Of a DNA stretch of 64,000 nt, positions 1-64,000 are shown in pieces. Both the position numbers and the translations under genes were made by a program. The notes beneath the pieces are model-generated. The model worked only from the letters and a program-made list of their open reading frames with translations. It was not told the origin of the DNA and searched no databases. The stretch is from a virus: positions 186,001 to 250,000 of the IMG/VR virus record IMGVR_UViG_3300023179_000009; one strand, given 5' to 3'. Each line of letters starts with the position of its first letter. Position 1 is the stretch's first letter.

Positions 1-1
1 A

Positions 2-265
2 ATTATATTAAATGAGTTTAACAAAGATGACAAAAGATCTAAAATAATTTGCCCAAAAACCGAAAACAGCATTCGAGAAGTTGCACAAATAATATCTGAT
101 AACTTTAATTATAAAGATAAAATTGTTTTTGATTCAACAAAATCAGATGGGCAATTCAAAAAAACGGCCGCATGTGATATAAATTATAATTTTACAAAAA
201 TTGAAGATGGGATAAAAGAAACCGTAGATTGGTTTAATAAAAATTATTTACAAGCTCGAAAGTGA
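2..265 (+). CDS. fcl: GDP-L-fucose synthase-like epimerase, C-terminal part
   Basis: Open frame entering from the left edge and ending in TGA; only the last 87 residues are present. The segment FDSTKSDGQFKKTAACD matches the family's usual F-D-x-S-K-P-D-G-x-x-R-K-x-x-D motif, and the tail GIKETVDWFNKNY matches the closing helix of GDP-4-keto-6-deoxymannose epimerase/reductases (extended SDR fold). These make GDP-L-fucose in the cytosol. The nucleotide-binding domain lies outside the window. The next gene is another deoxysugar enzyme, consistent with a small sugar-nucleotide operon. A different NAD-dependent epimerase is possible because only the end is seen. Confidence 0.7.
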   Translation: MILNEFNKDDKRSKIICPKTENSIREVAQIISDNFNYKDKIVFDSTKSDGQFKKTAACDINYNFTKIEDGIKETVDWFNKNYLQARK

Positions 266-270
266 ACCGC

Positions 271-789
271 ATGAAAAAAACATTGATTAAAGAAATTAAA
301 GATGCTTTCATTTTAGAAATAGAAAAGCACGAAGATAATCGTGGGTATTTTCAAGAGACATTCTCTGTATACAAATACATCACGGAGTGTTGGCGTCCAG
401 CACAAGTAAACGTAAGTTCTTCTAAAAAAAATGTAGTAAGAGGTTTGCACATTGCTCCTTTTAGTAAATTATGCACGTGCATTCGTGGAAAATTATTTGA
501 TGTGGTTGCGGATTGTAGAAGAAATTCTTCAACATTTGGTAGTTGGTTTGGGATTTGGTTAGATGAAAATTGCAATAAACAAATATATGTGCCAGCGGGA
601 TGCGCTCACGGCTTTTACTCAGCAGAGGACGATACTATTTTGCTTTATCAGCAAGATTTTCCTTATACTCCAAGCATTGAAAAGCAAATACACTGGAAAG
701 ATCCTCTGTTTTCTATAGAATGGCCAAACGCAGACAATTATATATTATCTGATAAAGATGCCAACGCTGGAGTTTATGATGTTAATTAG
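271..789 (+). CDS. RmlC-like dTDP-4-dehydrorhamnose 3,5-epimerase family protein
   Basis: 172 residues, the usual RmlC cupin length. Visible family motifs in order: DNRGYFQETF, QVNVSSSKKNVVRGLH (contains the catalytic His of RGLH), KLFDVVADCRRNSSTFGSW, VPAGCAHGFY, and a closing LSDKDA. The loop after RGLH is about four residues shorter than in classical RmlC and lacks the usual RGLHxQ glutamine, so it may be a relaxed or single-site epimerase of a dTDP- or GDP-4-keto sugar. I chose ATG 271; an in-frame GTG at 262 overlaps the preceding stop. Follows the fucose synthase-like gene directly. Confidence 0.8.
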   Translation: MKKTLIKEIKDAFILEIEKHEDNRGYFQETFSVYKYITECWRPAQVNVSSSKKNVVRGLHIAPFSKLCTCIRGKLFDVVADCRRNSSTFGSWFGIWLDENCNKQIYVPAGCAHGFYSAEDDTILLYQQDFPYTPSIEKQIHWKDPLFSIEWPNADNYILSDKDANAGVYDVN

Positions 790-1240
790 AAAAATTGATC
801 ATATTGATTTAAAAGAAATTGAAGAATTGGCAAATAACACCTATCCGGATAATTTTTTTGAATCAGCCGAATCTTTTAGTTCTAAAATTCTAGGATTTCC
901 AGACGGTTGTTTTGTTTGTGAAGTTGACAAAAAATTAGTTGGATACGTTGTTAGTTTCCCGTCTCGAATAAATTTCGTTGAACCTTTGAACAAGATTTAC
1001 AAAAAGTGCGAAAACGCAAATTGCCACTATATTCACGACGTTTGTGTTAATTCAAATTTTAGAAAAATGGGCGTAGCGAATAACTTATTGAAAAAAATAT
1101 TTGATAAATTTTTTGTTGATTTTGCTCTTGTGGCCGTAATGGGATCAGCAAGTTTTTGGCAAAAATTTGGATTTGAAGTTGTCCAGCAGATCGATTATTA
1201 TAATTCACAGGCCCACTATATGGTTAAAAAACATGGCTAA
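779..1240 (+). CDS. GNAT family N-acetyltransferase
   Basis: 153 residues. The acetyl-CoA signature is clear: HDVCVNSNFRKMGVANNLL matches V-x-V-x-x-x-x-R-x-x-G-[VI]-A of GNAT motif A, and the tail with SASFWQKFGFE is the typical C-terminal strand ('F..k.GF'). Substrate unknown. ATG 779 is preferred over in-frame ATG 758 and 776 because it overlaps the epimerase gene least (11 bp). Being beside two sugar enzymes it might N-acetylate an amino sugar, but the downstream genes are unrelated small proteins, so this is only a guess. Confidence 0.8.
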   Translation: MLIRKIDHIDLKEIEELANNTYPDNFFESAESFSSKILGFPDGCFVCEVDKKLVGYVVSFPSRINFVEPLNKIYKKCENANCHYIHDVCVNSNFRKMGVANNLLKKIFDKFFVDFALVAVMGSASFWQKFGFEVVQQIDYYNSQAHYMVKKHG

Positions 1241-1604
1241 AAATAATTGTGTTTGCTCTATATGCGGACAGCAAATGGATTTAATTGTATTAAGCCACAA
1301 AAATAAGCCTTTTGTGGATGGAAATTGTTATCCAAAAATTTGCTTTGGTTGTTTTCAAGTTCCAAAACAATTTATAGATTCTTATGACCAAGAGGGATTT
1401 TTAACCTCCCAAGAAGGTCCATTTTATAGTTATAAAGTTTTACACTCTCCGCAAGAACTTGTTGATATCGGATCTGCCGACAATTTGAAACAAGCAAAAA
1501 TTTGTGTTCGTGCGGTAAAAGAAGCAATCAAAAAATCTGATTTGAGCAAACTCAAAAAAACACAATTAAAAAAACCACAACCCGATTTTGAATTAAATGA
1601 TTGA
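1233..1604 (+). CDS. Zinc-ribbon protein, function unknown
   Basis: 123 residues. Two CxxC knuckles (CSICG near residue 8 and CFGCF near residue 36) suggest one bound zinc. The rest has no recognised domain; the C-terminus is Lys-rich. Start at ATG 1233 overlaps the GNAT gene by 8 bp and removes a non-conserved upstream extension. First of many small zinc-ribbon proteins in this array, a pattern typical of large phage accessory regions. Confidence 0.7.
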   Translation: MAKNNCVCSICGQQMDLIVLSHKNKPFVDGNCYPKICFGCFQVPKQFIDSYDQEGFLTSQEGPFYSYKVLHSPQELVDIGSADNLKQAKICVRAVKEAIKKSDLSKLKKTQLKKPQPDFELND

Positions 1605-1635
1605 CTATAAATATTTTTGTTATTAAAATAGAATT

Positions 1636-1791
1636 ATGCATAATTTTGTTTTTTTAATCTTCTTACTTTTACTTATTTTTGTTTTTCTTATTGCTGTTCT
1701 TTTTTGGGGGTTTTTATTTTTTGAATCGTTAAAGAATTTTTGTGAGCAAAATGAAAATAGAAAAAACAAAAAAAGTAAAAACAGTCGATGA
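1636..1791 (+). CDS. Small membrane protein (51 aa)
   Basis: 51 codons. Residues 3-29 form an uninterrupted run of Phe, Leu, Ile and Val (one transmembrane helix), followed by a Glu/Asn- then Lys-rich tail, implying a cytoplasmic C-terminus by the positive-inside rule. It overlaps the next gene by about 40 bp in another frame, as many pairs do here. No family recognised; very biased composition, so moderate certainty that it is translated. Confidence 0.45.
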   Translation: MHNFVFLIFLLLLIFVFLIAVLFWGFLFFESLKNFCEQNENRKNKKSKNSR

Positions 1792-2008
1792 AATAATTTG
1801 TGATATTTGCGGCTGTTCTTGCAAAGATATAAATTGCGGAAACGAATATGCTTTTTTAATGGCCGACTGGGGCTATGCATCTAAAAAAGATGGAGCAAAA
1901 TATGATATTCATTTTTGCGAAAATTGCTTTGATGAAACAATAAGATTTTTAAAAAATAAAAGAACAAGCCAACACAAACCCGATCCGCTAGAACCAAATT
2001 TTGAATAA
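1751..2008 (+). CDS. Zinc-ribbon protein, function unknown
   Basis: 85 residues. CDICGCSC near residue 18 and CENCF near residue 59 supply the four cysteines of a zinc ribbon. The stop TAA and the following ATG share bases (TAATG at 2006-2010), indicating translational coupling with the next gene. Start ATG 1751 preferred; GTG 1742 is in frame. Function unknown. Confidence 0.7.
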   Translation: MKIEKTKKVKTVDEIICDICGCSCKDINCGNEYAFLMADWGYASKKDGAKYDIHFCENCFDETIRFLKNKRTSQHKPDPLEPNFE

Positions 2009-2292
2009 TGTTAAACAAGAGTACATTTGAAACCGAAGATTCTTTTTTTGATCTTTTTTACAATGAAAATATTTCTAATCATTGCTTTTTGTTAAAAATA
2101 CAAACTGGCTGGAGTGAAACTTCTTATGTAAACATTAGTTTGAATAAAAAAGAAATGAAAGGATTGGCAGATTTTTTTAACAAATTTGTTGAAAATACAA
2201 AAAAAAAGAAAAAAATTAAAATCAAAAAAAGAGACCCAGCAAGAAACAACAAAAGAATATCTTTGAGGAGAAAAAATGAAAAAAACCCGTGA
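2008..2292 (+). CDS. Hypothetical protein with basic C-terminus
   Basis: 94 residues, no recognised domain. The first 65 residues look globular; from about residue 66 on the chain is mostly Lys/Arg and may contact nucleic acid. Start ATG overlaps the upstream stop by one base; its 3' end overlaps the next gene by 17 bp, and the shared DNA includes that gene's GGAG ribosome site. Confidence 0.6.
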   Translation: MLNKSTFETEDSFFDLFYNENISNHCFLLKIQTGWSETSYVNISLNKKEMKGLADFFNKFVENTKKKKKIKIKKRDPARNNKRISLRRKNEKNP

Positions 2293-2890
2293 GCAAATTA
2301 TTGAATCTATGTGCCTTACCTGGAGACACGATTTCAACTTAATGAGATCTCCGGAGAACAAGTTTTCTGGTATGACCATAGAAGAACGTGAGTTTTTGTA
2401 TAAACAAATGTCTCAGGTTTTTGATAATGTAATTTCTAAAATTTTAAAAGAATTACAACAAGAGAACAAAAATTTAGAAGATTATGTATTAAAATTATCT
2501 TTAAATAAAAATTATCTCGGAGAATGTAAAAGTTTTAGCTACAATAACCCGATCTCAGAAAAATTAAAAAATTTAAGTAGCAGTTGTTCCCAAATTAAAA
2601 ACTCAGTAAACTCTGTCTATGATGTATTGTCATGCAAAAACAAAAACAAAGATGAACACAAACAATGCTTTAAATCGAAAGCAGAAGTACCGAGCGACTT
2701 TAAACAACTACAGGTTGGCGTTAGATTTTTGCACAAGCCCAATACTTATCTTAAAGATTTGATAGAAAGTGTTATTGAAGAGTGGTCTCCATCTAAGAAT
2801 TACATAAAATTAAAAAACGTAGGCTGGATTGAATTTGATCAATTTTCAAAGTATAATATAGTTGAGATACTAAGTTGCCAGGAAAAATAA
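2276..2890 (+). CDS. Hypothetical protein, helical with C-terminal beta domain
   Basis: 204 residues preceded by a good ribosome site (GAGGAG, 6 bp from ATG). Residues 1-115 are predicted helical with a coiled-coil-like section (LKELQQENKNLEDYVLKLS). The last 60 residues (from VRFLHKPNTY to WIEFDQFSKYNIVEIL) look like a compact beta domain. No family recognised. Confidence 0.65.
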   Translation: MKKTREQIIESMCLTWRHDFNLMRSPENKFSGMTIEEREFLYKQMSQVFDNVISKILKELQQENKNLEDYVLKLSLNKNYLGECKSFSYNNPISEKLKNLSSSCSQIKNSVNSVYDVLSCKNKNKDEHKQCFKSKAEVPSDFKQLQVGVRFLHKPNTYLKDLIESVIEEWSPSKNYIKLKNVGWIEFDQFSKYNIVEILSCQEK

Positions 2891-2891
2891 A

Positions 2892-3644
2892 ATGTTTTAC
2901 AGGAACCGACTTCACCATTGGACTTGTGGCAAATTTGCTGATTGGGTGCGAGGAGAAAAGAAGCCATATGCTTTGACTTTAGAAGAATGGGATGATTGGG
3001 AAGAAAAACAAAAAAAACAAAGACCAATAAGATTTTGGTTAGCGGATACTTTTTTAAGAAAATTACAAAATTTTTTTTGTTTTCCATTAGATGTTTATAA
3101 AAATATTCGTTGCTATTTTCGTAATAGGTTTATCGATAAAACTCATTACCTAAAAACTGGTCTTGAACCAGGAAATTATTATGATTTAGACCATAGAATC
3201 CTTCATGGTTTGTTCAATGAATTGGTCGAGTTTGTTGAATGCGACTGCGCTTTAATGCAGGACGATAGAAATAAAAATTACCAATTTGTTAAAGGCAGAT
3301 GCATCGAAGCTGGTTTAGATTATTTGGGTTGGGCTTCTAATTTGACTTATGAGGATTGTGGTTTTAATCAAGAGAAAGAATCACAAGTTGCCAAAGAACT
3401 TACACCTCAAGCAAAGTCCGCAATAGAAATATTAAAAATTTATCATTGGTGGAAAAACAGACCCAATCGAAAAGAACCAATGGAAGAAAGCGGTTGGTCA
3501 AAAATATGTGAAACCAAAAACCCAGATCCGCAAGAAAAAGATATTGCTTTTAATAAATTACAAGAACTTGAAAATCAAATGGATCAAGAAGATGAAGATA
3601 TGTTAATTAGTTTAATTAAGGTAAGAAAGAGTTTATGGACTTAA
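2892..3644 (+). CDS. Conserved phage hypothetical protein
   Basis: 250 residues, begins one base after the upstream stop. Contains a segment of the type 'HYLKTGLEPG.YYDLDHRILHGLFNELVEFVE' (positions about 93-124) that I associate with an uncharacterised phage family; no catalytic motif is evident. Acidic C-terminus. Function unknown. Confidence 0.65.
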   Translation: MFYRNRLHHWTCGKFADWVRGEKKPYALTLEEWDDWEEKQKKQRPIRFWLADTFLRKLQNFFCFPLDVYKNIRCYFRNRFIDKTHYLKTGLEPGNYYDLDHRILHGLFNELVEFVECDCALMQDDRNKNYQFVKGRCIEAGLDYLGWASNLTYEDCGFNQEKESQVAKELTPQAKSAIEILKIYHWWKNRPNRKEPMEESGWSKICETKNPDPQEKDIAFNKLQELENQMDQEDEDMLISLIKVRKSLWT

Positions 3645-3733
3645 ATTGGATCAAGGCTATAATATCAATAGCATTCGAATGCTCTGTGTTCTTGGCGATA
3701 GCTTTTTTGATTTTTTATTTTTTTAAAATTTGA
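3635..3733 (+). CDS. Tiny membrane protein (32 aa)
   Basis: 32 codons overlapping the end of the upstream gene by 10 bp. Residues 8-30 are one hydrophobic helix (IISIAFECSVFLAIAFLIFYFF) flanked by Lys. Matches the overlap style of neighbouring micro-genes; no family known. It ends just before the TnpB element, whose insertion may mark the original downstream boundary. Confidence 0.4.
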   Translation: MDLNWIKAIISIAFECSVFLAIAFLIFYFFKI

Positions 3734-3752
3734 ATAAATTTATCGTCAATTA

Positions 3753-3774
3753 CCCACCCCCTAAAGGGAGTGGG
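3753..3774 (-). other. Right-end hairpin of element 1 / likely 3' end of omega RNA scaffold
   Basis: Near-palindrome CCCACcCCCT-aa-AGGGaGTGGG overlapping the TnpB stop codon. The same structure sits at the same place in element 2 (46,642-46,666). By analogy with TnpB systems the guide RNA would come from the tnpB 3' region through this hairpin, with the guide taken from DNA just beyond it (below about 3,740, reading leftward on the minus strand). Confidence 0.55.
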
Positions 3775-4918
3775 CTTGTAAATCACCGGAGCCTTCTCCA
3801 CAGTGTCTACTATAAGCCAATTGACACATGGCTCGTTCCTCAACAGCTTGCCGTTGAAGAAGCGACCGGAGTGCTACATTTTTAGCACCGACACGGTCTG
3901 CGTTGTCCGAGAACTTGCAGGCAACGCACCGAAAAACCAGTCCATTTCGGTTGGACTTATCAACACAACCACAACAAGGACAACCCCTGCTCGTATTTTT
4001 TGCAGGAACATTGTCAACGGTTATCCCAACAGAATTAGCCTTGTATGTGACAAAAAACTCAAGCATAAAGTAGGGCCACCTGTTATTCCTTGATCTCTGC
4101 TTGTGGTGTTGTTTTTTGTTTTCCTTGGTAAATTTCTGTTTGAAGCCGGTCAACTTTTCCAATGTTATGGTTCTTGCATCGTTCAAACTTGCAAAATTAA
4201 CCAATTGCTTACTTGCAATGTGTAATATATTCTGTGTTACGGCTTTTTCTCTTCCGCTTAACCGCTTTAGTAAACGGCGTGCTGAACGAGTGCCAACACT
4301 GGCTACTTTTGCTCTTGTTTGTCTGATGCAAAGTCTTTTGTGATTTAGTTCACCTCCCTTGATGTAAAGTGTCTTGTTTGAATTAGGGTCTATTGCAACG
4401 AGTATGTTTTTCTGTCCACGGTCAACCCCAATTATTCCGCCTTCAACTCTTGGTTCAACTTGGTCAATTTCAACTGTCAAGCACAACCACCATTGACCTT
4501 TACTGAATTTCAACTTTGAGTCACTCCATTTGCCTTTAGGAAGCGGTCGTGACTTGTAGGAAACCAGTTCGCCCCAGATGCTCATTCCCTTTTTTCTGAT
4601 GTTGAAATCCCGTTTCCAGCAAAGTGGCAAACTTGTCTTGTTGTATGTCGCAAGGCTCCAATTCTTGTTGCTTTTCATGCTTCTGTATGTTCCAACCACA
4701 TGGCGGAACAAGGAGCAAGTCAATTGGCTGGGAAGATTGAATTTTTCTCTCACCATGCCGTAGAACTCTTTGCTCAATTGACCCGGAGTGTTGACTTTCT
4801 TGCGAGAATAGATTATCTTAGACAGCCAGTTTGCGGCATCCTTGTAGGATTCGGCGTATTGGCTGAACTTGGAATGCTCGCTTGTTATTTTGAGTTTGTA
4901 TGTTCGCAAAACTTTCAT
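3761..4918 (-). CDS. tnpB: TnpB family RNA-guided endonuclease
   Basis: 385 residues, typical TnpB length. RuvC residues are present: D166 in IIGVDRG, E254 in TITLEKLTG, D341 in DNADRVGAKNVA. The zinc ribbon is complete (CPCC at 313-316, CVAC at 331-334). TnpB is a DNA nuclease guided by an RNA from the transposon right end and favours transposon persistence. The catalytic set suggests an active enzyme. ATG at 4918; a 9-bp-stem palindrome lies immediately upstream where a ribosome site would be. More diverged from element 2's protein than the ends are. Confidence 0.93.
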   Translation of the reverse strand: MKVLRTYKLKITSEHSKFSQYAESYKDAANWLSKIIYSRKKVNTPGQLSKEFYGMVREKFNLPSQLTCSLFRHVVGTYRSMKSNKNWSLATYNKTSLPLCWKRDFNIRKKGMSIWGELVSYKSRPLPKGKWSDSKLKFSKGQWWLCLTVEIDQVEPRVEGGIIGVDRGQKNILVAIDPNSNKTLYIKGGELNHKRLCIRQTRAKVASVGTRSARRLLKRLSGREKAVTQNILHIASKQLVNFASLNDARTITLEKLTGFKQKFTKENKKQHHKQRSRNNRWPYFMLEFFVTYKANSVGITVDNVPAKNTSRGCPCCGCVDKSNRNGLVFRCVACKFSDNADRVGAKNVALRSLLQRQAVEERAMCQLAYSRHCGEGSGDLQAHSL

Positions 4919-4941
4919 ACAAACTTATATAGTAAGTTTGT
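4919..4941 (-). promoter_or_regulatory. Inverted repeat abutting the tnpB start
   Basis: Perfect 9-bp stem (4919-4927 / 4933-4941) with a 5-base loop directly 5' of the tnpB ATG. It could be an operator or an RNA hairpin that hides the start and keeps TnpB expression low. No ribosome site is visible between it and the ATG. Confidence 0.4.
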
Positions 4942-4964
4942 GACGAAAATTATTAGGGAGGTAA

Positions 4965-5008
4965 CGGCAATTCCTCCCAGCCCCTAAAGGGACTGGGTTT
5001 CCTTGCCG
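4965..5008 (-). other. Left-end imperfect palindrome of element 1
   Basis: CGGCAA (4965-4970) pairs with TTGCCG (5003-5008), enclosing CCCAG/CTGGG and CCCCTAAAGGG. The GGC[AG]ATTC[CA]TCCC ... CCCTAAAG core recurs at 48,121-48,147 in element 2. Such sub-terminal palindromes are the substrates of TnpA in IS605 elements, which would have to act in trans here. Confidence 0.55.
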
Positions 5009-5015
5009 GATTCAG

Positions 5016-5285
5016 ATGAAAATTAAAAAAATTGAATCAGGGACGGTCGTGGTTTTTGATGAAAATTTAATTAATTCTTTTGTTTGGAATCGAATGTCAC
5101 AAGAAGAAAAAGTTAAAAATTATGGGTTCTTAGGATACAGATCTGACAAGATCAAAAGATTCGTTTTTTTGTGCGAAATCAAAAATGCCCCCGGTCATTG
5201 CGTTATAGTTGATCTTGAAACCCAAAAATTGTTAACCATGATACACACAAATATATTAAGGGAAGTGAAACCGGAAGAATTTTGA
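5016..5285 (+). CDS. Hypothetical protein (89 aa)
   Basis: 89 residues, mixed alpha/beta character, no motif recognised. Begins 8 bp after the transposon left-end palindrome, so its native upstream region may have been displaced. Stop codon overlaps a TTG and lies 2 bp before the ATG of the next gene. Confidence 0.55.
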   Translation: MKIKKIESGTVVVFDENLINSFVWNRMSQEEKVKNYGFLGYRSDKIKRFVFLCEIKNAPGHCVIVDLETQKLLTMIHTNILREVKPEEF

Positions 5286-5287
5286 TA

Positions 5288-5896
5288 ATGTTAAAGTTGA
5301 AAAAACAAAAACACAACGCAGTTCTAGTATCAGCCGATTCTCAAGAAGAATTGGCTGACTCTTTTATGAGATTTCAAGAGCATTATGAAAACCCATATTG
5401 GGCCGGAAAAATCTTCACTGTTGGACAAGTAAAAAAATGGTATTCTGAGCGGTATGGCGCAGACACTTATCGTTTTGATTGGCACGGGTTTAACTTTCCT
5501 AGTTTTGTCTTAGAATCTTTTAAAGAAGGTCTCTTCGACCCACTGACGGAAAATGAACAGCGAATTTTGAGTTTTTTTAAATATCGAAATGACGATTTTT
5601 ATATCATAGGCTCAAATACTGATGATGTTTTAAAACACGAATTGAACCATGCTCTTTTTTACACAAACAAAGATTACAAAAAACAAGTTGATGGTTTGAT
5701 AGATTCTAACAAGAAACACTTGAAAAAAGCATTTGATCATATCTTAAAACTGGGGTATCATAAAAAAGTGTTAAATGATGAACTACAGGCTTATTGCTTA
5801 GATGAGGGTTATTTCGAAAAACATAATATTGAAATACCTTTGAGTTTTATTTCGAAACTCAAAGGTATAAACAAAACATGCTCACGTTCAAAGTAA
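5288..5896 (+). CDS. Putative zinc metallopeptidase-like protein (HExxH)
   Basis: 202 residues. Contains VLKHELNHALFY, a HExxH zinc site, and about 50 residues later NDELQAYCLDE, which could supply a third glutamate ligand as in gluzincins. This arrangement resembles uncharacterised phage/archaeal 'DUF' metallopeptidases. No signal peptide, so cytoplasmic. ATG 5288 chosen; an in-frame TTG at 5282 overlaps the upstream stop. A strong hairpin lies inside the last codons. Substrate unknown. Confidence 0.6.
   Translation: MLKLKKQKHNAVLVSADSQEELADSFMRFQEHYENPYWAGKIFTVGQVKKWYSERYGADTYRFDWHGFNFPSFVLESFKEGLFDPLTENEQRILSFFKYRNDDFYIIGSNTDDVLKHELNHALFYTNKDYKKQVDGLIDSNKKHLKKAFDHILKLGYHKKVLNDELQAYCLDEGYFEKHNIEIPLSFISKLKGINKTCSRSK
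5834..5868. repeat. Perfect inverted repeat, 14-bp stem and 7-base loop
   Basis: 5834-5847 pairs perfectly with 5855-5868 inside the 3' end of the HExxH gene. There is no T-tract, so it is not a classical terminator. It may act as an RNA 3' stabiliser or processing site, or be the target of a DNA-binding dimer. Confidence 0.6.
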
Positions 5897-5982
5897 TCAC
5901 GGCTTTCGCTTGTCTTTTTTTTGTTGTTGAGAATAGCCATAGAATATGTTGTGATCAATTACTTTACGGACCAATTTTAATA

Positions 5983-6642
5983 ATGAAAGACTTTTTTTAC
6001 AAGCCAATAAAAATACAAGACAAAGAAGACAATATCTTCTTTTGGTCCGATATGCACTTGGGTCATCGTTGCGTTCATTGGGATAATCCCTTATACAAAC
6101 AAAGAGGGTTTAACACGGTGGAGGAACACGACGCTACTCTTGTAAAAAGATGGAACGAAACAGTATCTTTCGATTCTATTGTTTTTAATCTTGGTGATAT
6201 GCTTTTTGGCAACAATGGATTTCAAAGATTGATTAATTATTTTGAAATGTTAAATTTTAAAACTATGTATTTGCTGTTTGGCAATCACACGGCTGGAACA
6301 AAGCAAGTTTTTGAAAGTATCGAAGGAAATGTTTTTGATGTGAACTCTGAGAAACAAGTTATATTTTGCCCAAATTATGTTGAGTTTTTTATCAATGGTT
6401 TTCCTTGTGCATTGAGTCATTATGCAATTGCTTCTTTTAACGGCCAAAGCAAAGGTGGCTTTATGATACATGGCCACTCTCATGGAAATTTGTACAAGTC
6501 TGAATTGGGAAAAACTCTTTATCAGGCTAGAATAATCGATGTTGGAGTAGAAAACTGTTCGCATCCTATTTCATTTCATCAAATAAAAAGTAAATTTAAA
6601 GACAAACCCGTAAGTTTCGATCATCACGGAGAAGGAACTTGA
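5983..6642 (+). CDS. Calcineurin-like metallophosphoesterase
   Basis: 219 residues with the full metallophosphoesterase signature: SDMHLGH, NLGDMLFG, LFGNHT, ALSHYA and MIHGHSHG, then IDVGVENC. These provide the di-metal centre. Proteins of this size hydrolyse phosphodiesters or nucleotides; the substrate is not known. Start set at ATG 5983 (MKDFFYKP); the frame is open upstream to ATG 5878, which would add a 35-residue Cys/Phe-rich stretch that is probably not translated. Overlaps the next gene by TTGA. Confidence 0.85.
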   Translation: MKDFFYKPIKIQDKEDNIFFWSDMHLGHRCVHWDNPLYKQRGFNTVEEHDATLVKRWNETVSFDSIVFNLGDMLFGNNGFQRLINYFEMLNFKTMYLLFGNHTAGTKQVFESIEGNVFDVNSEKQVIFCPNYVEFFINGFPCALSHYAIASFNGQSKGGFMIHGHSHGNLYKSELGKTLYQARIIDVGVENCSHPISFHQIKSKFKDKPVSFDHHGEGT

Positions 6643-6848
6643 AAAAAATAATCATAATTTTTGCACTATCTGGTTGTTCTCAACCAGATGCGATTCAATT
6701 AAAAAAATATGCCGTTGTCTCTGTATTCAACGAAACAGTTTTAGAAACGGAGAACAAATCTGAGGCTTACGAAACAGCCCACAATCTCACTTTAATGGGT
6801 CGGGTCTTCTCCTCAAAGCCTGTTTATTTTGTTAAAGAAAAAAAGTGA
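6639..6848 (+). CDS. Small lipoprotein
   Basis: 69 residues. Lys2-Lys3, a short hydrophobic stretch and LSGC at residues 10-13 form a lipobox, so the mature chain would start at Cys13 and be anchored in a membrane. Starts at TTG 6639, sharing TTGA with the upstream stop. Its C-terminal 'VFSSKPVYFVKEKK' resembles the end region of the lipoprotein at 19,333 only in general style. Could be a host-surface exclusion or lysis-related protein; unproven. Confidence 0.6.
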   Translation: MKKIIIIFALSGCSQPDAIQLKKYAVVSVFNETVLETENKSEAYETAHNLTLMGRVFSSKPVYFVKEKK

Positions 6849-6858
6849 AATATTTTTC

Positions 6859-6886
6859 TTGATTGTTTTCCAACCGATTGTAAAAT
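6859..6886 (+). promoter_or_regulatory. Possible sigma70-type promoter
   Basis: TTGATT (6859-6864), 16-bp spacer, TAAAAT (6881-6886). The ATG of the next gene follows at 6893, giving an almost leaderless message, which weakens the case. This is the only sizeable gap (44 bp) in this part of the array. Confidence 0.3.
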
Positions 6887-6892
6887 GTTTGT

Positions 6893-7420
6893 ATGAGTAG
6901 AAGAACTAAAAAAATTGTCGGCATGGTCAACTTTCCTGTTGACTCAGAAGAATACAAATGTTCCAACGAAGGTGGAATGTTTGTTGAATTGTGGGTCGTT
7001 GAACAAGATTTTATGGAATGCGGTGCTTGTTGCGGCTACGGTAACATCACAAGCCACTATGCCGAATCTCTAGTAGGAACAGAGCAAAAGCCCAACCACG
7101 ATAATTATAGCCAAATGAATGAAGAGGAATTATCTAAAGTTTTCGAGAACAATGTTGGACAACGATTCTTTTTAGAAGAAGAACTGTTTCCGTTCATGCA
7201 CAACAGCAAAGAAGAAAATGTTGAAAGATATCAATCATTACCACTTCTTGCTTGCATCACAATGGGCAGCACCGGATGGAGTGGGTACGGAGGGAAACAC
7301 CAAGATTATTGGCGTTGTCAATATAAAGATCTAAACGAAAGTGGTAAACTTGTTTACGACACGCTCAAAAAACAATATCCTAAAGCCGAGTTGTTGTTGG
7401 TTACTTGGCTAGATACTTAG
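6893..7420 (+). CDS. Hypothetical protein (175 aa)
   Basis: 175 residues, acidic, no recognised domain. Has a CGACCGYG cluster near residue 43 and a Trp/Gly-rich stretch (MGSTGWSGYGGKHQDYW) near 121; the helical C-terminus ends LLVTWLDT. Possibly a small enzyme or metal-binding protein but no function can be given. Separated by 10 bp from the next gene, which has its own AGGAG. Confidence 0.6.
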   Translation: MSRRTKKIVGMVNFPVDSEEYKCSNEGGMFVELWVVEQDFMECGACCGYGNITSHYAESLVGTEQKPNHDNYSQMNEEELSKVFENNVGQRFFLEEELFPFMHNSKEENVERYQSLPLLACITMGSTGWSGYGGKHQDYWRCQYKDLNESGKLVYDTLKKQYPKAELLLVTWLDT

Positions 7421-7430
7421 GAGAAACATT

Positions 7431-8117
7431 ATGGGAATGTTTGATTATATTAAAATAGATGAATCTATTCATTTACCTCTACCAGAGGAAATGAAGAAAT
7501 TTAATATTGAGTTTCAAACAAAGTCTCTCGACAATTCCATGTCCACTTATCTTATAGCAGATGATCGCAATTTGTATGAATTAGATGCACTTTGGGATTG
7601 TGAAAAGAAATCAAACGAACCAGTTAAAAAAATAAATCTTCAATATCATGGGAAAATAAGATTTTACGCATACGAACAAACAGACACTTTGGATTTTTGC
7701 GCAGATTTTGAAGCCAAGTTCACAGATGGGGTTTTATATGCGATAAATTTAATAGATTATAAAAAAATTGAACACGAATCTATTAAATTAAAGATGCAAA
7801 AATTCTTAGAAAAAGATAAAAAAGAACGCAATAAAATATCTTATAGATTTAAAAAATTCATTAAAAACAAAACTCTTTCTATATTTAAAATAAAATCTAA
7901 TCAACTAAGATTTACCTCACCAGAGGTTCTTTTATTTTTTTCAAAGCCAAGAGAAAAAGAAAATAATTATGGTTTGTATTTTAATAAAATCGACACAGGT
8001 TTTAAGTTTACAAAAACAGATTTCTATATGGAAGTAAAAATGCAAGTTTTAGGATTTGGTTTTATTTTTCAAAAATTTAATCTCGACCAACCCTCTTTAG
8101 ATGCGGGGTCGAAATGA
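7431..8117 (+). CDS. Conserved phage hypothetical protein ('MGMFDYI' family)
   Basis: 228 residues, preceded by AGGAG. The N-terminus MGMFDYIKID and the following 'EFQTKSLDN.MSTYLI' are characteristic of a widespread uncharacterised phage family. The C-terminal half is Lys/Asn-rich and more variable. Function unknown. Confidence 0.7.
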   Translation: MGMFDYIKIDESIHLPLPEEMKKFNIEFQTKSLDNSMSTYLIADDRNLYELDALWDCEKKSNEPVKKINLQYHGKIRFYAYEQTDTLDFCADFEAKFTDGVLYAINLIDYKKIEHESIKLKMQKFLEKDKKERNKISYRFKKFIKNKTLSIFKIKSNQLRFTSPEVLLFFSKPREKENNYGLYFNKIDTGFKFTKTDFYMEVKMQVLGFGFIFQKFNLDQPSLDAGSK

Positions 8118-9007
8118 TTAAATTTTTAGTATCCTCAGTGGCAGCAACCACATGTTCAATTGTTATTGCTATGTGTGTGTTGTTTATTTTGGGTCTTATT
8201 GTAAATTTATTTAAATTAAATTATGGTCGAGATGCCTATTGGGTTTTTTCCGCTTCTTTTATCGCAATGATAATAGTCTGGGTGGTTTGTTTTGGTTTTT
8301 TTATGAGTGAAGAAAAAATAAGACCAATGCCACAAGACTCGCCGCCAGTGTTAATTCCAAAAACTAGAAAAAAATTACCTGAACCTATTAGTTATCTTTC
8401 TTCAAAAGTCAACGGAACCGTTCAAAGCATTCATATTGGAGGAAGAAGAGAAATTGTTCCTGTAGTTCAAGTTGAGTTAACAAGATATTTTCATGAAGAA
8501 AATTTATGGGTGTTGGGTGGAGGTACTCCAAACGGAGGAATAATTCAACCAATAGGTAGAAAAAATTACTTTATGCCTGTATTGAGTGGAAATTTAGACT
8601 TTAATTGGAAGGTCTCCAAACCACCTGTTACGCAGTTGTTTGAAGCATCGCATTTGGAAAATGATGAAGATGGTGAGACTAAGGCTTGGAGTGAATTTAG
8701 AGTTGCAAATATAATTTTCAAAGACGAGGAGCCTGTTTCTTTACTATTTAAACATTATGCATATGAAGATGGCAAGTGGAGTGAAATTGCCGGTTACGAA
8801 GCATTTTTTGACGGAAAAGGAATGAGGACTCCGGACGATCCTGTTGTTAAAAGAGAGAATAAAGTTTTTGAACACCCGTTATTCACAGAGCATGCTAAAA
8901 AATGTAAACAATGCTCGGTTAAAGCAATCTCTGGGGAAGATGGCCCAGTGCATCTATGTGAAAAGGGTTTTAAATTACTTCAACAAGATGCAATAAACGA
9001 TCAATGA
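8114..9007 (+). CDS. Membrane protein with soluble C-terminal domain
   Basis: 297 residues. Two transmembrane helices at about 5-33 and 44-66, then a soluble domain of about 230 residues rich in beta strands, with CKQC near residue 268. Overlaps both neighbours by ATGA, so translation is coupled. Resembles no enzyme I know; may be an inner-membrane accessory protein. Confidence 0.6.
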   Translation: MIKFLVSSVAATTCSIVIAMCVLFILGLIVNLFKLNYGRDAYWVFSASFIAMIIVWVVCFGFFMSEEKIRPMPQDSPPVLIPKTRKKLPEPISYLSSKVNGTVQSIHIGGRREIVPVVQVELTRYFHEENLWVLGGGTPNGGIIQPIGRKNYFMPVLSGNLDFNWKVSKPPVTQLFEASHLENDEDGETKAWSEFRVANIIFKDEEPVSLLFKHYAYEDGKWSEIAGYEAFFDGKGMRTPDDPVVKRENKVFEHPLFTEHAKKCKQCSVKAISGEDGPVHLCEKGFKLLQQDAINDQ

Positions 9008-9150
9008 AAACATTATTCATTTACTTGGCTGTTGCTCCTTGGTTTTTAGGATCTGTTGTTTCTTTTTTGTTGTTTGTTTATAATTTGTATGAGTTAATTT
9101 ACTATCTTCTCCATCCAGAAATTAAAACTATTGATGTTGGACCAAAATGA
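9004..9150 (+). CDS. Small membrane protein (48 aa)
   Basis: 48 codons in ATGA overlap at both ends. One transmembrane segment (about residues 4-30, containing GSVVSFLLFVYNLY) and a polar tail. The double overlap supports it being a real gene. Unknown function. Confidence 0.6.
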   Translation: MKTLFIYLAVAPWFLGSVVSFLLFVYNLYELIYYLLHPEIKTIDVGPK

Positions 9151-9332
9151 TTGTAGAATTTTTTGGAGGTATTAAAGATGGGGAATTTCTTTATTTGCCT
9201 AATTTAGAAAAGATTTTGAGTTTTTCAAGTTTTGATTCTATATCGATGAAAGAGAGAAAACATGAGTACGGGCTTGTAGAAGATTGTGATTTAATTTACT
9301 ATCGTTTTTTGGACACGAAAGAAAAAAATTAA
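9147..9332 (+). CDS. Hypothetical protein (61 aa)
   Basis: 61 residues, soluble; begins MIVEFFGGIKDGEF, a pattern seen in small uncharacterised phage proteins. Coupled to neighbours by overlapping stop/start codons at both ends (ATGA and TAATG). Confidence 0.55.
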   Translation: MIVEFFGGIKDGEFLYLPNLEKILSFSSFDSISMKERKHEYGLVEDCDLIYYRFLDTKEKN

Positions 9333-9460
9333 TGAGCGAAGACCACTTGCTTTGGTTGTGTATTCTTGTTTGGTATTTGTATGTTGATTCTTGGGACACT
9401 GCTTTCCGATTAAGGGGCATTTATAGGAGACTTGAGAAATTAGAAAATCATGAAGAATAA
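9332..9460 (+). CDS. Tiny protein with one hydrophobic helix (42 aa)
   Basis: 42 codons: an acidic start, hydrophobic residues 6-17 (LLWLCILVWYLY), then a charged amphipathic helix. ATG shares a base with the upstream stop and its end overlaps the next gene by 11 bp. Likely a micro-protein; unknown. Confidence 0.45.
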   Translation: MSEDHLLWLCILVWYLYVDSWDTAFRLRGIYRRLEKLENHEE

Positions 9461-9830
9461 AAAACAAAAATTCAATTGCGATGTTAATGGCGGCATTATG
9501 GTTGTTGGTGCTCTAAGGTACGCTTTAGGTCGCCACACTTATGTTCCAAAGGCAACCCAAGATTGGGTCACCGAGAACTGGGAAAGTTTAGACACTAAAA
9601 CAAAATGTGTTATTGTTCGTGATGTCCTAGAACATCTTTACGACGAAAATAAAAAATCTCAATCCCCAATAACCGATATTGATGTAAAAGATTGGCAAAA
9701 ATTTGCTATCGAAAGATACTCCGCACTAAATTACGAAGAACGCAAATACGTTGATCAAAGCACGAAACAGCGAGAGGATATGTTTCTTTGGTTTGAAAAA
9801 TTTTTTTACGGTTCAAAAATTAAAGTTTAA
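9450..9830 (+). CDS. Conserved phage hypothetical protein
   Basis: 126 residues. Contains GGIMVVGALRYALGRHTYVP at residues 14-33, the hallmark of an uncharacterised family widely found in phages and plasmids, followed by a helical region rich in Trp and acidic residues. Cytoplasmic; function unknown. Confidence 0.65.
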   Translation: MKNKKQKFNCDVNGGIMVVGALRYALGRHTYVPKATQDWVTENWESLDTKTKCVIVRDVLEHLYDENKKSQSPITDIDVKDWQKFAIERYSALNYEERKYVDQSTKQREDMFLWFEKFFYGSKIKV

Positions 9831-9835
9831 TTTTT

Positions 9836-10054
9836 ATGGTACTTTTTATAGATTATTTATTTTTTGTTTTGGGTTTATTTTTTGTTTTTAAAATATTTCC
9901 AATTTTTATTCCTGGATTGGTGGGTGAAAAGTATTGTTGGTTAGTTTATGGTGATCCGAGGGGCATGGTGTTTGCTTATTTTGTACAATGGTTGTTTTTG
10001 GAATTACTAATTGGTTTAATTTTTGTTGTAATTTCAAAATGGGTAATTGCGTAA
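9836..10054 (+). CDS. Small membrane protein (72 aa)
   Basis: 72 residues with two transmembrane helices (about 4-29 and 46-70) joined by a short polar loop with GEKYC and DPRG. Overlaps the next gene by 8 bp. Holin-like in topology only; nothing else supports lysis. Confidence 0.55.
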   Translation: MVLFIDYLFFVLGLFFVFKIFPIFIPGLVGEKYCWLVYGDPRGMVFAYFVQWLFLELLIGLIFVVISKWVIA

Positions 10055-10409
10055 CCACCAGACCCTTCACAAGAATGAATTGAAATTGAATTATTTTTGC
10101 TACGATCCTAAATGGCCTCACGGAATTCCTAGAAGTGAGCCACCATACACTTACGACTACGTTAAAGATTTAAGGTATGTTTTTTTAAACCAAAATTTTT
10201 TTAAAAACAAATTTCCAGAAGGTAAAAATCGATTAAAAAATGCTTTTACGTCTGATGGAAAAGTTATTTACCAAGTTCAGTTTAACGATAAATTGACAAC
10301 AGTTTATCAGATTAGTTTTCATAAAACTGAAGAAAAAATTGATGATTTCTTGGATTGGCTCAATCAACAAATAAAATTTTCAAACAAAATAAGCGAAAAC
10401 ACAAAATGA
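10047..10409 (+). CDS. Hypothetical protein (120 aa)
   Basis: 120 residues, likely starting at TTG 10047 because no ATG or GTG is available before the conserved-looking region. Has aromatic-rich N-terminus (YFCYDPKWPHG) and a helical C-terminus. ATGA overlap with the next gene. Function unknown. Confidence 0.5.
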   Translation: MRNHQTLHKNELKLNYFCYDPKWPHGIPRSEPPYTYDYVKDLRYVFLNQNFFKNKFPEGKNRLKNAFTSDGKVIYQVQFNDKLTTVYQISFHKTEEKIDDFLDWLNQQIKFSNKISENTK

Positions 10410-10642
10410 CTAAAGAAGAGCAAATCGAATATGTAAAGTCTGGAAAGCCATATCGAACAACCGATGGAAAAGTTTTTCAAAATGGAATTCGGTTATCTTT
10501 GCATAAAGGTTTTTGGTGGCTTGATGTTGGTTGTGCAGTTGCCCCAGAAGGTCAAGAAAAAAATCTTCCTTTGATTGATTTAGATGTTTTTCCTAAAATT
10601 ACTCCTAATTGGATTTTTGTGGGTGGAAAGAAGAAGTCTTGA
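10406..10642 (+). CDS. Hypothetical protein (78 aa)
   Basis: 78 residues from ATG 10406 (ATGA overlap). 'GKPYRTTDGKVF.NGIRLSLHKGFWWL' looks like a small beta-barrel. Last gene before a GC-richer non-coding stretch. Confidence 0.5.
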   Translation: MTKEEQIEYVKSGKPYRTTDGKVFQNGIRLSLHKGFWWLDVGCAVAPEGQEKNLPLIDLDVFPKITPNWIFVGGKKKS

Positions 10643-10777
10643 TTTTTTTAGTTAAAAATTATATGATAAAATCCGACAGGCAGAGATTTGCCGTATCTCG
10701 TGGCTAGGTGTGGGCAAACCTGAACATTTTTGGTGTCACAGAAACCACGGGCGACCTGTTTTTTTAGAAAGTAAATT
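10643..10777 (+). other. Non-coding stretch with short hairpins, GC-richer than its surroundings
   Basis: No open frame of note. TTTGCC (10,687-10,692) can pair with GGCAAA (10,713-10,718), and TGGT with ACCA around 10,731-10,748; a run of T at about 10,759-10,765 follows GGGCGACCTG. It could be a leader or transcript end linked to the similarly GC-rich gene that follows. No tRNA fold fits. Confidence 0.3.
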
Positions 10778-11068
10778 GTGATTGAAAAACAAGTACCTCT
10801 ATACGAACTTCTGGCATCTGTGCCGGAAGACCACCGGTTGGTCATCCATGGGGAAGGAAATTTTCCGTCCAGCACCAGCATTCCAGTGGGGCGACTGTGC
10901 CATGAGGCATCAAAGGAGTTAGAAAAACAATTTGAACTCCGCTGTGTCGTCAGACGACTCTTGGACGATGTGAATGCCCGACACCCGGACAAGAACCCTA
11001 AAAAGTGGAACTGTCCTCACATGCAGGCTTTGGATGACATGACAAGGATAAAAAATGAAAATGATTGA
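10778..11068 (+). CDS. Hypothetical protein, GC-rich relative to neighbours
   Basis: 96 residues from GTG 10778 (in-frame stop at 10,772 blocks an earlier start). Helical, with RHPDKNPKKWNCPHM near the C-terminus. Its codons use G and C far more than the surrounding genes, suggesting a different origin. Overlaps the next gene by 14 bp. Confidence 0.5.
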   Translation: MIEKQVPLYELLASVPEDHRLVIHGEGNFPSSTSIPVGRLCHEASKELEKQFELRCVVRRLLDDVNARHPDKNPKKWNCPHMQALDDMTRIKNEND

Positions 11069-11318
11069 AGTCTATCTGTGTGATAGATGCGAAAAGATGA
11101 TAATGCCTACGCCAAACGACAAATCTCCCCCTAATGGATTTGTCGTCGAGGGCAACATATACGTTGCAGAAAAAAGATTGGGCGGTCTTATTGGTTGCAA
11201 TTTTCAAAAAGCTGACAAGGATGGCGTAATTAACATCAAAGAAATTGGGAAAAATTGCTTTTGTAGAGATTGTTTTTTGAAAGTTTTGCACATCGAAACT
11301 ATAGGAATTAGATCATGA
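11055..11318 (+). CDS. Zinc-ribbon protein (87 aa)
   Basis: 87 residues. CDRC at residues 9-12 and CRDC near 73-76 form a four-Cys zinc site with a beta insert between. Same layout as the small ribbons at 1233 and 1751. Overlaps the following gene by ATGA. Confidence 0.6.
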   Translation: MKMIEVYLCDRCEKMIMPTPNDKSPPNGFVVEGNIYVAEKRLGGLIGCNFQKADKDGVINIKEIGKNCFCRDCFLKVLHIETIGIRS

Positions 11319-11518
11319 ACAAAACAAAAGATTTAGTGACTTATTATGTTTGTTACGACAAAAACGCTCCAAAGCCTATGAGTAAATGGATCTGTGTCAG
11401 AACCAGCAAAGATGGAGAAATTGTCGGTTATTTCAATCCAGACTTCAGCACCGCTGGGTTAAGTGCATTAGATTATATCACAAACAACACAAAGCAAATT
11501 GAGCAGACCGATGACTGA
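11315..11518 (+). CDS. Hypothetical protein (67 aa)
   Basis: 67 residues, soluble, no recognised domain. ATGA overlap upstream and 8-bp overlap downstream. Confidence 0.5.
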   Translation: MNKTKDLVTYYVCYDKNAPKPMSKWICVRTSKDGEIVGYFNPDFSTAGLSALDYITNNTKQIEQTDD

Positions 11519-12278
11519 TTTAAATCAATACACCGTCGAAGTTGAAAAAGTGCCAACTAAACCGGGTTGTTGGGATTATTTAAATGTTAAAATACTTTAC
11601 GAAGGAAAACAAATAGGTTCTTATCAAAGAAACTATTCTAGTTTTTTTGATACATTTTGTCCTTTTGAACAAAATGGCAAGATTTATGCCCTGTATTCTA
11701 AAGATTATACCGGAACAAGAGTCATGAGTCTGCCTGATTGTGTAGATATTTGTGGCGAAGAAAGAGATGGGTGTGGATTTTGTCCAATAGAGTTTTACGT
11801 TCCAAAAGAAGGTAAGGGACAGTATGGATTTGTTTCTGGGTGTGTTTGGGGCGATGACCACAGCGACAAATTGCAATTTTTAGATTTGGGTCAAATTGAA
11901 CAAGGCATATTTAAAAGAGAAGATAGATTTGGATACATCGAACTGCCATCAAGTTTACAATTAAAAGACTGTGTTAGGATTGGTGGTTGCGATGAAAAAG
12001 ACCCAATAGATGTTTGGGTTAATATAATAGAAGAAAAGCACTATAGACTTAATGATACTAGAGAAAATATAGCCTGGATTAAATTAGTTGACGAATTGGT
12101 CATAGGCAACCAAATGGTTAAACTAATTGATTATTTGAATAAAAAATATTGCAAAAAGTGTGGGTATTATCTTGAATCAAGAACGTATTTTAAGGACGTT
12201 GTAAAAGAAGATGGATCCAAAGAGAGGATAAAGTGTAATTTTGAAAATGATGAATTGGCGTGTAAGTGTAGTGAATAA
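11511..12278 (+). CDS. Conserved hypothetical protein with C-terminal zinc ribbon
   Basis: 255 residues from ATG 11511. The order VKILYEGKQIGSYQRNYS, FDTFCPFEQNGKIYALYSKDYT and DICGEE...GFCPIEFYVP matches an uncharacterised family found in many bacteria and phages. The C-terminal 45 residues add CKKCGYY and CKC, a probable zinc ribbon not part of that core. Function unknown. Confidence 0.65.
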   Translation: MTDLNQYTVEVEKVPTKPGCWDYLNVKILYEGKQIGSYQRNYSSFFDTFCPFEQNGKIYALYSKDYTGTRVMSLPDCVDICGEERDGCGFCPIEFYVPKEGKGQYGFVSGCVWGDDHSDKLQFLDLGQIEQGIFKREDRFGYIELPSSLQLKDCVRIGGCDEKDPIDVWVNIIEEKHYRLNDTRENIAWIKLVDELVIGNQMVKLIDYLNKKYCKKCGYYLESRTYFKDVVKEDGSKERIKCNFENDELACKCSE

Positions 12279-12304
12279 AATCAACTACCAACAACAAAAC
12301 AAAA

Positions 12305-12345
12305 AGTCTTAAGTGTTCTTTAGAAAACAAACCATTCTTAAGACT
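12305..12345 (+). promoter_or_regulatory. Intergenic hairpin, 9-bp stem
   Basis: AGTCTTAAG (12,305-12,313) pairs perfectly with CTTAAGACT (12,337-12,345) around a 23-base loop, in the 94-bp gap before the zinc protein at 12,373. No T-tract follows, so a leader structure or protein-binding site is more likely than a terminator. Confidence 0.4.
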
Positions 12346-12372
12346 CAATCATCAAACACATGGGCGAAATCA

Positions 12373-12564
12373 ATGGCAAGGATCTATGCCACAACCGAAG
12401 ACGGACGGTGTGTACTGCATGAGATTCAATGCGATTCCTGCGGAGTAAAAATTAAGCCCGGAAGCGATGTCTATGGTTGGCTTGTTGTAGGCTCAGACAA
12501 CGGGCCGGGAACCGATAAAACAAGGCTGTACTACTGCCATGAATGCCGCAACAAGATCGTATAA
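12373..12564 (+). CDS. Small zinc-ribbon protein (63 aa)
   Basis: 63 residues from ATG 12373 (MARIYATTEDG). CDSCG and CHEC give a four-Cys site. GC-richer than neighbours, like the gene at 10,778. An upstream in-frame ATG at 12,313 would place the intergenic hairpin within coding sequence and is less likely. Confidence 0.6.
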   Translation: MARIYATTEDGRCVLHEIQCDSCGVKIKPGSDVYGWLVVGSDNGPGTDKTRLYYCHECRNKIV

Positions 12565-12590
12565 TGCCGAACAAATGAAAAGGAAAAGAA

Positions 12591-12866
12591 ATGAAATTAA
12601 AAAAAGACGAAATGATTCAGAGTGTGGTCATTACGTTTAACGATGGATCTACGGCTACTTTTAGTGGCCCAGCGGTTTGTTTTAAGGGTGAGAAAAAGAA
12701 AATATTAGACATAAGTTTCACTGAACCCAAGGCTCTTCCTAAAGATTGCAGTTGGAACATTACCGAAGGCGACTCGCTTTCAAATGTAAAAAAACAAAAT
12801 GGAAGACCTATGCCTAAAGGGCCACCACCACCGTTGAAAGTAAAAAATGAAACCCGAAGCAATTAA
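12591..12866 (+). CDS. Hypothetical protein (91 aa)
   Basis: 91 residues, AAAGG-type ribosome site 9 bp upstream. N-terminal half reads as a small beta domain (VVITFNDGSTATFSG); the C-terminus is Pro/Lys-rich and probably disordered. Overlaps the next gene by 20 bp. Confidence 0.55.
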   Translation: MKLKKDEMIQSVVITFNDGSTATFSGPAVCFKGEKKKILDISFTEPKALPKDCSWNITEGDSLSNVKKQNGRPMPKGPPPPLKVKNETRSN

Positions 12867-13041
12867 AAAATTAGTTTTAATTTATTCGTTCGCTTTATTT
12901 TTCATAATATCCTGCTATTTCCAGCAAACATCACTCTGTTTACTTTTTGCAGGGTTTATATTAGGATTTTTAGCTAACGAGTCTTTTTTTGTAAATGATC
13001 ACAATCATCGAAATGATGTCTTTCCCCTTGAGGATAACTAA
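12847..13041 (+). CDS. Small membrane protein (64 aa)
   Basis: 64 residues with two closely spaced hydrophobic helices (about 9-26 and 29-45), then an acidic/His-rich tail. Unknown function. Confidence 0.5.
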   Translation: MKPEAIKKLVLIYSFALFFIISCYFQQTSLCLLFAGFILGFLANESFFVNDHNHRNDVFPLEDN

Positions 13042-13042
13042 A

Positions 13043-13297
13043 ATGAATGTCGGCAAAGAACTAGTTCATAGACTAAAGCATGTTAATGAAATGATTGAAG
13101 CAGGTAATCCAAAAACGTGGGTTGAATATTTTAAGCCCAAAACAATTTTTAGTGGCAAAATTTACGGCAAAGAGAACAGTCAGTGTTTGCACGATAATTG
13201 TTCTATGTGCGATGGAACTGGAATAAGAAAAGATGGCTTGGGTGCGTGTATCCACATGATGAGTTGCTCTTGCCGAAAATGCAAATTAAATGATTAA
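13043..13297 (+). CDS. Cys-rich small protein
   Basis: 84 residues from ATG 13043, 1 bp after the upstream stop. Ends with CSMCDGTG...CSCRKCK; CxxCxGxG is the DnaJ-type zinc repeat, here in a single incomplete copy. May be a small zinc-binding adaptor. Overlaps the next gene by 8 bp. Confidence 0.55.
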   Translation: MNVGKELVHRLKHVNEMIEAGNPKTWVEYFKPKTIFSGKIYGKENSQCLHDNCSMCDGTGIRKDGLGACIHMMSCSCRKCKLND

Positions 13298-13559
13298 AAA
13301 ATACAGAGTGATCAAAAAAGACAACCAATACGGTTTTCATGTTGTGTTTTTTGACGAAAAAGACAGTATTCTTAGAATAGAAGAGGATCCTCTTTTTTCT
13401 GGCGAAGGACTTTTGGGTCTTTTGCGAGAATGGGAGAAAGTGCAAGAAGCGTGGGGTGAATCGGTGGTGAACTTTCACACCTACGAAGAAGATCATTCAC
13501 ATAACTCTTTAAATAAAACTAATTGGGAGAAAGCGGTCACTAGGATTTCCGAAACATGA
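13290..13559 (+). CDS. Hypothetical protein (89 aa)
   Basis: 89 residues, soluble, no domain recognised. Start overlaps the upstream gene and its stop shares ATGA with the next. Confidence 0.5.
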   Translation: MIKKYRVIKKDNQYGFHVVFFDEKDSILRIEEDPLFSGEGLLGLLREWEKVQEAWGESVVNFHTYEEDHSHNSLNKTNWEKAVTRISET

Positions 13560-13822
13560 TCCAACCGCAAGAAAAACACACAACTGAATCGAATCAAACA
13601 ATGAGATTAAAAATGTTTGTAACCGAGAGAGATTGGCCTTTTTTTGTTTTTTGTTCTTTTCTTTTTATGGTCGGCATGATTTTAGGAGTCCAAGCAGAAA
13701 AATTCGCAACACACGAATTCAAAAAAGAAGCAGTTAAAAATAATGCTGCACGCTGGGTCGTTGACGAAGAAGGCAATACAAAGTTTGAATGGAACTCACC
13801 AATAGAAAAGGAAACAAAATGA
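13556..13822 (+). CDS. Single-pass membrane protein (88 aa)
   Basis: 88 residues; transmembrane helix at about 29-48 (FFVFCSFLFMVGMILGVQ) between a polar N-terminus and a soluble charged C-terminal half. ATGA overlap at both ends. Confidence 0.55.
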   Translation: MIQPQEKHTTESNQTMRLKMFVTERDWPFFVFCSFLFMVGMILGVQAEKFATHEFKKEAVKNNAARWVVDEEGNTKFEWNSPIEKETK

Positions 13823-14025
13823 GTGACGACAAGCTATACAAATTAATTATTTTAAAAATTATGATCATCATTATGATCGCATTATTCATAATGACCTTTA
13901 ATTCATATAAGATAAGTGAAGATGTAAAAAACATCAGATATGATGTTTATGAATTACGAGCCAGACACCAATGGCCTAATTTGTTTCCGCCATATCGACC
14001 AGAAAATGAAAGAACCCCAAAATGA
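13819..14025 (+). CDS. Single-pass membrane protein (68 aa)
   Basis: 68 residues from ATG 13819 (ATGA overlap). Transmembrane helix about 8-30 followed by a short helical stretch, then a Pro-rich end. Phage spanin inner subunits have a comparable outline but none of the required partner features are seen. Confidence 0.5.
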   Translation: MSDDKLYKLIILKIMIIIMIALFIMTFNSYKISEDVKNIRYDVYELRARHQWPNLFPPYRPENERTPK

Positions 14026-14489
14026 ACGAATACGAAACAATATTGCCTTCTCCGACAAATATTCGCAGAAAAGCTATCCAAGAGTCTGTGCAATTGTTTT
14101 TAACGTTGCTTGCACTTTTAGTAATGATTTTTTTTCTTGCTTATTGTGATTATGCGTGGCGAAACACAATGAATTCTGCTATATTTTGTCCCAATGATAT
14201 TAATCCGAACAATGTCGTGGAAAAATATCATGAATATCACTTAATTAAAGTTTTGGATAAAAACACAGATGAAATTAAGAGATCTTATGGTGAAAATTAC
14301 GATGTAAGACTAAGACTTTTAGGCAAAGACTCATTCGTGACTGAAGTATCTGTTTTGGAGGATTCTAAAAAATTACCCAAAACTGTTCTGGTGATGAATA
14401 AAATAGACTCTGATGAGTATTTGTATTTTGAAACAAGATATAAAAATTTTAATAAAAAAGACTGGGGATTAAAAAATGGAAACCCTTAA
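14022..14489 (+). CDS. Single-pass membrane protein (155 aa)
   Basis: 155 residues. Transmembrane helix at about 24-45 (LFLTLLALLVMIFFLAYC), then about 105 residues of beta-rich soluble domain. Third consecutive membrane protein in overlapping genes, suggesting they are made together. Function unknown. Confidence 0.55.
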   Translation: MNEYETILPSPTNIRRKAIQESVQLFLTLLALLVMIFFLAYCDYAWRNTMNSAIFCPNDINPNNVVEKYHEYHLIKVLDKNTDEIKRSYGENYDVRLRLLGKDSFVTEVSVLEDSKKLPKTVLVMNKIDSDEYLYFETRYKNFNKKDWGLKNGNP

Positions 14490-15201
14490 CCTCGTTGACA
14501 AGTCAATACTCTGGATCCCGGTGACTGAACGTCTTCCAGAAGACGAATCCGATGTGCTTGTTGTGGTGCATCCGTGTTGGTCTACACAACCGTACCACGA
14601 GATCGGTCAGTGGAGAAAGGGCCGGTACTGGTGCGTGCCCGATGATGCCTCGCCGGTCACTCACTGGGCTCCTTTGCCTACAATTCCCGAACCACAAACG
14701 AATAAATATATAGAAAATATTATTTTGTATCTTAACCATATAGAAGGAGATAATTTAGAAAAATGTCTAAGCTTATTAAGGTTTTTTACGACCAACCATA
14801 GAGATGCACCAGGATCTTCAAATAATCATCAAGCATACAAATCAGGATATTACAAACATATTAATGATGTGCTTGATTATGCGTTGTTTTTATATAGTGA
14901 ATTATCATCAAGAGAACCACTGGATTTTAGTCTAGCCGATGCTATTTTAGTTTTATTTTTACACGATATAGAAAAGCCCATTAAATATTCTAAAGATTAT
15001 AATGGAATTAAAGATTCAGAAACTATTCGAAATAATCTTATCAAGCAATTCGATATACAATTGACCGAAGAACAAAACTTAGCAATAAAATATATTCATG
15101 GAGAAAATTTAGACTATAAAAAAAATGAAAGGGTCATGTCTCCCCTATGTGCTTTTTGCCACTGTTGCGATATAATCAGTGCGAGAATATTTTGTAATTA
15201 A
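14476..15201 (+). CDS. DUF551 domain fused to HD-type phosphohydrolase-like domain
   Basis: 241 residues. Residues 12-70 are a DUF551 module (WIPVTERLPED..VLVVV, G.W.....W, VTHWAPLP). From about residue 95 the chain has an HD arrangement: His in GYYKHINDVLDYA, HD in FLHDIEKP, and a late Asp in CHCCDIISAR. HD proteins hydrolyse phosphate esters of nucleotides. Base composition changes abruptly at the domain junction (about 14,700): the DUF551 part is GC-richer, the HD part AT-rich like the neighbours, suggesting a recent fusion. Confidence 0.7.
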   Translation: METLNLVDKSILWIPVTERLPEDESDVLVVVHPCWSTQPYHEIGQWRKGRYWCVPDDASPVTHWAPLPTIPEPQTNKYIENIILYLNHIEGDNLEKCLSLLRFFTTNHRDAPGSSNNHQAYKSGYYKHINDVLDYALFLYSELSSREPLDFSLADAILVLFLHDIEKPIKYSKDYNGIKDSETIRNNLIKQFDIQLTEEQNLAIKYIHGENLDYKKNERVMSPLCAFCHCCDIISARIFCN

Positions 15202-15214
15202 AAAGGACTAGTCA

Positions 15215-15511
15215 ATGGGATATTTTGTAACTAAACATGGCGAATCTTGGCAAAATTGCTTAGATGCAGTTGTTGGAAACATACATTTGATTAAAACGGC
15301 TGGCGATATAGATTATGACTATTTATTTGATTTTGCAGAAGGGTATCTTAAAGAAGCAAAGCAAAAATATATTGAAAATAGAAAAAACTACGAGCGTTGT
15401 TTAAATTGTCAAAAATTTGTATTAAAAACAAACGCAATCAAGATAAATGACAGATATTTCTGTGACGACTACTGTTGTCTAAAATATAAACAGGAAGAGT
15501 TTGGAGAGTGA
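15215..15511 (+). CDS. Zinc-ribbon protein (98 aa)
   Basis: 98 residues with AAGGA ribosome site. Helical N-terminal 60 residues, then CLNCQKF and CDDYC, a C-terminal zinc site. Function unknown. Confidence 0.6.
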   Translation: MGYFVTKHGESWQNCLDAVVGNIHLIKTAGDIDYDYLFDFAEGYLKEAKQKYIENRKNYERCLNCQKFVLKTNAIKINDRYFCDDYCCLKYKQEEFGE

Positions 15512-15517
15512 ATAACA

Positions 15518-15904
15518 TTGAAGAAAACACCTGATAAGAAAGATTTTTTCTTGGTTAATTTAATCAACAACAAAACCGATTGGTTTACGGTGACTATTTG
15601 TGCATTTTTTTTAACAATTTTTGTTGTATTTGTGGCTTCAATAGAATCACGCCAATCAATACTTAAAAAAATAGACCCTGAAAAAACATATACTATTGTT
15701 GATGTAACCGACAGTAGCGGGAAAAATTATCGAAATTTAATAGAATTGACCAAATACACCTTTAGAGATTATCATGGTAATGTTTACAATTTTAATGGAA
15801 ATTTCACAGCAATAACAAGACAAGTCACTGGAGAGCAACTTTTAAAGGAAGTTCAACAACTAGAAAAAAGTCATGGTCGTTTTCCAATTGAGTCAATATA
15901 TTAA
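15518..15904 (+). CDS. Single-pass membrane protein (128 aa)
   Basis: 128 residues, TTG start at 15,518. Transmembrane helix about 21-43, then a beta-rich domain and a helical tail. Similar design to the proteins at 14,022 and 21,458 (one helix then a small soluble domain). Confidence 0.5.
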   Translation: MKKTPDKKDFFLVNLINNKTDWFTVTICAFFLTIFVVFVASIESRQSILKKIDPEKTYTIVDVTDSSGKNYRNLIELTKYTFRDYHGNVYNFNGNFTAITRQVTGEQLLKEVQQLEKSHGRFPIESIY

Positions 15905-15905
15905 T

Positions 15906-16151
15906 ATGAAATTTTTTCTATTAACTATGGGCAGTTACTACTATCCCCAATCCGGTGATGGAGATTGGATAGGAACATTTTGCTCAAGAGAGGAAGCGAT
16001 AGATTCTTTCACGGTTATTGCTAAAGAATCCGGAACTTTTGATCTGAATGGGCTTCAATACAAAAAAGAACCAGAGATACAATATTTGCATATCGATACT
16101 AATAAAATATACGATTGGTATAATATCATTGATCTAAGAGAATGGATTTAA
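15906..16151 (+). CDS. Conserved phage hypothetical protein (81 aa)
   Basis: 81 residues from ATG 15906. 'YYYPQSGDGDWIGTFCSREEAIDSF' style beginning is typical of a small uncharacterised phage family in which the tyrosine/proline-rich start is followed by an 'eEA' helix. Function unknown. Confidence 0.6.
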   Translation: MKFFLLTMGSYYYPQSGDGDWIGTFCSREEAIDSFTVIAKESGTFDLNGLQYKKEPEIQYLHIDTNKIYDWYNIIDLREWI

Positions 16152-16152
16152 A

Positions 16153-16824
16153 ATGACATTTAAAAAATTTATTGATAGCGTTGATTATGAACATCAAGAG
16201 GAAAGTCTTCTTAAAAATAAACCTCGAAGATACGGCCAGATACTCATGCAAAAACTTCAGGAAATATGGCCTGATAAATATAACAGAACAATAGGAACAG
16301 AGAAGGATCCTTCTTTGGCTTTTGGCAAAGAGGATAATAAAATTATAAGAGACTTTTTGTACAATTTAGAAGCAGCATGGCCTGCCTGTCCCGTTAATTT
16401 GAATAAAGACCAAGTTCGTGTTCAACGACTAGAAAAGAAAATTAAGAAATTACAAAAAAGAAGTAAAAGTCAAAAAGAAAAATTAGATTTTTATCAAAAT
16501 CTTTTAGTTACATTTCCTTCTTTACAAGGATATAATGAATTAAGCAAAAGAAATTTTGAATATGCTAAAAAACTTAGCGAACTACAAGAACAAATAAAAG
16601 AAAAAAATTGGGCAATTAGAGGATTACGAGAGACATTAAATGTTGCTCTTATGATCAGCGACAAAGATTTTGAAATATTTGAAGATTTGCCCAGGCTAAT
16701 TGGCGATTCATTTGTTGCTGCACGGGATTCTGACGGCAAAGCAATCGAGGGCAAGCCTATAATTGAAAAGGCAGTTTGTATATTAAGATCCTTTAGGAAC
16801 AGGATCAAAGATGAAACAAAATAA
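16153..16824 (+). CDS. Hypothetical coiled-coil protein, paralogue of 18,809 gene
   Basis: 223 residues. The first 75 residues (F-K-K-F-I-D...N-K-P-R-R-Y-G-Q-I-L-M...WP) align with the start of the protein at 18,809 (F-P-E-F-V-E...RYGQVIM...WP). Then a basic coiled coil (about 88-160) and a helical C-terminal part. Function unknown; the shared N-terminal domain suggests duplication with different partners attached. Confidence 0.6.
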   Translation: MTFKKFIDSVDYEHQEESLLKNKPRRYGQILMQKLQEIWPDKYNRTIGTEKDPSLAFGKEDNKIIRDFLYNLEAAWPACPVNLNKDQVRVQRLEKKIKKLQKRSKSQKEKLDFYQNLLVTFPSLQGYNELSKRNFEYAKKLSELQEQIKEKNWAIRGLRETLNVALMISDKDFEIFEDLPRLIGDSFVAARDSDGKAIEGKPIIEKAVCILRSFRNRIKDETK

Positions 16825-16996
16825 AAAATTAAGTTACAATGATTTCAAAGCCAAATACTTGGCAAAAATCCCACATGAAACAATCGCCCAACTAGAAAAA
16901 CTACACAGGATGAGCAATTTAGAAGAAATTATTGAACAAGATTCTTTAAATCAATACAATGATTATTTGAAAAGATTATCTACAAATGATAAATGA
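16811..16996 (+). CDS. Hypothetical helical protein (61 aa)
   Basis: 61 residues, fully helical prediction, overlaps both neighbours (14 bp and 11 bp). No domain recognised. Confidence 0.5.
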   Translation: MKQNKKLSYNDFKAKYLAKIPHETIAQLEKLHRMSNLEEIIEQDSLNQYNDYLKRLSTNDK

Positions 16997-17243
16997 ATTT
17001 GGGTACGACGAGGCAGATAGTATCGAAGACTTTTTTCAAAAAGTGGTTGTTTGGAAAAATGATATTAAACCATCAAAAATTGCGGTAGAAACGGCCAGAA
17101 AATTTGTAGAAACGATTCAAGAAAAGCCAAAATCTTTAAGTGTTTTTGAAGATACGATTATAATTGATTACAACCATAGTTTAATAGAAGTAAAAGATAA
17201 TGTTGGTGAGTTTTTGTACACAAAAATAAGCGGCGAAAATTAA
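16986..17243 (+). CDS. Hypothetical protein (85 aa)
   Basis: 85 residues, mixed alpha/beta. Its stop is directly adjacent to the ATG of the following gene, consistent with coupled translation. No family recognised. Confidence 0.5.
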   Translation: MINEFGYDEADSIEDFFQKVVVWKNDIKPSKIAVETARKFVETIQEKPKSLSVFEDTIIIDYNHSLIEVKDNVGEFLYTKISGEN

Positions 17244-17843
17244 ATGAATTACGAAGAAGCAAAACAAAAAGTTTTAAATTCTATTTGGAAAATTGATGTT
17301 TGCCATGTTGGTGAAGAATGTTGGTGTAGATCTATACGCCCAGCAGAAGACATAAAATACACCAGAAAATCTAACGGCGAATTAGATAATGTAGAATTTG
17401 TAATTCACGAAGCATCGATAGATGAAAAAACAGCAAAGTATATTGTTGAACTCCACAACAACTTTATTGAAAAAAAGCCATCAATATCTTTTGAAAATTT
17501 TAAAAAAATAAATCATGCTCATAATAATTATGATGAAGCGCAACAATATAGTTTGAATATTCTTTGGAAATTAGAATTTTGCAATGTTGGGGAAAAATGT
17601 TGGTGCAGACTAATACTTCCAACACAAAAAATAGAATATGTTCACAAATATAGTAGTGGCAACGAAACAGTTTGTGAACTTGATTGTATAGTCCCAGACG
17701 GGGCAATAGATAAAGATCTAGCAGAATATATTGTTAATCTTCACAATGAACGATTAAATAAATTATGTACCTGTCCGGTATTAGATGATCACAAGGTAAC
17801 TGGATCATCTTGTAAGATACACGGACTTCCTTTTTGTGAGTAA
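17244..17843 (+). CDS. Protein with two tandem copies of a Cys-containing domain
   Basis: 199 residues made of two repeats of about 75 residues: copy 1 (NYEEAKQ...VGEECWCRSIRP...KYIVELHN) and copy 2 (NYDEAQQ...VGEKCWCRLILP...EYIVNLHN). Each has the same C-x-V-G-E-x-C-W-C-R core. The last 25 residues add CTCP...CKIHG. The copies have diverged enough that the duplication is old. Function unknown; the cysteines may bind metal. Confidence 0.65.
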   Translation: MNYEEAKQKVLNSIWKIDVCHVGEECWCRSIRPAEDIKYTRKSNGELDNVEFVIHEASIDEKTAKYIVELHNNFIEKKPSISFENFKKINHAHNNYDEAQQYSLNILWKLEFCNVGEKCWCRLILPTQKIEYVHKYSSGNETVCELDCIVPDGAIDKDLAEYIVNLHNERLNKLCTCPVLDDHKVTGSSCKIHGLPFCE

Positions 17844-17848
17844 AAATA

Positions 17849-18199
17849 ATGGTAAAGAATCAACCTAGAACTTGGTTTATAGATTTCGATGGAACTCTTG
17901 TAACCCAACAAAGTCATATGCGTTCCGAAGATACTATTCTTTCGGGAACAAAACCTTTTTTCTCGGAGATTGTCAAAGAAGAAGATGTTGTGATAATCAC
18001 GACAGCAAGAACTTGCGATGACAAGGAAAGAATAGAAAACTTTTTAAAATCACACAACATTAGATTTGATTTGGTAATATGCGGTTTACCCACGGGAACC
18101 AGAATGTTAATCAACGACACCAAGACTGATGGTACTTTGACCGCATATGCTTATAATTTAGAAAGGGACAAGGGAATAGACGTTTCCTTATTTGCATGA
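17849..18199 (+). CDS. HAD superfamily phosphatase
   Basis: 116 residues. Motif I DFDGTLV (nucleophile Asp near residue 12), motif II threonine in IITTAR, and motif IV-like LINDTK. Compact HAD without cap domain, as in small sugar-phosphate or polynucleotide phosphatases. ATGA overlap with the DUF5662-like gene suggests linked expression. Confidence 0.75.
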   Translation: MVKNQPRTWFIDFDGTLVTQQSHMRSEDTILSGTKPFFSEIVKEEDVVIITTARTCDDKERIENFLKSHNIRFDLVICGLPTGTRMLINDTKTDGTLTAYAYNLERDKGIDVSLFA

Positions 18200-18792
18200 A
18201 AAACTTTAATGAATGGCTCAATGAAAGCAAAAATAATCAAATGATTACACAAGAAATGAAAGATCATTTTAAAAAAAGAACTAAATATCACATAAATTTA
18301 GTAGGTAAATTTTGCGACAAAATTGCCGAATATGATCCCGAAAGATTTGGTGAATTGAGAGAGCGAAAAAAAGTTCATGACGATAGCAAATTTGAAGAAC
18401 CAGAGTATACTCCTTACCTTTTTATTTCTTGGCAATACAAATGTAAAGATGAAAACCAAGAATTTAAAGTTCCTCAAGACATTTTAAACAAAATGTCAGA
18501 AGCCACCTTACATCATGTAACAAGCAACTCTCATCACCCTGAATATCATAGCCCAACAAAAACAGGGCTGATTAATAGAGAAAATCGTGACAAACCACCC
18601 AAAGAGATTGTAGACGCAACAAAAATGCCAGACATTGATATTGCAGAAATGTGTGCTGATTGGATGGGCATGTCAAAAGAGAAAGGCAGCAATCCAAAAG
18701 ATTGGGCAGATAAAAATGTCAATATAAGATGGAAGTTTACCGATAAACAAAAAGAATTAATTTATGAAATCATTAAAAATATTTGGGATTAA
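18196..18792 (+). CDS. DUF5662-like (HD-type) protein with capsid-targeting-like N-terminus
   Basis: 198 residues. Residues 16-198 resemble DUF5662: 'ITQEMKDHFKKRTKYHI', a conserved HDDSKF, and HHVTSNSHHPEYH, which together give an HD-like metal site. The first 11 residues, MKNFNEWLNES, match the T4 capsid-targeting pattern (M-K-x-[FY]-x-E-[FW]-[IL]-x-E), with a potential prohead-protease site after LNE. If processed, the enzyme would be packaged in the head. The same N-terminus occurs on the HD-CCA protein at 23,332-25,494. Confidence 0.7.
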   Translation: MKNFNEWLNESKNNQMITQEMKDHFKKRTKYHINLVGKFCDKIAEYDPERFGELRERKKVHDDSKFEEPEYTPYLFISWQYKCKDENQEFKVPQDILNKMSEATLHHVTSNSHHPEYHSPTKTGLINRENRDKPPKEIVDATKMPDIDIAEMCADWMGMSKEKGSNPKDWADKNVNIRWKFTDKQKELIYEIIKNIWD

Positions 18793-18808
18793 AAAAGGAG
18801 ATTTAACA

Positions 18809-19336
18809 ATGATATCTTTCCCTGAATTTGTTGAAAAAGTAGATCAGATATACTATGGTCAAAAAATAAGTATTTCTAATAAAAAAAGTAATTTACGATA
18901 CGGTCAGGTTATTATGAATGTTTTATTTGATGCTTGGTTTGAAAAATACATAGAAATTAATGGGAGTAAATTAGATTGTTTTTACAATGAAGATATAGTA
19001 GATTTAGTTTTATCTAAGCTTGAATTAGATTGGCCAAATTCTTCAAGTAATATCCAGGATGTTTTAGAAGCAGAAAAAAGTTTTCACATGACAATTGATG
19101 AATTTTTAGAAAAAAATCCTCCGCTTCCATATAGACCCGGTACTTTTCACAATGAAGACATGGATGCTATAGAGGTTCATTTTAAAAATGAAAGTTTTTA
19201 CGTTCAGCCCTTGAACGAAGCCATAGAACTATACCTCTCTCATGAAACAGATGAGGTGGTGGGCTTGAATGTTTTAAAAATTAAAAAATTGCTTAGAGAA
19301 AAAATTTTGCCCTCTTTAGAAAATGAGAAAAAATGA
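18809..19336 (+). CDS. Hypothetical protein, paralogue of 16,153 gene
   Basis: 175 residues from ATG 18809 with AAAGGAG 9 bp upstream. Shares the N-terminal 75 residues' pattern (RYGQVIM, W...Y....G, WP) with the 16,153 protein; the remainder is unrelated and includes no recognised motif. The start MISFPEF is only weakly like the capsid-targeting pattern and lacks the cleavage motif. Confidence 0.6.
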   Translation: MISFPEFVEKVDQIYYGQKISISNKKSNLRYGQVIMNVLFDAWFEKYIEINGSKLDCFYNEDIVDLVLSKLELDWPNSSSNIQDVLEAEKSFHMTIDEFLEKNPPLPYRPGTFHNEDMDAIEVHFKNESFYVQPLNEAIELYLSHETDEVVGLNVLKIKKLLREKILPSLENEKK

Positions 19337-19575
19337 AATCATATAGTTTGATAATTTTAGTTTTTTTGTCTATTTTTTTTGGATGTTCTAAATCAGATGT
19401 TGACTTTCAAGATGTAACATCCAACTATAAACTTCCCCCAGAGTTGAAAGGTGCTAAAATTTTTGTTCTAGGTGGCGGCTGGTCTGCGACAAAGCCTGTG
19501 TGGATTGTTGTTACTCCCAAAAACTCTGATTTTGAAGCAATAACAGAAGATAATACGGCGGAGATCGTTCCTTGA
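19333..19575 (+). CDS. Small lipoprotein (80 aa)
   Basis: 80 residues. Lys2, hydrophobic core SLIILVFLSIFFG and Cys18 form a lipoprotein signal (FFGC). Mature part of about 60 residues. Overlaps neighbours by ATGA and TTGA. Second lipoprotein in the array after 6,639. Confidence 0.6.
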   Translation: MKSYSLIILVFLSIFFGCSKSDVDFQDVTSNYKLPPELKGAKIFVLGGGWSATKPVWIVVTPKNSDFEAITEDNTAEIVP

Positions 19576-20336
19576 AAATCATAGCCGAAATTATAGGTGG
19601 TAGTCACCTTTATGGTCTCGACACTCCTTCTTCGGATGTGGATAAACGTGGTGTTTTTTTAAATACGGAATTTGACAAAATTTTGGGGTTGAATCGATTT
19701 GATGTTTTGAAGCAATCCTCCGAAGATTCACTTTATTTTGAACTTGTTCATTATCTGAGAGGCTTAAAAAAAACAAACACGCAAATGCTTGAAATTTTGT
19801 TTGCTGATGAAGATGATTTTATTCTCATCACAGATGAGTTCAAAGAAATTCGCAGTCACAAGTACAATTTAATAAATAGCGAAAGTTTCTATAAAAGTTT
19901 ATTGGGATATATTGAAAACGAAAAAAGATTAGCAAACGGAGAAAGAACAGGCAGCTTGGGAAGCAAAAGAAAAAACACAATAGAATCTTTTGGTTTTAGC
20001 CCTAAAAACTTTTCTCATTTATTTAGACTTTCTTTTTGTGGTCAAACTTTTTTTGAAACAGGTGTTTATCCGGTTAATATAAGTAAAATCGACAAACAAT
20101 TTCGTGATCTTATTTTTTCCATCAAAACAGAACCCGAGAAATATAATAAAGATTATTTGAACATGATGTGCGACAAATCACTTCAAAAATTGTCTATTTC
20201 TTTTAAAAATAGGAAAGAAAATTTTGAATTCGATGTTGATTTAGCTAATGAATTTTGTAGAAAATTTTATCTTCCTTTTTTGGGAAAAAACACCAATCTG
20301 GCTATTGACAAAAAAAATAAAATAATTAATATATAG
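19572..20336 (+). CDS. RlaP-like predicted nucleotidyltransferase
   Basis: 254 residues from TTG 19572 (TTGA overlap). Pol-beta-type nucleotidyltransferase signature near the start: GGSHLYGLDTPSSDVDKRGVF (G-S-x-x-x-G ... S-D-x-D). This is the family named RlaP, often linked to RNA ligase/repair gene sets. A third carboxylate is probably in the 'FELVHYLRGL' strand. The structured RNA at 20,340 starts immediately after its stop and the RNA's promoter lies in its last codons, so a functional link to RNA metabolism is possible but unproven. Confidence 0.75.
   Translation: MKIIAEIIGGSHLYGLDTPSSDVDKRGVFLNTEFDKILGLNRFDVLKQSSEDSLYFELVHYLRGLKKTNTQMLEILFADEDDFILITDEFKEIRSHKYNLINSESFYKSLLGYIENEKRLANGERTGSLGSKRKNTIESFGFSPKNFSHLFRLSFCGQTFFETGVYPVNISKIDKQFRDLIFSIKTEPEKYNKDYLNMMCDKSLQKLSISFKNRKENFEFDVDLANEFCRKFYLPFLGKNTNLAIDKKNKIINI
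20305..20332 (+). promoter_or_regulatory. Promoter for the structured RNA
   Basis: TTGACA (20,305-20,310), 16-bp spacer, TAATAT (20,327-20,332). Predicted start about 20,339-20,341, at the foot of the first hairpin. Same 16-bp spacing as the promoter-like boxes at 56,781, 57,147 and 60,542. The boxes lie in the end of the nucleotidyltransferase gene. Confidence 0.5.
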
Positions 20337-20339
20337 ATT

Positions 20340-20493
20340 TATTGCCAGTAAGGGTTAGTTGTTGTGTCGCCCCTTGCTGGTTGTTAGATGTTGTCAACTT
20401 ACCGGCAAAGTTGACCGCTGTTTAGCCGGTTAACAGCGTTACGTCCCCCACCGGGTGGAGAACCTCGTCCCTTCTCCCCGGTGGGGTTTTTTG
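20340..20493 (+). ncRNA. Structured non-coding RNA with kissing-loop potential
   Basis: GC-rich 150-base segment without an open frame in AT-rich surroundings. P1: 20,345-20,354 pairs with 20,371-20,380 (10 bp, one G-U). P2: 20,393-20,400 with 20,408-20,415 (8 bp perfect), loop ACCGGCA. P3: 20,416-20,422 with 20,432-20,438 (7 bp perfect), loop TAGCCGGTT. P2 and P3 abut and their loops contain ACCGGC and GCCGGT, exact 6-base complements. P4 is an intrinsic terminator. It is not a tRNA, and it matches no RNA class I can name. Could be a regulatory RNA, a decoy, or a leader of the next gene, though the terminator favours an independent RNA. Confidence 0.75.
20446..20492 (+). terminator. Rho-independent terminator
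   Basis: CCCCACCGG (20,446-20,454) pairs with CCGGTGGGG (20,478-20,486); inside it GGAGAA (20,457-20,462) pairs with TTCTCC (20,472-20,477). Six T follow at 20,487-20,492. A textbook terminator ending the structured RNA and the long plus-strand array. Confidence 0.9.
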
Positions 20494-20506
20494 TTATAAT
20501 ATTTCT

Positions 20507-21448
20507 ATGAGTTGGCAAAAAAAAATAAAATTATTGCGATCTGGCGATTATGAAAGTGGTTGGCCAGAACATAATGATATTGTAGTAGGAACTGGGAATA
20601 ATATTTTTTCTTTGAGTCCGAATTACAACAAACCTGTTTGGAATGGGCAAAAAGAAAATATTACATTATTGATTGATGCTCTTTTTGGCGATGGCGACAC
20701 CATACAGTTTCTTAGATTTGTTGAAAATGCTAAAAAATTAGTTAAAAAAGTAATTTTGCGTTGTAATGAAGAATTTAAAATTTTGTTTCAAGATTTAGAG
20801 GTAGTTGATAAGCAAAAGCAACCTCCTGATTTCGATAAAGTTATTCACATGATGGCTTTACCTAAAGTTTTAAATATTAAAAAAAATGAAATAAAAGGTA
20901 TGCCATATTTGCTTCCAAACTCTTCCGTTACTTTAAACCCGGCAATTCAAGTTTTACCTTTGTTAAAATTTCCAAAAGTAGGAGTCTGCTGGTCCGGTAA
21001 TCCATTTAATGCTCTTGATTATAAAAGATCAATACCAGTTAACTTGCTAGACATTTTGAATATTCATGAAAATTTTAAATTTTTTAGTTTATGTAGAATT
21101 TTTGATCCTCCAAAAAATTGTTTCGATTATCGAAATGCAATGACAGACTGGAACCAAACAGCACACCTAGTTAAAAGTATGGATTTGGTAATCACTGTGG
21201 ACACATCGATAGCTCATCTAGCGGGGTCTATGGGTGTGAAGACTTGGCTTTTGTCGGACCCTGAAGTTGGCGAATGGAGGTGGGGAGATGATCAAAAAAC
21301 AATTTGGTACGATAGTTTACAAATACTTAGAAAGAAAGACGACTGGCAAACTTTACTCTTGGAGGTGAGCGAAGATATAAAAATATTTTTAGAAGATTAT
21401 CAAAAAAATAAAAAAAGAATGCGTTTGCAAACCATCAGCCGTTCTTGA
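20507..21448 (+). CDS. GT9-like glycosyltransferase (heptosyltransferase family)
   Basis: 313 residues. The C-terminal half is characteristic: VGVCWSGNPFNALDYKRSIP, then LVITVDTSIAHLAGSMGVKTWLL, the nucleotide-sugar site of GT9/ADP-heptose transferases (often found in TPR-GT9 proteins). GT-B fold, cytosolic. Donor and acceptor unknown. First gene after the terminator; TATAAT at 20,494-20,499 is too near the ATG to judge. Confidence 0.75.
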   Translation: MSWQKKIKLLRSGDYESGWPEHNDIVVGTGNNIFSLSPNYNKPVWNGQKENITLLIDALFGDGDTIQFLRFVENAKKLVKKVILRCNEEFKILFQDLEVVDKQKQPPDFDKVIHMMALPKVLNIKKNEIKGMPYLLPNSSVTLNPAIQVLPLLKFPKVGVCWSGNPFNALDYKRSIPVNLLDILNIHENFKFFSLCRIFDPPKNCFDYRNAMTDWNQTAHLVKSMDLVITVDTSIAHLAGSMGVKTWLLSDPEVGEWRWGDDQKTIWYDSLQILRKKDDWQTLLLEVSEDIKIFLEDYQKNKKRMRLQTISRS

Positions 21449-21457
21449 GTCTTTTAT

Positions 21458-21805
21458 TTAGTTTTTTTTCAAAACTTTGTTTTTGATTTCTGCTTCTTCA
21501 ACTCTTGAACTCTTTAGTAGCCATTCTAGAAGATTGTTTTTTTCTCTTCTTGTAAAGAGCGTTATTTCATATTGATTATTTGTTTTATCAACCTGACGTA
21601 TTTCTTTGAGTCGGCAATCTACAGGTACGATCTGCTTTAAAGCAAAAAAGGGATCCTCATTATCTTTTAGACTCACCACAACTTTGATTTCTTGTTGAGC
21701 AAATTCGTTATATCCTATTGTTCCCAGCGTAACTAATAAAGCGAGACACGCAATTCCCGCCAGTATTTTGTCCAACACAATATTTAACTTTATTTTATTT
21801 ATCAT
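21458..21805 (-). CDS. Single-pass membrane protein (115 aa)
   Basis: 115 residues with GGTAG ribosome site. Transmembrane helix about 14-33 (ILAGIACLALLVTLGTIGY), then a beta-alpha soluble domain ('VVVSLKDNEDPFFALKQIVPVDCRLKEIRQV'). Convergent with the GT9 gene, 9 bp between stops. Unknown function. Confidence 0.55.
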   Translation of the reverse strand: MINKIKLNIVLDKILAGIACLALLVTLGTIGYNEFAQQEIKVVVSLKDNEDPFFALKQIVPVDCRLKEIRQVDKTNNQYEITLFTRREKNNLLEWLLKSSRVEEAEIKNKVLKKN

Positions 21806-21848
21806 AATCTACCTTTTAATTATTTATCACTAATTTCATAAATATTGT

Positions 21849-22307
21849 ATGTCTTCCTTCAAAGAATTTAATAATTTTATTGACCTCATAATAAATGAGT
21901 TTGATAACAATCAAACTCAGTCAAATCAATTATCACCGCAGCAGCAAAATATTGAAGTTGAAGAAAAACCCTGGTCTGCTAAAAAAGCAGAGATTCTTAG
22001 GTTTTGGAAAGCACTCAAACCTGATATGCCCATAGTTATCCACCCCATGACAGAAAAACCCGAAGGTGTCGAACGATCAAGTTATGGAGAAGACGGAATA
22101 AGAATCTCAGGATCCTATGAGTTTATAATTTCTGTACTTGGGAAATTAAAACAAATTTTGACTTATGAAAATCCAAACACAAGACTAAGACTCATCTTTA
22201 GATCTGTTGACCGCAGCAAATTATTGGTGCCCAATAAAAGGTCATATGTATTTTATATTAATTTAGAAAATAGATCCAAGAAAAGAAAAAGAAAAAATAT
22301 AATCTAA
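21849..22307 (+). CDS. Hypothetical protein, possible virion-internal protein
   Basis: 152 residues. N-terminus MSSFKEFNNFIDLIINE matches M-x-x-F-x-E-F and has an INE potential prohead cleavage site at residues 15-17. Then a Gln/Asn-rich linker, a beta-alpha core (MPIVIHPMT...GIRISGSYEFIISVLGKL) and a strongly basic end (RSKKRKRKN). Basic, small and tagged, it would fit an internal head protein; no enzyme motif. Confidence 0.55.
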   Translation: MSSFKEFNNFIDLIINEFDNNQTQSNQLSPQQQNIEVEEKPWSAKKAEILRFWKALKPDMPIVIHPMTEKPEGVERSSYGEDGIRISGSYEFIISVLGKLKQILTYENPNTRLRLIFRSVDRSKLLVPNKRSYVFYINLENRSKKRKRKNII

Positions 22308-22322
22308 AAACTAATATATTCT

Positions 22323-22526
22323 ATGCTTATACAAGATATTAAAAAATTAAGTGATGATTTGGTTGATTTTGAAAAAGATATCAACAACATCTCTGTGAAT
22401 GTTGTTGTTAAAGATGGACAAAAGCCCTCAGATCTTTTGCAGAAAATAAAAAAAATGGGCTACGCAGCTTTCCTTAGAGCAGATGCTTTTGGTATCGAAG
22501 TCGTTATTACTGATTCTTTGAATTAA
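22323..22526 (+). CDS. Hypothetical protein (67 aa)
   Basis: 67 residues; one helix-rich half then a beta-alpha-beta unit ('AAFLRADAFGIEVVITDSL'). The region LLQKIKKMGYAAFLRADAFGIEV is similar in style to ferredoxin-like domains. Unknown. Probably co-transcribed with 21,849. Confidence 0.45.
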   Translation: MLIQDIKKLSDDLVDFEKDINNISVNVVVKDGQKPSDLLQKIKKMGYAAFLRADAFGIEVVITDSLN

Positions 22527-22548
22527 TTTTTAAATCGATACACGATTG

Positions 22549-22567
22549 AATAATCTCTGCGATTATT
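22549..22567. other. Short hairpin between convergent genes
   Basis: AATAATC (22,549-22,555) and GATTATT (22,561-22,567) form a 7-bp stem in the 83-bp gap between convergent genes. AT-rich and without a T-tract, so a weak candidate for a bidirectional transcript end. Confidence 0.25.
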
Positions 22568-22609
22568 TATCATAAATATATCGTATAAAAAGAGAATCAT
22601 ATACAAGAT

Positions 22610-23359
22610 TTATCTTTGCGTAAAATTTTCATAATCTCCCCAGGATGGGGATTTCATGGATGGTTTTGCATGATGCAAAAGAGGCAAGGATGCCTCAATT
22701 TTTTTTGCAATAACTAAAATATAACTTCTATTTGCTTTTAATTGATAATTTTTATTTTCTTTTTTTATATTAATTTTTTCGAGATAATCTTCAATGTATT
22801 TTGTGTTAGAAAATTTTTGTTTATAATTTTCTTCCTTTATTTCTACCTCAAATTTTGAAAAATATTTAAATATTTCTTGTTTAGAAAAAAATATTTTTTC
22901 TCTAGTTTTTAAATTTAATAAATTATTTAAATCATTTTTTTCTTGAATTCTTAATATTGCTGATCCGTTTGGGCTTAGTCTATTGGTGAAAATATCAGCC
23001 ATACAATTTAAATCAACATAATCTTTCCTGATAGCGCAATCGCTCACTATCACATCAAATGATTTATTTATCTCGCCCCACAGATTTGGATCACCAAAAT
23101 CCCCACACACAAAATCAATCGAAGCATTCGACTCAGAAGCTTTTTCAATTAAACTCTTACATAAATCTATTCCATAAACTTTTTTAAATAACGGTTCAAT
23201 GTATTTTGTTAACCTACCACCAGCACAACCTAAATCAATCGCAATTGATTTTTTGTTTTGGTGTTTTTTGATTGCTTCTTGAAGAATTTTTGGAACTTTA
23301 GTTTTTTTTAACCAATATTGCTCGTCAAGATTTAAGCCATTGGTGGTCGATTTTTCCAT
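22610..23359 (-). CDS. Class I SAM-dependent methyltransferase
   Basis: 249 residues. Motif I AIDLGCAGGRLTKYI (about 40-54), acidic residue at the end of beta-2 (VYGIDLCK), then FVCGDFGD and FDVIVSDCA. Substrate unknown. Its first 28 bp overlap the end of the HD-CCA gene, so it is translated with it; small-molecule or RNA methylation are both possible. C-terminal tail KPSMKSPSWGDYENF is not part of the fold. Confidence 0.8.
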   Translation of the reverse strand: MEKSTTNGLNLDEQYWLKKTKVPKILQEAIKKHQNKKSIAIDLGCAGGRLTKYIEPLFKKVYGIDLCKSLIEKASESNASIDFVCGDFGDPNLWGEINKSFDVIVSDCAIRKDYVDLNCMADIFTNRLSPNGSAILRIQEKNDLNNLLNLKTREKIFFSKQEIFKYFSKFEVEIKEENYKQKFSNTKYIEDYLEKINIKKENKNYQLKANRSYILVIAKKIEASLPLLHHAKPSMKSPSWGDYENFTQR

Positions 23360-25494
23360 TTGAAAAAACTATCCGAGTAATGATCGGCTATACGTTTGGC
23401 AATTTCTTTGCCAACCTCCGGTCCCGGTTTTGATAATCCTAATTCTTTTTGTATTTCTTCGCCATTATATTTTGGCATTTCATATTGTCCCAAATGATGC
23501 AGGTGGTCCTTATCGACATCATCGTGTGTTATATGACGAGAACGTGACAATAAATCAATTCTATTTGGCTTTTTAGATATTTCTTGGGCAACCCTACTCA
23601 TCGATTCAGGCGAGGGTTTTTTTGCTGCTTCCCAAGATTTTAAAATAAACGCCACGCCGTCACTCACCTCGTTTGGCCATTCTAGTTTATTTAATTCTGA
23701 GCGAATTTTATCTGGAGATCCGTTTTTTCTCAACAACAAAGCAAGAACTAGAACGGCATGATTGAATCCATTCGTTTTCGTTTGGTGAATTTCTTCGTGA
23801 TTCAAACGATCAACCGATTCCATGTCTAGTTCCATTCCTGGGAACACAGTTGACAGCAGACCCAAAGATTCATAATTTTTTAAATATGAAACCGTATCAG
23901 CAGATTTTTTGAGTCCACTCCAAAATTCTGCTTGTATACGTGGGCCTGTAACGCCATGATTTCTCATGTCTTTATATTGATCTATAGCATCCAGTGTTGA
24001 TTGATCTAAAACGCCCCTTATGTCATCATTGTTATAATAAGAGTGGAAACGAGGAATTCTGGCAATTCTAAGTTTGTCTTCTCCTATCCTTTCAAAAGGA
24101 TCGCCAATCATTCTAACTCGCCAATTTTTGATATCTTCAAATCCTTGACCGCCGCTTGGATCAACAAAAACACCTTCTTCATTGGGCGATGCTGGAATTT
24201 GATAATAAATAGCATTCATGGTTAGATCACGACGCTTGTAATCTGTGTGCATATCTGCCCACCGAACTTTATCAGGGCGACGACCATCGCTATACCCCAA
24301 GTCTTCACGAAAAGTTGCTATCTCGTAATCTTCCCCATTTATGTTTGCAACCATCACTCCAAAAGATTTACCTTTATCAAAATTTTTAATTCCGGCTCGG
24401 TTTAACATATCCTCTACTTGATCCGGAGTCGCATCTGTTGTTAGATCTATGTCTTTTGTTTTGTTTGTATCAAAAGGTTCATCGGGTTTTGTAAAATAGT
24501 GTCTTAAAAAGTCTCTTGGGGCTCCGCCGATTACGTATATCTGGTGTCCGTTTTCTTTAAAAACTTTTGCCAAAGTAAAAACATCTTTTTCCAAAGGTAG
24601 TCTTGCCCTTATTTCGTGTTCTGTTGCTTCTATGAATGTTTTAAATCTTATTCTCGATTCTCCCAGTAGATTTTTAATATCTTCATCATTTAAATTTGGA
24701 AATCTGCCTTTTAAAGCTGATTTGATTATTTCATTAGATTTGCCTTTTTCACGCATGTTTGCAACAAAGCCAACAGGGTCATTAGACATAGGCTTGCTTG
24801 CACGAGCAGATATTTTATCAAGATCTTTTTTATACAAGTGTGCGGTGGTGTCTATACCGCCTAGTCCTTTCTCCGCTGCTGGTGTGTTGCTTTGGGCAAA
24901 TTGTTTTGCTTTTTGCCAAGGTATTCTGCTTTCCCCACCACGGCCCATTCGATCCATCAATAAAAACACCAATAACAATTTAATTTTACGATCTGATTTG
25001 TATTTCCCTTGATCATCTAATAATTCTTTTTTAAGCGATTTGTTTTGAAAACCTTGTTCATCCTTGAGGCTCATGTGGTATTTTATAACCCACCATAAAT
25101 CTTCTTTATCAATCGAGTTGGCTTTGCTGTACATGTTATGCCACGCTGGTCCTAGTCTTTGCATGGCTTTTTCAAAGTTCGCTGGATCTTCATGACCGTG
25201 GGCACTTAACGTTTTCGGATCTAGTGTGTCGCCCTTACCTATATCGTGCAGCAAACCAGCAAGACGCAATATATTCACATCTTCTGAGGTAAAACTTAAA
25301 TCGAGATTAGACAATGGACCATTTGGGTCGTCTTTTTGTTTTTCTTGTAAAATTTTTATAGCTGGCTCCAATGCCGAACGCACCATCATTGTGTGGCGAT
25401 CCACAGACCCTTCGGGGTGGTGCTTAGGATTTTGTGGTACTTTTAATTGTTGTCTCAGCGAGGATTCAACAAGCCATTCATTAAAACTTTTCAT
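23332..25494 (-). CDS. HD domain / CCA-adding nucleotidyltransferase fusion with capsid-targeting-like N-terminus
   Basis: 720 residues. Residues 1-11 MKSFNEWLVES fit the T4 capsid-targeting pattern with a potential cleavage after LVE. Residues about 33-185 form an HD domain: H34, HD at 83-84, H99/H101, D181. Residues about 318-480 are a CCA-adding/poly(A) polymerase head: VIGGAPRDFL, DIDLTTDATP (metal-binding D348 and D350), RRDLTMNAIY, IGDPFERIGEDKLRIARIPRF. Bacterial CCA enzymes may have an HD domain, but normally C-terminal. A second tag-like stretch RFKTFIEA at 283-290 separates the halves. It may repair or cap tRNA ends, perhaps after injection. Confidence 0.85.
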   Translation of the reverse strand: MKSFNEWLVESSLRQQLKVPQNPKHHPEGSVDRHTMMVRSALEPAIKILQEKQKDDPNGPLSNLDLSFTSEDVNILRLAGLLHDIGKGDTLDPKTLSAHGHEDPANFEKAMQRLGPAWHNMYSKANSIDKEDLWWVIKYHMSLKDEQGFQNKSLKKELLDDQGKYKSDRKIKLLLVFLLMDRMGRGGESRIPWQKAKQFAQSNTPAAEKGLGGIDTTAHLYKKDLDKISARASKPMSNDPVGFVANMREKGKSNEIIKSALKGRFPNLNDEDIKNLLGESRIRFKTFIEATEHEIRARLPLEKDVFTLAKVFKENGHQIYVIGGAPRDFLRHYFTKPDEPFDTNKTKDIDLTTDATPDQVEDMLNRAGIKNFDKGKSFGVMVANINGEDYEIATFREDLGYSDGRRPDKVRWADMHTDYKRRDLTMNAIYYQIPASPNEEGVFVDPSGGQGFEDIKNWRVRMIGDPFERIGEDKLRIARIPRFHSYYNNDDIRGVLDQSTLDAIDQYKDMRNHGVTGPRIQAEFWSGLKKSADTVSYLKNYESLGLLSTVFPGMELDMESVDRLNHEEIHQTKTNGFNHAVLVLALLLRKNGSPDKIRSELNKLEWPNEVSDGVAFILKSWEAAKKPSPESMSRVAQEISKKPNRIDLLSRSRHITHDDVDKDHLHHLGQYEMPKYNGEEIQKELGLSKPGPEVGKEIAKRIADHYSDSFFKWKNRPPMA

Positions 25495-25571
25495 ATTAAT
25501 ATTTAGTTTTTAGTTTTAAAATTAACCCTACTAATATTCATACATATTTTTGATTTTAAATTGGAGAACTT

Positions 25572-25856
25572 ATGGCTATAAAAGTAAAAAATGATAATTT
25601 GGTCTCTACTTATGACCTTAGATTACCCCATCCTGATATTGTTGACATGATGAATGATCCTCATGTTTTGATCGAAGGCGGCAATGTCGCTAATAACCAA
25701 GTTTTTGAAATAATTGTTCGAAAGTCCAACGGCACAGAGGTTTCTTTTAATAAAACCGTAGACCCGACAGACACTTTGATAATAAGGTATAAAAAGGTTA
25801 TAATTACTGAGGTTGCCAACAATTTGGGCGATGTTGATGTTTTGCCTGTTACTTGA
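25572..25856 (+). CDS. Hypothetical beta-rich protein (94 aa)
   Basis: 94 residues, GGAG ribosome site 7 bp upstream of the ATG. Predicted mostly beta (VFEIIVRKSNGTEVSFNKTV, DTLIIRYKKVIITEV). The look is that of a small structural or decoration protein, but there is no family match I can name. The 77-bp gap upstream holds no clear promoter. Confidence 0.5.
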   Translation: MAIKVKNDNLVSTYDLRLPHPDIVDMMNDPHVLIEGGNVANNQVFEIIVRKSNGTEVSFNKTVDPTDTLIIRYKKVIITEVANNLGDVDVLPVT

Positions 25857-25859
25857 GAT

Positions 25860-26042
25860 ATGTTATTTTTAGTATTTTCGGTAGTTTTATTTTTGTATTT
25901 TGTTGAGTGTTATACTTTTTTAACACAACAACATAATTCTCACAATGTTTTAAATAATATTAATCATTATATTTCAAGTGATTATTTAGTAAAAATTAAA
26001 GGATCAAATAAAAACATAAATTGGGGAAAAGAAGGCTTTTAA
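25860..26042 (+). CDS. Small membrane protein (60 aa)
   Basis: 60 residues: transmembrane helix at residues 1-17 and a polar, Asn/His-rich tail. Ends overlapping the HNH gene's ATG by one base. Unknown. Confidence 0.45.
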   Translation: MLFLVFSVVLFLYFVECYTFLTQQHNSHNVLNNINHYISSDYLVKIKGSNKNINWGKEGF

Positions 26043-26668
26043 TGACTTTAACATTACAACAAAGAAAATGTCTAGTGCTGAATAAAAATTGGAGACCTGT
26101 TTCCGCAATCGGATTAGACGATGCTATTTGCAAAGTCTTTAGCACATATGCTGACGGCACCCCCAAAGCCACAATAATAGAACCTGAAACTTATCAAACT
26201 TTCACCTGGGCAGATTGGAGTCGATTAGAGCCCAATGAAAATGAAGACAGAATTTACGCTAGTTCATATAGTTTCAAAATTCCTGAAATTATATTGTTAA
26301 GCCGATATGAAAAATTACCCAAGCCAAAACTTAATTTTTCTAGAAGAAATTTATACAAAAGAGATTCAAGCCAATGCCAATACTGCGGTTGTAAACCGGG
26401 AACAGAGGAGTTAACTATAGAACACGTTGTTCCTAGATCTCATGGTGGCGAAACAACTTGGGAAAATTGTGTTTTAGCCTGTGTTTCTTGTAATAGAAAA
26501 AAAGCCGATAGAACACCGGATCAAGCCGGTATGAAACTTTTAAAGCAACCAAAAAAGCCAGAAGGACACTCATTTAGATTTAGTGACTGCAAGCCTGTAA
26601 AATCTTGGCAAGCCTTCCTAGGTCAGGCTTATTGGCTTGTTGAATTAGAAAACAAAAACATTGATTAG
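26042..26668 (+). CDS. HNH endonuclease
   Basis: 208 residues from ATG 26042. N-terminal domain with CLVLNKNWRPVSAIG typical of a stand-alone HNH family; then CQYCG, TIEHVVPRSHGGETTWENCVLAC and CNRKKADRTP give the two CxxC zinc knuckles and the H-N-H catalytic set. Such proteins cut DNA; in phages they can be homing or packaging-related nucleases. Not placed in an intron. Confidence 0.85.
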   Translation: MTLTLQQRKCLVLNKNWRPVSAIGLDDAICKVFSTYADGTPKATIIEPETYQTFTWADWSRLEPNENEDRIYASSYSFKIPEIILLSRYEKLPKPKLNFSRRNLYKRDSSQCQYCGCKPGTEELTIEHVVPRSHGGETTWENCVLACVSCNRKKADRTPDQAGMKLLKQPKKPEGHSFRFSDCKPVKSWQAFLGQAYWLVELENKNID

Positions 26669-26677
26669 GAGAAAAGT

Positions 26678-26824
26678 ATGAGTGCTTGGCTTATTCTTGT
26701 AACTGGTTTGATATATGCGTATGTTGCTTTAGAGCAGTTATACAAAGGGAATACAGGTATGTTTATAGCATATAGTGGGTACAGTTTTTCAAATATCGGT
26801 TTGTATATGCTAGCTTCTAAGTGA
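26678..26824 (+). CDS. Small conserved phage membrane protein (48 aa)
   Basis: 48 codons, strong AGGAG site. 'LILVTGLIYAYVALEQLYKGNTGMFIAYSGYSFSNIGLYM' style sequence, two short hydrophobic helices around a YKGN turn, like small proteins I associate with T4-like cyanophages. Its stop is one base from the stop of the convergent gene at 26,826. Confidence 0.65.
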   Translation: MSAWLILVTGLIYAYVALEQLYKGNTGMFIAYSGYSFSNIGLYMLASK

Positions 26825-26825
26825 A

Positions 26826-28661
26826 TTATTTGTTGTCCCAGTAGTCCAACAATCCCAAAACATCTTCCCAATCAACTGACTCTTTTGGGTAATCTCCGGG
26901 ATTGCCGAACAAAGGACGATCTTCTTCTCGTCTTTTTTGTGCTGCTTTGAGTCTGGCCATTTGGGTACTCAACTTGCTTCCGTACATGCTTCCAGTGGGC
27001 GTTCCATCATCGCTTCTGTCTACCTCAGCTAACTCATCTTTGGTCTTAACGTAGATTTTTGTTTTTGGATCTGTGATGTCTGCACCTTTTTCAACTTTAA
27101 AAAAGTTGAATGGTCTTTGATAGGCTTGAACCATCTCTGGTCCATCTTCTTTGCCAATGCCAGAAGACCTGCTTCTGTTGGGGTCTCCCAACTCAAAACT
27201 GCTTCTTTTTCTTGTTGGGTTTCTCATTGGTTGCCTTCCGAAAGGTCTGGCACCCATTGGTTGTTCATCTGCTTTTTTGCGTGTTCTTGAAACTTTGATC
27301 ATGTACGAAACCGCCGCCAAATCAACTTCATCTACTAGTTTTCCTTCAAGGCCACCCTTTAGTCCACCGTCCACTAAACTTGTTAGTTTCTCTGCTAGTG
27401 CTTCGATTGTTCCTTTAAATCCTTGGACTCTTTCTAATTGTTTTTCAAACTTCAAGGCACGAACAATCACAGGAATCATGTCAGGGTTAGATTCTGAAGG
27501 AGCAGCAAGAGCCTGTCTGTAAGTAATGTTATATTCTGGCTCTTCGCCGTCTCTTGATATTCTCAATAAGTTAAGAACATATCTGAAAACTTTTTGAAAG
27601 TCCACAGCAGCCATAACAAGCTCTTGAACTTTGCTTGTTCTTTCTTTTGCCGCTTCGCCTCTTGATCCTTCTAAAGATACTTCAAACTCTCCAGTTTTGA
27701 TTGCTTCTTTCGGACCTTCCGCACTATTATATGTTTGCAAATCTACTTCTTTGTTGTTGACAAAGTATAATGTTTTAACTGGCGGCATGACATAAGGCAT
27801 ATCTAACTCTTCTATGGCAAGACGAGTATAAAAACTGTATGCCGTACCTCTTAAAGCGCCATTATAAAATTCTAAATTCTCCGCTATTCTGCGGAATTCA
27901 TTTTGAGAAAGTGGTTTGCTTCTAGATTTGGCAATTGCCACGTTAGGATCTGGGCCTTTTGGCGTGTTTTGTGCGATTGCGTCTTTATCTAATTCGATTG
28001 GATTGGCACTATCATTTCCTTGTTCTTCTTCGCTTTCGGCTGGAAGTGCATCCTTTATTGCTTCTTCTACGCTTGAATAAACACTTCTTGGATCGGTTTT
28101 TCTTGCTTTGTCATTTAAGTAAGAGAACAGGTCTGTTTCCACACCTTTGTCTTTGTCGTTTGTTTCCTCTCCTGTATTCGGATCCACCAACACTTTCTCT
28201 GCTTGCAAGATGATGGCGATCTTTTTCACACTTTTTGTTTTTTTTCTTGCATTTAAAACTAAATTTGTAAAGCGTTCCCAGGCTTGCTGATATTTCTTTA
28301 AGTTCTCTGTGCGTTGAAGTTCCGCTATAGCTGCTGCTTTTTTCTCTTGTTGCTTTGCTAGTTCTTTTTCGCTGCGTTGATCAACTTGTGATTGAACCAA
28401 AGGATCCACCTCTCTTGAGGGCTTCGATGGTTCTTTCATTTTTTCTAGTTCTTCTGGTGTATAGTCCATCCATTTGCCGTTTACAACCCTGCCTGAATTA
28501 TGACTTCGAATTGTGCCAGCTTCAGGATGAGGATTTTCTTTTGAATATTGGGGCTTTGGCTCGATGGCAGGTTCAACTGTAGCGTTTGGTTCTACTGCTG
28601 GTTCTTTAACAGTTGATTTTTTGGCTTCCAACAATCCCAACATTTCAAAAAAAGATAACAT
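26826..28661 (-). CDS. Large Pro/Lys/Glu-rich protein, possible virion-internal protein
   Basis: 611 residues with strong GAGGAGA site. N-terminus MLSFFEMLGLLEAKKS fits the capsid-targeting pattern with LLE followed by Ala, a near-ideal prohead-protease site. Residues 15-115 are Pro/Glu/Lys-rich and disordered, the middle is helical with coiled-coil tendencies, and the end is again low-complexity charged. No enzyme motif; not portal-like. Size and tag suggest an abundant internal or core protein. Confidence 0.55.
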   Translation of the reverse strand: MLSFFEMLGLLEAKKSTVKEPAVEPNATVEPAIEPKPQYSKENPHPEAGTIRSHNSGRVVNGKWMDYTPEELEKMKEPSKPSREVDPLVQSQVDQRSEKELAKQQEKKAAAIAELQRTENLKKYQQAWERFTNLVLNARKKTKSVKKIAIILQAEKVLVDPNTGEETNDKDKGVETDLFSYLNDKARKTDPRSVYSSVEEAIKDALPAESEEEQGNDSANPIELDKDAIAQNTPKGPDPNVAIAKSRSKPLSQNEFRRIAENLEFYNGALRGTAYSFYTRLAIEELDMPYVMPPVKTLYFVNNKEVDLQTYNSAEGPKEAIKTGEFEVSLEGSRGEAAKERTSKVQELVMAAVDFQKVFRYVLNLLRISRDGEEPEYNITYRQALAAPSESNPDMIPVIVRALKFEKQLERVQGFKGTIEALAEKLTSLVDGGLKGGLEGKLVDEVDLAAVSYMIKVSRTRKKADEQPMGARPFGRQPMRNPTRKRSSFELGDPNRSRSSGIGKEDGPEMVQAYQRPFNFFKVEKGADITDPKTKIYVKTKDELAEVDRSDDGTPTGSMYGSKLSTQMARLKAAQKRREEDRPLFGNPGDYPKESVDWEDVLGLLDYWDNK

Positions 28662-28709
28662 TTCTCATCTCCTCAAATATTTTAATATTTCACATTATAT
28701 ATAATCCAA

Positions 28710-29093
28710 ATGAAAAGTTTTAATGAATATAAATCGGGAAATAGCATTGGTTCTTTTTTTGGAAAATCATTCGCTGTAAGGCAAAATGCTCATATTTTGC
28801 ATTTATCTTCCAAAAGTTATGCAGAACACAAGGCTTTAGGTTCATTTTACGAGCAACTAACAGACCTTACAGACCAGTTGATTGAAACCTATCAAGGTCA
28901 ATATGGCTTGGTTGAAGTTGATGTAGCTGTTTCAAAAGAAAAAAATGCAGTTTCTCTTTTGAACGATTTTGCCGAGGATACCATGAATTCTCGTGATTTG
29001 TTTGATAAAAAAGATACTCATTTACACAACATTTTAGATGAAATATTGAGTTTAACTTATCAAACTCTTTATAAATTAAAATTTCTCAAATAA
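28710..29093 (+). CDS. DUF5856-like (Dps/ferritin-like) protein
   Basis: 127 residues, four-helix prediction. FAVRQNAHILHLSSKSYAEHKALGSFYEQLTDLTDQL resembles DUF5856/Dps-like phage proteins, whose conserved H, E and D residues line a ferritin-like core. Starts MKSFNEY like the tagged proteins but lacks the [LI]xE site, so packaging is doubtful. No ribosome site before the ATG. Overlaps the end of the convergent gene by 8 bp. Confidence 0.6.
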   Translation: MKSFNEYKSGNSIGSFFGKSFAVRQNAHILHLSSKSYAEHKALGSFYEQLTDLTDQLIETYQGQYGLVEVDVAVSKEKNAVSLLNDFAEDTMNSRDLFDKKDTHLHNILDEILSLTYQTLYKLKFLK

Positions 29094-30027
29094 CGTGTAG
29101 GCCATTTGTGAATTTCATTAATTCATAATGACCTTTTTCATTTTTTATCCATTCAAGATAATCAACATTATCTAATAAACTAAATCTTTTGTTTTCAAAA
29201 TAATCGAGATTTTTTTCACCAAAAATAGCAACAAGATCCTGTTTGCTTAATATTTTTGTAATGTTTTCATAGAATTCTTGAACCATTAGACACAACAATC
29301 CTCTTGAGTGAGTTTCGTCGCAAGTTGGACTAGGAACGTAAGATCCGTTTCCGTGAAAAACCTTTAAGTTATTAACTTTGCATTGGCTCAAATTCCTACT
29401 CGTTGAGTGTTCGTCCACCGAAATTAGGTTGAAAAACTCAGGATGTTTATTCTTCATGTATCCTAAAACCATTTCATCCCAAACTTCATACCAATCATCA
29501 TATCCAATATATTTTTTCATGGACTGTCTGGTTTCTTTTGATTGTATGGCATCAATTGTATATTTTTTAAATAAATCAAAGAATTGTTGGTATTTTTTTT
29601 CATTTGGATTGAAATAAAAATAGCCTGTGTTCCATCCATCGTAACAAAAGCGATCCCTAGTTTTTTCTAATGGCAGTGGGTTTTTTAAAAAGAATACATC
29701 CGAATCAACATAAATCACATCACCTACATAATTTTGGTTTTCGCACCAATTGTGGATATCAAAAATTCTTGAAAGGTGTTTGTAGCCCTTCACAAAATTT
29801 GAATATTGTTCCAGATAAAAATTAGTTTTAACTACTTGAAAATTTAATTTTTCTTGCAAATAACCCCATCTATGAGGCCGTTCGGGGCTGCAATCTAAAA
29901 CTACAATATCTACATCAGAAACGCTTCGTAGTGTGGCTATCGAAGGAACCACACTGGTTCTTAAATTTTTATAAGGATCGGGTTCGTGATCTAGTGACCA
30001 ACAATGGTAAATTGCTGTTGTTTTCAC
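29086..30027 (-). CDS. Glycosyltransferase (GT-A, DxD)
   Basis: 313 residues. VIYVDSDVFFLKNPLP contains the DxD metal motif; GWNTGYFYFNPNEK and DDWYEVWDEMVLGYM follow as in GT8-like and related sugar transferases. Cytosolic. Overlaps the upstream GT2 gene by 4 bp. Sugar unknown. Confidence 0.75.
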   Translation of the reverse strand: MKTTAIYHCWSLDHEPDPYKNLRTSVVPSIATLRSVSDVDIVVLDCSPERPHRWGYLQEKLNFQVVKTNFYLEQYSNFVKGYKHLSRIFDIHNWCENQNYVGDVIYVDSDVFFLKNPLPLEKTRDRFCYDGWNTGYFYFNPNEKKYQQFFDLFKKYTIDAIQSKETRQSMKKYIGYDDWYEVWDEMVLGYMKNKHPEFFNLISVDEHSTSRNLSQCKVNNLKVFHGNGSYVPSPTCDETHSRGLLCLMVQEFYENITKILSKQDLVAIFGEKNLDYFENKRFSLLDNVDYLEWIKNEKGHYELMKFTNGLHVI

Positions 30028-30806
30028 ATTAACTTTCTATGATTTTCTATTTCTTCCTTAAACCAATCGGGATATTCAATATTCCATTTCCTACAGTACC
30101 TGATTCCATTATTTATAAATAAGCGTTTTTGATTTGTTTTGCCGTATGTTTGAGATGGGTGCCATAAGTGCAATTCGATTTCATCTCTAAAAATTGACTT
30201 TACTCCAATTTCTTTCATTTTGTTGGTCATGTCGCTATCTGCCCAACCATATCCAACATACCCTTCATCCATCATGTCAGCTTCAAAAAAATCATCACGC
30301 CAAAAGGCCGTGTTGCCAGACCACATGTTTCTTACGCCAATGTGGTTTTCTTCACTTCTAAATTCATCGTTGTATTCAAAAGACTCATTTGTTATTTCTT
30401 CGTCGTTTGCAGTTTTGGTTAGTTTTTTCATACACTTACAAGTGATACAAATTTTTGGTTTTATTTCATTTTCTACATTTTTAAAATAATCTTTTGGAAG
30501 AATTCTATCACTTTCTAGAACTATAACTTTGTTTAAAGAACAATTTCTTACCCCTACATTTATCATTTTGGCAAGAATCATTTCATTTTCTTCCATATTA
30601 AAGTGTTTGTTGACTTTAAATTCACCCGACAGATCGGATAGTTCTTTTGTTTGATTGTTTACTAAAAACTCTATTGAGTCTTGACACACAGTCACCAACT
30701 CAGAACCTTTGATGATTTCGTTATGATTTTTTGTTAAAAATCTCAGTGTTTGCAAAAGATTATCAAATCTTGCTGTGTGGAATGGGATTATAAAAGAAAT
30801 GTTCAT
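30024..30806 (-). CDS. GT2-like glycosyltransferase with galactosyltransferase-type C-terminus
   Basis: 260 residues. N-terminus MNISFIIPFHTAR is the GT2 start; VLESDRILP replaces the DxD motif; MWSGNTAFWRDDFFEADMMDEGYVGYGWADSDM is the acceptor-side block found in galactosyltransferase-type GT2/GT7 proteins; HLWH closes the site. Forms an operon with 29,086. Confidence 0.8.
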   Translation of the reverse strand: MNISFIIPFHTARFDNLLQTLRFLTKNHNEIIKGSELVTVCQDSIEFLVNNQTKELSDLSGEFKVNKHFNMEENEMILAKMINVGVRNCSLNKVIVLESDRILPKDYFKNVENEIKPKICITCKCMKKLTKTANDEEITNESFEYNDEFRSEENHIGVRNMWSGNTAFWRDDFFEADMMDEGYVGYGWADSDMTNKMKEIGVKSIFRDEIELHLWHPSQTYGKTNQKRLFINNGIRYCRKWNIEYPDWFKEEIENHRKLM

Positions 30807-30851
30807 TTGAATTCGGTAGCGTGTGTTTAATTGACTACAAATATATATTTT

Positions 30852-31608
30852 TTAAAAGAATAATTTAACGTTTATATTTGGAAATAATAATTTATTTAAT
30901 TCTATTGTTTCTTTGTCAAAAAAAGGAAAAGATGATATGTTCTTGTATCTATTTAACACATCCATTTTTTGAGCATTTTGATTATATTTCACACGATCAA
31001 AACTGCTACCTCCTCCAAAAAGAGTAACGTCATTGATCCCATTGTCATTAAAATCAATATCTATTTTTTTACATAATTCTTTTCTATATTCGAAATTACT
31101 AAACCATTCGTTGTAGTTTATGCCAATTGGATTTTTTAGTATTTTTGTTATTCTTAGAAATTCTTTTGCATGATTTTTCCATATTTTTAAAAAGTTATTT
31201 ATAGAGTCTTTAGAATTAACTCTCATTTTTTTTCTTCATTCCGATCTCTGCTAACAAACAAATTAAATGCGTCACGTAAAACTATAATTTCTATTGCATT
31301 TTCCATATCAAAAGGGCATATGTTTTTTAAAAAATTTAATTTTGATATCGAATCTTCGATAGTCTCATCTTCAATATTGTAGACCCAAATACAGGCACTT
31401 ACTTCACTATGTTCCTTTGGGTTTTTAAGATAATTTTTTACTTTTTTAGGTTTTAATATATCATTTGAAAAAAGGATAATTTTTTTTTATTCCATTTTTC
31501 GCAAGAATTTTTTTGAATGTCAAAACAAGCATCAATCTGCCTACAAATCCAATTAATTATGGCATGATGCCCAGACCTTTTCATTGCATAAATTCTAATT
31601 TGTTTCAT
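30852..31608 (-). pseudogene. Sulfotransferase-like gene broken by two frameshifts in A-runs
   Basis: Three consecutive frames join into one protein of about 250 residues. Part 1 (31,608 downwards) has MKRSGHHAIINWI, the P-loop-like start of phage sulfotransferase-type proteins. Part 2 has IEIIVLRDAFNLFVSRDR, the 3'-phosphate-binding RDxxN..SR block. Part 3 (31,226-30,852) has FGGGSSFDRVKYN, seen in the same family. The breaks lie in an A9 run (+ strand T at 31,480-31,488) and an A8 run (31,226-31,233); each needs one more A. Could be decay, polymerase slippage decoding, or sequencing error. Confidence 0.75.
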
Positions 31609-31664
31609 TTATTATAAATCTTAAATAGTTAATTTTATTAACAATAATATTTGTTTTTTAAAAA

Positions 31665-31886
31665 GATGAAGTATCTCAAATTATAAAAAAATTTCACAAG
31701 AGATATTTTACTTTTACAAATTTAGAAGAAAGTAAATAATCTATAAAAAATAAATGTAAAAATATCAAGTATTGGGGTCAAAAAAATTTAAATGATGTAA
31801 AACTTTTATCTTTTTCCAAGATAGATAATTATAAGATATTCCTAAGATGTCAATCTATGATATATTTAAGGACTCAAGTTCTATAA
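31665..31886 (+). pseudogene. Possible degraded coding remnant in a 298-bp gap
   Basis: The gap 31,609-31,906 has no gene. One frame reads 73 codons with a single internal TAA (31,737) and protein-like composition (DEVSQIIKKFHKRYFTF then KYWGQKNLNDVKLL). No family recognised. It may be the end of a deleted glycan gene; chance cannot be excluded in DNA this AT-rich. Confidence 0.25.
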
Positions 31887-31906
31887 CTAATTTATTTTTT
31901 TAAATT

Positions 31907-32260
31907 ATGTTAAATTTACAAGATATAATAAGAAAACAAAAAACTATACTTGATTTTGAAATTATTTATTTAATAGAAAGCAGGATGCGTGATTGGCAGA
32001 AAACTTGGAATAAAAAATTTATTTCAATTAATAAAAATCAATTATCGAGTATAGTATCAAAAAATAAAGTTTTTAGTTTCTATTGTACAGACACGGACCC
32101 TGTTTTGTTATGGATCGGTTTGAATTCCGCAGAAGATTTTTTGATTTCTCAAAATAAATGTTTTTTTATTAAAAAAAGTAATTTTTTAGATTTTTTAGAT
32201 TTTTTAGATGAACTTAAATTTGGCAAAAAAAAATTGATTTGGCCACAGGAAGGATTCTAA
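31907..32260 (+). CDS. Hypothetical protein (117 aa)
   Basis: 117 residues, mixed alpha/beta, no motif. Four bp before the WbqC gene and likely its operon partner. The name-less family could relate to the following acceptor-processing genes. Confidence 0.5.
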   Translation: MLNLQDIIRKQKTILDFEIIYLIESRMRDWQKTWNKKFISINKNQLSSIVSKNKVFSFYCTDTDPVLLWIGLNSAEDFLISQNKCFFIKKSNFLDFLDFLDELKFGKKKLIWPQEGF

Positions 32261-32264
32261 TAAA

Positions 32265-32903
32265 ATGAAAATTGCAATAATGCAACCTTATTTTTTCCCC
32301 TATATAGGTTATTTTGAATTAATCAAGAGTGTTGATATTTTTGTTTTTTTGAATGATGTTCAATTTACAAAAAGAGGATGGATCAACAGAAATAGAATAA
32401 GGTCTTTGCATAAAGAAAACGAAAATATAGTTATACCAGTGAAGAGCCACAAACAAAAAACCAATATTAGCGAAATAACGCCTGCTTGCTCAAATTGGAA
32501 TGCTCATATATACAAGAAGATAATTTGCACTTATGGAAATAAGAATAAAATATTTTTAAATTATTTTTTGTCTCTTTCGGGCCACGCAAAACTAAAAGAT
32601 ATTCTTTGTGATTCAATAACTTGGACATCTCGCTATTTGGGATTAAACACTATCTTTGAAAACTCAGAAAACATATCAAAAGATTCGGGTTTTAAAAAAT
32701 TAATTGAGATTTGCAAGCATTTTAATTGTAATCATTACATCAATGCCTGTGGCGGAATCAATCTTTACAATAGAGAAGATTTTGAAAAAGAAGGCGTGTT
32801 TTTAGAATTTTTAGAGCCTACTAAATTTAGCAATAAACTTTCTATAATAGATTTGATATTAACACAAGAAGAAGAAACCAAATTATGGCTCAAGAAGTCC
32901 TAA
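32265..32903 (+). CDS. WbqC-like family protein
   Basis: 212 residues. MKIAIMQPYFFPYIGYFELI and DVQFTKRGWINRNRI are the signature of the WbqC family, found in O-antigen and capsule gene sets, with a function still poorly defined (proposed role in amino-sugar modification). Overlaps the next gene by 19 bp. Confidence 0.85.
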   Translation: MKIAIMQPYFFPYIGYFELIKSVDIFVFLNDVQFTKRGWINRNRIRSLHKENENIVIPVKSHKQKTNISEITPACSNWNAHIYKKIICTYGNKNKIFLNYFLSLSGHAKLKDILCDSITWTSRYLGLNTIFENSENISKDSGFKKLIEICKHFNCNHYINACGGINLYNREDFEKEGVFLEFLEPTKFSNKLSIIDLILTQEEETKLWLKKS

Positions 32904-33523
32904 TATTCGGCACAGAAGACACATCGTCATTGGCCAGTTTTTATTTAAAAAATGATTCTCAGTACAAGCCTGTGGCTTTTTGTGTTGACGGTGATTTTTT
33001 AAAAGAAACTAACTTTGAAGGTCTTCCGGTTGTTTCTTTTGAGGAAGTAGATAAACAATTTCCAAATAGTGAATTTAAATTTTTTGCTTCAATATATGAC
33101 AATCAACTTAGGTCAAAAAAAAGCAATGAAATTAAACAAAAGGGATATGAATTGATCTCATATGTTAGCAGCAAATCCTCTGTATTTTCTCCCGTAGGCG
33201 AAAATTGTTTCATTATGGAAGACAATACAATTCAGCCTTTTGTTAAGGTTGGCAACAACATTATTATGTGGTCTGGAAATCACATAGGACACCATTCTGT
33301 AATTGAGGATAATAATTTTTTATCCTCGCACGTTGTTGTGTGCGGCCATTGCCATATTAAATCTTTTTGTTGGATAGGCGTCAATTCTTCAATCAAAGAT
33401 CACATTGTTTTAGAAGAAGGAACATTTGTTGCTATGTCTTCTATGGTTACAAAAAACACAAAACCCTACAAAAAGTATACGGGAGTTCCAGCCAAAGAGT
33501 ATGGCGATAATTATAACCAGTAG
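32885..33523 (+). CDS. Sugar O-/N-acyltransferase, NeuD/PglD-like
   Basis: 212 residues. N-terminal Rossmann-like PglD domain (VLIFGTEDTSSLASFYL), then a left-handed beta-helix of hexapeptide repeats (about 100-190: VGENCFIMEDNTIQPFVKV, HHSVIEDNNFLSSHVVVCG) with the catalytic-type histidine in IGHHSVI, and the closing GVPAKEYG. Transfers an acyl group to an amino sugar. Confidence 0.85.
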   Translation: MAQEVLIFGTEDTSSLASFYLKNDSQYKPVAFCVDGDFLKETNFEGLPVVSFEEVDKQFPNSEFKFFASIYDNQLRSKKSNEIKQKGYELISYVSSKSSVFSPVGENCFIMEDNTIQPFVKVGNNIIMWSGNHIGHHSVIEDNNFLSSHVVVCGHCHIKSFCWIGVNSSIKDHIVLEEGTFVAMSSMVTKNTKPYKKYTGVPAKEYGDNYNQ

Positions 33524-33905
33524 GGGGTTGAATTCTTTATTTGTTGCAAAAATAATTTCAACAAATTTAAATATTCCCATTAAATTTATCGAAGATGATC
33601 CAAAAATAGATCAATATGATGAATTTTTTTTTGTTGTTTCCAATAGAGGCGATGAAGAGTTACCGGAGTGCTTTGAGAATTTTTTAAATAATTTGATTAC
33701 TTTAAATAAAAAGTATTACATTTGCGAAATAGGAAATTATTTTGGTTTTGAATATGAATTTTTTGGTAGTAGAAAAATAGTTGATTTTATTTTAAAAAGA
33801 TTAGGCTGGCAAGAAGTCTCCTCTCTGTCAGTCGATTCCATGCCAGCAATCGATGAAGAAAGATTGATTGATTGGATCGATCAAATTAAAAAGGATTTTC
33901 TATGA
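33501..33905 (+). CDS. Flavodoxin-like small protein
   Basis: 134 residues from ATG 33501, overlapping the acyltransferase by 23 bp. Alternating strands and helices with YDEFFFVVSNRGDEELPECFENFL and YYICEIGNYFGFEYEF resemble a flavodoxin fold, including a Tyr/Phe-rich isoalloxazine-side loop. May carry electrons for a neighbouring enzyme; the dioxygenase downstream does not obviously need one. Moderate fold assignment. Confidence 0.5.
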   Translation: MAIIITSRGLNSLFVAKIISTNLNIPIKFIEDDPKIDQYDEFFFVVSNRGDEELPECFENFLNNLITLNKKYYICEIGNYFGFEYEFFGSRKIVDFILKRLGWQEVSSLSVDSMPAIDEERLIDWIDQIKKDFL

Positions 33906-34603
33906 AATTAATTATCGAAGTGAATTGCAATAATAAAATAGGCAAAAAAATAAAAAAATTTTTGCATGATTATAAAGTTGTCATTATTCGAAATTCGCCA
34001 ACCCACGACAGTTTTTGGGCCGAACAAGCCTCCGAAATTGGGAAATTAGTTCCTATGAAGGAGGATATAAAAACAGGAAACAAAACGGGAGAATTTTGGA
34101 CCGATATTAAATATGATGCCAAGCTATCGCATACTTTTTCTCACTCTAACACACGCCAACCTTTACACACAGATGGTTCTTATGAATCACTTGCTCCTAA
34201 TGTTACTTTTTTCTTTTGTCTAAAGCCCGCTAAAGTGGGAGGATCTACTACTTGTTTGGATTTAGATCTTTTAAAAAAATGTTTAAAAATAGAAAAGCCG
34301 GACCTGCTTGAAAAATTAAAAGCAACTGAGATACTTTTTTCAAAAGGAAATGATTTTAAAACAAGTAAAATTATAAATGGAAAGAAATGTAATTGGAATT
34401 ATTTTAGAGCAGCCAAAAGCGATTTAACGGAAGAGTTTCACATTTATCTAGAGCAAAGAATAGTACAAATGGGTGTTTTAACTAATATCAATCTTAAAAA
34501 AGGCGATGCTGTCTTTTTTAATGATGAGTTAATTCTTCATGGAAGAAATGCTTTTATAGGTGATCGTTGGTTGAAAAAAGGAGGGTTGACATGGAGTGGT
34601 TAA
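33902..34603 (+). CDS. TauD/TfdA-like Fe(II)/2-oxoglutarate dioxygenase
   Basis: 233 residues. Metal ligands HTD (PLHTDGSYESL, about residue 93) and the distal His in ILHGRNAF; KPAKVGGSTTCLDL is the usual post-HxD strand; final RWLKKGGLTW supplies an Arg for 2-oxoglutarate. Overlaps neighbours by ATGA and 13 bp. Likely hydroxylates a sugar, amino acid or lipid substrate made by this cluster. Confidence 0.8.
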   Translation: MKLIIEVNCNNKIGKKIKKFLHDYKVVIIRNSPTHDSFWAEQASEIGKLVPMKEDIKTGNKTGEFWTDIKYDAKLSHTFSHSNTRQPLHTDGSYESLAPNVTFFFCLKPAKVGGSTTCLDLDLLKKCLKIEKPDLLEKLKATEILFSKGNDFKTSKIINGKKCNWNYFRAAKSDLTEEFHIYLEQRIVQMGVLTNINLKKGDAVFFNDELILHGRNAFIGDRWLKKGGLTWSG

Positions 34604-35391
34604 AGAACTCAGATCTAAGTTTCTTTAATACGGATAATCCTTTTGAAAACGACATACGCCACCTCCCAAATAAACACGAAATAGTTACAAAATTTGCTGA
34701 TCTAGATTATTTAAAAACAATTAACTTAAGAAAATGTAGATTAAGTCACCTCCCTGTTTTTAAAAGTAAACAAATTGAGTTTCTAGATTTAAGCTGCAAT
34801 AATTTAAGTGTTTTCCCAGAGTGGGTGTTGGGTTTAAAAAATTTAAAGTATTTAAACTTGGGTTCAAATTTTTTTGAACATTTGCCAAATTTAGAACATT
34901 TACCTTTAGAGACTTTGAAATTACATAAAAACAAGTTTTCTTATTTACAAATTCCTAAAACTATAAAGTTTTTAAATCTTTACCTAAACAATTTTTTAGA
35001 TATACCAGATATAACCCATTTAAAAAATTTGGAATTTTTTTCATTTGGTGTAACTAAAATCACAAGACTACCAGACTGGGTTTGTGATTTTAAAAACTTA
35101 AAGTGGTTGTCTTTGGTTGTAAATGATATAGAATACCTACCTGAAAATTTTTGTAATTTGCAAAATTTGGTCGGTTTGCGGCTCGCAAAAAACAAGTTAA
35201 GAGAATTACCAAATAATATTGGTTTTTGTAAAAGTTTAAAAGAAATTACCCTTTACTCTAATTGTATTAGTTGTTTACCAGATTCTTTTTATCAACTAAA
35301 TTTAGAAAAACTTAATTTATCTAAAAATTATTTAATTGATAAAAATAAAATAATAAATAAATTTTCGAATATAAATTTTTTTTCCTGTTAG
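34591..35391 (+). CDS. Leucine-rich-repeat protein
   Basis: 266 residues from ATG 34591 with AGGAGG upstream. About nine LRR units of 20-23 residues (consensus LxxLxLxxNxLxxLP: LDLSCNNLSVFPEWV, LNLGSNFFEHLP, LRLAKNKLRELP, ITLYSNCISCLP). No signal peptide or other domain. LRR proteins bind other proteins; in a glycan operon its role is unclear, perhaps a scaffold, recognition module or inhibitor. Confidence 0.85.
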   Translation: MEWLKNSDLSFFNTDNPFENDIRHLPNKHEIVTKFADLDYLKTINLRKCRLSHLPVFKSKQIEFLDLSCNNLSVFPEWVLGLKNLKYLNLGSNFFEHLPNLEHLPLETLKLHKNKFSYLQIPKTIKFLNLYLNNFLDIPDITHLKNLEFFSFGVTKITRLPDWVCDFKNLKWLSLVVNDIEYLPENFCNLQNLVGLRLAKNKLRELPNNIGFCKSLKEITLYSNCISCLPDSFYQLNLEKLNLSKNYLIDKNKIINKFSNINFFSC

Positions 35392-35399
35392 GGATCCTT

Positions 35400-35990
35400 A
35401 TGTCGATAGCTTATAAAGTGGTTCGTGATTTTGAAGAAGCCATGGCAGAATACGTCGGCAGCAAATATGCTGTTGCGGTGGATAGCTGCACCAATGCTTT
35501 GTTTTTATGTTGTTATTACTTAAAAGTTCAACAAGTTACCATTCCATCTAGAACGTATATCTCGGTCCCCTGTTCTATTATTCATGCAGGAGGCTCAGTT
35601 TTTTTTGAAGACATTAAATGGATTGGAAGTTATCAATTAAAGCCATACCCGATTTATGATAGTGCTTGTAAATTATCAAGAGGCATGTACGAATCGGGAA
35701 CTTTTCAATGTGTGTCTTTTAGTCCAAATAAAATTTTGAATATAGGCAAAGGCGGTATGATATTCACCGATGATGAAATTGCAAGAGATTGGTTTAAACT
35801 TGCTAGGTATGAAGGTAGAGAAGAATTATCTTTGATGGAACAAAATACTTTTGAGGTTATTGGCTGGAATATGTATATGACACCAGAGCAAGGCGCAAGA
35901 GGTTTAATTTTGTCAACATTTTTAAAAGATGAAAACATAAAGAAGCCCGATTACCCAGACCTGTCTTTGAGATTTAGACCTAAGAAATAA
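35400..35990 (+). CDS. Short DegT/DnrJ/EryC1-like aminotransferase
   Basis: 196 residues against about 370 in the family. Present: N-terminal MAEYVGSKYAVAVDSCTNALFLCCYYL, PSRTYISVP, YDSACKLS (PLP ring Asp), and SFSPNKILNIGKGGMIFTDD with the PLP Lys in SPNK. The C-terminal domain is missing; the stop abuts the convergent gene, so this may be a natural minimal form or a truncation. Would aminate a keto-sugar if active. Confidence 0.75.
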   Translation: MSIAYKVVRDFEEAMAEYVGSKYAVAVDSCTNALFLCCYYLKVQQVTIPSRTYISVPCSIIHAGGSVFFEDIKWIGSYQLKPYPIYDSACKLSRGMYESGTFQCVSFSPNKILNIGKGGMIFTDDEIARDWFKLARYEGREELSLMEQNTFEVIGWNMYMTPEQGARGLILSTFLKDENIKKPDYPDLSLRFRPKK

Positions 35991-36863
35991 TCAACCCTCA
36001 GCCTCGGCTAAACCTATGCCCGTTTTCCCAAATCCGTTTCCATTATAAAATAAATATTTCCCACACATAGCAGTGTAGCAGACCATCTTCGAGTCCCAAC
36101 CATTTTGCGATTTTTCTAAACCTTTTAAAGATTCGTTCATAATATTCCATTTTTTACCGCAGGTAGACTCAGCATATCCTAAACGATAACTTTTGTTTGG
36201 GTTTTTTTTATAATCTTTGGAGTTTCTATAAGAAAAAATCATTTTATATTTGTTTTTTTGTTGCCAAACCATAGGCCAGCCGATGGCACCCATTTCTTTT
36301 GAGTAGTTTATACAAGGATCTGAAAATCTTTTCCAATAAAATCCATCTTGAGATTCAGCATATCTGATTAGGTATATCGGATCATTTTTAATCCATCCGG
36401 TGCAAGAACAATACCACATTTTGTATATGTGTTTTTTAAAATCATAAATAACACAAGGGCTAGTACAAAAATAAGGTTCATCAATGTTCCTGTCCATAAC
36501 GGGTGCTTCTTTTTTAATCCACTTTTTATTTTGATACTCAGCAACGCCTATTGATAAATGATAGGGTGGAGAAATTTTTTTATTCCAACCTATTAGATAC
36601 ATTAGTTTTTTATCGCTGGATTCAACGATGCATCTTGCGGCGTGACCGTCATGATCAAAACCATTACTTCCCAATTCAAATAACGGCCCAGAGATGTTTT
36701 TTTTAATAATTTTTGGATTTTTTTTACACAACTCAATCTTGTATATTCTCGATTTATTATTCTTTATTTTAGAGAAATAAAGAATAATTTCTTTTTTATT
36801 TATATCAATAGTTGGGTAGCGTGCTTGCCCTCTATAAACTAAACCTATTTTTTTATAATTCAT
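35991..36863 (-). CDS. GH43/GH32-like beta-propeller protein
   Basis: 290 residues, beta-propeller pattern: repeated 'YKMWYCS', 'YFCTSPCVIYD', 'GWPMVWQQKNKYKMIFSYR', 'RLGYAES' blades. Related to the five-bladed glycosidase superfamily (arabinanase, levansucrase); acidic residues at DEPYFC could be catalytic. Cytosolic, so more likely glycan processing or binding than secretion. Exactly abuts the convergent DegT gene. Confidence 0.65.
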   Translation of the reverse strand: MNYKKIGLVYRGQARYPTIDINKKEIILYFSKIKNNKSRIYKIELCKKNPKIIKKNISGPLFELGSNGFDHDGHAARCIVESSDKKLMYLIGWNKKISPPYHLSIGVAEYQNKKWIKKEAPVMDRNIDEPYFCTSPCVIYDFKKHIYKMWYCSCTGWIKNDPIYLIRYAESQDGFYWKRFSDPCINYSKEMGAIGWPMVWQQKNKYKMIFSYRNSKDYKKNPNKSYRLGYAESTCGKKWNIMNESLKGLEKSQNGWDSKMVCYTAMCGKYLFYNGNGFGKTGIGLAEAEG

Positions 36864-36895
36864 AAAATTATAATAGAAATTTAAAATATAAATTT

Positions 36896-37507
36896 ATGCT
36901 TTTTTTAGATGAAAAACATTGTTTCGGTGATTTTATTTTTTTACACATACCAAAAACCGGCGGCACTAGTATAGAAAGATCTCTGGATATTCATGGATGT
37001 AATTGTCATTGGCACACGAAATCGGGAAATTTTTTATTTGGCGAAAAGGTTGACATAATAAAAACAAAAATAAAAAATTGGGAAAAAAAAATTAAATTTT
37101 GTTTTGTTAGAAATCCTTGGGATAGACTTGTTTCTACTTTTTTTTATTTAAAAAACTTAAAAACTTTAAAACACCAGCCATTGGGTAGTTACGAAACAGT
37201 TTATTTGTCAAAGGTTACTACTTTTGAAGATTGGATTATTAAACACGAAAATAAAGAACAAGGATTAGAAAATTTAAACGGTTTCTGGTTATCGCCTCAA
37301 ACAAACTGGGTAGGTGAAAATTTTTTTGATTTTATAGGTAGGTTTGAAAATTTAGAAATAGATTTTAAAAAATTATTTGATAAAAATTTACCACATTTAA
37401 ATAAAACTTTTCACAAAAATTACAAAAAATATTACACAACTAGAACTCAAGAAATTGTAGAAAAATGGTATTTTGAGGATATCAAAAAATTTGATTATAA
37501 ATTTTAA
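36896..37507 (+). CDS. Sulfotransferase
   Basis: 203 residues. FLHIPKTGGTSIERSL is the PAPS 5'-phosphosulfate loop and FCFVRNPWDRLVSTFFYL the 3'-phosphate block; later FIGRFENLEIDFKKLF. Carbohydrate sulfotransferase of the Sulfotransfer_2 type. Its stop shares TTAA with the convergent gene. Uses host PAPS to sulfate a glycan. Confidence 0.88.
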   Translation: MLFLDEKHCFGDFIFLHIPKTGGTSIERSLDIHGCNCHWHTKSGNFLFGEKVDIIKTKIKNWEKKIKFCFVRNPWDRLVSTFFYLKNLKTLKHQPLGSYETVYLSKVTTFEDWIIKHENKEQGLENLNGFWLSPQTNWVGENFFDFIGRFENLEIDFKKLFDKNLPHLNKTFHKNYKKYYTTRTQEIVEKWYFEDIKKFDYKF

Positions 37508-38454
37508 AGAAACAAAATTTTTTGATAATAAAAATTTTTTGATATTTCTTTAAAATTTGCATCAACAAAATCTTCTACTAATAATATTTTTTTTCCTATT
37601 TTTTTATTTAACGAATCTCCTGTTGGTTGATCGCCCCATAGTTGAAAAGCTAATCTAGAAAAACCTCCAACAGAGGGAATTATATCTAATCCTCTTGCCA
37701 AAACAAATAAATCAATCACCGCATTTTCTAAAATTTTAGGATTTTTATCTCCCTCGGAGTGAAGATTTTTCTTGTTTAATTGAAAAATTATTTCTTCATT
37801 GAACAAGAAATCTTTATTTGTTTTTTTTATTAGTAACTCTAAAATATAAGCATCATCCGTAGAAACATACACTGGAATTTTTGATTGATTTATTTGTATT
37901 GAAACTTTTTCAATGTATTCGTTTATATTACTAAATCCGTATTTTCTATAGTCATTAGATCTGTCGGTTCCTCTTATGTGTACGGACATGTAATCTTGAT
38001 CGAGTTTATTTTTTTTTATGTAATTTTTTAATTTAATTTTAAATTTTTCTTTTAATTCTAAATTTTTTAATGCAAGAAAAGACCCAAAGTTTGTTTCATA
38101 ACAACAATTAAAAACATCTTCGGGAATTATTTTTTTGTTTAAGTATTGTTTTATACAAACACGCCTGTTACTCCTACACCTATCACAAAAAAAACAATAA
38201 TTATTTCCATTTATTTTTTTTATATATTGATTTTGAAAATATTGTAAGTTCTCAACATTTAATTTTTTTTCACCATAAGCGAATGGAATATCAAAATTAA
38301 ATTTAAAAATATCAAAAAAATTAGAAGATTTATAGTATTCGGTTTCAAAATGTATTAAATTAAAATTATTTTTTTTGCAGTAACGGTAGGTTCTATAAAG
38401 CTCCCTGAGTATATCCGCAAGTCCCCCGGTTGCATATAAATAGGCTTTTCTCAT
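37504..38454 (-). CDS. Fucosyltransferase-like protein
   Basis: 316 residues from ATG 38454 (TTG 38469 is also in frame but would overlap the divergent gene). MSVHIRGTDRSNDYRKYG matches the HxRxTD donor motif of alpha-1,6-fucosyltransferase/NodZ-like enzymes, PVYVSTDDAYIL their downstream strand and GGFSRLAFQLWG the closing motif. Would use GDP-fucose, which the gene at 2-265 could help make. Confidence 0.7.
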   Translation of the reverse strand: MRKAYLYATGGLADILRELYRTYRYCKKNNFNLIHFETEYYKSSNFFDIFKFNFDIPFAYGEKKLNVENLQYFQNQYIKKINGNNYCFFCDRCRSNRRVCIKQYLNKKIIPEDVFNCCYETNFGSFLALKNLELKEKFKIKLKNYIKKNKLDQDYMSVHIRGTDRSNDYRKYGFSNINEYIEKVSIQINQSKIPVYVSTDDAYILELLIKKTNKDFLFNEEIIFQLNKKNLHSEGDKNPKILENAVIDLFVLARGLDIIPSVGGFSRLAFQLWGDQPTGDSLNKKIGKKILLVEDFVDANFKEISKNFYYQKILFL

Positions 38455-38463
38455 ATATAATAT

Positions 38464-39168
38464 ATGCAAAATTTATCTCAAATTTCAAGCAAATATCTCA
38501 CCAGTGGGTCCAAAGGTGGCGATAAATGCATGAGGCACAATTATTGTGAAAAATATGATTTGCACTTTTTAAAATATCGAGATAAAAAATTGAATCTACT
38601 TGAAATAGGTGTAATGCAAGGGCGGTCGCTAGTTGCATGGCGAGACTATTTCCCAAACGCAAATATATTGGGGATAGACATTAAAGATTATTGCAAACGA
38701 TATGAAGATGATAGGATAAAAATAGAAATTGGAGATCAAAAAGACAAATCTTTTCTCACTGATTTAGAAAAAAAATACGGTCCATTTGAGGTTATAATAG
38801 ATGATGGTAGTCATTTTTGGGAAGATGTTGTAATCTCTTTTAAAATCTTATTTCCCTTGTTGAAACAAGGTGGAATTTATGTTATAGAAGATTTACATAC
38901 ATCTTATTGTAAAAGTTGTTCTCAAAACCACACAATATCTCCAATGGAGTACTTAAAAAATAGTATTGATAAAATTAATATGTTTGGGAAGTACACAGAA
39001 GATAATTTTGGAATCAACGCAAGGGCAGTTGACAAACAAAAATCAGTGCTAGAAAACAAATTATCAAAAATAGATTGTGACTACGATATCTACGCCCTGC
39101 ATTTTTACCCGAGCATTTGTTTTATAGAAAAAGAAAATTATGAAAAATTTAAAAGAAAAATATATTGA
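38464..39168 (+). CDS. Class I SAM methyltransferase (macrocin O-methyltransferase-like)
   Basis: 234 residues. NLLEIGVMQGRSLVAWRDYFPNANILGIDI (motif I and acidic loop), IDDGSHFWEDVVISFKILFPLLKQGGIYVIEDLHTSY (metal-linked motif) typify sugar O-methyltransferases such as MycE-like and TylF-like enzymes. Overlaps the next gene by 29 bp. Likely methylates a sugar hydroxyl. Confidence 0.8.
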   Translation: MQNLSQISSKYLTSGSKGGDKCMRHNYCEKYDLHFLKYRDKKLNLLEIGVMQGRSLVAWRDYFPNANILGIDIKDYCKRYEDDRIKIEIGDQKDKSFLTDLEKKYGPFEVIIDDGSHFWEDVVISFKILFPLLKQGGIYVIEDLHTSYCKSCSQNHTISPMEYLKNSIDKINMFGKYTEDNFGINARAVDKQKSVLENKLSKIDCDYDIYALHFYPSICFIEKENYEKFKRKIY

Positions 39169-39934
39169 AGAAGGTTTTATTTTAGTTAAAAATTTTTTTA
39201 ATGAAAAAGAAATAAAAATTGTAAAAAAAGATATAGAAAAAATTTTTAAAAATTATTGCGGTAAAAGCAGTGATGATGCCATAATAAAATTATTTCAAGC
39301 AGATTTTGAAGGATTTCATGGGTGTGCAAAAGCATGTCAAAATTTGATATCTTTATACCGAATGTCAACAAGTAAAAAAGTTACAAATTTTCTCAAACAT
39401 TTGGGTCTTAAATTTCCTTCTATAAACACCAAGCCTTTGCTGTCTTTTAGTTCACACAAAACAGCAAAAACAGAAATAAATTGGAAAGTTCCGGCACACC
39501 AAGACTGGCCATCTGTTCAAGGTAGTCTAAATGGCCTTACGTGCTGGATTCCTCTTGTGGATTTAAATGAAGATTTAGGATATTTGGAAATTGCTAAAAA
39601 AAGTCATAGGAGAGGTTGTTTAAATCACGAAATGCAAACCGTACCTGTTTTGGGTGAAGATAAACTATTAAATGAAAAATTTACGCCCATTAAAATGAAA
39701 CTAGGAGATTTGTTGGCATTTAACTTTTTTACAATACACAGATCTGGTTTAAATAAAACAAAAAACGAAATAAGAATTACAACTCATTTCAGATATAATG
39801 ATTTAGAAGAGGAAACATTTATACAAAGAAAGTTGCCGCATCATAGGGTTGACACTTTCAAAGCAGAAATATTATTTCCTGATTTTCCCAATCAAAAACA
39901 AATGAAATCTTTTTTAAGAAAACAGATTTTATAA
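39140..39934 (+). CDS. Phytanoyl-CoA dioxygenase (PhyH)-like protein
   Basis: 264 residues. Fe(II) ligands HQD (PAHQDWPSVQGS) and His in TIHRSGLNKT; CWIPLVDLNEDLGYLEIAKKSH is the signature beta strand. 2-oxoglutarate-dependent hydroxylase of small molecules; second of two dioxygenases in the island. Substrate unknown. Confidence 0.85.
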   Translation: MKNLKEKYIEEGFILVKNFFNEKEIKIVKKDIEKIFKNYCGKSSDDAIIKLFQADFEGFHGCAKACQNLISLYRMSTSKKVTNFLKHLGLKFPSINTKPLLSFSSHKTAKTEINWKVPAHQDWPSVQGSLNGLTCWIPLVDLNEDLGYLEIAKKSHRRGCLNHEMQTVPVLGEDKLLNEKFTPIKMKLGDLLAFNFFTIHRSGLNKTKNEIRITTHFRYNDLEEETFIQRKLPHHRVDTFKAEILFPDFPNQKQMKSFLRKQIL

Positions 39935-39952
39935 ACAATAAATTATAAACAT

Positions 39953-40867
39953 ATGAATTTTTATTGTTACAACGCAGATGAATTGATTAAAAAAATAGAT
40001 TTTTCAACAAAAAATGTTACTTTGCATAAACACTATAGTCATTATTGTAATAAATTTTTAACACAAGTAAAAAATTTTTCAAATAATGATAAACAAAAAA
40101 AATTATATTTTTTTGTACCAATAGTAATAAAAGCAAAAAAAGAATCTTCTATTGAGCAAATAAATGAATGCTTTATATATTTGTCAAAAAAATTAGATTA
40201 TTTTGAAGAATATGGGAACAATCATATTTTTTTTTGGGTAGGAGATAGTTTCTTGACACCTGATTTTGGTAATCAAGAGAATTTTTTTATGCAATCTTGT
40301 CATAAAAATAACCCTTGTAAGTCTTTGCATTATATTTCTTCAATTTGTGAAAAGCTTATATTTTCAAAAAATATAAATGAAGCCAAAATAGACGTATCTT
40401 TTCAGGGCAACTTTAAAACACACCAATGCAGAGAACGACTTAAAAATCTAAGATTAAACTTTAATACCAAAATTGTTTCAAGCCCATCTATACAACCTCA
40501 AAATCATACGGAAGAATGGATTGACTCTTATATCGATTTAATAGAAAATAGTAAATTTGTACTATGCCCAAGAGGTCAGGGCCTAAACTCCATCAGGTTT
40601 TTTGAAGCTATTTCCGCAGGAAGAATTCCCATATTAATTTCAAATGATACAAAATTACCACTAAGTAATATTATAGATTGGTCCGATATTATAATTCAAT
40701 TAAACGAAAATTTTAATGAGGATAATTTAAATTTAAAAATTAAAAATTTTTTAGATAAAAAAAATTTACCAGATGTTTCAAATAATTTAAAAAAAATTTG
40801 GAATGATTATTTTTTAAATATTAAAAATTTTTTTGAATATAATTATAAAAATTTTATGATTATTTAA
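39953..40867 (+). CDS. Exostosin-like glycosyltransferase (GT47)
   Basis: 304 residues. The donor-binding domain is clear: NSKFVLCPRGQGLNSIRFFEAISAGRIPILIS, matching the exostosin family C-terminus. Very AT-rich coding sequence. Cytosolic. Followed by a 42-bp gap with no feature. Confidence 0.75.
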   Translation: MNFYCYNADELIKKIDFSTKNVTLHKHYSHYCNKFLTQVKNFSNNDKQKKLYFFVPIVIKAKKESSIEQINECFIYLSKKLDYFEEYGNNHIFFWVGDSFLTPDFGNQENFFMQSCHKNNPCKSLHYISSICEKLIFSKNINEAKIDVSFQGNFKTHQCRERLKNLRLNFNTKIVSSPSIQPQNHTEEWIDSYIDLIENSKFVLCPRGQGLNSIRFFEAISAGRIPILISNDTKLPLSNIIDWSDIIIQLNENFNEDNLNLKIKNFLDKKNLPDVSNNLKKIWNDYFLNIKNFFEYNYKNFMII

Positions 40868-40909
40868 AAAATAAAGATGATGCAAAAACTAGTATCGATT
40901 GATTATATA

Positions 40910-41647
40910 TTAGATTAAAAATTTGCTTGTATAATTGTTTAATATATTGATGTAAGTTTTACACCACTTAGCATAAATGGGCGGATCTCTAAATATAAAA
41001 TCATTTTCCTCTAAATAATTTGAATTGTGAAGCACACTGAATTGCCCGTTGTGCATTATTCTTGAGGAGATAATTTTATCTATATATTTGTAATTCATAT
41101 TGTTTATTTTTATTTCATAGCGAACTGTGTAGTGTCTTTTTATTATATTATTTAAAGAATCATTATTCATTTTTTTAATTTTTTCAATCTTTAAAGCATA
41201 TTGGCAACTTTGTAATATTTTACACTTCTCTTCTTTTCCTTCATTTAATTCAAATTTTCCTTCATGTATAAAATATCTTACAACATCCCCACACAAGAAA
41301 TCGATTTTTTCTTCCTCTTCCTCTATGTTTTTTTTAAATGATTTGCAAAACCAATCATCGTCATCAAAAGGAATGACCCAATCTTTTTTGTTTAGTTTTA
41401 ATATGTCTTTAGTCGAAATTTCTTCAATTTGAGCATCATGAAATGTTCTTTTGGAAATTATTTTTAATATATTTCTAAATTCATAATAATCAATTTTGTT
41501 CACCATGTTCCATTTGTTTATGATTTCTTTATATTTTTTAATTTGTTCAATAGGAGTCTTTTTTATTTGTTTTCTGTCGGCAAAAAAATCTATATTCAAT
41601 TCTTTTTTTTTCCAATCTATTGTATCTCTGTAGCAAAAGTATATCAT
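40910..41647 (-). CDS. GT2-like glycosyltransferase (DDDD motif)
   Basis: 245 residues. WVIPFDDDDWFC holds the metal-binding aspartates; WHDAQ-type N-terminus is diverged and the classical start strand is missing, so it may be a variant. Short gap of 3 bp to the carbamoyltransferase gene: operon. Confidence 0.6.
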   Translation of the reverse strand: MIYFCYRDTIDWKKKELNIDFFADRKQIKKTPIEQIKKYKEIINKWNMVNKIDYYEFRNILKIISKRTFHDAQIEEISTKDILKLNKKDWVIPFDDDDWFCKSFKKNIEEEEEKIDFLCGDVVRYFIHEGKFELNEGKEEKCKILQSCQYALKIEKIKKMNNDSLNNIIKRHYTVRYEIKINNMNYKYIDKIISSRIMHNGQFSVLHNSNYLEENDFIFRDPPIYAKWCKTYINILNNYTSKFLI

Positions 41648-41650
41648 GGT

Positions 41651-43195
41651 TTATATCTTAATATTTGTTTTAATTATCTCATTTCCGAAAACAATTGCGT
41701 CTACTCCGTTTATCTCCAGGCACTGTTTTTTTAAAGAAACTATTGGTTTGCCCATGACATTAAACGAAGTATTTAACAAAACAGGAACCCCACTCAAATT
41801 TTTGTATTCTTTAATTAATTGATAAAAGCAAGGGTTGTCTGGTTCTTCTACTGTTTGAATCCTACAGGTTCTGTCTACGTGTGTTATGGCTGGTATTTTT
41901 TTTTCATCTAAAACTTTACAAGCATATAGCATATATTTGCTTTGATTCATATCAAAGTAAGAACTTGAGTTCTCTTGCAACACAGATCCCGCAAATGGTC
42001 TCCACGGCTCTCTCATTTTAACTTTTTTATTTATTTCATCTTTGTTTGATTTGTTTATTGGAGACATAAGGATAGATCTGTTCCCAAGTGCTCTTGGTCC
42101 TAATTCTCCAGACCCTTGAATCCAACCTATAATTTTATTTTCATTCAACATTTTTGCCATTAATTTTATGGTCTTATCTGTTGGCCTTTGTATAATATTA
42201 TCATCTTGCCAATAAGGAAAACCAATGCAATCAAACTGGTTTTCTCCAAAGTATAACCTTAAAAACTCTAAGCAACCCAGAGGTATTCCTCCATCATAAC
42301 AATGTGGTATAGGAAATAAATTGGGAAATTCTTTTTTAATTCTGTAATTAAATACAGTATTTTGAACACAGCCACCGGAATAACTTATAATAGACTTTTT
42401 ATCCAAAGAAGCAAATGTATTTTTTAAAATATAATTTAGCCAAAAATTATGCCACTCCGAATAAGTTTTATAAAATCCTTTTTTGATCATTTCTCGACAC
42501 CTGAACATCTCTGGTGACATGTATTTATAATTTTTTACATATTCATTTATACGATTTGAATTTACGTCTAGTTCAAGAAGTTTAGGTAAACCAAATTCTT
42601 TTATTTGATCCTCCGAGTACGCTTGCAACCCCATTATTTTACCTGCAAAATCAATTCCCACGGCACCTGTTTCTCTTGTTTCTTTTGCCGAAGCGCTAAA
42701 TCCCATAAGACCAGCAATCGCCCTGAATTCCAAACCCACAGAGGAACCAAATTCTTCATAAACAACTTCGGGATTTGTTGTTAAATTTTTTATGACTGTT
42801 GTTGATTTTTCATTATCGCCTTTTCCATCTATGCACACCCCATAATCTGTATTTACTGTTGGTATCACTGGCCAAGAACTCAAAATGTGAGCAAAGTGAT
42901 GGTCAATATTAAAACTTTTTATATCTAAGCCTAATTTTTTAAGTTGTCCTTTGCAAAATAATTCTTTTTTTGAACACTTACCAAGTCCTGATCTATCTCC
43001 GTCTGAGTATGCTATGCATTTAATGTCTTTTAATTTTATTTTCCAGTCATCTAATGCTTTAGAAACAAAATTAAAATTTCCTTTTTGATGTTTAATCCCA
43101 TGAATTCTCTCGAATTTTCTATATTTTATGTTGCCGTCCATTGAAACTGCAACACTGGCATCATGTCCTAGATAAAAAGATAAAAATATTGACAT
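41651..43195 (-). CDS. Carbamoyltransferase (NodU/TobZ family)
   Basis: 514 residues. Kae1-like half: MSIFLSFYLGHDASVAV, FNIDHHFAHILSSWPV (metal His) and SGGCVQNTVFNY. C-terminal carbamoyl-adenylate half: GWIQGSGELGPRALGNRSIL, REPWRPFAGSVL, SGVPVLLNTSFNVMGKPIV. Uses carbamoyl phosphate and ATP to carbamoylate a sugar hydroxyl. Slightly shorter than typical members but all motifs are seen. Confidence 0.92.
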   Translation of the reverse strand: MSIFLSFYLGHDASVAVSMDGNIKYRKFERIHGIKHQKGNFNFVSKALDDWKIKLKDIKCIAYSDGDRSGLGKCSKKELFCKGQLKKLGLDIKSFNIDHHFAHILSSWPVIPTVNTDYGVCIDGKGDNEKSTTVIKNLTTNPEVVYEEFGSSVGLEFRAIAGLMGFSASAKETRETGAVGIDFAGKIMGLQAYSEDQIKEFGLPKLLELDVNSNRINEYVKNYKYMSPEMFRCREMIKKGFYKTYSEWHNFWLNYILKNTFASLDKKSIISYSGGCVQNTVFNYRIKKEFPNLFPIPHCYDGGIPLGCLEFLRLYFGENQFDCIGFPYWQDDNIIQRPTDKTIKLMAKMLNENKIIGWIQGSGELGPRALGNRSILMSPINKSNKDEINKKVKMREPWRPFAGSVLQENSSSYFDMNQSKYMLYACKVLDEKKIPAITHVDRTCRIQTVEEPDNPCFYQLIKEYKNLSGVPVLLNTSFNVMGKPIVSLKKQCLEINGVDAIVFGNEIIKTNIKI

Positions 43196-43201
43196 ACTAA
43201 T

Positions 43202-43861
43202 TTATAAAAAAATTTTTTCACTATGTAAAGGTAAGTTTTTAATTTTTGAATTAGAATAAGAATAAGAGTGATCTTTTTTCTTCTGTTCCTGATTTCTCCA
43301 ATCAACATGTATAACATTAATATAATTGGTTAGATTTTTAACATTGATATTACTCTCTATAGCCGCAGTTCTGAATCTACTTTCGCAATGCCAGTATCCT
43401 AATTTAAAATCACAATAAAATTCACGAAGATTATCTTTATAAGCCCAAGCGTCCTGCGAGCATTTGGGGTTAATTTTTTTTCCAGAGTTGTGGAACACTT
43501 CACTCTCAATTATTTCGCCTTTTTTTGTTAAATCTTTTCTTGATAAAATTACCAAAGTGTTTTTCCATTCAATTTTGAGCAAACAACCAACAGTCTCATC
43601 AAGATAAACATCTGAGTTAGCTAAAATTTTTACACCTTTGTTTTTTTTTGAAAAATCAATCCAATCTTTATAAGAAATTCTTTTGTTAACTTCTACAAAT
43701 TCAATTTTTTCCTTATCAAACAAAGGAATATCACATTTTTTTTCAAAAAATAACACTATTTTGTTTATAAATTTATTTTTTAAATTCTTGTTTAAACAAT
43801 ACAGGTTGTAGCTCTCCACCTCTGGCGTGCATTTAAATATTTGTTGGTAAAGAGTTATCAT
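43202..43861 (-). CDS. Putative glycosyltransferase-like protein
   Basis: 219 residues. GVKILANSDVYLDETV and LVILSRKDL, then SQDAWAYK and FDFKLGYWHCESRF-type strands (here CDFKLGYWHCESRF) resemble a family found beside glycosyltransferases. No DxD except NSDVYLD. Operon with 41,651 and 43,865. Confidence 0.55.
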   Translation of the reverse strand: MITLYQQIFKCTPEVESYNLYCLNKNLKNKFINKIVLFFEKKCDIPLFDKEKIEFVEVNKRISYKDWIDFSKKNKGVKILANSDVYLDETVGCLLKIEWKNTLVILSRKDLTKKGEIIESEVFHNSGKKINPKCSQDAWAYKDNLREFYCDFKLGYWHCESRFRTAAIESNINVKNLTNYINVIHVDWRNQEQKKKDHSYSYSNSKIKNLPLHSEKIFL

Positions 43862-43864
43862 CTA

Positions 43865-44722
43865 TTATAAGAAGTATTTTATTTTATTATAATTATATAT
43901 TTTGTCTAAACAATACTTAATATTGTAATTTTCACAATTATAGTATTTTTTGTATAAATTTTTAATATTTTTTTCATTATAATAATGAAAAATTTTTATT
44001 TTTTTTGTATCTATGTTATTTTTTTTTATAAAGTTATCTACCATACTACTTGAAAAATTATATTCATAATTTAAATTTTTAAATGGCAGACCCGCCTCCA
44101 ATACAGATAAGCAAAAACATATCTGAGCTTTGAATTTATTTTTTAAATTATTTAAAGAATAAACATATTTTTTTATATAAGGTGCCAATTTATGCATTAA
44201 TTTTTTGTTTAATACTATAAAGCCATTATTAAAATAGCACGGCGGGCAATAATCGTTGTTCTTTATTTGTTTTTTGAATGATTTTAATTCAAGTTTTAAA
44301 TTAAATTGTTTTAAAACAATATCCCAACTCATTTTCTCTTCTTTAAAAGGACTTTCGTGTGCTAAAACTCCGTAAACCCCAACCTCAGATCTAACTTGTG
44401 TAATTATTTCTTTTAATGAATTTAGCACCAAAACATCTGCATCTAACATCACACAGACGGATGATTTAGACTCTAGAAAATATCTTATTGCTCCACTCCA
44501 TTTTGGCCTTAAATTGTCCTTGTTTTCATAGTATACAATGTCTGAGTTTTTTATAATGTACTTGTTTTTTATTTTTTGATTTTTTGGTAACATTATTGTA
44601 AAATAATAATTATCAAGGTCGCTAAAAAATTCTATTGATTTCATCAATGCAAAAACATTTTCTTCCATGTGTTCTTCTATTTTTAAGAAAAAATGAGCAT
44701 CATTTTTTGGAATTTTTATCAT
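43865..44722 (-). CDS. GT8-like glycosyltransferase
   Basis: 285 residues from ATG 44722; the frame is open to 44,767 but the extra 15 residues look like non-coding AT-rich DNA. VCVMLDADVLVLNSLKEI is the DxD block; CPPCYFNNGFIVLNKKLM is the usual acceptor-side motif. Among the most AT-rich genes in the window. Confidence 0.7.
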   Translation of the reverse strand: MIKIPKNDAHFFLKIEEHMEENVFALMKSIEFFSDLDNYYFTIMLPKNQKIKNKYIIKNSDIVYYENKDNLRPKWSGAIRYFLESKSSVCVMLDADVLVLNSLKEIITQVRSEVGVYGVLAHESPFKEEKMSWDIVLKQFNLKLELKSFKKQIKNNDYCPPCYFNNGFIVLNKKLMHKLAPYIKKYVYSLNNLKNKFKAQICFCLSVLEAGLPFKNLNYEYNFSSSMVDNFIKKNNIDTKKIKIFHYYNEKNIKNLYKKYYNCENYNIKYCLDKIYNYNKIKYFL

Positions 44723-44820
44723 TTTTGTAAAATTATTTATAATTAAAAAATAAAAAATAAGAGTCAAGTCTCTTTAATTTTATAGAATAAATTAAAAAAG
44801 ATGCATTATATTAACGATAT

Positions 44821-45582
44821 GTGGAAAATATCCCGAGAAGCCATGGTGTAACATTGAATTTAAGATATATTGTTACAGGCACTGGTCGCTGCGGAACTGT
44901 TTTTTTGGCTCGTTTTTTAACGAGTGTGGGGACGCCCTGTGGTCATGAATCAATTTTTGGGCCAGAAGGTTTGGATTTGGCAAAGTACAGATTATCTGGT
45001 TTATCCACACCTTGCCTGAGTTACTGTTCAAAAAATATTTTAAAAAGTGGTAAGTGGGAGCCTCTTCCGGATTGGATCACAGAAATAGAAAAAATACAGG
45101 CTGATTCTAGTTATTTGGCTGCTCCTTTTCTTCAGGAAAGTTGTTTGGAAAATTGTAAAAAAATTCATTTAGTTAGAGATCCGATTAAGGTGATTCATTC
45201 TTTTTGCAATCATATTGAATATTTCAAATCTGATGAGCCTAAAGATAAATTTGAAAAATTTATCTATGAAAAAGCACCAGAGTTGCAAACAAAAATGCCT
45301 CAATATGATCGTGCTTGTTTGTTTTATGTTCTTTGGAACAATATGATAGAAAAAAATAATATCGATTTATTTTATAAAGTAGAAGATTCAATTGAAGTTT
45401 TGTTTAATTTTTTGAACTTAGAAAAAAAAGAACACTTCTCCGATAACACTATAAACACTCATAAAAAATGGTCAAAAGAAAGTTTTGATGTTCATTTAAT
45501 ACAAAGCAAAGAAATAAAAAATGAATTTATAAAAATGGGCCGACGATACGGCTATAAAATGGTTTCTCCATTCATGGTTTAA
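44821..45582 (+). CDS. Sulfotransferase-like P-loop protein
   Basis: 253 residues from GTG 44821. YIVTGTGRCGTVFLARFLTSVG is the PAPS-binding loop and IHLVRDPIKVIHSFCNH the 3'-phosphate strand. Different subfamily from 36,896. Stop shares TTAA with the convergent gene at 45,579. Third sulfotransferase-type gene of the island counting the broken one. Confidence 0.8.
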   Translation: MENIPRSHGVTLNLRYIVTGTGRCGTVFLARFLTSVGTPCGHESIFGPEGLDLAKYRLSGLSTPCLSYCSKNILKSGKWEPLPDWITEIEKIQADSSYLAAPFLQESCLENCKKIHLVRDPIKVIHSFCNHIEYFKSDEPKDKFEKFIYEKAPELQTKMPQYDRACLFYVLWNNMIEKNNIDLFYKVEDSIEVLFNFLNLEKKEHFSDNTINTHKKWSKESFDVHLIQSKEIKNEFIKMGRRYGYKMVSPFMV

Positions 45583-46595
45583 TATATTTGTTTATTAGCA
45601 TTGTCTGATGGCACTTCCAGAACATAGTCTACAAAATCAATTTCCATATAACTTTGTAGCACATCTACATTTTGCCAAACACGACACAATCTATCTAAAA
45701 TAGATTGATAATTCACAAAGAAATCTTCTACGCTGGTTTTGCTAACAAATTCATTTTTTACAAAAAGACCAGATTCTTTAAACCAATGTCTGTATGTTTC
45801 AAGTGGATTCACAACCTTTATATTGGGTTCACTTTGTAGCCCCAAACACCGCATCAATTCAATATCATCTAAAATTAAATGTATAAATGCCTTGTTCTTG
45901 CTGGTGTATAGATGTGATCCATGCCTGCTCGACCAAGGATGATTCCTGATATAAATTCGGCCCTCACCAGAAAGCAGCCCAGAGGTTTGTCTTAGAGCCT
46001 CTATTGGGTCAACTAAAGAAATATGATCCAACACATCGTGCATCAAAATAATATCAAATGGAGCATTGCATTTTACCAAATCAAAATTATCTGCGAAGTG
46101 ATTGCGGTCAAATTGATATTTGCTTGCATCAACATCATATCCTATGGCCAAAGAACATTCACGAGTTAAAGCTGCCGGAATTGTGTGGCCCTCCCCACAT
46201 CCAAAATCCAAAAATCTTTTATTTTTCATTCTTTCGCCAACTAGCAAATCCATTATGCTATCGGCTCTTTTTTGTTTATCTTCATTTGTTACACAAAGAA
46301 GATGCGGCTCCACAGCATGTGGCCACTCCTCTGATTCTAAAAGTTTTCTTATTTCTTCAAGTGATTTTTCATATTCACTTGCTTGTGGCAATCCATATTT
46401 TTTAAGATTGTTTGCAAGTTCTGCCATATCTCTTCGAATTTTGGCATTTTCAAATAAAAGTTGTTTTTCTTGACTTTCTCGAAGTGCATTTATTGATTCT
46501 TTTACTTCTTTGAGGACTCCCATAAAACTTTCTAATTTTCTCAAATGAGCATCTATTTCATAGGCAATTCCGTCGATTCTTTTCATATCTAACAT
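45579..46595 (-). CDS. Coiled-coil SAM methyltransferase, paralogue A
   Basis: 338 residues: N-terminal coiled coil (1-85), the link EEWPHAVEPHLLC, then methyltransferase motif I FLDFGCGEGHTIPAAL, YDVDAS, and MHDVLDHI; IRNHPWSSRHGSHLY and the ending MEIDFVDYVL. The genes at 49,058 and 53,603 share this design, including '[MQ][RC]HPW/F[ST]SKHATHLY'. Substrate unknown; probably sugar or protein methylation. Confidence 0.8.
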   Translation of the reverse strand: MLDMKRIDGIAYEIDAHLRKLESFMGVLKEVKESINALRESQEKQLLFENAKIRRDMAELANNLKKYGLPQASEYEKSLEEIRKLLESEEWPHAVEPHLLCVTNEDKQKRADSIMDLLVGERMKNKRFLDFGCGEGHTIPAALTRECSLAIGYDVDASKYQFDRNHFADNFDLVKCNAPFDIILMHDVLDHISLVDPIEALRQTSGLLSGEGRIYIRNHPWSSRHGSHLYTSKNKAFIHLILDDIELMRCLGLQSEPNIKVVNPLETYRHWFKESGLFVKNEFVSKTSVEDFFVNYQSILDRLCRVWQNVDVLQSYMEIDFVDYVLEVPSDNANKQIY

Positions 46596-46639
46596 AACAA
46601 TTATTCCAGAGAAAAACTATAATACATTAAAGGAATGAA

Positions 46640-47881
46640 CTACCCACCCGCTAAAGACGGGTGGGTTTCCGCTCCAACCAACAGCCCACCATAAGCGGGT
46701 CTTACATCAGGACAAGCGGCTAACTCGGTAGTTCCTACCGTTCTGTATTTTACTCCTTCGTCAAGTATATTCAAGGCTGCGTTTTGGTCACGGTCAATAT
46801 TTTCAAAACAGTTGAAACAAAACCATTCCCTATCGGTTGGTTTTAGTTCTTTGTTTTGAAAACCACAATTATTGCAAAGTTGACTTGATGGAAAGTATCT
46901 GTCAACCTTGATTAATTCACGACCATACCACTTCGCCTTGTAGGTCAATTTGTCAACAAAAGAGCGAAACCCACAATCGGCAATGTCTTTATGTCTGTTG
47001 CGTTCTTGATATCGTTTTTCTTCTCTTTTGTCGGGACTAACCTTTTTAAGCATGGATTCTACGCTCAAGTCTTCAACAATTATCACTTGGTTTTCGTTGA
47101 TGATGCGTCGTGTTAACTTGTGTAGAAAATCTTCACGCTTGTTGGTTATCTTCAAATGTAGTTTAGCCAACCTTCGGTTGGCTTTCTTCCTGCCATTACT
47201 TCCTTTTTCGCTTCGGCTCACACTTTTACTCAAAAGTTTAAGTCTTTGTTCGTACTGTTTCATGGGTCTTGGATTTTGTATCTTGTTGCCATTACTGTCC
47301 ACTATATTTTTTACATTAAGGTCAAATGCAATTACTTCCGACGAAGTCGGCAAACTAGAAATTTCTTTTTGAACAGTGACTGAAACGAAGCATTGTCCAA
47401 CTTTGTTTTTGCTTATTGTTGCAAACTTGATTTCGCCACTAAATTCACGGTCTTGAACAAAGTTGATTCCCGACAAGAACTTGGGGAAACAGAGTTTCTT
47501 GTCTTTGATTTTGATGTTCTGCTTTACTCGGAATGATTGTTTGTCATTTCTACGCTTGAATTTTGGGAAACCTTTTTTGCCCTTATTCTTTTGTTTGATC
47601 TTACGAAAAAAGTTGTCATACGCTGTTTGCAAACATTCAACTGCATATTGCAAACTTTGACTTCCTACTTCTTTCAACCAAGGATGGTCTTTCTTTAGAT
47701 TCGGAAGTTCTTTTTCGTTGTCTTTTCTACTTATTGACTTTTTACTGTTTTTGTATTCTTGTATTCGCTTATACAAAAAATGGTTGTACACGAACCTCCC
47801 GCAACCGAAGTGCTTATTCAGCAACGATTCTTGTTGTTTGGTTGGATACAACCTAAATTTGTAGGAATACAGATGGTTCAA
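46640..47881 (-). CDS. tnpB: TnpB family RNA-guided endonuclease
   Basis: 413 residues. RuvC residues D187 (IAFDLNV), E270 (VIIVEDLSVE), D363/D365 (NIDRDQNAALNI); zinc ribbon C336, C339, C355, C358. Helix-turn-helix N-terminus YKFRLYPTKQQ typical of canonical TnpB. Start TTG 47881 shares TTGA with the RHH stop, so expression depends on it. C-terminal THPSLAGG is encoded by the right-end hairpin, the place where omega RNA is normally made. Confidence 0.93.
   Translation of the reverse strand: MNHLYSYKFRLYPTKQQESLLNKHFGCGRFVYNHFLYKRIQEYKNSKKSISRKDNEKELPNLKKDHPWLKEVGSQSLQYAVECLQTAYDNFFRKIKQKNKGKKGFPKFKRRNDKQSFRVKQNIKIKDKKLCFPKFLSGINFVQDREFSGEIKFATISKNKVGQCFVSVTVQKEISSLPTSSEVIAFDLNVKNIVDSNGNKIQNPRPMKQYEQRLKLLSKSVSRSEKGSNGRKKANRRLAKLHLKITNKREDFLHKLTRRIINENQVIIVEDLSVESMLKKVSPDKREEKRYQERNRHKDIADCGFRSFVDKLTYKAKWYGRELIKVDRYFPSSQLCNNCGFQNKELKPTDREWFCFNCFENIDRDQNAALNILDEGVKYRTVGTTELAACPDVRPAYGGLLVGAETHPSLAGG
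46642..46666 (-). other. Right-end hairpin of element 2
   Basis: ACCCACCCG (46,642-46,650) pairs perfectly with CGGGTGGGT (46,658-46,666), loop CTAAAGA. Overlaps the tnpB stop. Candidate 3' end of the omega RNA scaffold; the guide would be the 15-20 bases below about 46,632. Confidence 0.6.
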
Positions 47882-48027
47882 TTGTCCTCTTTGGTGTAGT
47901 TGACCATGAAATCACGGACTACTTCGCTTATTGTTTTGTAGTTTTCTTCACACTTTTTTTTGAATTGCTCAAACAATGATGGTTGAACACGAATCAGCAT
48001 ATCTTTTTCTTTGTTCTCTTTGCTCAT
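47878..48027 (-). CDS. Small ribbon-helix-helix-like protein
   Basis: 49 residues: MLIRVQPSLFEQFKKKCEENYKTISEVVRDFMVNY has the RHH pattern (beta strand LIRVQP, helix, TISEVVRD second helix). RHH proteins bind DNA as dimers and often autoregulate. Its TGA overlaps the tnpB TTG start, so the two are made together. It may repress tnpB from the left-end region or assist transposition. Confidence 0.65.
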   Translation of the reverse strand: MSKENKEKDMLIRVQPSLFEQFKKKCEENYKTISEVVRDFMVNYTKEDN

Positions 48028-48120
48028 ACATTGTATATAGTGTGCCAGAACTGATTTTTGAACCGAATTTTAGGGGAATCGTTGAAAAAGACATGGGTTC
48101 TTACTAAATTATGACTATAC

Positions 48121-48226
48121 GGCGATTCATCCCGCTACCCTAAAGAGGTTTGCCTATTTTGCTCGTTCGCTATCGCTCACGATCTGCAATAGGCAAACTT
48201 TCTACGAAAGTAGGGGCGTTCTCGCC
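48121..48226 (-). other. Left-end structure of element 2
   Basis: Outer arms GGCGA (48,121-48,125) and TCGCC (48,222-48,226); inside, GTTTGCCTATT (48,148-48,158) pairs perfectly with AATAGGCAAAC (48,188-48,198). Core motif CCCTAAAG as in element 1. The region between the RHH start (48,027) and here, about 90 bp, may hold the element's promoter; TATA-like TTGTATATAG is at about 48,031-48,040. Confidence 0.55.
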
Positions 48227-48243
48227 ACAGGAAAGGTAAAAAG

Positions 48244-49044
48244 ATGACCAAACCGTTATTCCGCTGGACTTGCGGCAGTTGTTTGCAGCAAGGCTTGGAT
48301 ATTCTTGCTGAATCTATTAATCGAACAACAAAAAGTTTAGGTATACACAATTTTGATTGGGTGATATGTTATAATAATCTTTATAGAGATGATCTTGCTT
48401 TTTTACAAAAAGCAATAGGCGATAAACCTATTCAACTAATAGCTCAAAATTGGTCAACTTGTCCGGTTGACGACAACTGCCAGAATCCTCGTCGCAAAGA
48501 CGGTAGTTTTGAGTGGAATGGCAATCGCTGTGGAGGAACCATGTGGAAGGTTTGCCCTCCAAGATTGCGAATGGAAACACATGAAATTGTTATGGACAAC
48601 GATATAATTTTACTTAAAAAATTTCATCAAATCGATGATTTTTTAAATCAAACAAAAAAATGTTTAGTTTTAGAAGAGCCCATTCGTTTTTATGGAAGGT
48701 ACGACTGTTTGTTTGGAGACGCCACAACTTTTTTAAATTCTGGTTTTATGGGATTTCCTCCTGGTTACGATTATGGTGCTGAATTATTTAAAGTTTGGAC
48801 AAAATATTCAAAATACATGAATTTAACACAGGCTGACGAACAAGGATTGCTAATGTTTACATTGGACCAGCAGCCAAATATTCGTATTAAAAAAGAACAA
48901 ATGGTCGAAGTTTTAAATCGTGATTTCAAGGCCATCATCACAGGTCACGAAGAAGGAATACATTTTACTCAAGCAAATCGAATACCTAACCATTTTGCTT
49001 GGAAAATGTATCAAGAAGTTATTGGAAATCACACTATAATCTAG
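48244..49044 (+). CDS. Glycosyltransferase (DxD)
   Basis: 266 residues, AGGAAAGG site upstream. EIVMDNDIILLKK is the metal motif; TTFLNSGFMGFPPGYDYG is the acceptor-side motif; RWTCGSCLQQGLDILAESI is a distinctive N-terminus. Followed by the coiled-coil methyltransferase 13 bp later. Confidence 0.7.
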   Translation: MTKPLFRWTCGSCLQQGLDILAESINRTTKSLGIHNFDWVICYNNLYRDDLAFLQKAIGDKPIQLIAQNWSTCPVDDNCQNPRRKDGSFEWNGNRCGGTMWKVCPPRLRMETHEIVMDNDIILLKKFHQIDDFLNQTKKCLVLEEPIRFYGRYDCLFGDATTFLNSGFMGFPPGYDYGAELFKVWTKYSKYMNLTQADEQGLLMFTLDQQPNIRIKKEQMVEVLNRDFKAIITGHEEGIHFTQANRIPNHFAWKMYQEVIGNHTII

Positions 49045-49057
49045 TAGGATCAAAAAA

Positions 49058-50098
49058 ATGAATGAAGTAGAAGTTCGCAGATATTTGAATGTGATTAAGC
49101 GTGCCGTTTCTTTGATAGAGGGCATGTTGGATAATGATGACGGCGGGCTGCTTGAATCGCTAATGCCCCAAAATATACAAGAGGTAGTAGCCACAGCAGC
49201 AGCACAGGCTGTTGCCCAGGTTGTAGCCAACAAGCCCATTTCCCAACAACCAACAAATCAAGTTGAGCAACCAGTTCAAGTTCAACAAGAGCCAAAACCA
49301 GTTAACGAAGCGGCAAAGTTGGCACGAAAGAAACATATTGGCGATTTGATGGCGATTGATTGTTGGCCCGAGTCTGTCCCTCAATTCTTGGTTGCCAAAG
49401 ATGCTTCTTTTGAAGATCAAGTTAATCGGGCAAATGCCGTTTTAGACATGCTCCTAGACAGGCATGTCACTGGGTTGAATTTTCTAGATTTTGGTTGTGG
49501 AGAAGGATGGATAGCACAGCAAATATTGAAACGTGGTGCGATTGAGTCGATTGGCTATGATATCAAACAATATGATTCTTGGTCTAATTTAAAAGATGTT
49601 AAGTTTACGACAAACTTTAACGACTTAAAGCCTAATTATTTTGATGTGATATTCTTATACGACGTTCTCGATCACTGCGAAGATCCCGTTTTTTTAATGA
49701 GTCAGGTTCAAAATTTAATTAAACCCGGTGGGGTTGTTTATGTGAGGTGCCATCCTTGGACCAGCAAACACGCAACTCATTTGTATAAACAAGGTTTAAA
49801 TAAGGCATATGTTCATCTTTTTATGTCATATGACGAACTAAAAGAATTAATTCAGCAAGATCCAAATTTTACACGTATGGAAAAAAATCCAGTCGAGGCA
49901 TACCACTGGTGGTTTAACAATTTTGACATCAAGAAAGAAAGAGAAGTAAAAGAACCAGTGAATGGCTTTTTCCACGTTCCGGCTTTTAAAGAATTATTGG
50001 CAAATGAACAACAAATTCCAATGAAAGATATCGATAATTTTTTAAGACTGATGGAGATACAATTTGTTGATTTTTGTTTAGTTCCCAAAAAATCATGA
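49058..50098 (+). CDS. Coiled-coil SAM methyltransferase, paralogue B
   Basis: 346 residues. N-terminal helix and Ala/Gln/Val-rich linker (about 48-90), then IDCWPESVPQFLV, motif I FLDFGCGEGWIAQQIL, YDIKQYDSW, LYDVLDHCEDPV, VRCHPWTSKHATHLY and IQFVDFCLV. Same architecture as 45,579 and 53,603. Overlaps the next gene by 4 bp (ATGA). Confidence 0.8.
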   Translation: MNEVEVRRYLNVIKRAVSLIEGMLDNDDGGLLESLMPQNIQEVVATAAAQAVAQVVANKPISQQPTNQVEQPVQVQQEPKPVNEAAKLARKKHIGDLMAIDCWPESVPQFLVAKDASFEDQVNRANAVLDMLLDRHVTGLNFLDFGCGEGWIAQQILKRGAIESIGYDIKQYDSWSNLKDVKFTTNFNDLKPNYFDVIFLYDVLDHCEDPVFLMSQVQNLIKPGGVVYVRCHPWTSKHATHLYKQGLNKAYVHLFMSYDELKELIQQDPNFTRMEKNPVEAYHWWFNNFDIKKEREVKEPVNGFFHVPAFKELLANEQQIPMKDIDNFLRLMEIQFVDFCLVPKKS

Positions 50099-50907
50099 AA
50101 AAAAAATTAACTTTTGTTTTGATGACCTGCGGTGAACTTGCGGAGAAAAAATGTGTAGAGGCTATCAAGCCCCATCTTCATGAGGTCGAATTTTTTGAAG
50201 TTAGAAATGTTTTTCCGCAAATAAAAGCTTTGAATCAAATGATAAAGAAAGTCAAGACAGACTTTTTTATTCCTTTAGATGCCGATATTGTACTTGATAA
50301 AGATGCTTATCCCAGAATCAAAAATGCGATAAATAAAAACGAACACGATCCAAGTTGGCATTCGATTCTTTTTCCTTTGTATGACACACTTACAGAGAAA
50401 AGGATACTGGCATTAAAGATTTTGAGAACTAAAGTGATGAAAAAAAATGTTTTCAAACAAAGCACAACGCCCGATGTTGAACATTATCAAAGATTGACCA
50501 GTCTGGGGTATACTTGTATACATGATTATCTAAATCAAAGAACAATTGGAAAACACATAGTAGCAGGAAAACATTTTTGTTATCATAAATTTAGAGATGT
50601 TTATCAAACTTATAGAAATTATAATTTTGAGTGGGATAGTGGGGTTTTTATGGGCGGAAGCGACTTAAGAAGTCACGCAAAAGCACATTATGATTTTTTT
50701 ATGAAAAAATGGTCAAAAACTGGCAATAAAGACTATCTTCATTGTATTGCTGGTATGATGGACGGAATATTATCGCCCGTTGAAAATAAATCTAAAACTT
50801 TAAAATCAAAAAAATATAATATAAAAACAAAATGGGCAATTCATGCCTTTTTAGACTGGTATATGGCACCTTTATCGACTTCCAAATCAGCCAGTATGTT
50901 GTTCTAG
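50095..50907 (+). CDS. Glycosyltransferase GT2-like
   Basis: 270 residues from ATG 50095. LTFVLMTCGE start, then FFIPLDADIVLDKDAYP (DxD) ; the C-terminal half is helical and ends with a Trp/His region. Ends on a CTAG shared with the convergent gene at 50,904. Partner of paralogue B in the same operon. Confidence 0.7.
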   Translation: MKKKLTFVLMTCGELAEKKCVEAIKPHLHEVEFFEVRNVFPQIKALNQMIKKVKTDFFIPLDADIVLDKDAYPRIKNAINKNEHDPSWHSILFPLYDTLTEKRILALKILRTKVMKKNVFKQSTTPDVEHYQRLTSLGYTCIHDYLNQRTIGKHIVAGKHFCYHKFRDVYQTYRNYNFEWDSGVFMGGSDLRSHAKAHYDFFMKKWSKTGNKDYLHCIAGMMDGILSPVENKSKTLKSKKYNIKTKWAIHAFLDWYMAPLSTSKSASMLF

Positions 50908-51560
50908 GATTGATAGGGCATTGATCCAAAATTAGGAACATTAGAACTGGAAAGTGCGGTATTGACAACATTCTTGACAGTGTTTTCTACACCACCGGTC
51001 AGTTGATTTTGTTTTTCAAATTTTCTTTCTAAATCTATTGATTTTCTTTTTGTTTCTTCCATCATTTGTTTTAATTTTTTGGTATCCAAACTATAAAAAG
51101 TTAACATCCCTCCTCCTTTTGGGTTTGGGGATTGATATCTTTTCATTATATTCATATTAATGGCTATTCCAAGTTGATTTGACTTTATCGAAGGATATCT
51201 GCCGATTACATCTTTTTCCGGCATTTGGTATAAAATTCCTGTTTTGGGATCAAAATCTATGTCTCTCATATAATTTTCTGCATTTTCTTCTCGTCCATCA
51301 CTTTTGGTTTTTTGTCTTATTTCCCAAGTTGCGTAAGCATTCTCAGCCAGTGATGCTAATTTATCTAGAAGATCTTTATTTTGCTCTAGTTGTTTTTTTT
51401 CAGGGTTTGTTTCTCTTTGAAATTGTTGTAATTGACCTAGCGATTTAAAGCCACCCACTGGAGCTTTTGTCGGATCATATTTGTCGCCCATGTCGGGAAA
51501 CTGAAAGTGACCGCTGTAGTACACTTCATTCAAATAAAAAAATTCACGAAATTTTCTCAT
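50904..51560 (-). CDS. Hypothetical protein, possible virion-internal protein
   Basis: 218 residues from ATG 51560 (in-frame TTG at 51,596). N-terminus MRKFREFFYLNE fits the M-x-x-F-x-E-F pattern with LNE as a potential prohead cleavage site at residues 10-12. Middle part charged and helical (QKTKSDGREENAENYMRD), end Gln/Asn/Thr-rich. No enzyme motif. It stands between glycosyltransferase genes. Confidence 0.5.
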   Translation of the reverse strand: MRKFREFFYLNEVYYSGHFQFPDMGDKYDPTKAPVGGFKSLGQLQQFQRETNPEKKQLEQNKDLLDKLASLAENAYATWEIRQKTKSDGREENAENYMRDIDFDPKTGILYQMPEKDVIGRYPSIKSNQLGIAINMNIMKRYQSPNPKGGGMLTFYSLDTKKLKQMMEETKRKSIDLERKFEKQNQLTGGVENTVKNVVNTALSSSNVPNFGSMPYQS

Positions 51561-51599
51561 GTAATATATAGACAAACTTCGTTGAATTAGAGGCAAAAA

Positions 51600-52472
51600 T
51601 TGATAAGCATTTTTATAATGTATTCGACCGACAGATCACAAGCATTGGAATATACTATTTCTTGTTTAGAGCAAATGCCTTTATACTCAAAGTGCCAAAA
51701 AACATTAATTGTTGATGGAAAAATTGATCAAATTCCGAATGATTGGGAATGCATACAGGTTCCTAGGATAAATGATGATTTTTGTTGGGGCAGAATGTGG
51801 GACGCCGGTGTGTGCTCTGCTAAATATGAAAAAATATTCTATCTAGACTCTGACCGTCTTCTTTCGAGGTCTTTTTTAAAATTGATTGAAGAATATGTAG
51901 TTGATAATGTTTTTGCTTTCACCTCTAAACATTTTCTTATGAAAAATAAAATTTCTTTGGGCGATTGTAAAAAATCTCTTTTAGAAGACGACCTACAACA
52001 AATGTTTGTAAAAAATCCCGATATTTCTTCTTTTTTACAATATGAAACACGCCACGAACAACCTTTCCACGGTCCTGGGAAAAACGTTATGTCCGGAAGT
52101 ACGGCGTTTACTAGAGATACCTATTTAAAACTTGGTGGTGTTGACCAGTGGTATTGTGGACACGGAGCATTTGCTGATAGTGACTTTCACATGCAGGCCG
52201 CTTGTGCCGGTTGTAGTTTTTTGGATTTTGGAACACCAGAACTTCATTTTCCTCATGAAAAAATAGATAATCAAAGCAATAGTCTAACCGACAAGCAGAT
52301 TTGGAAATTAAGTTTAGATAATTTTATTTATTATTGCATTAAATGGAAGTTGCCCATAACTTTGGCTGAGAGTTTCGCCGTCAGATGCGAAATCAAAAAG
52401 CCGTCCTCTTACGTCAATAAGAAAGTTAAAGAAATCAAGGCAAACGCCAAGGTATTTTTTGAAAAAGTTTAG
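51600..52472 (+). CDS. GT2-like glycosyltransferase with galactosyltransferase-type C-terminus
   Basis: 290 residues from TTG 51600, GAGG 6 bp upstream. IFYLDSDRLLSR in place of DxD, then MSGSTAFTRDTYLKLGGVDQWYCGHGAFADSDFHMQ, the acceptor block shared with the gene at 30,024. Overlaps the convergent gene by 38 bp. Confidence 0.75.
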   Translation: MISIFIMYSTDRSQALEYTISCLEQMPLYSKCQKTLIVDGKIDQIPNDWECIQVPRINDDFCWGRMWDAGVCSAKYEKIFYLDSDRLLSRSFLKLIEEYVVDNVFAFTSKHFLMKNKISLGDCKKSLLEDDLQQMFVKNPDISSFLQYETRHEQPFHGPGKNVMSGSTAFTRDTYLKLGGVDQWYCGHGAFADSDFHMQAACAGCSFLDFGTPELHFPHEKIDNQSNSLTDKQIWKLSLDNFIYYCIKWKLPITLAESFAVRCEIKKPSSYVNKKVKEIKANAKVFFEKV

Positions 52473-53136
52473 CTTTATCTTCTAAAAGATTCGTATCAGG
52501 AAAATCTTCTTGTCTTGCTTCTAGGTGACTACCATGCCAGTGATGATAAACGACCGGAATTCCTTCAATATTCCATTCTTCTCCATTAAGTGTTCCGTAT
52601 CGATTCTCCGATGATTGTAAAAATCCAATATTAAAACCATCAGCCATTATTTTATAATACGCTTTTATTCCAACGTCATAACCGCCTGGAGTCACCCTAT
52701 TTCCCTTGAAGCCCTCGGAAGGCTCCCAATCATATTTTGACAGTTCTCTTTTCATAAACATACATGCGGGCCTTATCGGCTTTGATGGAACTCCTTTTCC
52801 TCCAAAAAGATCAAACTTTTTCATTTGTTCAATAAAGAGTTTTTCCCAGCCATAATTTAAAATGTGGCAATCTACATCTAAAAACATCATGTAGGGATAC
52901 CTTTTGCAAATCTCATCAGCTTTTGCCACCCCAAGATTAAGCCCCTTACCGTGTCCCACATTCTCTGGTAAAACAAATTGATAAGTATTTGGATAATCGA
53001 ATTTTAAACGACTTTGAGGATCGCTGTTGTCTATAACAATTAATTTGTACTCTAATGTAGAGTAGCGATCTAGCGACTCCATCAATAGCCACAAAAAATC
53101 GTAAGAATTATAATTAACTGTAACAATTCCTATCAT
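52435..53136 (-). CDS. GT2 family glycosyltransferase
   Basis: 233 residues. MIGIVTVNYNSYDFLWLLMESL and LIVIDNSDPQSR are typical GT2; NVGHGKGLNLGV matches the 'N.G.a.a.N.G' motif; FLDVDCHIL is the DxD. C-terminal half is shortened, ending near YHHWHGSH. Start lies 22 bp from the divergent gene. Confidence 0.8.
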   Translation of the reverse strand: MIGIVTVNYNSYDFLWLLMESLDRYSTLEYKLIVIDNSDPQSRLKFDYPNTYQFVLPENVGHGKGLNLGVAKADEICKRYPYMMFLDVDCHILNYGWEKLFIEQMKKFDLFGGKGVPSKPIRPACMFMKRELSKYDWEPSEGFKGNRVTPGGYDVGIKAYYKIMADGFNIGFLQSSENRYGTLNGEEWNIEGIPVVYHHWHGSHLEARQEDFPDTNLLEDKAKLFQKIPWRLP

Positions 53137-53157
53137 GTTTTAAAGGAGTAAATTACT

Positions 53158-53628
53158 TTGCACTTTGAACCTTCGGATAACCGAATAGTAATTTGGGGTA
53201 TGAGTTGTGTTGGCAAAACGACTTTTGCCAACACAATGAAAAGCCACACCTACTATTGTTTTGACGCCTTGTTCCAGTGGCATTTAATTGAAACATTTGG
53301 TCTCTCCGCCACAGAAAACTTTAAATATATTCAAAGAACTTGTGATGCAAATAAATTTGTTATAGACGGTTGGAACTTAGCCGATAAAAAAGGAGAATTT
53401 TTTCCAAATGATTGCACCGTGTACATACTTTGGGCACCTTATGAAAAAATTATTTCGCAATACAGAGTGCCAGTTTTAGATCAATTAGAACACAAAAACA
53501 TGTACAAAAAGTGGTATCATGAAATTGATATTTCTTTTTTCCCAAAAGTTAAATTTTTTTTGAGTGATGATACATTCCAAGAAATATCCAAAAAAGATTA
53601 TCTTACTTTTTTAGAACATAATCAATAA
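53158..53628 (+). CDS. Small P-loop kinase-like protein
   Basis: 156 residues from TTG 53158 (AAAGGAG upstream). GMSCVGKTTFAN is a Walker A motif at about residues 14-25; the aspartate of DGWNL may be Walker B-like. Length suits nucleoside or shikimate-type kinases; substrate unknown. Overlaps the convergent methyltransferase by 26 bp. Confidence 0.65.
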   Translation: MHFEPSDNRIVIWGMSCVGKTTFANTMKSHTYYCFDALFQWHLIETFGLSATENFKYIQRTCDANKFVIDGWNLADKKGEFFPNDCTVYILWAPYEKIISQYRVPVLDQLEHKNMYKKWYHEIDISFFPKVKFFLSDDTFQEISKKDYLTFLEHNQ

Positions 53629-54568
53629 AATCCATTCCAAGTTGAAATTCCGGAAACTGCTTGGTTTTAACAGTTGTCATTATTCGTTCTGCTATTTTTG
53701 GTATTTTAAAGAAAGGATCAACTTTTGATGTTATTTCTCGCCTGTGAACTTTTGTCAAACCTGCATTTTCAATAAATTTATCATAGGTTGCCAAAGGTGT
53801 GGTAACTCCTATGTTGTCTTCTTCATATTTTCTTTCTGGAACTAATTTATTAAGTTCATCTGGAGTAAACACAAGGTGAATATAAGATTTATTTAAATGA
53901 TGATACAAGTGAGTTGCATGTTTTGATGTAAAAGGATGACATCTCATATAAATTTGTCCATCAGGGGCCAATGCATCTTTTACCTTTTTGAGAAAGTCAA
54001 CAGGGTTTTCATTTTTTAAATGATCTAGAACATCAAATATAACAATTACATTAAACGGTCCTTGCGACAGAACCTCATTAAAGTTAGTAGTCAAGAGCAG
54101 GCCGTCACGTTTCAAAGATTCCCACTTGCTATTTTCTTCAATATCGTAACCAACCGAAATCAAAGGTTCATACTCGGCTGCAACATGAGCAACATGACCT
54201 TCTCCGCAACCCATATCCAAAACTTTTAAACCCTTCAAATCTGGTTCGATCATAAGTTCTACTATTCCACGGCCACGTTCCAATTTATCATTCTCATTAT
54301 CTGGGTCGCAAATTAGATTAGGGTTGACAGCTTCGGGCCACTTTTCACTGTCTAGTGCTTTTTTAAGTGCTTCAAAACTTTCTAAATCTTCGCCAGCATA
54401 CTCGGGAGGAACCTCTGTGTTTTTTTGAGATGAAACATTATTTTTTTGATAAGATTGATTTGTTGTTGTGATTGGCGAATCGCCATCTTCTAAAATGGCT
54501 TGTTTTAGATCTAACAATCCTTTCATTATCAAATCTATGGTCGCATTAACTTTTTGCATATTTGGCAT
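53603..54568 (-). CDS. Coiled-coil SAM methyltransferase, paralogue C
   Basis: 321 residues. Helical N-terminus (1-30), Ser/Asn-rich link, SEKWPEAVNPNLICD, motif I VLDMGCGEGHVAHVA, YDIEENSKW, FDVLDHLKNENPV, MRCHPFTSKHATHLYHHL, and the ending MDFIDYVL. Third member of the family; the three are not tandem, as glycosyltransferases and a transposon lie between. Confidence 0.8.
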   Translation of the reverse strand: MPNMQKVNATIDLIMKGLLDLKQAILEDGDSPITTTNQSYQKNNVSSQKNTEVPPEYAGEDLESFEALKKALDSEKWPEAVNPNLICDPDNENDKLERGRGIVELMIEPDLKGLKVLDMGCGEGHVAHVAAEYEPLISVGYDIEENSKWESLKRDGLLLTTNFNEVLSQGPFNVIVIFDVLDHLKNENPVDFLKKVKDALAPDGQIYMRCHPFTSKHATHLYHHLNKSYIHLVFTPDELNKLVPERKYEEDNIGVTTPLATYDKFIENAGLTKVHRREITSKVDPFFKIPKIAERIMTTVKTKQFPEFQLGMDFIDYVLKK

Positions 54569-54623
54569 GTTTACCTCAAATTTTTTAATTTGTTTCTATT
54601 ATTATAGTGATTATTTTTAAAAA

Positions 54624-55442
54624 TTGGATTATTTAGTGACAAAATTAGCAGTTGTTTTAAATGTTCACGATAAACCGGATGTGGTGAGGGACACAATAGA
54701 ATCCATACAAACCTTTGCAACTAAAAATATAGTTGTCTTAGTCGATGGTGCTTGTTGGTCTAAAATGAAAAAAGAACCAATGGATGCAGCTAAAGTCGAG
54801 GGGTTTTATCACAATACTCATAAAGCACCATATAGAAACGTCGCACTGTCTTTGCAAACGATTGCAGATGTTTACCCAGAGTCAGATTGGTATTGTTACA
54901 CAGAGTACGATGTACTTTTTGCTTCTGAGAGATTCAGATATAATTTAAAAATGGCTGAGGAAAAAGGAATATGGATGTTAGGAAATGATGGTCGTGTGGA
55001 TTATGAAAAAATGCCTTTAATACAAGCCATGTTTGATAAACCTTTTAAAAGTATTTATTATTTGCTTGGATGTTGTTTGTTTTTTCATAAAAACTTTATA
55101 AACAAATTAAAAGAAATCGATTTCTTTAATCGTTTTTTAAATTTGACCAACGGTTTTACAGGAGGATTTTTTCCTTTTTATCGAGGGTATGATCTAAGTG
55201 AACATTTATACCCAACAATTTGCAGACACCTCGGCGGCAACATAGGTGTTTTTGCACACTATGAACAAACAGGTAATTGGCATGGCTCTCATAAGTTTTT
55301 TCCTGTTCGTTGGATGCCGGAAATCGACCCCGTAAAAGAAAACTTTCCCGAAGCTAGCATAATACACCCATTAAAATCTTTCGATCATCCGATTCGTGTT
55401 TATCACCGTGAAAAGAGGAAAAATGCAAAACTCTCAATTTGA
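54624..55442 (+). CDS. Glycosyltransferase-like protein
   Basis: 272 residues, start at TTG 54624 or GTG 54636; no ribosome site seen. LAVVLNVHDKPDVVRDTIESI and VVLVDGACW are a GT2-type start; WYCYTEYDVLF holds the acidic motif in a variant form (EYD). GSHKFFPVRWMP near the end. Overlaps the next gene by 20 bp. Confidence 0.65.
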   Translation: MDYLVTKLAVVLNVHDKPDVVRDTIESIQTFATKNIVVLVDGACWSKMKKEPMDAAKVEGFYHNTHKAPYRNVALSLQTIADVYPESDWYCYTEYDVLFASERFRYNLKMAEEKGIWMLGNDGRVDYEKMPLIQAMFDKPFKSIYYLLGCCLFFHKNFINKLKEIDFFNRFLNLTNGFTGGFFPFYRGYDLSEHLYPTICRHLGGNIGVFAHYEQTGNWHGSHKFFPVRWMPEIDPVKENFPEASIIHPLKSFDHPIRVYHREKRKNAKLSI

Positions 55443-56022
55443 AGCAAAAAGTTTAGGAATTGTTTTTGATTTATCGGCAAGGCTTGAAAAAGAAGGAAGA
55501 CGAATTGTTGATATCGTCAAAAAAAACATGATCGATATTGTTCGCAAATGTTTAATTGATGGCGAGGATAGCATGTACCTTTACAACCCTGATTTAATAG
55601 ATGCTTATTTTAAACATGGGGAGCAAGTTTGTGCATTAGGAAATTACAATACAGACGGATATTCGTTTGATCTTTCGATGGCTCTTCGTCAAACTTTGTA
55701 TGTCCTAATGTCTGAAGACGAGGATTTTCAAAAGTACCTACTGTTCGTCACCGACAGGCTAGCGAACAAGTCTGCTTTAGAAAAAGCTTTTCATATCAAT
55801 AAAAAAGAAAAAATAGGATGCAAGTTCATATTAGTTGGAGTAGGCGATTACTATAATAAAAATATATTAGAAAATTATGCTAAAAAAGAAAATGTTTTTT
55901 ATATTCATTTAAACAATCCAGCAGAATTAAAATTTCCCCAAATTAAGGAGTATTTGGATGGCAAAATCCAATCATGTGGCACGACCGATGAACGATGTGA
56001 GCTTATTCAACTCTCAAGTTGA
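55423..56022 (+). CDS. von Willebrand A-like domain protein
   Basis: 199 residues from ATG 55423. GIVFDLSARLEKEGRRIVDIV takes the place of the MIDAS strand, but DxSxS is reduced to DLSAR. YNTDGYSFDLSMALRQTLYVL and KYLLFVTDRLANKSALEKAF follow the VWA order (T then D motifs). Fold confident, metal binding doubtful. Overlaps the GT2 gene by 65 bp. Confidence 0.6.
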   Translation: MQNSQFEAKSLGIVFDLSARLEKEGRRIVDIVKKNMIDIVRKCLIDGEDSMYLYNPDLIDAYFKHGEQVCALGNYNTDGYSFDLSMALRQTLYVLMSEDEDFQKYLLFVTDRLANKSALEKAFHINKKEKIGCKFILVGVGDYYNKNILENYAKKENVFYIHLNNPAELKFPQIKEYLDGKIQSCGTTDERCELIQLSS

Positions 56023-56767
56023 TATCATAGTGCCGTTTTACGGTCAATATGACAAAGTAATGAAACTGATCGATAGCCTTTTTAGGTTGACTAGAAGTAA
56101 TTATTATCAACTTATTCTAGTAGACGATTGTTCACCCAACCCAGATTTTATAAGAAATATAGATTTAAATGCTCAAAAAAATTCACAAAGGTTGCGACAA
56201 AGAAATGTTGTAAGGGCAATAAGAACCGAGGAGCAAAAAGGCTTTGCTGGTGCTTGCAAGGTCGGTTTTGAAGCTGGTGAAAGTCCATATGTTTGTTTTT
56301 TAAATTCCGACTGCATTATAGAAGACGCTGGTTGGTTAAAAAACATGGGTGAAAGTTTGCTAAAATTAAAGTCGGAAGGAGTTCGTGTCGTTTCGGCTGT
56401 GACCAACAATCCTGTTGGCGGTGATATATCCCAAAAAGGCGAAAGATTCGTTCGAGAGGAAAACGATGTGATTCTTAAAGACGATAGTTTTTTAAGTTTA
56501 TTTTGCTTTATGTGCCATAGAGAGTTGTTTTCTAAAATTGATGGTTTTATTAAGGAATATCCTTTTGGTTATTATGAAGACGAAGAATTCGCAGCACGAT
56601 TAAAAAAATATAGTTTTAAACAAGCGGTTTGTAGAAGTGCTTATGTTTATCATGAAGGACAAGCAACAGTTCATCAGATATGGAAGTCGCATCCAACAGC
56701 AAGAAAAATTATGGAAGAAGACAACCGAAAAAGGTGCATAGAAGACATGAAATTACTCAAATCTTAG
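55958..56767 (+). CDS. GT2 family glycosyltransferase
   Basis: 269 residues. AAGGAG 7 bp before ATG 55958 fixes the start despite a 65-bp overlap with the VWA gene. VDIIVPFYGQYDKVMKLIDSL, LILVDDCSP, GFAGACKVGFEAG, CFLNSDCIIE and YPFGYYEDEEFAARLKK are complete GT2 motifs. Rhamnosyltransferase-like layout. Confidence 0.88.
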   Translation: MAKSNHVARPMNDVSLFNSQVDIIVPFYGQYDKVMKLIDSLFRLTRSNYYQLILVDDCSPNPDFIRNIDLNAQKNSQRLRQRNVVRAIRTEEQKGFAGACKVGFEAGESPYVCFLNSDCIIEDAGWLKNMGESLLKLKSEGVRVVSAVTNNPVGGDISQKGERFVREENDVILKDDSFLSLFCFMCHRELFSKIDGFIKEYPFGYYEDEEFAARLKKYSFKQAVCRSAYVYHEGQATVHQIWKSHPTARKIMEEDNRKRCIEDMKLLKS

Positions 56768-56780
56768 ATTTTTTTTGATT

Positions 56781-56808
56781 TTGAAATGCAAATAATTAAT
56801 CATAGATA
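56781..56808 (+). promoter_or_regulatory. Sigma70-type promoter
   Basis: TTGAAA (56,781-56,786), 16-bp spacer, TAGATA (56,803-56,808), about 30 bp before the small Cys protein gene and just after the GT2 stop. Confidence 0.5.
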
Positions 56809-56843
56809 TTTGCGAAACCGGTATTCTAAACAGGAGGTATAAA

Positions 56844-57083
56844 ATGGCTGCTATTTTAGTTCCAGCTATTACTGGAAACAAATGTGTTGGATCTTACACC
56901 GATGGCAGTGTTCTTCGCAAACACTTTTGCAAAAAAGGCACTGATGCTAATGGTGACGCAATTTACACCTGTGCCACATGGCGCAGATTTAGAGTAAACT
57001 GCCCAAAAATTAATTTTCAATGCAGTTCTTTGTCAGAAGCTTGGGTGGCTGCTGCTGTAGTTTGTCGCCAAAGACTCTTCTAA
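56844..57083 (+). CDS. Small Cys-containing protein (79 aa), single-gene unit
   Basis: 79 residues, very strong AGGAGGT site. Six Cys (residues 14, 29, 43, 53, 60 and 74) in a basic, Ala-rich sequence; no signal peptide. Own promoter and terminator indicate high separate expression, as for a small structural, scaffold or anti-host protein. No family recognised. Confidence 0.65.
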   Translation: MAAILVPAITGNKCVGSYTDGSVLRKHFCKKGTDANGDAIYTCATWRRFRVNCPKINFQCSSLSEAWVAAAVVCRQRLF

Positions 57084-57110
57084 ATCATCAAAATTTTGTT
57101 AAGATGGTTA

Positions 57111-57143
57111 AGAGACGCACTTTTTGTGCGTCTCTTTTTTTTT
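57111..57143 (+). terminator. Rho-independent terminator
   Basis: AGAGACGCAC (57,111-57,120) pairs perfectly with GTGCGTCTCT (57,126-57,135), loop TTTTT, then a T-run to 57,143. Ends the small Cys protein transcript. Confidence 0.92.
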
Positions 57144-57146
57144 AGG

Positions 57147-57174
57147 TTGACAACTCGTATCTTACACGTAGAAT
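57147..57174 (+). promoter_or_regulatory. Sigma70-type promoter for the parB-like gene
   Basis: Perfect TTGACA (57,147-57,152), 16-bp spacer, TAGAAT (57,169-57,174; 5 of 6 consensus). Directly after a terminator and 145 bp before the ATG, leaving a leader of about 137 bases. Best promoter in the window. Confidence 0.75.
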
Positions 57175-57179
57175 GTTCG

Positions 57180-57289
57180 CCAGTTCGGATTTTTTGGTCC
57201 GAAAAAGCCAACTGGATGGCTTGAATATTCTCAGCCATACGCTGGTTTTTCGATTTGGATCCCAAGAAATTTTACCAACAGGAGTTGGT
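57180..57289 (+). promoter_or_regulatory. Structured 5' leader of the parB-like gene
   Basis: Three hairpins: A, TTCGGA/TCCGAA (57,184-57,189 / 57,198-57,203) with outer CCAG/CTGG; B, ATGGCT/AGCCAT (57,216-57,221 / 57,233-57,238); C, ACCAAC/GTTGGT (57,274-57,279 / 57,284-57,289), loop AGGA. No open frame. The working ribosome site is probably AAAGGA at 57,306-57,311. A GGA in a hairpin loop is also the typical CsrA target, and a csrA gene lies 3 kb downstream. Confidence 0.45.
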
Positions 57290-57318
57290 GTTTCTGGGTT
57301 TTTTGAAAGGATGCTGCC

Positions 57319-58788
57319 ATGCAATCGAAAATTAATCGCAACGATTCGGCCTCAAACAAGTTCAGCCTTATTCCGCTATCGGAAATAGTTATCGTGGAAA
57401 GACCAGCGGAAGGCGAAGAAAATGAAAAACTGTTCTTCAATCCACGTGGTCCGAGTTCTTTTACTCCGGATCGAATGATGCAACTTCAGTATTCAATCCG
57501 CACAGACGGCATTCAACAACCTCCGATTGTAAGATTAAATGAAGATTCTTATGAATTGATCGCTGGCGAAAGAAGGATTCGTTCATGCCAGAGCATCGTA
57601 GAGAGTGATTTGCCATGTTTTGATGAAGATAATCCTCGTCGTGATTCTTACGATAAAGGAGATATTGTTCTTTATAAAGGTCGCTTCGGCACTGTTGTTA
57701 AAGAATTGAGTGATGAAATCATCGTGGATTTCGATGATGATTGCATTGGATCTCAAGAAAGAAAAAATTGTCCGATTGAAGATGTTTTTGCCACGGTTTC
57801 TGGCAGCGAACTGTATGAGAACGTTCCCTGCAAAATTGTAACCGACTGTTCTGATCAAAGAGCGTTGAGACTCGCTTTTACAGAAAATGACCAGTCGGAG
57901 CCTTTGACTATTGCCGAAGAAGTTGCTTTAGTTGAGCGGCTTTCAAGGTCCGGGTTAAAGCAAGAAGAAATTGCCGAACTGCTTGGCTCAAACATAACTT
58001 GGGTGTGCCAAACAGGCAATTTTAGATCTCAATTGCCAAATAAAGCATTTGATAAACTTCTTAAAGGCGAAATGACTCGTCATGTTGCCGTGAATTTTTT
58101 GAGTTACTCTCCTGACGATAGAGAAGAATTATTTGAAGCAACACTTGAGGCAGAAACCCAAGAGACTCAAGAAAAAATTGCTGAACTGACAGAGGAGAAG
58201 GAACGCCTGGAGGACGAAGAAGAAATAGCAATATCGGATGCAATCAAGGCCGATGATGATGGCGACGAAAAAACCGCCAGGAAACTTCGTAAGAAAGCCG
58301 CTGGTCTTGCTTCGAAAGCAACAAAGGCCGCAGGCCGTCTTGAACGTGTGAAGCGTGAAAAGGGCAACATCAAGCAAGGTCACGTTAAGTCTGGGGCCAA
58401 AGCGAAAGGGTTGCAGCCCAAGAAGATCAAGTCGTTAGACAAAAACGATATTGAGGCCATCTTTGTTGATGGAATTCAAGAGTTCCTTGAGGGAGAAGGC
58501 GTTTGTGGAATAACCGGAGAAACAGTTCCAGCAGAATATGCTGCTATTGTTTTATCAACAGCAAAAGCGATTATTGCTGGCATCTCCGATCCTGTTCACC
58601 CAATTCGTGAATATATGTGCGAAATTGGTGTTTGGGAATTGCCCAAGCGTAAAAAGAAAAAGAAGGAAGAAATATCTTTTGATGAAGATGATATCGAAGA
58701 AGATGAAACCATTAGCGAAGATGATGATTTTGAAAATCACTTGAAGAGTTACGATGATGATGAAGACGAGCAAATTGATGATGAGTGA
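57319..58788 (+). CDS. ParB-like DNA-binding protein
   Basis: 489 residues. ParB/Spo0J N-terminal fold: SEIVIVERPAE, YSIRTDGIQQPPIVR, YELIAGERRIRSCQ (nucleotide-binding motif). A KOW/SH3-like insert (KGDIVLYKGRFGTVVKEL) at about 113-145 is unusual. HTH LKQEEIAELLGSNITWVCQ near 215. Then coiled coil (270-300), Lys/Ala-rich linker and very acidic tail. ParB proteins load on specific DNA for partition or regulation. No parA is seen nearby, so a regulator or partner for phage DNA is equally possible. Confidence 0.85.
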   Translation: MQSKINRNDSASNKFSLIPLSEIVIVERPAEGEENEKLFFNPRGPSSFTPDRMMQLQYSIRTDGIQQPPIVRLNEDSYELIAGERRIRSCQSIVESDLPCFDEDNPRRDSYDKGDIVLYKGRFGTVVKELSDEIIVDFDDDCIGSQERKNCPIEDVFATVSGSELYENVPCKIVTDCSDQRALRLAFTENDQSEPLTIAEEVALVERLSRSGLKQEEIAELLGSNITWVCQTGNFRSQLPNKAFDKLLKGEMTRHVAVNFLSYSPDDREELFEATLEAETQETQEKIAELTEEKERLEDEEEIAISDAIKADDDGDEKTARKLRKKAAGLASKATKAAGRLERVKREKGNIKQGHVKSGAKAKGLQPKKIKSLDKNDIEAIFVDGIQEFLEGEGVCGITGETVPAEYAAIVLSTAKAIIAGISDPVHPIREYMCEIGVWELPKRKKKKKEEISFDEDDIEEDETISEDDDFENHLKSYDDDEDEQIDDE

Positions 58789-58812
58789 TTCTCTCTCAAA
58801 TTAATAACATGA

Positions 58813-58848
58813 ACGGCTCCGATGAAAACATCGGAGCCGTTTTTTTTT
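58813..58848 (+). terminator. Rho-independent terminator
   Basis: ACGGCTCCGATG (58,813-58,824) pairs perfectly with CATCGGAGCCGT (58,829-58,840), loop AAAA, and a T-run to 58,848. Ends the parB-like transcript. Confidence 0.93.
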
Positions 58849-58865
58849 AAATTTTAATATATATT

Positions 58866-59153
58866 ATGATGCTAATTATGTGTCCTTATTGCGGCTATCA
58901 CTTATCTAAACCATTAACAAATGGAATATGTTCTTGTGTCAATTGTAAAAGAGTGTTTGATAGTTCCAGACTCAACTCCCTCCTCTCTGCTAGTTGGGTT
59001 GTGAAAAGAAAAAATATCACCAACCCAATAGATCTTGCAAATCGATGCAAAATTTCAGAGGATGATGCCAATCTTGTGATCGATTTAGTAAATGATCAAT
59101 GTTACGACTTTCAAGAATTTTTAAAAATTCTTGAAAACATGGTTGAGCAATAA
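58866..59153 (+). CDS. Zinc-ribbon protein (95 aa)
   Basis: 95 residues. CPYCGYH and CSCVNCKR at residues 6-28 make a zinc ribbon; the remaining 65 residues are helical (LANRCKISEDDANLVIDLV). May be a small transcription factor-like protein. A 28-bp perfect palindrome lies in its last codons. Confidence 0.6.
   Translation: MMLIMCPYCGYHLSKPLTNGICSCVNCKRVFDSSRLNSLLSASWVVKRKNITNPIDLANRCKISEDDANLVIDLVNDQCYDFQEFLKILENMVEQ
59109..59136. repeat. 28-bp perfect palindrome
   Basis: TTTCAAGAATTTTT followed by its exact reverse complement, no loop. Within the zinc-ribbon gene, encoding FQEFLKILENM. As RNA it forms a hairpin 63 bp upstream of the PRPP synthetase ATG; as DNA it could bind a dimeric regulator. 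Confidence 0.65.
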
Positions 59154-59198
59154 TTATTTTTGTGTTATGATTTTGTCTCTTTATTTTCGTTAGATAAA

Positions 59199-60263
59199 AT
59201 GACCGAGCAACAAGAAAATTCTCCAAGATATGTTCGACCAATAAAAATATTTGGTTTAAATGCAACAAAGAATTATGCAAAAAAAGTTGCAAATCATTTG
59301 CACCTAGATCTGACCCCCATCACAGAAAAATATTATGATGACGGTGAGCCTTACGTAAAAAGTGGAATTGAATATAGCGACAGTCCGGTGGGGAATGTTC
59401 GTGGACACGATGTTTTTGTTATTCAATCTCTTTATAGCGACAACTCTGAATCGATTAGCGACAAGATGATGAAATTGTGTATATTTTGCGGAAGTTTAAA
59501 AGATGCTTCTTCCCATGAAGTTATTCCAATAATTCCTCATCTTGGTTGGGCAAGACAAGATAGAAAAACAGAGAGCAGAGCGCCAATTGCCACAAAATAC
59601 ATTGCTAGAATTTTGGAATCAGTTGGCATAAGTCGAGTTTTACTCTTTGAGTGCCACAATATAGCAGCCGAGCAAAATGCGTTTAATGTTCCAATAGATA
59701 ATCTAGAAGCAAAAAATTTAATTGCCGATTGGTGTGCCTCAGAATTAATAAAAGAAAATAAAACAAAAAATATCAAAGTCCTCAGTCCCGACAGCGGGGC
59801 TTTAGGCAGATGTGAACGATTTAGAAATTCGCTTCTCAAAAAATTACGTGATAGAAATGTTATGTTGGATGATATTGAAATTGTTATTTTTGATAAATTG
59901 AGAATAAAGGGCCAAGTTAAAGGTGGAAGAATAGTTGGAGATGTTAAGGGAGCAGATGTTATAGCCTTTGATGACATGATATCTACTGGATCAACTATGG
60001 GCAAAGCCTCAAAAGCAGTTCAAGAGAATGGTGGTAAAATTTGGTCTATTTGTGCTACACATGGATTATTTTGCGGCAAAGCTAATGATGTATTGAGAGA
60101 AATAGATGCAAAAGTAGTTGTTACCGATACTGTTGAGCCTTTTAGGCTGACAGATGAGAATAAAAGCAAACTTTATATTGTAGATACTTCAAAAATGGTA
60201 GCCGATGCCGTCAAAAGAATTCATAACGGCACCGGCTCCATAAGCGAACTTCTTCGCACTTAA
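59199..60263 (+). CDS. prs: Ribose-phosphate pyrophosphokinase
   Basis: 354 residues from ATG 59199. VIPIIPHLGWARQDRKTESRAPIATKYIARIL-type flexible-loop region (RQDRK), LSPDSGALGRCERF, and the PRPP-binding VIAFDDMISTGSTMGKA. Makes PRPP from ribose 5-phosphate and ATP. In phages it is paired with NadV (nicotinamide phosphoribosyltransferase) for NAD salvage; NadV is not in this window. About 40 residues longer than bacterial Prs. Confidence 0.92.
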   Translation: MTEQQENSPRYVRPIKIFGLNATKNYAKKVANHLHLDLTPITEKYYDDGEPYVKSGIEYSDSPVGNVRGHDVFVIQSLYSDNSESISDKMMKLCIFCGSLKDASSHEVIPIIPHLGWARQDRKTESRAPIATKYIARILESVGISRVLLFECHNIAAEQNAFNVPIDNLEAKNLIADWCASELIKENKTKNIKVLSPDSGALGRCERFRNSLLKKLRDRNVMLDDIEIVIFDKLRIKGQVKGGRIVGDVKGADVIAFDDMISTGSTMGKASKAVQENGGKIWSICATHGLFCGKANDVLREIDAKVVVTDTVEPFRLTDENKSKLYIVDTSKMVADAVKRIHNGTGSISELLRT

Positions 60264-60466
60264 TTCGTTGTCAAATCACTCAGAGTGTTAAGATTTGAAG
60301 TGTTTTTGTCAACTAATTCACTTCTTAGAATGGTAACAGAGTCTGAGGCTTGAATGCCTAACCTGACTTTGTTTGAATCAATTCTAACCACGGTCAGTTC
60401 GACTTGTTCTTTTTCGTTCAATTTCAAAAGGATTTTTTCATCCCTCTTTCTGGATAGGACTAGCAA
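60260..60466 (-). CDS. csrA: CsrA/RsmA-like RNA-binding regulator
   Basis: 68 residues from TTG 60466, GGGAGG 6 bp upstream. MLVLSRKRDEKILL, VVRIDSNKVRLGIQASDSVTILRSELV match CsrA along its length, including the RNA-binding R44-type Arg in ILRSEL. CsrA dimers bind GGA in leaders and repress or stabilise mRNAs. Its stop shares TTAA with the convergent prs. The polar extension DKNTSNLNTLSDLTTN is longer than usual. Likely redirects host or phage mRNA use. Confidence 0.9.
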   Translation of the reverse strand: MLVLSRKRDEKILLKLNEKEQVELTVVRIDSNKVRLGIQASDSVTILRSELVDKNTSNLNTLSDLTTN

Positions 60467-60541
60467 TTTGGGCCTCCCTTCTCTAGTGTCCTAATAATAG
60501 AGTAGTTATCCAATAAAATTTAATTTTTTTTTGCAAAGGTC

Positions 60542-60569
60542 TTGTCGTTGTGTTTTTCAAACGTATACT
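60542..60569 (+). promoter_or_regulatory. Sigma70-type promoter
   Basis: TTGTCG (60,542-60,547), 16-bp spacer, TATACT (60,564-60,569), about 90 bp before the AT-hook protein gene. Spacer equals the other promoters. Confidence 0.55.
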
Positions 60570-60578
60570 GTTAGTGTG

Positions 60579-60617
60579 ATGCCGGAAAAAACAAATGTGG
60601 CCAGTTTTTTCAGGCAT
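60579..60617 (+). promoter_or_regulatory. Leader hairpin of the AT-hook protein gene
   Basis: ATGCCGGAAAAAAC (60,579-60,592) pairs with GTTTTTTCAGGCAT (60,604-60,617), 13 of 14 bp, loop of 11 bases. It begins about 3 bases after the expected transcript start; 40 bp separate it from the ATG. A 5' stabiliser or attenuation element is possible. Confidence 0.5.
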
Positions 60618-60656
60618 TTAAAAAAAAATTTGGCTACTTTGTTTAAGGGTTGATCA

Positions 60657-61253
60657 ATGAAGACGATGACTAAGGGTGGTTTTGGTGTTCGGTTTCAGCA
60701 AATTGAGCAGATTCAGCAAGAGGCTCGTGAAAAGTTTCAAGAGTATCAGCGTTCTCTCAAGGAAGCCCAGGTTGCCTTGAGGAAGTTGGCCGAGGTTGCA
60801 TCGGAAACTTGCGACAATGTTGGAGAAGGTGTTGATTTTGCCACCATGGCTCCTGCAAAGCGGCGAAAAGGTCGCCCTGCAAAGGCCAAGGCTACTGTGG
60901 TCAAGAATGGTCGCAGAAAGTCTCGCAAGATTGGTGCCAAGACCAAAACCCGTGTGCGTGCTGCTTCCAACGGCGAAAGCAAGATTGGCTTGAAACGGTA
61001 TACTTTTGAATTGCTTGGCCGTCCCGCTGCCAGCATCAAGAAGGTGATTTCGGGCTATCCCGAGAACGGCAAGGGTCTAAAGGTTAGCGAGATCAAGGAG
61101 ATCATCGAGAACGAAGGCAAGTGGAGTACTGAGAGTGAAATCGGGCCTCAAATCCATAACGCTCTGTTCGCCTTGCGCAACGCCAAGAAGGTTGAGCGTA
61201 ACGAAGAAGATCGTCGCTATCACCTTGTTGAAGGTGCCGAATACGACGCTTGA
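60657..61253 (+). CDS. AT-hook, coiled-coil and winged-helix-like DNA-binding protein
   Basis: 198 residues. N-terminal coiled coil (about 15-52), very basic centre with AT-hook-like KRRKGRPAK (69-77) and RKSRKIG, and a C-terminal winged-helix-like part (KGLKVSEIKEIIENEGKW ... NALFALRNAKKVERNEED). Resembles a phage nucleoid-associated protein. GC-richer and with different codon use than the glycan genes. Own promoter and terminator. Confidence 0.7.
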   Translation: MKTMTKGGFGVRFQQIEQIQQEAREKFQEYQRSLKEAQVALRKLAEVASETCDNVGEGVDFATMAPAKRRKGRPAKAKATVVKNGRRKSRKIGAKTKTRVRAASNGESKIGLKRYTFELLGRPAASIKKVISGYPENGKGLKVSEIKEIIENEGKWSTESEIGPQIHNALFALRNAKKVERNEEDRRYHLVEGAEYDA

Positions 61254-61283
61254 TAATTGTTTAAAAACACAATTATTTAAGGG

Positions 61284-61312
61284 AAAAGCCCAACCTTGTG
61301 TTGGGCTTTTTT
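61284..61312 (+). terminator. Rho-independent terminator
   Basis: AAAAGCCCAAC (61,284-61,294) pairs perfectly with GTTGGGCTTTT (61,300-61,310), loop CTTGT, then T. Ends the AT-hook protein transcript. Confidence 0.9.
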
Positions 61313-61342
61313 CTTTTTGTACCTTAGTTACTAAGATAGTTT

Positions 61343-62167
61343 ATGATTAATGCTCAAGAATCACTTCCAAAAATTAGTTGCTTGATGGTCACAGCCAATA
61401 ATCGTTTTGATTATTTTAAAAAAAGTGTGCAATGTTATGTTGATCAAACTTACCCAAACCGTGAATTAGTTATAGTAACCGAAGCACCAAGAGATTATCA
61501 AAAAAAAATTAAAGATTATCTCTCAGGGAGGGATGATGTTCATTTTGTTTTTTTAAATGGATGGTATTCCTTGGGTGCCTTAAGAAACATTTCTATGTCT
61601 CTTTGTTATGGAGATGTTTTTGTTCAATGGGACGATGATGATTTTAATGCCCCAGAAAGATTAGCCGTTCAATATAGTTACTTGTCTAGACATCCAAAGG
61701 CACGTGTGTGTTTCCTGTCGGATCAACTTCATTATTACTTCAATTCCGGTTATTTATTTTGGGAAGATTGGGCACAATATTGTTCTAATGGTATTAAAAA
61801 ATGCAGTTTGATACCAGGAACTATTATGGCTTATAGGAGACATTTTCATAATAAATATCCATCTGCCGGGAGTTACTGCTCCGCTGGCGAAGATTCTGTT
61901 TTAACTACAACTCTTTGCGAGAATGATATTGATAATGATCAAGTTGTTTTAATGTCCAACTATGGATATATGCAAATGTACACATTTCATGGGAATAATG
62001 TTTGGGATGAAGAACACCATTTAAAAATATCAAAAAACAGATCGTTGCCTGTGAGTTATATCAATAGAAACAGACAAAGAATCTGCGATACAATAAATTA
62101 TTTGGAACTTGAAGGAACAATAAAAGTTATGGGCCGAGAGGGCTTGGCATTCACTCATGAGGTTTAA
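61343..62167 (+). CDS. GT2 family glycosyltransferase, copy 1 of a pair
   Basis: 274 residues. ISCLMVTANNRFDYFKKSVQCY start, then LGALRNISM and FVQWDDDDFNAPERL (aspartate motif). C-terminal part ends KVMGREGLAFTHEV. Shares order and residues with the next gene, a clear tandem duplicate. Confidence 0.82.
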   Translation: MINAQESLPKISCLMVTANNRFDYFKKSVQCYVDQTYPNRELVIVTEAPRDYQKKIKDYLSGRDDVHFVFLNGWYSLGALRNISMSLCYGDVFVQWDDDDFNAPERLAVQYSYLSRHPKARVCFLSDQLHYYFNSGYLFWEDWAQYCSNGIKKCSLIPGTIMAYRRHFHNKYPSAGSYCSAGEDSVLTTTLCENDIDNDQVVLMSNYGYMQMYTFHGNNVWDEEHHLKISKNRSLPVSYINRNRQRICDTINYLELEGTIKVMGREGLAFTHEV

Positions 62168-62169
62168 AA

Positions 62170-62988
62170 ATGATTTCAGGAAAACTGCCATTAATTTCTT
62201 GTGTTTGTGTTACCAAAGATCGTTTTGAATTATTAAAAAAATCAATTTTTTGTTATTTAAATCAAAATTACCAAAATAAAAATTTAATCATATTGAGTCA
62301 AAGCAATGATGACACTAATAAAAAAATAGAAAAATACATAAAAGATTTATCAAGAGAAGATATTCTTTTTCTTGCTGCTCCAACTATGTTGACGTTAGGG
62401 GCCATGAGAAACACATCTATTGAATTGGCCACCGGCGAAATAATTTGTCAATGGGACGATGACGATTTGTATCACCCCAACAGACTGACTAATCAATATA
62501 AGTGTTTAAAAAGCGATAATAGAAATGTTGCTTCTTTGTATTCAAATTTTTTAAAGTATTTTGCCAATTCAAAAGAAGTATATTGGTGTGATTGGTTAAA
62601 CGAATCAGAGTACTCCCACAGATTTTTGTGTGGTTCGGTGATGTTTTACAAATCTCTTTTTCATATGTGGGAAAATTTTTATCCTGAGCGTGGTGCTCAG
62701 AGTTGTTGTGAGGAAGATTTAAATGTTCTTGAGAAGTTGATGTTAAAAGGGTCCATAGCCCCAGTCTTGGATGGCAATGAATATGTTTATGTTTATCACG
62801 GCGTTAACACCTATGATTTAGATCACCACAAATTAACCTTGGACATTAGATGGGGTAAAAAAGTTTATACAAAAGAAGATTTATTAAAAAAGCAAGATTT
62901 GATTGAGGAAACTTTTGATTTGATACAAATGGACGATATTGTTAAAATTAAGAGTTTAGGAGAAGTTGCTTTTACTTACACAATATGA
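62170..62988 (+). CDS. GT2 family glycosyltransferase, copy 2 of a pair
   Basis: 272 residues, 2 bp after copy 1. ISCVCVTKDRFELLKKSIFCYL, LGAMRNTSIELATGEIICQWDDDDLYHPNRL and ending KIKSLGEVAFTYTI parallel copy 1. Divergence suggests an old duplication. ATGA overlap with the next gene. Confidence 0.82.
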   Translation: MISGKLPLISCVCVTKDRFELLKKSIFCYLNQNYQNKNLIILSQSNDDTNKKIEKYIKDLSREDILFLAAPTMLTLGAMRNTSIELATGEIICQWDDDDLYHPNRLTNQYKCLKSDNRNVASLYSNFLKYFANSKEVYWCDWLNESEYSHRFLCGSVMFYKSLFHMWENFYPERGAQSCCEEDLNVLEKLMLKGSIAPVLDGNEYVYVYHGVNTYDLDHHKLTLDIRWGKKVYTKEDLLKKQDLIEETFDLIQMDDIVKIKSLGEVAFTYTI

Positions 62989-64000
62989 AATTCGAACAAA
63001 AGTACCCCACGGCTTTATCAAACGAGAGATTTGAATTTGAATACTCTTATGTGACCAAAAGCCCAAAACTAGGACAGTGTCGTTGGTGTTCTTCTTTTAC
63101 CAAATGGATAGATGTTCTTTTTCAAGTTAACGTTTGTAGCGAAGAGTGCAACGCTGAGATGTGGCACCGCTATAGGAATGATCAAAAATTAAATGGTACT
63201 TATAAAAATTTTGAGGATCATTTTGAACAAGTAAAAAAAGAATTAAAATTGGGAGAAAAGGCCACGGATGATTGGAAAGACATATTAATTGTTGTTCATG
63301 ATCAACTTGACTATATCAAAGATTGCGTTGATTCGGTACAAAAATATACAAAAAATTACCATTTGTTTATTTGGGACAATGCATCCGGCAAAGAGACTCA
63401 AGAATATATACAAAATTTATTGTTAAAATATGATCCAAACAAAGATAAGCATTATAAATTAACAACTATAAGAAGAGAGAAAAATGTTGGATTTGTGGTT
63501 CCAAATAATGAAATGATTGCTCTCGGGGAAAGTCCCTATATCATCCTACTAAATTCTGATACCAAAGTTTTTGAAAATTGGGACAATACCATGATAGCAT
63601 TTTTAAAAAACAACCCGGAATATGCCCAGGTTGGCTATTGGGGAGGACACCTTAATGCTGATGGGCGTGGATTTGGCGGGGCGAATGGAGAACGTGTTGA
63701 CTATATCCCAGGTTGGTGCTTTTGCATACCACGTGAGACCTACGATCAATTTGGTTTGTTCGATGAACATCTCAAATTCGCTTATTGCGAAGACTCTGAT
63801 TTTTCTTTGAGACTGAAAGAAGGTGGAAAAAAGATTTATTCACTTTACGCTCCACTTGTTCACCACTATCAAAACAAAACTGTAAAACAAGTCGAAAAAG
63901 AAGGTGAATTGGATCTTCAAGCAACTTTTGATCACAATCATTCCTACTTTAAAAATCGTTGGAAAGAATATTTGTCTAAAAATCGAGTTCTTTTGGATCA
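62985..64000 (+). CDS. GT2 glycosyltransferase with N-terminal zinc ribbon, truncated by window end
   Basis: At least 338 codons from ATG 62985 (ATGA overlap), open to the end of the window. Residues about 32-55 CRWCSSF...CSEEC form a zinc ribbon; then DILIVVHDQLDYIKDCVDSV, IWDNAS, REKNVGFVVPNNEMI, ILLNSDTKVFENW (DxD) and FAYCEDSDFSLRL of GT2. The zinc ribbon before a GT2 domain is unusual. Confidence 0.8.
   Translation, partial: MKFEQKYPTALSNERFEFEYSYVTKSPKLGQCRWCSSFTKWIDVLFQVNVCSEECNAEMWHRYRNDQKLNGTYKNFEDHFEQVKKELKLGEKATDDWKDILIVVHDQLDYIKDCVDSVQKYTKNYHLFIWDNASGKETQEYIQNLLLKYDPNKDKHYKLTTIRREKNVGFVVPNNEMIALGESPYIILLNSDTKVFENWDNTMIAFLKNNPEYAQVGYWGGHLNADGRGFGGANGERVDYIPGWCFCIPRETYDQFGLFDEHLKFAYCEDSDFSLRLKEGGKKIYSLYAPLVHHYQNKTVKQVEKEGELDLQATFDHNHSYFKNRWKEYLSKNRVLLD

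Follow-up and report, generated by a model that had tools for sequence, protein, structure and literature searches.

A candidate free-standing small RNA with abutting, loop-complementary hairpins in a huge phage genome

The 458,813-base genome of a huge phage very probably encodes a real, independently transcribed small RNA (sRNA) without a described family, judging from the sequence of the locus and that of one homologue. The element appears to be a free-standing phage sRNA of about 150 nt, with a host-type promoter, a three-hairpin body (P1, P2 and P3) and its own terminator. The original prediction of an independent structured phage-encoded RNA is supported by its own promoter and terminator, by a fold beyond chance and by the lack of a match to any known family. 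The small RNAs of huge phages have received little attention. Annotation based on tRNA and Rfam searches overlooks this one, which is compact and for which the comparison with its homologue gives clear evidence of selection. Phage-encoded sRNAs are a kind of element already known; what is unusual here is the tandem pair of hairpins with complementary loops.

Genomic context and predicted architecture of the sRNA

The window, that is, the whole 64,000-nucleotide stretch that was analysed, corresponds to G000:C1:186001-250000 of the phage record, and positions below refer to the window unless the record is named. The genome has a GC content of 35%, carries 12 tRNA genes and encodes a large terminase of the Terminase_6N type, with T4-like relatives. 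At about 49% GC, the sRNA segment is indeed GC-rich within AT-rich DNA. It lies between a gene for an RlaP-family nucleotidyltransferase (NTase), the identity of which had been proposed from reading and is confirmed by its Pfam match, and a gene for a stand-alone GT9-like glycosyltransferase (Table 1). As had been noticed, the segment begins at the very end of the NTase gene.

Table 1. Features of the sRNA locus (window positions)
Feature	Position	Strand	Remarks
RlaP-family nucleotidyltransferase gene (upstream)	19572..20336	+	PF10127, E 8e-11; 254 aa; last codons overlap the promoter
Sigma-70-type promoter	20305..20332	+	TTGACA 20305-20310, N16, TAATAT 20327-20332
P1 hairpin	20344..20381	+	11 bp (20344-20354/20371-20381), 16-nt loop, two G-U pairs
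P1-P2 linker	20382..20392	+	UGUUAGAUGUU; 11 nt, invariant in both genomes
P2 hairpin	20393..20415	+	8 bp (20393-20400/20408-20415), 7-nt loop ACCGGCA
P3 hairpin	20416..20438	+	7 bp (20416-20422/20432-20438), 9-nt loop UAGCCGGUU; 0 nt from P2
Intrinsic terminator	20446..20492	+	15-bp GC-rich stem with bulge (hairpin 20446-20486), then U6
Stand-alone GT9-like glycosyltransferase gene (downstream)	20507..21448	+	PF01075, E 5e-4, below the curated cut-off

The predicted promoter is present and scores 10/12 against the consensus, a level at which 1.8 matches are expected by chance in the scanned region; transcription would start at about 20337-20342. The abutting P2 and P3 hairpins have the stem lengths originally given, and P1 lies where it was placed, its helix being 11 bp long with two G-U pairs, rather than 10 bp, when the terminal G-U pair is counted. 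Mean pair probabilities for P1 are 0.98 in the window and 0.88 in the homologue described below; the corresponding values are 0.85 and 0.84 for P2, the sequence of which is the same in both genomes, and 0.82 in both for P3, in which the sole change, U to C at the first loop base, falls outside the complementary hexamer. The GC-rich terminator that had been proposed is likewise there, a hairpin followed by six T, with a fold of -25.3 kcal/mol and a mean pair probability of 0.99. A simple terminator scan missed this hairpin, presumably on account of its bulged stem and 9-nt loop.

A three-way junction closed by an additional helix, P4 (GAUGU/ACGUC), was considered but is not put forward as a firm feature: it forms in the best fold of the window but is not favoured in the homologue. 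P4 has a pair probability of 0.49 in the former and 0.03 in the latter, in which the 5' end replaces it as partner of the linker. In the folding models, the P1-P2 linker may pair either with the 5' end or, forming P4, with 20441-20445.

Folding, coding potential and relation to known RNA families

The sRNA folds with a minimum free energy of -61.9 kcal/mol, compared to a mean of -43.8 kcal/mol (sd 3.64) for 200 dinucleotide shuffles, that is, a z score of -4.97, and the homologous RNA reaches -5.46. That the segment lacks a reading frame is true for practical purposes. Its longest ORF on the plus strand has 27 aa and a TTG start; in the aligned homologue its stop is lost and the remaining differences are amino-acid changes, so that the small ORFs look non-coding.

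None of the Rfam 15 covariance models reaches its gathering score in the window, in agreement with the statement that the shape belongs to no known RNA class, and the best low-threshold matches (E 0.4-1) are at chance level, far below the cut-offs. The suggestion of a tRNA-like decoy finds no support: there is no ARAGORN or Rfam tRNA match in the window and no CCA end, and both tools detect tRNAs elsewhere in the same genome. A type III toxin-antitoxin system, weighed from general knowledge, was also dismissed, given the glycosyltransferase-like nature of the downstream gene and the lack of tandem repeats in the RNA.

Conservation in a related phage

Protein and DNA searches recovered one homologue, at positions 4830-4987 (L001) of the 177-kb phage contig 3300042197_004429. 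The order of genes around it is the same (RlaP-type NTase, RNA, glycosyltransferase), which identifies it as the same locus in a related phage. The two RNAs are identical at 151 of 158 positions (95.6%). The promoter and the terminator are conserved as a unit, with 31/31 identical positions in the promoter block (20305-20335) and 46/47 in the terminator (20447-20493), where the single change sits in the bulge, whereas the flanks are much less conserved: DNA identity is 75.9% in the coding part of the NTase and 82.2% in the glycosyltransferase gene. Fourfold-degenerate sites, which serve as the best approximation to neutral evolution, are 50% and 60.5% identical, respectively. The probability of at least 151 identities in 158 positions is about 2e-25 for a neutral identity of 60% and 2e-5 for one of 85%.

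The boundary of the conserved unit is sharp, identity jumping from 45.8% (20281-20304) to 100% exactly at TTGACA. The NTase proteins of the two phages are 78% identical but their C-termini are not conserved: the homologous NTase, of 241 aa, ends at a TGA inside TTGACA, and the overlap is read in another frame. That the promoter is identical despite this frame change indicates that it has been kept as a DNA signal rather than as codons. In our view, this frame-independent conservation, observed in a comparison of two genomes, argues more strongly than any other observation for a functional unit.

Within the RNA, all seven differences leave the 46 predicted pairs intact, as do only 4.3% of random sets of seven; six of them fall at unpaired positions and one converts an A-U pair of P1 to G-U. 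The stems and the loop complementarity are kept in the homologue, down to the same loop hexamers, as the original prediction would have it, in a sample of one homologue. Covariation is almost nil for the helices in these two sequences. Taken as a comparison of sequences, this pattern supports strong purifying selection on promoter, RNA and terminator, independent of the flanking genes, although similar identity could also result if one phage had recently acquired the whole cassette from the other.

The element is single-copy in the genome in a scan with the model R1. A blastn search against phages returned no homologue beyond the 177-kb contig, and one against plasmids gave only chance matches of 20-29 nt. 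Word patterns for the loop-loop pair, P1, P3 and the linker were run against viral_contigs and genome_contigs, and the candidates failed the fold or covariance model. Model R1 found no further carrier among 33 records (the phage itself, the homologue and 31 terminase relatives), many of the relatives being fragments in which absence carries little weight, and no match in the 595-kb LR756511 or in 15 glycosyltransferase relatives. Run unfiltered on two relatives that carry the nearby 720-aa gene, it gave a best E of 0.085, which is at chance level.

Complementarity of the P2 and P3 loops

The complementarity between the two loops had been described as exact over 6 nt, and it is: ACCGGC in the P2 loop (20401-20406) is the perfect complement of GCCGGT in the P3 loop (20425-20430). 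For random loops of 7 and 9 nt, a 6-nt match has a probability of about 0.001, and the loop-loop duplex energy is about -10 to -11.6 kcal/mol. A genome-wide scan of 1.19 Mb with loose rules found similar near-abutting hairpin pairs at about three other places, none of which joins an 8-bp stem directly to a 7-bp one. Since looser pairs do occur elsewhere, the loop complementarity alone is suggestive rather than decisive. Furthermore, the palindromic CCGG common to both loops is also present in both arms of the terminator, and the complementarity could be a by-product of this repeated motif. The shared word CCTCGTCC was tried as a signature of the element and abandoned, being widespread in coding DNA.

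The sequence permits the kissing interaction originally proposed, but a kiss within one molecule conflicts with the zero-length linker. By an A-form estimate, the 8+6+7 stacked base pairs would span about 60 Angstrom, and the stems are joined by a single phosphodiester, which makes a full 6-bp intramolecular kiss sterically implausible on this model. Covariation speaks neither for nor against kissing, as both genomes carry identical loop hexamers. On the same modelling grounds, it seems likelier that the loops pair between two molecules, or within a nested fold that competes with the tandem hairpins, than that they kiss intramolecularly. The nested fold, in which the two loops pair as an ordinary stem, lies 1.2 kcal/mol above the best fold of the domain and has an ensemble weight of about 0.1 in the window and 0.03 in the homologue.

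Possible function and alternative explanations

We suggest that the sRNA is made by host RNA polymerase and acts in trans as a stable folded RNA. The P2 and P3 loops and the 11-nt P1-P2 linker, which are exposed and invariant, would pair with other RNA or bind a protein. Given that no nucleotide separates P2 from P3, loop pairing would most plausibly join two RNA molecules, the P2 loop of one pairing head-to-tail with the P3 loop of another, so that a dimer or multimer could be the active form; alternatively, the near-isoenergetic nested fold might serve as a switch. As a whole, this explanation is in our judgement about evenly poised between right and wrong. Its likelier part is the trans-acting RNA; the dimer is a guess, and a doubtful one. 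Narrower still, and unlikely, is the proposal that the RNA self-assembles into dimers or closed rings through the 6-bp kiss of hairpins that would be unable to kiss in cis, and would represent a compact multimerising RNA outside pRNA, OLE, GOLLD and ROOL. With regard to the sponge activity that had been suggested, the start regions of the phage genes were scanned for targets, and none was convincing: exact shared and complementary words are not above their expected frequency, and the best start-region duplexes lie at doubtful starts or do not exceed shuffles.

The position of the sRNA, with the terminator T-run 14 nt before the ATG of the glycosyltransferase gene and in the same orientation in both genomes, raises the alternative of a cis-acting leader or attenuator that senses some signal, its terminator deciding on read-through into the gene at 20507. 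Folding of partial transcripts, however, shows no strong antiterminator for the 5' arm of the terminator, and the gene has a TATAAT 6 nt upstream of its ATG and no Shine-Dalgarno sequence, as if it possessed a leaderless promoter of its own. Moreover, none of 14 distant glycosyltransferase relatives on other contigs has a structured leader (in nearly all of them the homologous stretch starts inside a longer open frame), and neither these relatives nor their records match R1. We therefore disfavour a leader for the downstream gene and regard it as improbable. The two abutting hairpins between a promoter and a strong terminator also recall the put sites of phage HK022, where two hairpins with next to no linker follow closely on the promoter, and could in principle form a cis antitermination RNA that binds RNA polymerase. 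Here, however, P1 and the 11-nt linker separate the promoter from the hairpin pair, and the element occurs once in the genome; such a role seems very unlikely. The least probable reading is that the repeats are protein-binding DNA palindromes, that is, operators, rather than RNA. The arms of P2 and P3 do form perfect inverted repeats, spaced by 7 and 9 bp, but P1 contains two G-U pairs and the A-U to G-U change in the homologue maintains the RNA helix while breaking the DNA palindrome, and the promoter and the GC stem with its T-run point to transcription of the plus strand.

A link to the neighbouring enzymes, with the RNA as substrate, guide or decoy for the RlaP nucleotidyltransferase or for other nearby RNA-repair enzymes, is prompted by the RlaP gene directly upstream and by a protein with a poly(A)-polymerase head and HD domain encoded less than 3 kb away. 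In jumbo phages, RlaP and further repair enzymes have been proposed to mend RNAs that host defences have cut (PMC7824862). The connection is one of adjacency only, however, and the RNA has no tRNA-like features; furthermore, the NTase C-terminus varies (241 versus 254 aa) and the protein is 78% identical between the phages while the RNA barely changes. We accordingly give this role little credence, and a trans-acting free-standing sRNA is the reading that we prefer.

Comparison with known phage and viral RNAs

Phage intergenic sRNAs are short and non-coding, lie between genes and have a host-type promoter and an intrinsic terminator. Those with their own promoter and terminator have been reviewed (PMC12197685), and the present element resembles them in both signals, in being non-coding and in its location between genes, but differs in its setting in a 459-kb huge phage, in its abutting hairpins with complementary loops and in the lack of any sequence or Rfam match. 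The pRNA of phage phi29 is a small phage RNA in which two complementary hairpin loops mediate head-to-tail assembly between molecules (PMC7357161). Two complementary hairpin loops are likewise encoded in both genomes studied here, as known from sequence; in contrast to pRNA, there is no Rfam match, the helix that would close a three-way junction is not conserved, and the large terminase of the phage is of the Terminase_6N type with T4-like relatives, unlike the phi29 packaging motor.

GOLLD and ROOL, RNAs of phages or prophages with as yet unknown functions, associate through kissing loops between molecules; both are large, many GOLLD RNAs exceeding 800 nt, and are often found near tRNA islands (PMC12286853). 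The sRNA described here is about 150 nt long and matches neither Rfam model, and its self-assembly is only putative. In the SL1-SL2 element of MoMuLV, the loops of neighbouring hairpins pair crosswise in the dimer (SL1-SL2' and SL2-SL1'; PMC7357161). That element is part of a retroviral genome and forms 2-bp kisses, whereas 6 bp are possible in the stand-alone phage RNA. Phi29 pRNA, MoMuLV SL1-SL2, GOLLD and ROOL are thus analogies and do not imply membership. Should the phage RNA multimerise, it would join the few natural RNAs known to assemble by kissing loops.

Other structured RNAs and features of the genome

Several further elements were noted in the phage record. At G000:C1:122834-123390 (L027 2834-3390), a match to tmRNA (RF00023, 82.7 bits) is overlapped at its 3' end by a group I intron match (RF00028), which would fit an intron inserted in a phage tmRNA gene; ARAGORN did not call a tmRNA at this location. 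Two additional group I intron matches lie at record positions 118256-118481 and 318868-319123, the latter being followed within 1 kb by a tRNA-Leu gene. Another structured intergenic segment ending in a terminator is located at record positions 278780-278980 and has no blastn match in the homologous contig. At about 335000-359000 of the record, an island of 50-62% GC with short ORFs stands out from the 35% GC genome, possibly reflecting a foreign insertion or an assembly problem.

Within the window, a TnpB-like ORF on the minus strand (3761-4918) matches the Cas12f1-like TNB domain (PF07282, E 4e-15), and a second TnpB-like ORF, judged by reading alone, is found at 46640-47881, also on the minus strand. 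TATAAT precedes the start codons of several genes by 6-12 nt (for example at 20495-20507, 38464 and 43861) and is more frequent at this distance than farther upstream, a hint that some transcripts have no leader or a very short one. Finally, the region at about 29000-62988 contains a long series of genes resembling those for glycosyltransferases, methyltransferases and sugar modification, as judged from reading the ORFs, which suggests extensive glycan modification by the phage.
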